Positions 1-11,773 of a DNA stretch of 11,773 nucleotides are shown piece by piece. The notes beneath the pieces are model-generated. The model searched no databases and had not been told where the DNA came from. It saw only the letters and a program-made list of their open reading frames with translations. Origin of the DNA: an uncultured Eubacteriales bacterium (lineage in GTDB: Bacteria; Bacillota; Clostridia; Peptostreptococcales; Anaerovoracaceae); the NCBI GenBank assembly GCA_902797195.1, contig CADBRY010000233.1, positions 1 through 11,773 on the forward strand. Direction: 5' to 3'. A program made the translations under genes and the position numbers. The first letter of the stretch is position 1; each line of letters starts with the position of its first letter.

Positions 1-31
1 GCCGGCGGAGCCACAGATGCCCGCCGCCGGC
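1..31. other. GC-rich inverted repeat at window edge
   Basis: GCCGGCGG at 1-8 is exactly complementary to CCGCCGGC at 24-31, leaving a 15-base loop. It lies beyond the terminator of the symporter gene, so it probably belongs to whatever lies left of the window (a second terminator or the end of another gene). No T-tract is visible on either side inside the window, so I do not call it a terminator. Confidence 0.35.
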
Positions 32-36
32 GCAAA

Positions 37-64
37 GGAAAAGACCGCCGAAGCGGTCTTTTCC
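37..64 (-). terminator. Intrinsic terminator with UUCG loop after the symporter gene
   Basis: A perfect 12-bp stem (GGAAAAGACCGC pairing with GCGGTCTTTTCC) closes on a four-base loop that reads TTCG on the minus strand, a highly stable tetraloop. The 3' arm ends in TCTTTTCC, giving the U-rich exit. It begins about 35 bases after the stop codon of the symporter gene and closes the amidohydrolase-symporter unit. Because the A-run and T-run are symmetrical it could also work in the other direction. Confidence 0.9.
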
Positions 65-98
65 AAATGTGTACTGTTATTAAACAGAGAAGTAGGTC

Positions 99-1889
99 TT
101 ATTCCAGTCGCTCGCCTTTTCCAATGTTCTTGGAGGCTTTTGCCATACCGACGATATCCTTTCCGCCCAGGATCGCCATGATGAAGATCATAAGTCCGCC
201 GACTATGAACGAGGTCCAGACCATTGCGATTCCTATAGGTTCTACGTGGAAGGCGAAGGACATGATGTAGTGAGCTGCGAATACCACAGCAACGCATATC
301 CAGAAGGTCTTCCATCCCGGAGTGTCTGCACCCAGCCATCCGAAGAATCCGGGGCCGTTGCATTTTTCCGATTCGGGGATATCCTGGGACTCGCGCATTT
401 CCTTGCCGAGAGTTACCCAGTTGGTTCTTTCTGCTCTCTCATAGTCGGGCTTGGTGCAGAGGCTGACGATTATCATAAGCGGGATGGATACGAATACGCC
501 TACATGTACAGCATGCAGTCCGTGCATCAGCTCGCCGGGGCTTCCCGCGCTGGCCCAGGCATACATTGCCCAAGCAGTGGCCGCAGCAGCGCCGCCTACA
601 CAGGATACAAGCGCGCCGGCTGTGGTGGATCTCTTCCAGAACCATGCGCTCATGGTCGTTGCGAAGAGACCTGACAGACAGATGGCCTGTGCAAGTACCC
701 AGAGAGGTACCAGGATCGGCAGCCAAAGAGCTGATACGATACCGACCACAACGATGATAACAACGGAGATACGGCTTGCGCGTACCGCCTGCTTATTGGT
801 TGCATTCTTGTTGATGCAGCTCTGATAAATGTCTTTTGTGATAATGGTAACACCATTCATTGCGAAGGATGATCCGCAGGAGATGATAGTCATCAGCAGA
901 CCTACAAGGATGATTACGCCAATGAATGTGTTGGAGAAGTTGATGGTAAACCATGCATAGAGGCTGTCACCTGCCAGACCTTCGGGAACGGTGAGCTTAC
1001 CGATGGTTGCTCCTGCCAGGATTGCCATACCTGCCAGGAAGGGCAGTACGTTGTAGTAGGATCCCGCGAGTACTGCAAGCATTCCGTTGGAAGAAACCTT
1101 AGGTGTCTTGCCTACATAGGCCCACATGTACATCCACGGGTCAGCCAGATAGAACAGTCCCAGTGTAAGTGCATAAGTTGTGAATACGGAAGTATCCAGC
1201 GCGAAGAAGTTGGTGAAGTCTCCCGGCAGGACCTCGTAGAAGGTGTGGGTAACTTCTGTGATGTCTCCCGATACCATCTTGAATGCGATAAGTGCGAACA
1301 GGATGATACCGATAGCCTGCAGGATGGACTGGAACCACTGGGTTACCAGCGCCGAATACTGACCGGCTGTAATCAGATACAGCAGGATGATAACTGATGA
1401 TACTATAACGCCGAAGGTGATGCTTGTGTCGAATACAACGGTCATGGAGGTTGCAATTGCCAGGAACTGCATACCTGTCAGGATCGTAGGTCTTGTAAGA
1501 GATACGATCGCTGCGGGGATTCTCATAACATTTCCGTATCTTTCGACGACAAAGTCTGTGATCGTGACTGCGTTGGTCTTTCTTCCAAAGTAATTCAGTC
1601 TCCTTGCAAACAGGATCGTGAACAATGTACATCCGGATACAACGAACAGTGATGCCCACATCTGGGAAATACCTGATGCCATACCGTTTCCAACATAACC
1701 GGATACACTGGCACCTCCTACATATCCGCCAAGATAGGCCGTTGCCAGCAGCCAGAAGGGGGCTCCACGACCTGCCAGCAGGAAGTCATCCGCTGACTTG
1801 GCCATTCGGCTGAACCACATTCCGGCCAGGATAAACAGTATAACCAGAATGACCAGCACGACGATTGAAATAGTAACTACTGAACTCAT
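99..1889 (-). CDS. Sodium:solute symporter family protein
   Basis: A 596-residue, very hydrophobic polytopic membrane protein of the sodium:solute symporter (SSS) family. The N-terminal helix is followed by the family-typical stretch KSADDFLLAGRG (about 31-42) and by glycine-rich YLGGYVGGASVSGYVGNG. The sequence TAGQYSALVTQWFQSILQ near residue 174 matches the SSS signature region. I expect about 13 membrane segments, and the length fits the family. The start ATG has GAGGAGG a few bases upstream. It lies 84 bases after the AbgB-like amidohydrolase, with a stem-loop between them and no promoter I can see, so it is probably cotranscribed with that gene from the sigma-54 promoter at 3491-3505. 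The family takes sugars, amino acids, pantothenate, nucleosides and other solutes. The neighbours suggest an amide- or ureido-containing substrate, which is inference. A terminator follows. Confidence 0.9.
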   Translation of the reverse strand: MSSVVTISIVVLVILVILFILAGMWFSRMAKSADDFLLAGRGAPFWLLATAYLGGYVGGASVSGYVGNGMASGISQMWASLFVVSGCTLFTILFARRLNYFGRKTNAVTITDFVVERYGNVMRIPAAIVSLTRPTILTGMQFLAIATSMTVVFDTSITFGVIVSSVIILLYLITAGQYSALVTQWFQSILQAIGIILFALIAFKMVSGDITEVTHTFYEVLPGDFTNFFALDTSVFTTYALTLGLFYLADPWMYMWAYVGKTPKVSSNGMLAVLAGSYYNVLPFLAGMAILAGATIGKLTVPEGLAGDSLYAWFTINFSNTFIGVIILVGLLMTIISCGSSFAMNGVTIITKDIYQSCINKNATNKQAVRASRISVVIIVVVGIVSALWLPILVPLWVLAQAICLSGLFATTMSAWFWKRSTTAGALVSCVGGAAAATAWAMYAWASAGSPGELMHGLHAVHVGVFVSIPLMIIVSLCTKPDYERAERTNWVTLGKEMRESQDIPESEKCNGPGFFGWLGADTPGWKTFWICVAVVFAAHYIMSFAFHVEPIGIAMVWTSFIVGGLMIFIMAILGGKDIVGMAKASKNIGKGERLE

Positions 1890-1919
1890 CTTTTCCTCCT
1901 CTCTGTCATTTTTTTAAAT

Positions 1920-1951
1920 GATGACCTAACATTATTCCATAATGGGTCATC
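1920..1951. other. Stem-loop between amidohydrolase and symporter genes
   Basis: GATGACC (1920-1926) pairs with GGTCATC (1945-1951), and inside it CATTAT (1930-1935) pairs with ATAATG (1939-1944) over a three-base loop, with a TAA bulge on one arm. On the transcribed strand the hairpin is followed by ATTTAAAAAAATG rather than a U-run, so it is not a classical terminator. It sits in the 84-base gap between two cotranscribed genes and could set mRNA stability or the relative expression of enzyme and transporter. Confidence 0.55.
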
Positions 1952-1973
1952 CCCCTGAAACAATTATTCCTCT

Positions 1974-3389
1974 CTATTTCCTGTATTTTTCCATGACATC
2001 CCTGTTCAGCTCAAGTGGCGGCTGCTGATCCGCCGGGAGCAGGCACTCATAGACCCTGCCGTCCATGCGTTCCTTCCACTCTGCCTGAGCCGCTTCAAGA
2101 ACCTCAGGTTCGCAGAGCAGGTCTGCTGCCGTAAGCGAAATTGCCTTTGCGGCACAGTCCATACTCTTACGGCCCATTGTGTCTGCAGCATGTCTTACCA
2201 CGCCCCAGTGATGCCATCCGCATCCCTGCATTCCCATTGCTACCCAAGGCGCTGCATAGGGTGCGCACCAGCTGTACTCAGACGTGTCGCACAGTACGGT
2301 GAATCCGCCTTCGAAGGGATCCAGCTCTGTGGGAAGACCTGTCTCAGGCTGTCCGATCTCTCTCTGGACCGCCTTTGCTTTTTCATGTTCTTCTTCAGTG
2401 AACTGGGGAACACCGATGGCCTCTATGTTCTTGTGCATCTTCTCCGCCAGTACCTTATTGGGGATCTTGTGGTGGGTGCAGGTGATGACTTCTTCCTCTA
2501 CTGTGGTGTCGGTGGCTATGGCCCCGCCCTTTGCACAGTTGTCAACTCTCTTGAGAGTATCCAGCATTTCCTCAGTGGTCTCAAATCTTCCAATGACCCA
2601 CACGGTAGTGTAGTCGGGAACAACGCTTGGGAATTCCGGTCCCGTGGTGGTGTATGTGTAGTTGATGGTGTTTGCGGCATCGGGGGGATTGCCCGGATAA
2701 ATGTGCTCTCTAAGAATATCTATTCCGTGTCCCATAAGCTGTCCCGCATCAAGTGCACTGCGTCCGTGCCAGGGGGAGTTGCCGTGTGATGTCCTGCCCT
2801 TGAAATGATATTTCTTACTGAAATATGCCTGGCAGCTGTCGTAGTTAGCTTTTGTATAGCTCCATGGATGCCAGTCAAGAATCGCATCCGCATCGTCGAA
2901 GCATCCCGCTCTTCCCATGTAGGGCTTGCCCAGGCAGAGTTCTTCAGCCGGTGTACCGTAAAGTTTCAGGGTACCCTTCAGTCCGAATTTCTCCATGGCG
3001 TTCTTGACGGCGATGGCGGCCTTTGCTCCGCCGGTGCCCAGAAGGTTATGACCGCAGCCATGTCCCGGCGCACCCTGAGTGATCGCGCATTTTTCCAGCT
3101 TCTCAGGATCCTGGGACAGACCCGGCAGTGCATCGTACTCAGCACTGAATCCGATAACCGGCTTGCCTTCACCGTATGTGGCAATAAACGCGGTAGGCAT
3201 TCCGGCCACGCCTTCCTCCACTTCAAATCCATGCTTTTTCATCAAGTCAATAATCGCCTTAGCAGACTCGAATTCCTGCAGAGAAAGCTCCGGATGTTCC
3301 CAGATGAACTGTTCTGTGTCATAGAATTCCTGAGTGTTCTCTTCGTTCCATTTGACGATGAAATCTTTTACTTCCTGTAACGTTGCCAT
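1974..3389 (-). CDS. M20 family amidohydrolase, AbgB-like
   Basis: A 471-residue cytoplasmic metallohydrolase of the M20 amidohydrolase group, closest in appearance to the p-aminobenzoyl-glutamate hydrolase subunit AbgB (E. coli AbgB is about 480 residues). Visible motifs: FSAEYDALPG at about 81-90; HGCGHN at 110-115, the metal-binding signature of this group; PAEE at 147-150 with the catalytic-type glutamate; DWHPW near 172-176; and a dimerisation-domain region starting near GRTSHGNSPWHG. Family members cleave an amide bond between an acyl or aryl group and an amino acid. AbgB usually works with AbgA and the transporter AbgT, but here neither is present: the partner is an SSS symporter just downstream, and a second M20 enzyme lies in the neighbouring unit. 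AAGGAGG sits six bases before the ATG. Expression is probably sigma-54 dependent (promoter at 3491-3505). The exact substrate is unknown. Confidence 0.87.
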   Translation of the reverse strand: MATLQEVKDFIVKWNEENTQEFYDTEQFIWEHPELSLQEFESAKAIIDLMKKHGFEVEEGVAGMPTAFIATYGEGKPVIGFSAEYDALPGLSQDPEKLEKCAITQGAPGHGCGHNLLGTGGAKAAIAVKNAMEKFGLKGTLKLYGTPAEELCLGKPYMGRAGCFDDADAILDWHPWSYTKANYDSCQAYFSKKYHFKGRTSHGNSPWHGRSALDAGQLMGHGIDILREHIYPGNPPDAANTINYTYTTTGPEFPSVVPDYTTVWVIGRFETTEEMLDTLKRVDNCAKGGAIATDTTVEEEVITCTHHKIPNKVLAEKMHKNIEAIGVPQFTEEEHEKAKAVQREIGQPETGLPTELDPFEGGFTVLCDTSEYSWCAPYAAPWVAMGMQGCGWHHWGVVRHAADTMGRKSMDCAAKAISLTAADLLCEPEVLEAAQAEWKERMDGRVYECLLPADQQPPLELNRDVMEKYRK

Positions 3390-3490
3390 TTTTCCCTCCT
3401 TACTCCTCTTCTCTTATATTGCCCGACGATGTCCGACATGTTTCCCCTGCGTGTGAATCCCGCCGGCTGTTTACTATATCGATTTATTAC

Positions 3491-3505
3491 GCAAAAGCAA
3501 TGCCA
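3491..3505 (-). promoter_or_regulatory. Sigma-54 (-24/-12) promoter for amidohydrolase-symporter unit
   Basis: The minus strand reads TTGGCATTGCTTTTGC, with GG and GC separated by exactly ten bases as required for RpoN promoters. It lies about 100 bases before the ATG of the AbgB-like gene, giving a leader of roughly 90 bases. It shares 15 of 16 bases with the promoter at 7148-7162 and lies downstream of the TGACTTAAGTCA sites. Confidence 0.85.
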
Positions 3506-3521
3506 ACCCCCTCCCCCTCCG

Positions 3522-3550
3522 GGGATTTTTTTCGAAAGTTTTTTTATTTA
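3522..3550. other. Paired A/T tracts, possible intrinsic bend
   Basis: Two seven-base T-runs separated by CGAAAG, followed by another AT stretch, lie between the enhancer palindromes and the sigma-54 promoter. Enhancer-dependent promoters need DNA looping, and an intrinsic or protein-induced bend here would help. I see no IHF consensus. The bending role is inference. Confidence 0.35.
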
Positions 3551-3562
3551 TGGAAAGGCAAC
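3550..3562. promoter_or_regulatory. Shared 13-mer upstream of sigma-54 promoter (copy A)
   Basis: ATGGAAAGGCAAC (plus-strand reading) is repeated without mismatch at 7209-7221. It lies 44 bases upstream of this -24/-12 element, and the other copy lies 46 bases upstream of its own. Same sequence, orientation and distance argue for a regulatory site rather than chance. I do not recognise the binding protein. Confidence 0.55.
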
Positions 3563-3645
3563 CGCCGGGACCTTTGGAATCACACACTCATAGCGCGGGC
3601 CGGTTTCTAAATTATTTTCTTCCCCGAGGAAATTATCAACTCCCA

Positions 3646-3676
3646 TAAGTCAATTCCTGATTATTCTGACAAGTCA
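3646..3676. promoter_or_regulatory. AAGTCA half-sites, enhancer region A
   Basis: TAAGTCA at 3646-3652 and TGACAAGTCA at 3667-3676 are partial copies of the palindrome found at 3701-3712. They extend the site cluster toward the sigma-54 promoter. They are probably weaker binding sites of the same regulator. Confidence 0.5.
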
Positions 3677-3700
3677 ATGAATTGCGATTTATTATAAAAA

Positions 3701-3712
3701 TGACTTAAGTCA
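3701..3712. promoter_or_regulatory. Enhancer palindrome 1 (TGACTTAAGTCA)
   Basis: A perfect 12-bp palindrome about 230 bp upstream of the inferred transcription start of the amidohydrolase unit. It is the best candidate binding site for the Fis-type HTH of the adjacent regulator. Its centre is 19 bp from that of the next copy. Confidence 0.7.
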
Positions 3713-3719
3713 CGCTTTT

Positions 3720-3731
3720 TGACTTAAGTCA
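3720..3731. promoter_or_regulatory. Enhancer palindrome 2 (TGACTTAAGTCA)
   Basis: An exact second copy of the palindrome at 3701-3712. A third, imperfect copy (TGCTTAAGTCA, 3768-3778) lies just before the stop codon of the regulator gene. Repeated dyads near a gene for an enhancer-binding protein are the usual layout of upstream activator sites. Confidence 0.7.
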
Positions 3732-3767
3732 TTTTCCTGTCCATTATATTCTTTTTTGTCCGAGATA

Positions 3768-3778
3768 TGCTTAAGTCA
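3768..3778. promoter_or_regulatory. Imperfect enhancer palindrome 3
   Basis: TGCTTAAGTCA, one base short of the perfect palindrome, lies just downstream of the regulator's stop codon. The flanking AGATATG and CATATCT also pair around it as a 7-bp stem. It is probably part of the same activator-site cluster. Confidence 0.5.
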
Positions 3779-3783
3779 TATCT

Positions 3784-5310
3784 TCACTGACCAAGGTATT
3801 TTTTTATCTTTCTGTAGGCGGTGCTCTGGCTCAGACCAAGTTCCTTTGCTACTTTGTAGCTGCTGCCCAGCCTGTGATAGGCTTCCAGGATCCGTTCCCG
3901 TTCGTCGCTTTCATCCAGCCTTTCTTCAGAAGATCTGTTGCCTTTGCCTCCCGAGGAATCCTCCGACGATTTTCTCAAGGTCCATTCCTCCCTGGCATCC
4001 CCATTCGTCTCAGACATCATACGGCCCTCTGTAACTATGATTCGTTCGATGTAGTTTTCCAGCTCGCGCAGGTTGCCCTTCCAGGGACGCTGTTCATAGC
4101 GGGATATATCACTGTCGTCTATATGCAGTTCCTTTCCATAGAGAGCTGCGTATTTTTCCGCAAAATACCTGACCGCGGGGATGATGTCTTCCTTCCTCTC
4201 CCGCAGAGGCGGGATCTCGATGGGCACAACGTTCAGGCGATAAAAGAGGTCTTCTCTGAACTCGCCTTCCTCTACCAGTTTTTCCAGATTTCTGTTTGTC
4301 GCCGCGATGACACGAACATTGACGGGGATCTCCTCCGTTCCGCCAACCCGGGTGATCTTGCGATTCTGCAGGAAGTGTAGAAGTTTCACCTGCAGGAGAA
4401 GGGGCAGTTCTCCTATCTCATCCAGCAGGATGGTACCTCCATCGCTGGCTTCAATGAGTCCTGCTTTGCCCTTTCTGTCGGCTCCCGTAAAAGCTCCGCT
4501 GACATAGCCAAAAAGCTCGGATTCCAGCAGCGCCTGAGGGATAGCCCCGCAGTTTATCTCAGTCATCTTCCCGTCTTTGCGGTCCCCGGTGAAATGGATG
4601 TACCTGGCCAGAAGACTCTTGCCCACGCCCGTCTCTCCTTCAAGAAGGATGGTCGAGGGAGTGTTCTTGATTATATCCGCAAGGCGCAGGATGTCCTGCA
4701 TCTTTTCGCTTACGGCGATGATCTTTGGCACAGTGGGGACGTTATTTGTACGTTCCTCATTTCTGGTTTCAAAATAGTGGGAGATCCTATGAGTGTCAAA
4801 ATTGAGGAGTGCGTTGGTAACAACGCAGAACACCTCATCCTTTTCGTCTTTTATGGGCATTCCCGCGACTATGAACTCCCTGTCATGATTCATCACCTGA
4901 GGAATGATTACCCTTCGGCCTTCGTTCAGTGCGATAGCTCCAACGGAGGGTTCGTACAGGGTCTCCTTCTCAAGATCAAGGTTTACCCTCCCCTGGATCT
5001 CCTTCCTGCTCAGTCCGGAGGATTCCTCAAAATACTTATTGACACGAATCGTCTTGCCTTTTGCATTTGAAACATAGATGCTGGTGGGGCTCTGATCCAC
5101 TATCAGATTCAATTCCTTGCAGAACTCCATGATCCTGCAGATTCCGTCACACAGCTCCTCAGGCGTCTTAGGGTCCTTAGGTAGCTGCTCCACCTCGATT
5201 GCAGCAAAACCAATGTCCGCTATGGTCTGCAGATATTTCAGGTACTTTTCGCGAAGTTCTTTCCAGAATGGATCCGAAGTCAGGTTTGCTGCTTCGTTCA
5301 TCTCATTCAT
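3784..5310 (-). CDS. Sigma-54-dependent transcriptional activator (PAS-AAA+-HTH)
   Basis: A 508-residue bacterial enhancer-binding protein. An N-terminal helical segment (1-65) leads into a PAS-like sensor (about 68-185). The AAA+ domain follows with Walker A GETGVGKS (225-232), the sigma-54 contact loop GAFTGA intact (272-277), Walker B GGTILLDEIGELP (291-303), RVIAATNRN (333-341) and FREDLFYRLN (351-360) with the arginine-finger region. A hydrophilic linker (about 430-470) connects to a C-terminal Fis-type HTH (470-506, SYKVAKELGLSQSTAYRKIKKYL). It hydrolyses ATP to open sigma-54 promoters. I chose the ATG at 5310, which has AAGGGAG five bases upstream. A GTG at 5325 in the same frame overlaps the preceding stop (GTGA) but its spacing is poorer. 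It is the third gene of the carbamoylase unit, so it is probably autoregulated. Two perfect palindromes lie right after it. The ligand of the PAS domain is unknown. Confidence 0.92.
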   Translation of the reverse strand: MNEMNEAANLTSDPFWKELREKYLKYLQTIADIGFAAIEVEQLPKDPKTPEELCDGICRIMEFCKELNLIVDQSPTSIYVSNAKGKTIRVNKYFEESSGLSRKEIQGRVNLDLEKETLYEPSVGAIALNEGRRVIIPQVMNHDREFIVAGMPIKDEKDEVFCVVTNALLNFDTHRISHYFETRNEERTNNVPTVPKIIAVSEKMQDILRLADIIKNTPSTILLEGETGVGKSLLARYIHFTGDRKDGKMTEINCGAIPQALLESELFGYVSGAFTGADRKGKAGLIEASDGGTILLDEIGELPLLLQVKLLHFLQNRKITRVGGTEEIPVNVRVIAATNRNLEKLVEEGEFREDLFYRLNVVPIEIPPLRERKEDIIPAVRYFAEKYAALYGKELHIDDSDISRYEQRPWKGNLRELENYIERIIVTEGRMMSETNGDAREEWTLRKSSEDSSGGKGNRSSEERLDESDERERILEAYHRLGSSYKVAKELGLSQSTAYRKIKKYLGQ

Positions 5311-5315
5311 CGCTT

Positions 5316-5322
5316 CTCCCTT
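5316..5322 (-). promoter_or_regulatory. Ribosome site deciding regulator start
   Basis: AAGGGAG on the minus strand, five bases before ATG 5310 and overlapping the stop codon of the upstream flavoprotein gene. It favours the ATG start over the upstream GTG (5325) and suggests translational coupling of the two genes. Confidence 0.6.
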
Positions 5323-5801
5323 CACTGCTTTCTTGCCTTTCCAACGGCCTCTTCGATCTCAAGGATATATACGTTGAACTTCGCCCAGCTGGCTTCCATG
5401 TACTTGATGCCGCCCTCCATGAAATCTCCCGAATACTTGCGCAGGAGTGCCATCATGGCTTCCTTTCTTTCCTCGTCGGAGTCGGCGGTTCGCACCTTTC
5501 CGAAGACAATGGCCGATGAGTACTTGGTTCCGAATTTTTCAGGCATTGTCTCATTGCTTCCAACCACGGTGAAGCACACATTGGGATTGGCTTCCATGTT
5601 CTGGCTCTTGTGACCGCCCGCGTTGGTTCCATGGAGATAGATCTTGCCTTCTCCAATGGCATAACTGAGAGGTACGCCATAGGGCTGTCCATCTTCTCCA
5701 ACTGTTGCGAGCACGCCAAATTCCGTCTTTTCCAGGATCTCTCTCGTTTCCTCATCGCTGAGTTTTCTGTCACTTCTTCTCATTTCTGGATGCATAGCCA
5801 T
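5322..5801 (-). CDS. Pyridoxamine 5'-phosphate oxidase-fold flavoprotein, NimA-like
   Basis: A 159-residue protein of the PNPOx-like split-barrel family. It opens with MHPEMRRSDRKLSDEET, typical of the NimA-like subgroup, followed by the barrel strand FGVLATVGEDGQPYGVPLSY and YLHGTNAGGHKSQNMEANPNVCFTVVG, which carries the flavin-phosphate region (GGHKSQN). Proteins of this group bind FMN or a related cofactor as dimers; some reduce nitroimidazoles, most have no known substrate. The ATG at 5801 follows AAGGAAGG at good spacing and lies 45 bases after the M20 gene. The downstream regulator starts next to or across its stop. A role as an electron-transfer enzyme in the same pathway, or in protection from a reactive product, is inference from position only. 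Confidence 0.85.
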   Translation of the reverse strand: MAMHPEMRRSDRKLSDEETREILEKTEFGVLATVGEDGQPYGVPLSYAIGEGKIYLHGTNAGGHKSQNMEANPNVCFTVVGSNETMPEKFGTKYSSAIVFGKVRTADSDEERKEAMMALLRKYSGDFMEGGIKYMEASWAKFNVYILEIEEAVGKARKQ

Positions 5802-5846
5802 GTCTTCCTTCCTTTCTTAAATTTCCTACTTTCTCTTACTGCAACA

Positions 5847-7082
5847 TCATCTGCTGACTTCAGCCTTATCAAGCTTCAGTATAGTGTCGGCTGTCAGTTC
5901 AGTTCCGGCGACGATGTCCTCCCATTTCGTGTCCTCCTGAGGGCAGTGGCTCATTCCCTTGATGCTGGGAACGAATATCATGCCCACGGGCTGGACCTCA
6001 TTGATAAACACCGCATCATGACCGGCGCCTGAGATGATCCGTATGGCATCAAGGCCCGCTTCACTGGCAGCTTCCTCCACGCATCCCACGATGGTCTCAT
6101 GGAAGTGTGCCGGTTTTGCCCTCCAGTACTGCTTGATATCGACTGTTGCGCCGTATGCCTTGCAGGTCTCTTCAATAATCGCTATGGTCTGTTTCTCCAG
6201 CTCCGCCATTCCTTCATCAGTATGATACCGCAAATCAACGCTGAAATAAACCTCTCCGGGGATAATGTTCTTGCTTGCGGGCTGGGCGTTTATGATGCCG
6301 TTTGTCAGAACTGCCGGCTCGCCGAATTCCACGCAGTTGGCCTGGATCTTCAGGATCGCATCCGAAGCCGCGGCAAGGGCGTCCTTTCTCATTGCCATCG
6401 GCGTCGTGCCCGCGTGATTGGCTTCGCCTCTTATGGTCACATCCAGACCTGTGATTCCAAGAGCACCGGTGACTATGCCGATCTGATGGCCTTCCGCATC
6501 AAGCACGGGTCCCTGTTCTATATGGGGCTCCAGATAGGCTTTCACATCCCCCAGCCTGTTCTTTTCGTCACCTTTGTATCCGGTCCTCTCAAGCTCATCC
6601 TCGTATCTTATACCGTCAACATCCTTTAAGTCATAAACCCACTCTCTGGTGAACTGTCCCGAGATGACGCCGCTTGCAAGCATGGGAGGCACGAAGCGGG
6701 CTCCTTCCTCGTTGGTCCAGTCCACAAGGATCAAATCGCTTTTTATATCCGCGCCGCTTTCTTTTATTGAGACGATTGCCTCCAGCCCTGCCATCACTCC
6801 GAAAAGCCCATCGTATGGACCTCCGTTAGGCTGGGTGTCCATATGTGATCCAAGAGCTATGGGCAGCGCATCCGGGTCGCTTCCCGGGAGCCTTCCGTAG
6901 ATGGATCCCATATCGTCCACAGTTACTTCCATTCCCGCCTCTTTGAACCAGGACACCAACAGGTCTCTCCCCTCCTTGTCCGCATCGTTCAAAGCCAGAC
7001 GCATCTTTCCCCCCTCATCCGTGACCGCAAGACCATTGATCCGGTCGAATCTTTCCTTCAGCCTTTGTTCATTGATCTTCAT
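5847..7082 (-). CDS. M20 hydrolase, N-carbamoyl-amino-acid / allantoate amidohydrolase family
   Basis: A 411-residue cytoplasmic enzyme of the hydantoinase/carbamoylase branch of M20 (AllC, HyuC and beta-ureidopropionase relatives, usually about 410 residues). Metal-site motifs are intact: GSHMDTQPNGGPYDG (78-92, with His80 and Asp91), WTNEEGARF (122-130, Glu125/Glu126), PHIEQGP (186-192, His187), NHAGTTPM (222-229, His223 in the dimerisation domain), GAGHDA and SHCPQED (His379). The family hydrolyses N-carbamoyl groups to ammonia, CO2 and an amine or amino acid, or cleaves allantoate. No hydantoinase, allantoinase or ureidoglycolate gene is in the window, so I cannot choose between these. 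GGAGGTG lies six bases before the ATG. It is the first gene of a three-gene unit under a sigma-54 promoter 66 bases upstream. Confidence 0.88.
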   Translation of the reverse strand: MKINEQRLKERFDRINGLAVTDEGGKMRLALNDADKEGRDLLVSWFKEAGMEVTVDDMGSIYGRLPGSDPDALPIALGSHMDTQPNGGPYDGLFGVMAGLEAIVSIKESGADIKSDLILVDWTNEEGARFVPPMLASGVISGQFTREWVYDLKDVDGIRYEDELERTGYKGDEKNRLGDVKAYLEPHIEQGPVLDAEGHQIGIVTGALGITGLDVTIRGEANHAGTTPMAMRKDALAAASDAILKIQANCVEFGEPAVLTNGIINAQPASKNIIPGEVYFSVDLRYHTDEGMAELEKQTIAIIEETCKAYGATVDIKQYWRAKPAHFHETIVGCVEEAASEAGLDAIRIISGAGHDAVFINEVQPVGMIFVPSIKGMSHCPQEDTKWEDIVAGTELTADTILKLDKAEVSR

Positions 7083-7147
7083 CTTTCACCTCCGTTACTG
7101 TACTGCATTAAAGTTCTAATTCACACTACTCCTCTACTCTCTATGAA

Positions 7148-7162
7148 GCAAAACCAATGCCA
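7148..7162 (-). promoter_or_regulatory. Sigma-54 (-24/-12) promoter for carbamoylase-flavoprotein-regulator unit
   Basis: The minus strand reads TTGGCATTGGTTTTGC, with ten bases between GG and GC. The inferred transcription start is near 7136, giving a leader of about 54 bases to the ATG at 7082. It differs from the promoter at 3491-3505 at one of 16 positions. Confidence 0.85.
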
Positions 7163-7202
7163 ATTCGCAATTTTCTGACATCTTAGGCTGGGTCCACCGC
7201 CT

Positions 7203-7335
7203 CAAGTCATGGAAAGGCAACGTTTTATCCCCTTTCCCCTCCCTTCCGTAAGTCCTTCCTCAGTCTCTTCTAAGTCACCTTAATTAAGTCATATGTGAAG
7301 TCAACTAGACTTATCCGCCCCAACCTGTTGACTTA
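7203..7335. promoter_or_regulatory. Cluster of AAGTCA half-sites, enhancer region B
   Basis: Half-sites in both orientations: CAAGTCA (7203-7209), TAAGTCA (7271-7277), TTAATTAAGTCA (7280-7291), TGAAGTCA (7296-7303), GACTTA (7308-7313) and TGACTTA (7329-7335). They fill the region upstream of the sigma-54 promoter, about 70-200 bp from the inferred start, a normal range for activator sites. No perfect 12-bp palindrome occurs here, unlike region A, so this unit may be bound less tightly. Confidence 0.6.
7209..7221. promoter_or_regulatory. Shared 13-mer upstream of sigma-54 promoter (copy B)
   Basis: ATGGAAAGGCAAC, identical to 3550-3562, lies 46 bases upstream of this -24/-12 element. Here it directly follows a TCAAGTC half-site; copy A does not, so the 13-mer seems to be an independent element. 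Confidence 0.55.
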
Positions 7336-7340
7336 TTCAG

Positions 7341-7376
7341 AAAAAATGGCTCTGACCTAAGTTGGTCAAAGCCATT
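7341..7376 (-). terminator. Intrinsic terminator overlapping the end of the 660-residue gene
   Basis: On the minus strand AATGGCTTTGACC and GGTCAGAGCCATT form a 13-bp stem with a single G-T pair around a six-base loop, followed by TTTTTT. The 5' arm contains the last codons (Trp, Leu) and the TGA stop at 7366-7368. It separates the XRE/helical-protein unit from the sigma-54 regulon. Confidence 0.9.
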
Positions 7377-9348
7377 GTGATTTGATTTGATTTTGACTTG
7401 ATTTTGATGAGGCCTGTTCAAGGTTGCTGAAGGCCTCCTCCCACTCTTCTTCCGTTCGTCCGAACCAGTCTCTTCCCCCGGGATTGCTGTAGAGATATCT
7501 TATGAAGTCGCCTCTCACAGTGGCCGGCGCCGGGCGGAAGGTGTATTTCAGGCAGTAGTCTTCTTTCGGCCGGGCTTTTTTCTCTTCCCCTGTGACGTCC
7601 TCATGGAATCTTTCCTCCATATCCTCCAGTTCAAAAGCAAATTCCTTTTGCTCCCGGCAGGTCATCTCCGTTGCAGTCATAAATCCTCCGGTAAATGACA
7701 TTTGTCTGGCTGTCCCTCCTCTGTGCCCGGGATCTTCCTGTGCTTTGGTGATCCCCACTCCCTCGGGCAGTTTTTCAAAGGCAATGTATTCAAGGAGCCT
7801 GAGCCTTTTTTCGTTTTTTGGGTCACAGGCTTCTGTTGCCTTTGCATACTCCCCATCGAAGTAGTACTCCCGGCACAGATCTGCATCCTTGGCGGTCTCT
7901 TCATCATTGTGCATACCCAGCTTCTTCAGCAGGAAAAGATATTTGTTTTTCAGCCTGTTGAGCTGGCCGAAGTCCAGCACCTCAATATCCTGTTCTGAAA
8001 ATCTTTTTTCCGTTCCCCCTATATCTTTGACAAGCTCCTCCGCCTTCTCGTCGACGCCGTCATCTTTGTACATCTTCAGCAGGGCCATCCCGTTGTGGGT
8101 CATGTAGGGCGATCCTAAAAAGTCCATCCTGATTTCAGAGGACGCCTTTGACAGAACCGCCAGCCCGTCGGTGCTGTACACGTGTTTTTCCAGCAGGCTC
8201 CTGACCTTATCCCTGTCATCGGCAGCGTCCCAGTGGGCGATGAGATTTTCGTACAGGCTGTTCATCACCAGGAGCTCCTCTCCAATAATGAAGTCCCCGC
8301 CGCAGAACTCCTCCATGTCCTCCAGCCACCTTTGCATTCGTGCGTAGTACGCCTCGGTCACTCTGCCGCCCGCTTCAAGTTCTATTATTCTCAACAGCCA
8401 GTTGTCGTGATCGTAGAGCATGTAGAACAGGAATACGATTGCCTTTCCAAGATGCTCCCGGTCAGGATTCTCCCGGGCTGTTTTTATCAATATTTGGAGA
8501 GCCGCTCCGTAGGTTTTAAAAACTTCGTCGGCTCTGGCAGCGTTCTCTTCCGTGGGATTTTCTATGAAGTTTTTATACAGCATTTCCATTGTTTGCCTCA
8601 GGTCTTGCTCACGGCAGTCATCGATTGAGTCAAATTCATCGACCAGTTTTTCTGCATATCCTGCCAGTATGCCGAACCTGTTCTTTTCCAGCTCACCCCT
8701 CAAAAGCTTTTGGATCATCTCCTCGTGACCACTCTCTCCAAAGGAGCCTTTATAGGGATTCTTCCGGGCGATCCCCCGCCTCTCCATTGCCAGAAAGTAG
8801 TTCTTCGCCTTTTCCTCATCGCACTCCCAGTGCCCGTTCCAGAGGTAGAAGTATGCCAGGCGATTGAAGGCCTCACTTTCAAAGCTGTCGCTTCTGTCCA
8901 GCATGGCTATGTACCATTTCATCAGGTTTTCAGTTGGTTCCCTTTTCGCCTCCTCTTCCAGCGCCGGGAAAAGGAACTGGTTGATTTGCCTCAGCCGGAG
9001 GCCGTCGACCGTCTCCCTCATCTCGGCGTATGTCAGGTTTCTTATGAGCATCCTGAGCCATATGATGCTGTCCCGTTTTTGGTGGATGGCCTCCTTCATT
9101 TCCCTGATCAAATCTTCCCTTTTTTTCATCCACTCCTCTATGGAGTCATACATTGCATTTCTCTCCATGTTGATCCTGGCGGCGATCATCAAATCCTCCA
9201 GATCGCATTCTCCGGCTCCCCCTTCTTTTGTCAGGCCCGCGAGGATGTGGTGGGTGCTTCTCGCTTTTTCCCGCCACCCCTTCCGGTCTTCCAAAGGCAA
9301 TGCTTTCATTTCTTCCAATACTTTATTCAGTTGTTCTTTGTATCCCAT
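7366..9348 (-). CDS. Uncharacterised 660-residue helical protein
   Basis: I do not recognise this family. The protein is hydrophilic, charged and predicted mostly helical, with no signal peptide and no membrane segment, so it is probably cytoplasmic. Segments such as AFNRLAYFYLWNGHWECDEEKAKNYFLAMERRG (about 160-192) look like Sel1/TPR-type helix pairs, and DADLCREYYFDGEYAKATEACD near 490-510 is similar, suggesting an alpha-solenoid. The last 150 residues (from about FEKLPEGVGI) look different, with Gly/Thr-rich and aromatic stretches, and may be a separate domain. I see no nuclease, kinase or protease motif. AGGAGG is eight bases before the ATG. It follows the XRE regulator by 64 bases with no good promoter between, so both are probably cotranscribed, and it ends in a strong terminator. 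A regulator plus solenoid partner is plausible, but function is unknown. Confidence 0.85.
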   Translation of the reverse strand: MGYKEQLNKVLEEMKALPLEDRKGWREKARSTHHILAGLTKEGGAGECDLEDLMIAARINMERNAMYDSIEEWMKKREDLIREMKEAIHQKRDSIIWLRMLIRNLTYAEMRETVDGLRLRQINQFLFPALEEEAKREPTENLMKWYIAMLDRSDSFESEAFNRLAYFYLWNGHWECDEEKAKNYFLAMERRGIARKNPYKGSFGESGHEEMIQKLLRGELEKNRFGILAGYAEKLVDEFDSIDDCREQDLRQTMEMLYKNFIENPTEENAARADEVFKTYGAALQILIKTARENPDREHLGKAIVFLFYMLYDHDNWLLRIIELEAGGRVTEAYYARMQRWLEDMEEFCGGDFIIGEELLVMNSLYENLIAHWDAADDRDKVRSLLEKHVYSTDGLAVLSKASSEIRMDFLGSPYMTHNGMALLKMYKDDGVDEKAEELVKDIGGTEKRFSEQDIEVLDFGQLNRLKNKYLFLLKKLGMHNDEETAKDADLCREYYFDGEYAKATEACDPKNEKRLRLLEYIAFEKLPEGVGITKAQEDPGHRGGTARQMSFTGGFMTATEMTCREQKEFAFELEDMEERFHEDVTGEEKKARPKEDYCLKYTFRPAPATVRGDFIRYLYSNPGGRDWFGRTEEEWEEAFSNLEQASSKSSQNQIKSQWL

Positions 9349-9412
9349 TTCCAGTACCTCCTATTGATTATCCGCTGTGATTTTATTCTAACCGCACGGA
9401 GGCGTCCGGTCA

Positions 9413-9730
9413 TCAAACCCACGGTTGCACCTGCAAGTTTTCTTGATACAAACGTTTCCGGTAAAAATCAAACTCCCCGTCAATGACGAGGAGCTCTATG
9501 ATTTCCATATCCAGAGCTTTGCTGAGGACTACCAGTGTGTCCGTGGAGGGAAGTGACCTTCCGTTGAACCACTTGTAGATGGCCTGGGAGCTGAACCCTG
9601 TAAGGGTCATCAGGTCTCTCACATCGTAGCCTTTTTCTCTGGTGATCAGCTTTAACTTTTCTCCGGTTTTCTCTACGTTTATGGTTATCTGCGCCAGCTT
9701 TACCGGATCTCTTCGGGAATTAACGGACAT
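9413..9730 (-). CDS. XRE/Cro-type HTH transcriptional regulator
   Basis: A 105-residue DNA-binding protein. A helix-turn-helix of the XRE family spans about 25-80: LKLITREKGYDVRDLMTLTG, then FSSQAIYKWFNGRSLPSTDTLVVLSKALD, including the typical KWxxGRSLPSxDTL pattern. A 20-residue N-terminal extension and a short C-terminal tail carry no known domain. Three in-frame starts are close together (GTG 9739, ATG 9736, ATG 9730). AAGGGAG at 9739-9745 is eight bases before ATG 9730 and overlaps or abuts the other two, so I use 9730. A consensus sigma-70 promoter and three 14-bp repeats lie upstream, which could be autoregulatory. The adjacent 660-residue gene downstream is the likely functional partner. 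Confidence 0.88.
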   Translation of the reverse strand: MSVNSRRDPVKLAQITINVEKTGEKLKLITREKGYDVRDLMTLTGFSSQAIYKWFNGRSLPSTDTLVVLSKALDMEIIELLVIDGEFDFYRKRLYQENLQVQPWV

Positions 9731-9738
9731 TCGCATCA

Positions 9739-9745
9739 CTCCCTT
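9739..9745 (-). promoter_or_regulatory. Ribosome site deciding XRE start
   Basis: AAGGGAG lies eight bases before ATG 9730. The alternative GTG at 9737-9739 overlaps it and ATG 9734-9736 is only two bases away, so neither can use it well. Confidence 0.65.
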
Positions 9746-9764
9746 CTTTTTTCAACAGTTTCAT

Positions 9765-9793
9765 ATTATACGCTCCGCGATCGGCGAAATCAA
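9765..9793 (-). promoter_or_regulatory. Sigma-70-type promoter of the XRE unit
   Basis: The minus strand carries TTGATT (9788-9793) and a perfect TATAAT (9765-9770) with a 17-base spacer. The spacer contains the palindrome CGATCG in a GC-rich context, a possible operator. The start of transcription would be near 9758, about 28 bases before the ATG. Confidence 0.8.
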
Positions 9794-9817
9794 GGTTTTC
9801 GGACGATTTTGAATGCA

Positions 9818-9859
9818 ACCGGTAGTTGGTGACCGGTGGCTTGTGACCGACGGTTGGTT
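9818..9859. repeat. Three 14-bp tandem repeats upstream of the XRE promoter
   Basis: Units start at 9818, 9832 and 9846: ACCGGTAGTTGGTG, ACCGGTGGCTTGTG and ACCGACGGTTGGTT. Units 1 and 2 agree at 11 of 14 positions, units 1 and 3 at 10 of 14. They begin 24 bp upstream of the -35 element of the XRE promoter and after the stop of the zinc-finger gene. They could be operator sites. I see no clean terminator for the zinc-finger gene in this 155-base gap. Confidence 0.6.
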
Positions 9860-9885
9860 TATGAGCTTCGTTGCCTTTCCTCATG

Positions 9886-10371
9886 TCACCTGCTCATTTC
9901 TACCGACTCTATGTTTGATTTTAATTTCAGGTACTTGATCACCGCCACCGGCGCCGCCACCAGACCCACATACAGGCTGAGCATTGCCTTTACGATCGGG
10001 TACAGCAGCCAGCCGATCAGTGGCAGTATCATGAAGGTGTTGGCCGTTATCCTGTTCAGCGCGCCCCATCCGAATGGTGCACACACCAGGATGAAGGGCA
10101 CCGATATCAGTTCCAGGATCGTCCCTATGGACATGGATGAGGATATTGGGATCCCACCCATGATGATGTTCCATACTATGAATGCTACTATCAGACCACC
10201 TCCTATCATCATGTTCCGTTTTATACGATTCTTTTCTTCCGTGACCTCGGTACTTGCGCAGTTCCCGCAAAGAGGCACATTGTACTTATCCGCACACTCG
10301 GGGCAAAGAGCCTTTCCGCATACGTTGCAAGTGGCTACAGCTTCTCGATTTTCGTGATAATAACACTTCAT
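9886..10371 (-). CDS. Membrane protein with N-terminal B-box-like zinc finger
   Basis: A 161-residue protein. The first 40 residues hold eight putative zinc ligands in B-box order: Cys3, His6, Cys15, Cys18, Cys23, Cys26, Cys35 and Cys38 (C-x2-H-x8-C-x2-C-x4-C-x2-C-x8-C-x2-C), enough for two zinc ions. A short charged linker (TEEKNRIKRN) precedes about three to four hydrophobic segments between 53 and 148. The zinc domain is probably cytoplasmic, since there is no signal peptide. Such bacterial proteins exist in many genomes without a known role; protein-protein contact is a reasonable guess. AGGAGG at 10381-10386 is nine bases before the ATG. It follows the wall-anchored protein gene by 53 bases and is probably cotranscribed with it. 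Confidence 0.82.
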   Translation of the reverse strand: MKCYYHENREAVATCNVCGKALCPECADKYNVPLCGNCASTEVTEEKNRIKRNMMIGGGLIVAFIVWNIIMGGIPISSSMSIGTILELISVPFILVCAPFGWGALNRITANTFMILPLIGWLLYPIVKAMLSLYVGLVAAPVAVIKYLKLKSNIESVEMSR

Positions 10372-10424
10372 CTTCTCATTCCTCCTAATACTCCATATTT
10401 CATTTACTTTTTATGTCTTAAGTC

Positions 10425-11378
10425 CTACAGATGTTCAAATTCGTTATCCCGCTGTTTGATTATCGCGGCTGCGCTTATGAGTGATATAAAGGCAATCACT
10501 GCCGCCAGGTACAGCTTCATTGAGATGTCGTCTCCCGTCCTGGGAGTGCTGCCGTGTTCTGCTTCTGTACTGTGTACCCTGCTGTCTTCCCTGTACGATG
10601 CCTCCCTTAGATCCGACTTGAGCGGCGGCACATAGGCCTCGTCTCTGGTCCTGTTATCCACTTTTACATATGCTCTGGGGTCGCATTGTCCGTATTTGCT
10701 GCTCATGTATTTGTCGAAGTCTGTTGTGATTGGCTTTGCTGTATCCTCACTTTCTGTCTGATCCCCGGTGTCCGTCGTGCCATTGCTTACGTTTGGAGTG
10801 CCGGTGTTCTCTGATGCCCCAGTTCCCTCTGGTGTGCCATCTTCTTCCGGAGTGCCGGTGCCCGTCGCCTCATCGCTTGCCTCTATTGACTTGTTTTCTT
10901 CGACCGGTTCGGTGGAGTCCTCGGTGGGGCTTCCCTCCATAGGATCCTCGCCAGCGACCTCATCCTCGAGCGGCTCGTCTTCTATGTGCTCGTCTTCACC
11001 GAGCTCATCCTCGAGCGGTTCATCTTCTGTATATTCGTCCTCACCGAGCTCATCCTCGAGCGGTTCATCCTCTATGTACTCGTCCTCACCGAGCTCATCC
11101 TCGATGGGGTCATCTTCTATGACCATCGGCGGGTTGTCCTCGTTCCTTACGTATATCCACACGGCGTTCATTTGCTCAACCCCTTCTAACTTGCTTCTTT
11201 CTATCTCTCCGGGATAATACTCTCCGCCATACCCCTCAGGCATCCAGTAGTACAATTTACATGTAAATCCCGGTTTATCCTGTGGCGGATAGATGGCGTA
11301 GTGACCATCCGTCAGCTCGACCCTTGCCAATCCGGCTGAAAACACGATGCCGTTTATAGATATCCTGCCCTCTTCCAC
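10425..11378 (-). CDS. C-terminal part of acidic-repeat, wall-anchored surface protein (-1 frame)
   Basis: A 317-codon open frame. The first codon is GTG at 11376-11378, but it has no ribosome site, and the sequence makes best sense as a continuation of the signal-peptide ORF (11354-11584) after a -1 shift at 11378-11384, giving 386 residues. Order: an unrecognised, probably beta-rich domain (1-85, with YAIYPPQDKPG and YYWMPEGYGG); an acidic 15-residue repeat (about 92-140); a Thr/Gly/Glu-rich linker (about 145-215); a second unknown segment (220-270); and TPRTG (278-282) followed by a hydrophobic helix (287-307) and a short tail KQRDNEFEHL. This is the layout of a sortase substrate, with Thr in place of the usual Leu. 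No sortase gene is in the window. The protein would be bound to the wall; function unknown. Confidence 0.8.
   Translation of the reverse strand: MEEGRISINGIVFSAGLARVELTDGHYAIYPPQDKPGFTCKLYYWMPEGYGGEYYPGEIERSKLEGVEQMNAVWIYVRNEDNPPMVIEDDPIEDELGEDEYIEDEPLEDELGEDEYTEDEPLEDELGEDEHIEDEPLEDEVAGEDPMEGSPTEDSTEPVEENKSIEASDEATGTGTPEEDGTPEGTGASENTGTPNVSNGTTDTGDQTESEDTAKPITTDFDKYMSSKYGQCDPRAYVKVDNRTRDEAYVPPLKSDLREASYREDSRVHSTEAEHGSTPRTGDDISMKLYLAAVIAFISLISAAAIIKQRDNEFEHL
10961..11120. repeat. 45-bp tandem repeat coding for acidic 15-mers
   Basis: Three full 45-bp units start at 10961, 11006 and 11051 (each beginning CATCCTCGAG on the plus strand), and a partial fourth starts at 11096. They encode variations of EDELGEDEYIEDEPL. 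The units are nearly identical at the DNA level, including silent positions, which points to recent duplication. Copy number is likely to vary between strains. Confidence 0.9.
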
Positions 11379-11584
11379 TTTTTTATTTCGTATCGATTAC
11401 TGTCATAAAACCCTTCCTGTGCCGGTATCAGCATTGTCCCTGATTCGGAAGTCGTCTGCAGCTCATCCGCGGCGGCAACCGGTGATACCCCATAAGGAGT
11501 GGCAAACCAGGTTCCAAGTGCCATGATGGAAGCGACCATAACGGCTGCGATATTTACTTTTCTCATCTCTCTTTTCTTACTCAT
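11354..11584 (-). CDS. Signal-peptide ORF, N-terminal part of the surface protein
   Basis: A 76-codon frame starting MSKKREMRKVNIAAVMV. It has a basic n-region, a hydrophobic core (AAVMVASIMALGTWFA) and a likely cleavage site after SPVAAA near residue 38. I start at ATG 11584 because AAGGAG is seven bases upstream; the frame is open further up to 11716 but without a ribosome site. It stops at 11354, 24 bases into the next frame. Read alone, it would give a secreted peptide of about 38 residues ending KKWKRAGYL. With a -1 shift at the A_AAA_AAG heptamer its residue 69 joins directly to VEEGRISING of the downstream frame. I favour one split gene over two. Confidence 0.75.
   Translation of the reverse strand: MSKKREMRKVNIAAVMVASIMALGTWFATPYGVSPVAAADELQTTSESGTMLIPAQEGFYDSNRYEIKKWKRAGYL
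11378..11384 (-). other. A_AAA_AAG slippery heptamer at frame junction
   Basis: In the signal-peptide frame the codons are ATA AAA AAG TGG. Slipping back one base gives AAA AAA GTG GAA GAG, which is exactly the downstream frame. The permissible window is short: the -1 frame has a TAA 18 bases before the first of these AAA codons, and the zero frame stops at 11354. One more A in the run would fuse the two frames directly. Confidence 0.7.
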
Positions 11585-11591
11585 CTTTCTT

Positions 11592-11597
11592 CTCCTT
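11592..11597 (-). promoter_or_regulatory. Ribosome site deciding the surface-protein start
   Basis: AAGGAG seven bases before ATG 11584. It selects this start over an in-frame ATG 132 bases upstream, and puts the signal peptide at the true N-terminus. Confidence 0.75.
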
Positions 11598-11626
11598 ACA
11601 TCCCTTATTAACTTTTTTCCCTTACA

Positions 11627-11654
11627 CTTATAGAAAGGCAGAGAATCCGGACAA
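11627..11654 (-). promoter_or_regulatory. Sigma-70-type promoter of surface-protein unit
   Basis: TTGTCC (11649-11654) and TATAAG (11627-11632) with a 16-base spacer on the minus strand. The -10 matches five of six consensus bases, the -35 four of six. The leader would be about 36 bases. The remaining stretch to 11773 is AT-rich with no gene I can support. Confidence 0.6.
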
Positions 11655-11773
11655 GTTAATACTTTTAAATAAAAAAAATCCCACACTTTAACATAAACAA
11701 GCAAGAAATCCCCCATCCTCTACAGTGATATGCTTCCTTCCAAGTAGACAGTGGAAATAATAAAACTGTTAAC

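What the first reader, a model, noticed from the sequence alone, without database searches (positions are those of the whole stretch)
11354..11584. Surface protein split exactly at an A_AAA_AAG slippery heptamer
The signal peptide and the body of a wall-anchored protein lie in overlapping frames. The only short window where a switch can occur contains the classic dnaX-type -1 heptamer in the right codon phase. The downstream frame has no ribosome site at its GTG. Three explanations compete: programmed -1 frameshifting, which would make a 76-residue secreted peptide and a 386-residue anchored protein from one mRNA; reversible gain or loss of one A (phase variation of a surface antigen); or a plain indel or assembly error. 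Against programming, I see no strong hairpin right after the heptamer, and the nearest SD-like AGGAAGGG is about 26 bases upstream, further than in dnaX.
Basis: partly seen in the sequence, partly recalled or inferred. Interest (0 to 1): 0.72.

Follow-up and report, generated by a model that had tools for sequence, protein, structure and literature searches.

The report
Split surface-protein gene at A-run
A gene for a secreted surface protein in an uncultured bacterium is cut into two reading frames at a short run of A's; this looks more like an ordinary one-letter change or assembly slip than a programmed trick, though no close relatives were found to settle it.

Summary
On the minus strand a 76-codon ORF with ribosome site and signal peptide (11584-11354) and a 317-codon body with acidic repeats and a sortase-type tail (11378-10425) lie in two frames that are both open for only 40 nt. 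The only slippery heptamer there is A_AAA_AAG at 11384-11378, in phase. Codon usage changes frame there, so this looks like one gene split in two.

The programmed reading is weak. No Shine-Dalgarno-like site lies at working distance, and the downstream hairpin is ordinary: 8 of 44 other in-phase A_AAA_AAG sites of this genome fold as well or better. Conservation cannot be tested: the protein search found only the pieces themselves, and genome searches found one remote domain match, in an unsplit surface protein of a congener.

The site lies about 390 bases from a contig end in a 300-contig, 78%-complete draft. An ordinary single-base indel, in the cell or in the assembly, is most likely. Programmed frameshifting and an on/off slippage switch stay possible; the latter has a precedent with the same layout (Bifidobacterium breve pilin genes, G-tract). 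Interest is low.

The parts
11354..11584 (-). Upstream ORF, 76 codons: signal peptide, Ala-rich cleavage region and further residues, stop at 11356-11354
   Evidence: coding score in this frame; no protein match except itself
11592..11597 (-). AAGGAG Shine-Dalgarno-like site seven bases before the ATG at 11584
   Evidence: read
11378..11384 (-). A_AAA_AAG heptamer, in phase for the upstream frame; only XXXYYYZ site in the overlap
11357..11396 (-). 40-nt stretch in which both frames are open
11338..11372 (-). Modest hairpin after a 5-nt spacer, -8.5 kcal/mol over 35 nt; not exceptional
10425..11378 (-). Body ORF, 317 codons from a GTG without ribosome site
11154..11366 (-). First part of the body, probably a divergent Listeria-Bacteroides (InlB-type) repeat
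   Evidence: one congener match, E 2.6e-4, 30% over residues 6-75; BLASTP 26% over 73; that protein matches PF09479 below cut-off; no direct Pfam match for this piece
10955..11121 (-). 45-nt tandem repeat, 3.7 copies, acidic 15-residue units
10428..10547 (-). Sorting-signal-like tail: TPRTGD, hydrophobic stretch, weakly charged end
   Evidence: compared with genus tails; not matched by PF00746

Best explanation
One gene for a secreted, probably sortase-anchored surface protein without known close relatives is broken by a single-base length difference at or near a run of six A's. The difference is either a recent mutation in the cell or an error of the draft assembly. As the sequence stands, translation would make a 76-residue exported peptide and little or no anchored protein. 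Shown: two frames, 40-nt overlap, change of frame of the coding signal, ribosome site only on the first ORF. Inferred: that the cause is an ordinary indel, and that the body is not otherwise translated.
For: The coding signal passes from one frame to the other within the overlap. The body frame has no further breaks, and in 4 of 6 comparisons between repeat copies synonymous codon differences outnumber others, one is even and one reversed, third positions changing most in all six, so the frame was coding. The site is a homopolymer, where indels concentrate (general knowledge). It lies about 390 bases from the contig end of a 300-contig, 78%-complete assembly. Stimulators of programmed frameshifting are missing or ordinary. 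The gene is an orphan. A survey of 1106 genomes expected singletons without homologues to be gene overlaps (33%) or else sequencing errors and indel mutations (67%), while naming orphan genes with recoding as possible (PMC3711429, section 'Singletons'). The one congener protein with a related domain is unsplit.
Against: The break falls on an in-phase A_AAA_AAG, which only 0.36% of coding windows of that size hold. By reading, the other long ORFs of the contig show no break, so the assembly is not generally poor. Six A's are short for sequencing or replication slippage (general knowledge). No read or strain data were available, so mutation and assembly error cannot be told apart.
Confidence: 0.7

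Rival explanations
1. Programmed -1 ribosomal frameshifting at A_AAA_AAG: most ribosomes end after the 76-residue exported peptide, a small share shift and make a 386-residue anchored protein.
For: Right heptamer in right phase, the only one in a 40-nt overlap. A_AAA_AAG is among the most efficient motifs in E. coli when stimulated and is listed as shifting above 0.10% unaided (PMC4066793). A hairpin follows after 5 nt, within the 5-8 nt given there.
Against: No SD-like sequence in the 30 nt upstream; this is weak evidence, since only 8 of 56 non-mobile candidate clusters of that paper had a conserved one. Hairpin excess 0.068 kcal/mol/nt, below the lowest value, 0.09, of its IS set (my calculation follows the method roughly). 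8 of 44 control sites fold as well over 56 nt, 10 of 44 by best hairpin. No homologue, so no conservation. Not dnaX and not a transposase by any family match.
Confidence: 0.14
2. Reversible replication slippage at the A-run switches the surface protein on and off between cells (phase variation); the assembly caught an off state.
For: The layout is that of split pilin genes of Bifidobacterium breve: export-signal ORF and LPXTG body without canonical ribosome site, separated by a homopolymer (PMC9187656, section read). Repetitive acidic surface-type protein.
Against: Six A's are not an outstanding tract: 3.6% of 43-nt coding windows hold a homopolymer of six or more. The two table lengths I saw for Bifidobacterium G-tracts were 8 and 10. 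No population data.
Confidence: 0.12
3. RNA polymerase slippage on the A-run gives a mixture of messages, some of them in frame.
For: A-run at the junction; poly-A sequences in transposase genes can be used this way (PMC3711429, section read).
Against: Bacterial (E. coli) RNA polymerase was found to need at least seven T and even more A (PMC6260861, abstract).
Confidence: 0.02
4. Two separate genes that overlap by chance; the body starts at its own GTG.
For: The frames overlap and a GTG is present.
Against: No ribosome site at the GTG; the body has an anchor-like tail but no export signal, the first ORF has the signal and no anchor.
Confidence: 0.02

Closest known systems
Bifidobacterium breve UCC2003 bbr_0113a/b and bbr_1889a/b (sortase-dependent pilin genes split at a G-tract)
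   Same: Short export-signal ORF, then a long sortase-type body without canonical ribosome site, frames meeting at a homopolymer (PMC9187656)
   Different: G-tract with measured length variation there; six A's and no variation data here; the sortases found here lie on other contigs
Programmed -1 frameshifting at A_AAA_AAG (dnaX, IS3-family transposases; examples recalled and in PMC4066793)
   Same: Same heptamer, same phase
   Different: No SD stimulator at working distance, ordinary hairpin, no conservation to test
Singleton frame-disrupted genes without homologues (PMC3711429)
   Same: Orphan, frame transition at a homopolymer
   Different: That survey used complete genomes; this is a draft assembly
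Surface proteins with Listeria-Bacteroides (InlB-type) repeats and a sortase tail
   Same: Probable single repeat domain, acidic linker, xPxTGD tail
   Different: Very divergent, no direct family match

Membership tests
Programmed -1 ribosomal frameshifting | X_XXY_YYZ heptamer in phase inside the overlap | tested here: met
Programmed -1 ribosomal frameshifting | SD-like stimulator 6-17 nt upstream | tested here: not met
   not universal, 8 of 56 non-mobile clusters in PMC4066793
Programmed -1 ribosomal frameshifting | Stimulatory structure 5-8 nt downstream, stronger than its surroundings | tested here: inconclusive
   hairpin present but within the range of controls: 8 of 44 and 10 of 44 as stable; 42 of 163 sliding windows as stable; 12 to 106 of 200 shuffles as stable over five pieces
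Programmed -1 ribosomal frameshifting | Heptamer and both frames conserved in homologues | tested here: inconclusive
   no homologue spanning the junction found
Programmed -1 ribosomal frameshifting | Two protein products from one message | not testable with these tools
   needs proteomics or reporters
Phase variation by slipped-strand mispairing | Unusually long repeat tract | tested here: not met
   six A's; 3.6% of coding windows hold such a run
Phase variation by slipped-strand mispairing | Tract length varies in the population | not testable with these tools
   no reads, no second strain
Sortase-anchored surface protein | Signal peptide, xPxTG motif, hydrophobic stretch, charged tail | tested here: inconclusive
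   all seen across the two ORFs, charged tail weak; PF00746 no match
Sortase-anchored surface protein | Sortase in the genome | tested here: met
   three matches over cut-off
Listeria-Bacteroides (InlB-type) repeat | Match to PF09479 or TIGR02543 | tested here: not met
   no direct match; only through one congener protein

The most novel reading that the evidence does not exclude
A bacterial surface protein whose display is set by -1 ribosomal frameshifting right after the signal-peptide region, so that one message gives mostly a secreted 76-residue peptide and a small share of anchored protein. I recall no such case; the listings of three paper searches (3 of 3, 10 of 21 and 12 of 15 papers shown) showed none by title and abstract start.
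Probability: 0.1. Interest if true: 0.6.

Novelty: new member of a known kind. Interest (0 to 1): 0.2.

Why it matters
As an ordinary indel it matters little, beyond warning that automatic gene calling makes two proteins of one gene (the two pieces are separate database entries). If the split were kept in living populations, it would show either a slippage switch or recoding that controls surface display in an uncultured bacterium.

Tried and rejected
Homology of the body: 61 genomes, own included, plasmids by DNA, 5.8 billion proteins with the whole body and with residues 1-90, genome contigs, 393 genomes drawn from the order, own included, viral contigs: nothing but itself. The first 84 residues alone in 49 genus genomes, own included, matched 9 others at E up to 10, one of them below 0.001. 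Homology of the first ORF: in 49 genus genomes, own included, 15 weak matches in 13 others, E 0.1-0.6; those I read look unrelated, several alike only in a signal peptide (L013, L016 and L018 were not read properly). In proteins only itself; its cluster counts two member sequences on one contig, unexplained.

Synteny: the first M20 peptidase and the transporter are shared with six named records, some cut short by contig ends, and none of these stretches matches either piece. The p660 gene is shared with two congeners, the HTH gene by reading with one of them; neither congener matches the 84-residue piece.

A scan for other frame breaks in 81 contigs was abandoned: 69 candidate pairs, 29 without an SD-bearing start, by eye mostly antisense artefacts or normal overlaps; it did not list the case in hand among those 29, so it says nothing on the error rate. 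One look-alike in L129 is by reading an ordinary pair of histidine-pathway-like genes with a start of its own (names recalled).

Scripts with faults: and the dnaX part read only one strand of unoriented loci; one search repeats them on the other or both strands. In one search the site itself dropped out of its table by a coordinate slip, leaving 44 controls; its value comes. Some of those 44 frames may not be genes.

dnaX: 30 of the 46 frames over cut-off were read, the window genome's own not among them.

tRNA-Lys anticodons, which affect slippage on AAG (recalled), could not be tested: ten tRNA matches, nine over cut-off, none lysine. Rfam: none. Structure prediction never ran.

Full report
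What is there. The window is contig C233 of a draft genome of 1,547,073 bases in 300 contigs, 78% complete. Six named records hold a 69-91% identical M20 peptidase; they include a roe-deer jejunum metagenome genome and Anaerovorax odorimutans. The habitat of the window's own genome is not known to me. On the minus strand, 11584-11354 is a 76-codon ORF with AAGGAG seven bases before the ATG, a signal peptide and then a stop. The next frame is open from 11396 to 10425; its first start is a GTG at 11378-11376 with no ribosome site. Both frames are open over 40 nt, where A_AAA_AAG at 11384-11378 is the only XXXYYYZ heptamer.

One gene in two frames. With a codon score trained on 268 long ORFs from 81 contigs, the upstream frame scores best before the junction, fading to 0.5 and 0.1 in its last two windows, and the downstream frame from about 11389; three body windows at 11299-11225 are slightly negative, though still the highest of the three frames in each. 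The first ORF has the export signal and no anchor, the second a TPRTGD plus hydrophobic tail and no export signal. In 20 of 30 genus loci brought in by the anchor family, a sorting-type tail was read; they fall into LPxTG/SG and xPxTGD kinds, mostly with a basic end. The tail here fits the second kind, but its end is weakly charged and Pfam finds no anchor. Three sortases are in the genome. The body has 3.7 copies of a 45-nt repeat. Pairs of copies differ by 2-4 synonymous and 0-4 other codons: synonymous ahead in 4 of 6 pairs, one even, one reversed; third positions change most in all six. This supports a coding past, but counts are small.

What the body is. Family and structure searches gave only chance-level matches. 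In 49 genus genomes the first 84 residues match one other protein at E 2.6e-4, 26% identical over 73 by BLASTP. That protein, in L189, is an unsplit 542-residue frame with a signal-peptide-like start and an xPxTG tail; PF09479 scores 18.8 bits on the matching part and 21.9 on the whole, under the cut-off of 27. So a divergent InlB-type repeat is probable, not shown. The split lies a few residues before that domain.

Is the heptamer special? AAAAAAG occurs 703 times in the genome, against 761 for the pattern read backwards. In phase it occurs 36 times in 105,633 codons; 0.36% of 43-nt windows hold it. A chance meeting with a random break is thus unlikely, but indels are drawn to homopolymers, and 3.6% of windows hold a run of six or more. 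In 7 of 30 dnaX frames of congeners the heptamer is present in phase as well.

Programming. AGGAAGGG ends 26 nt upstream; none of five SD-like patterns lies in the 30 nt before the heptamer. A hairpin follows after 5 nt: -8.5 kcal/mol over 35 nt, 0.243 kcal/mol/nt, excess 0.068 over the sliding mean, with 42 of 163 sliding windows as stable. PMC4066793 gives 0.452 for 271 IS3-family hairpins, 0.317 for its own 53 clusters, and a lowest excess of 0.09 in 20 IS elements (sections read). It also shows that lack of a conserved SD is usual in non-mobile candidates (8 of 56 had one), so that absence counts little. Of 44 other in-phase sites in frames of at least 200 codons, 8 fold to -14.0 or better over 56 nt, and 10 have as good a hairpin. 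Over five pieces around the site 12, 40, 45, 48 and 106 of 200 shuffles fold as well; the 12 is for a 56-nt piece right after the heptamer and is the best case for a structure. Conservation could not be tested.

Phase variation. The layout is that of split pilin genes of Bifidobacterium breve, where a G-tract varies in length in the population (PMC9187656; abstract, one section and passages seen). Here the tract is six A's and no population data exist. E. coli RNA polymerase slippage needs longer runs (PMC6260861, abstract).

Verdict. An ordinary single-base indel, in the cell or in the assembly, is most likely (0.7). I cannot divide the two: the site is about 390 bases from the contig end, yet by reading the other long ORFs of the contig are unbroken. 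PMC3711429 expected two thirds of singletons without homologues to be sequencing errors or indels (section read).

Noticed in passing
window 7366-10371: The p660 and small HTH genes are adjacent here and, by reading, in G071 contig C9. p660 matches 2 of 48 other genus genomes; the zinc-finger-like gene at 9886-10371 matches 1 of 48, weakly. The stretch from about 7100 to the contig end looks lineage-specific.
   Followed up: partly
G000:C300:2158-6141: Two sortase-type tails and two sortase matches lie together, a probable sortase-dependent surface cluster.
   Followed up: no
window 11357-11584: The 76-residue protein's database cluster counts two member sequences on one contig, against one for the body.
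   Followed up: no
window 10768-11217 (+): A 149-codon serine-rich frame lies opposite the acidic repeats; probably a mirror of the repeat codons.
   Followed up: no
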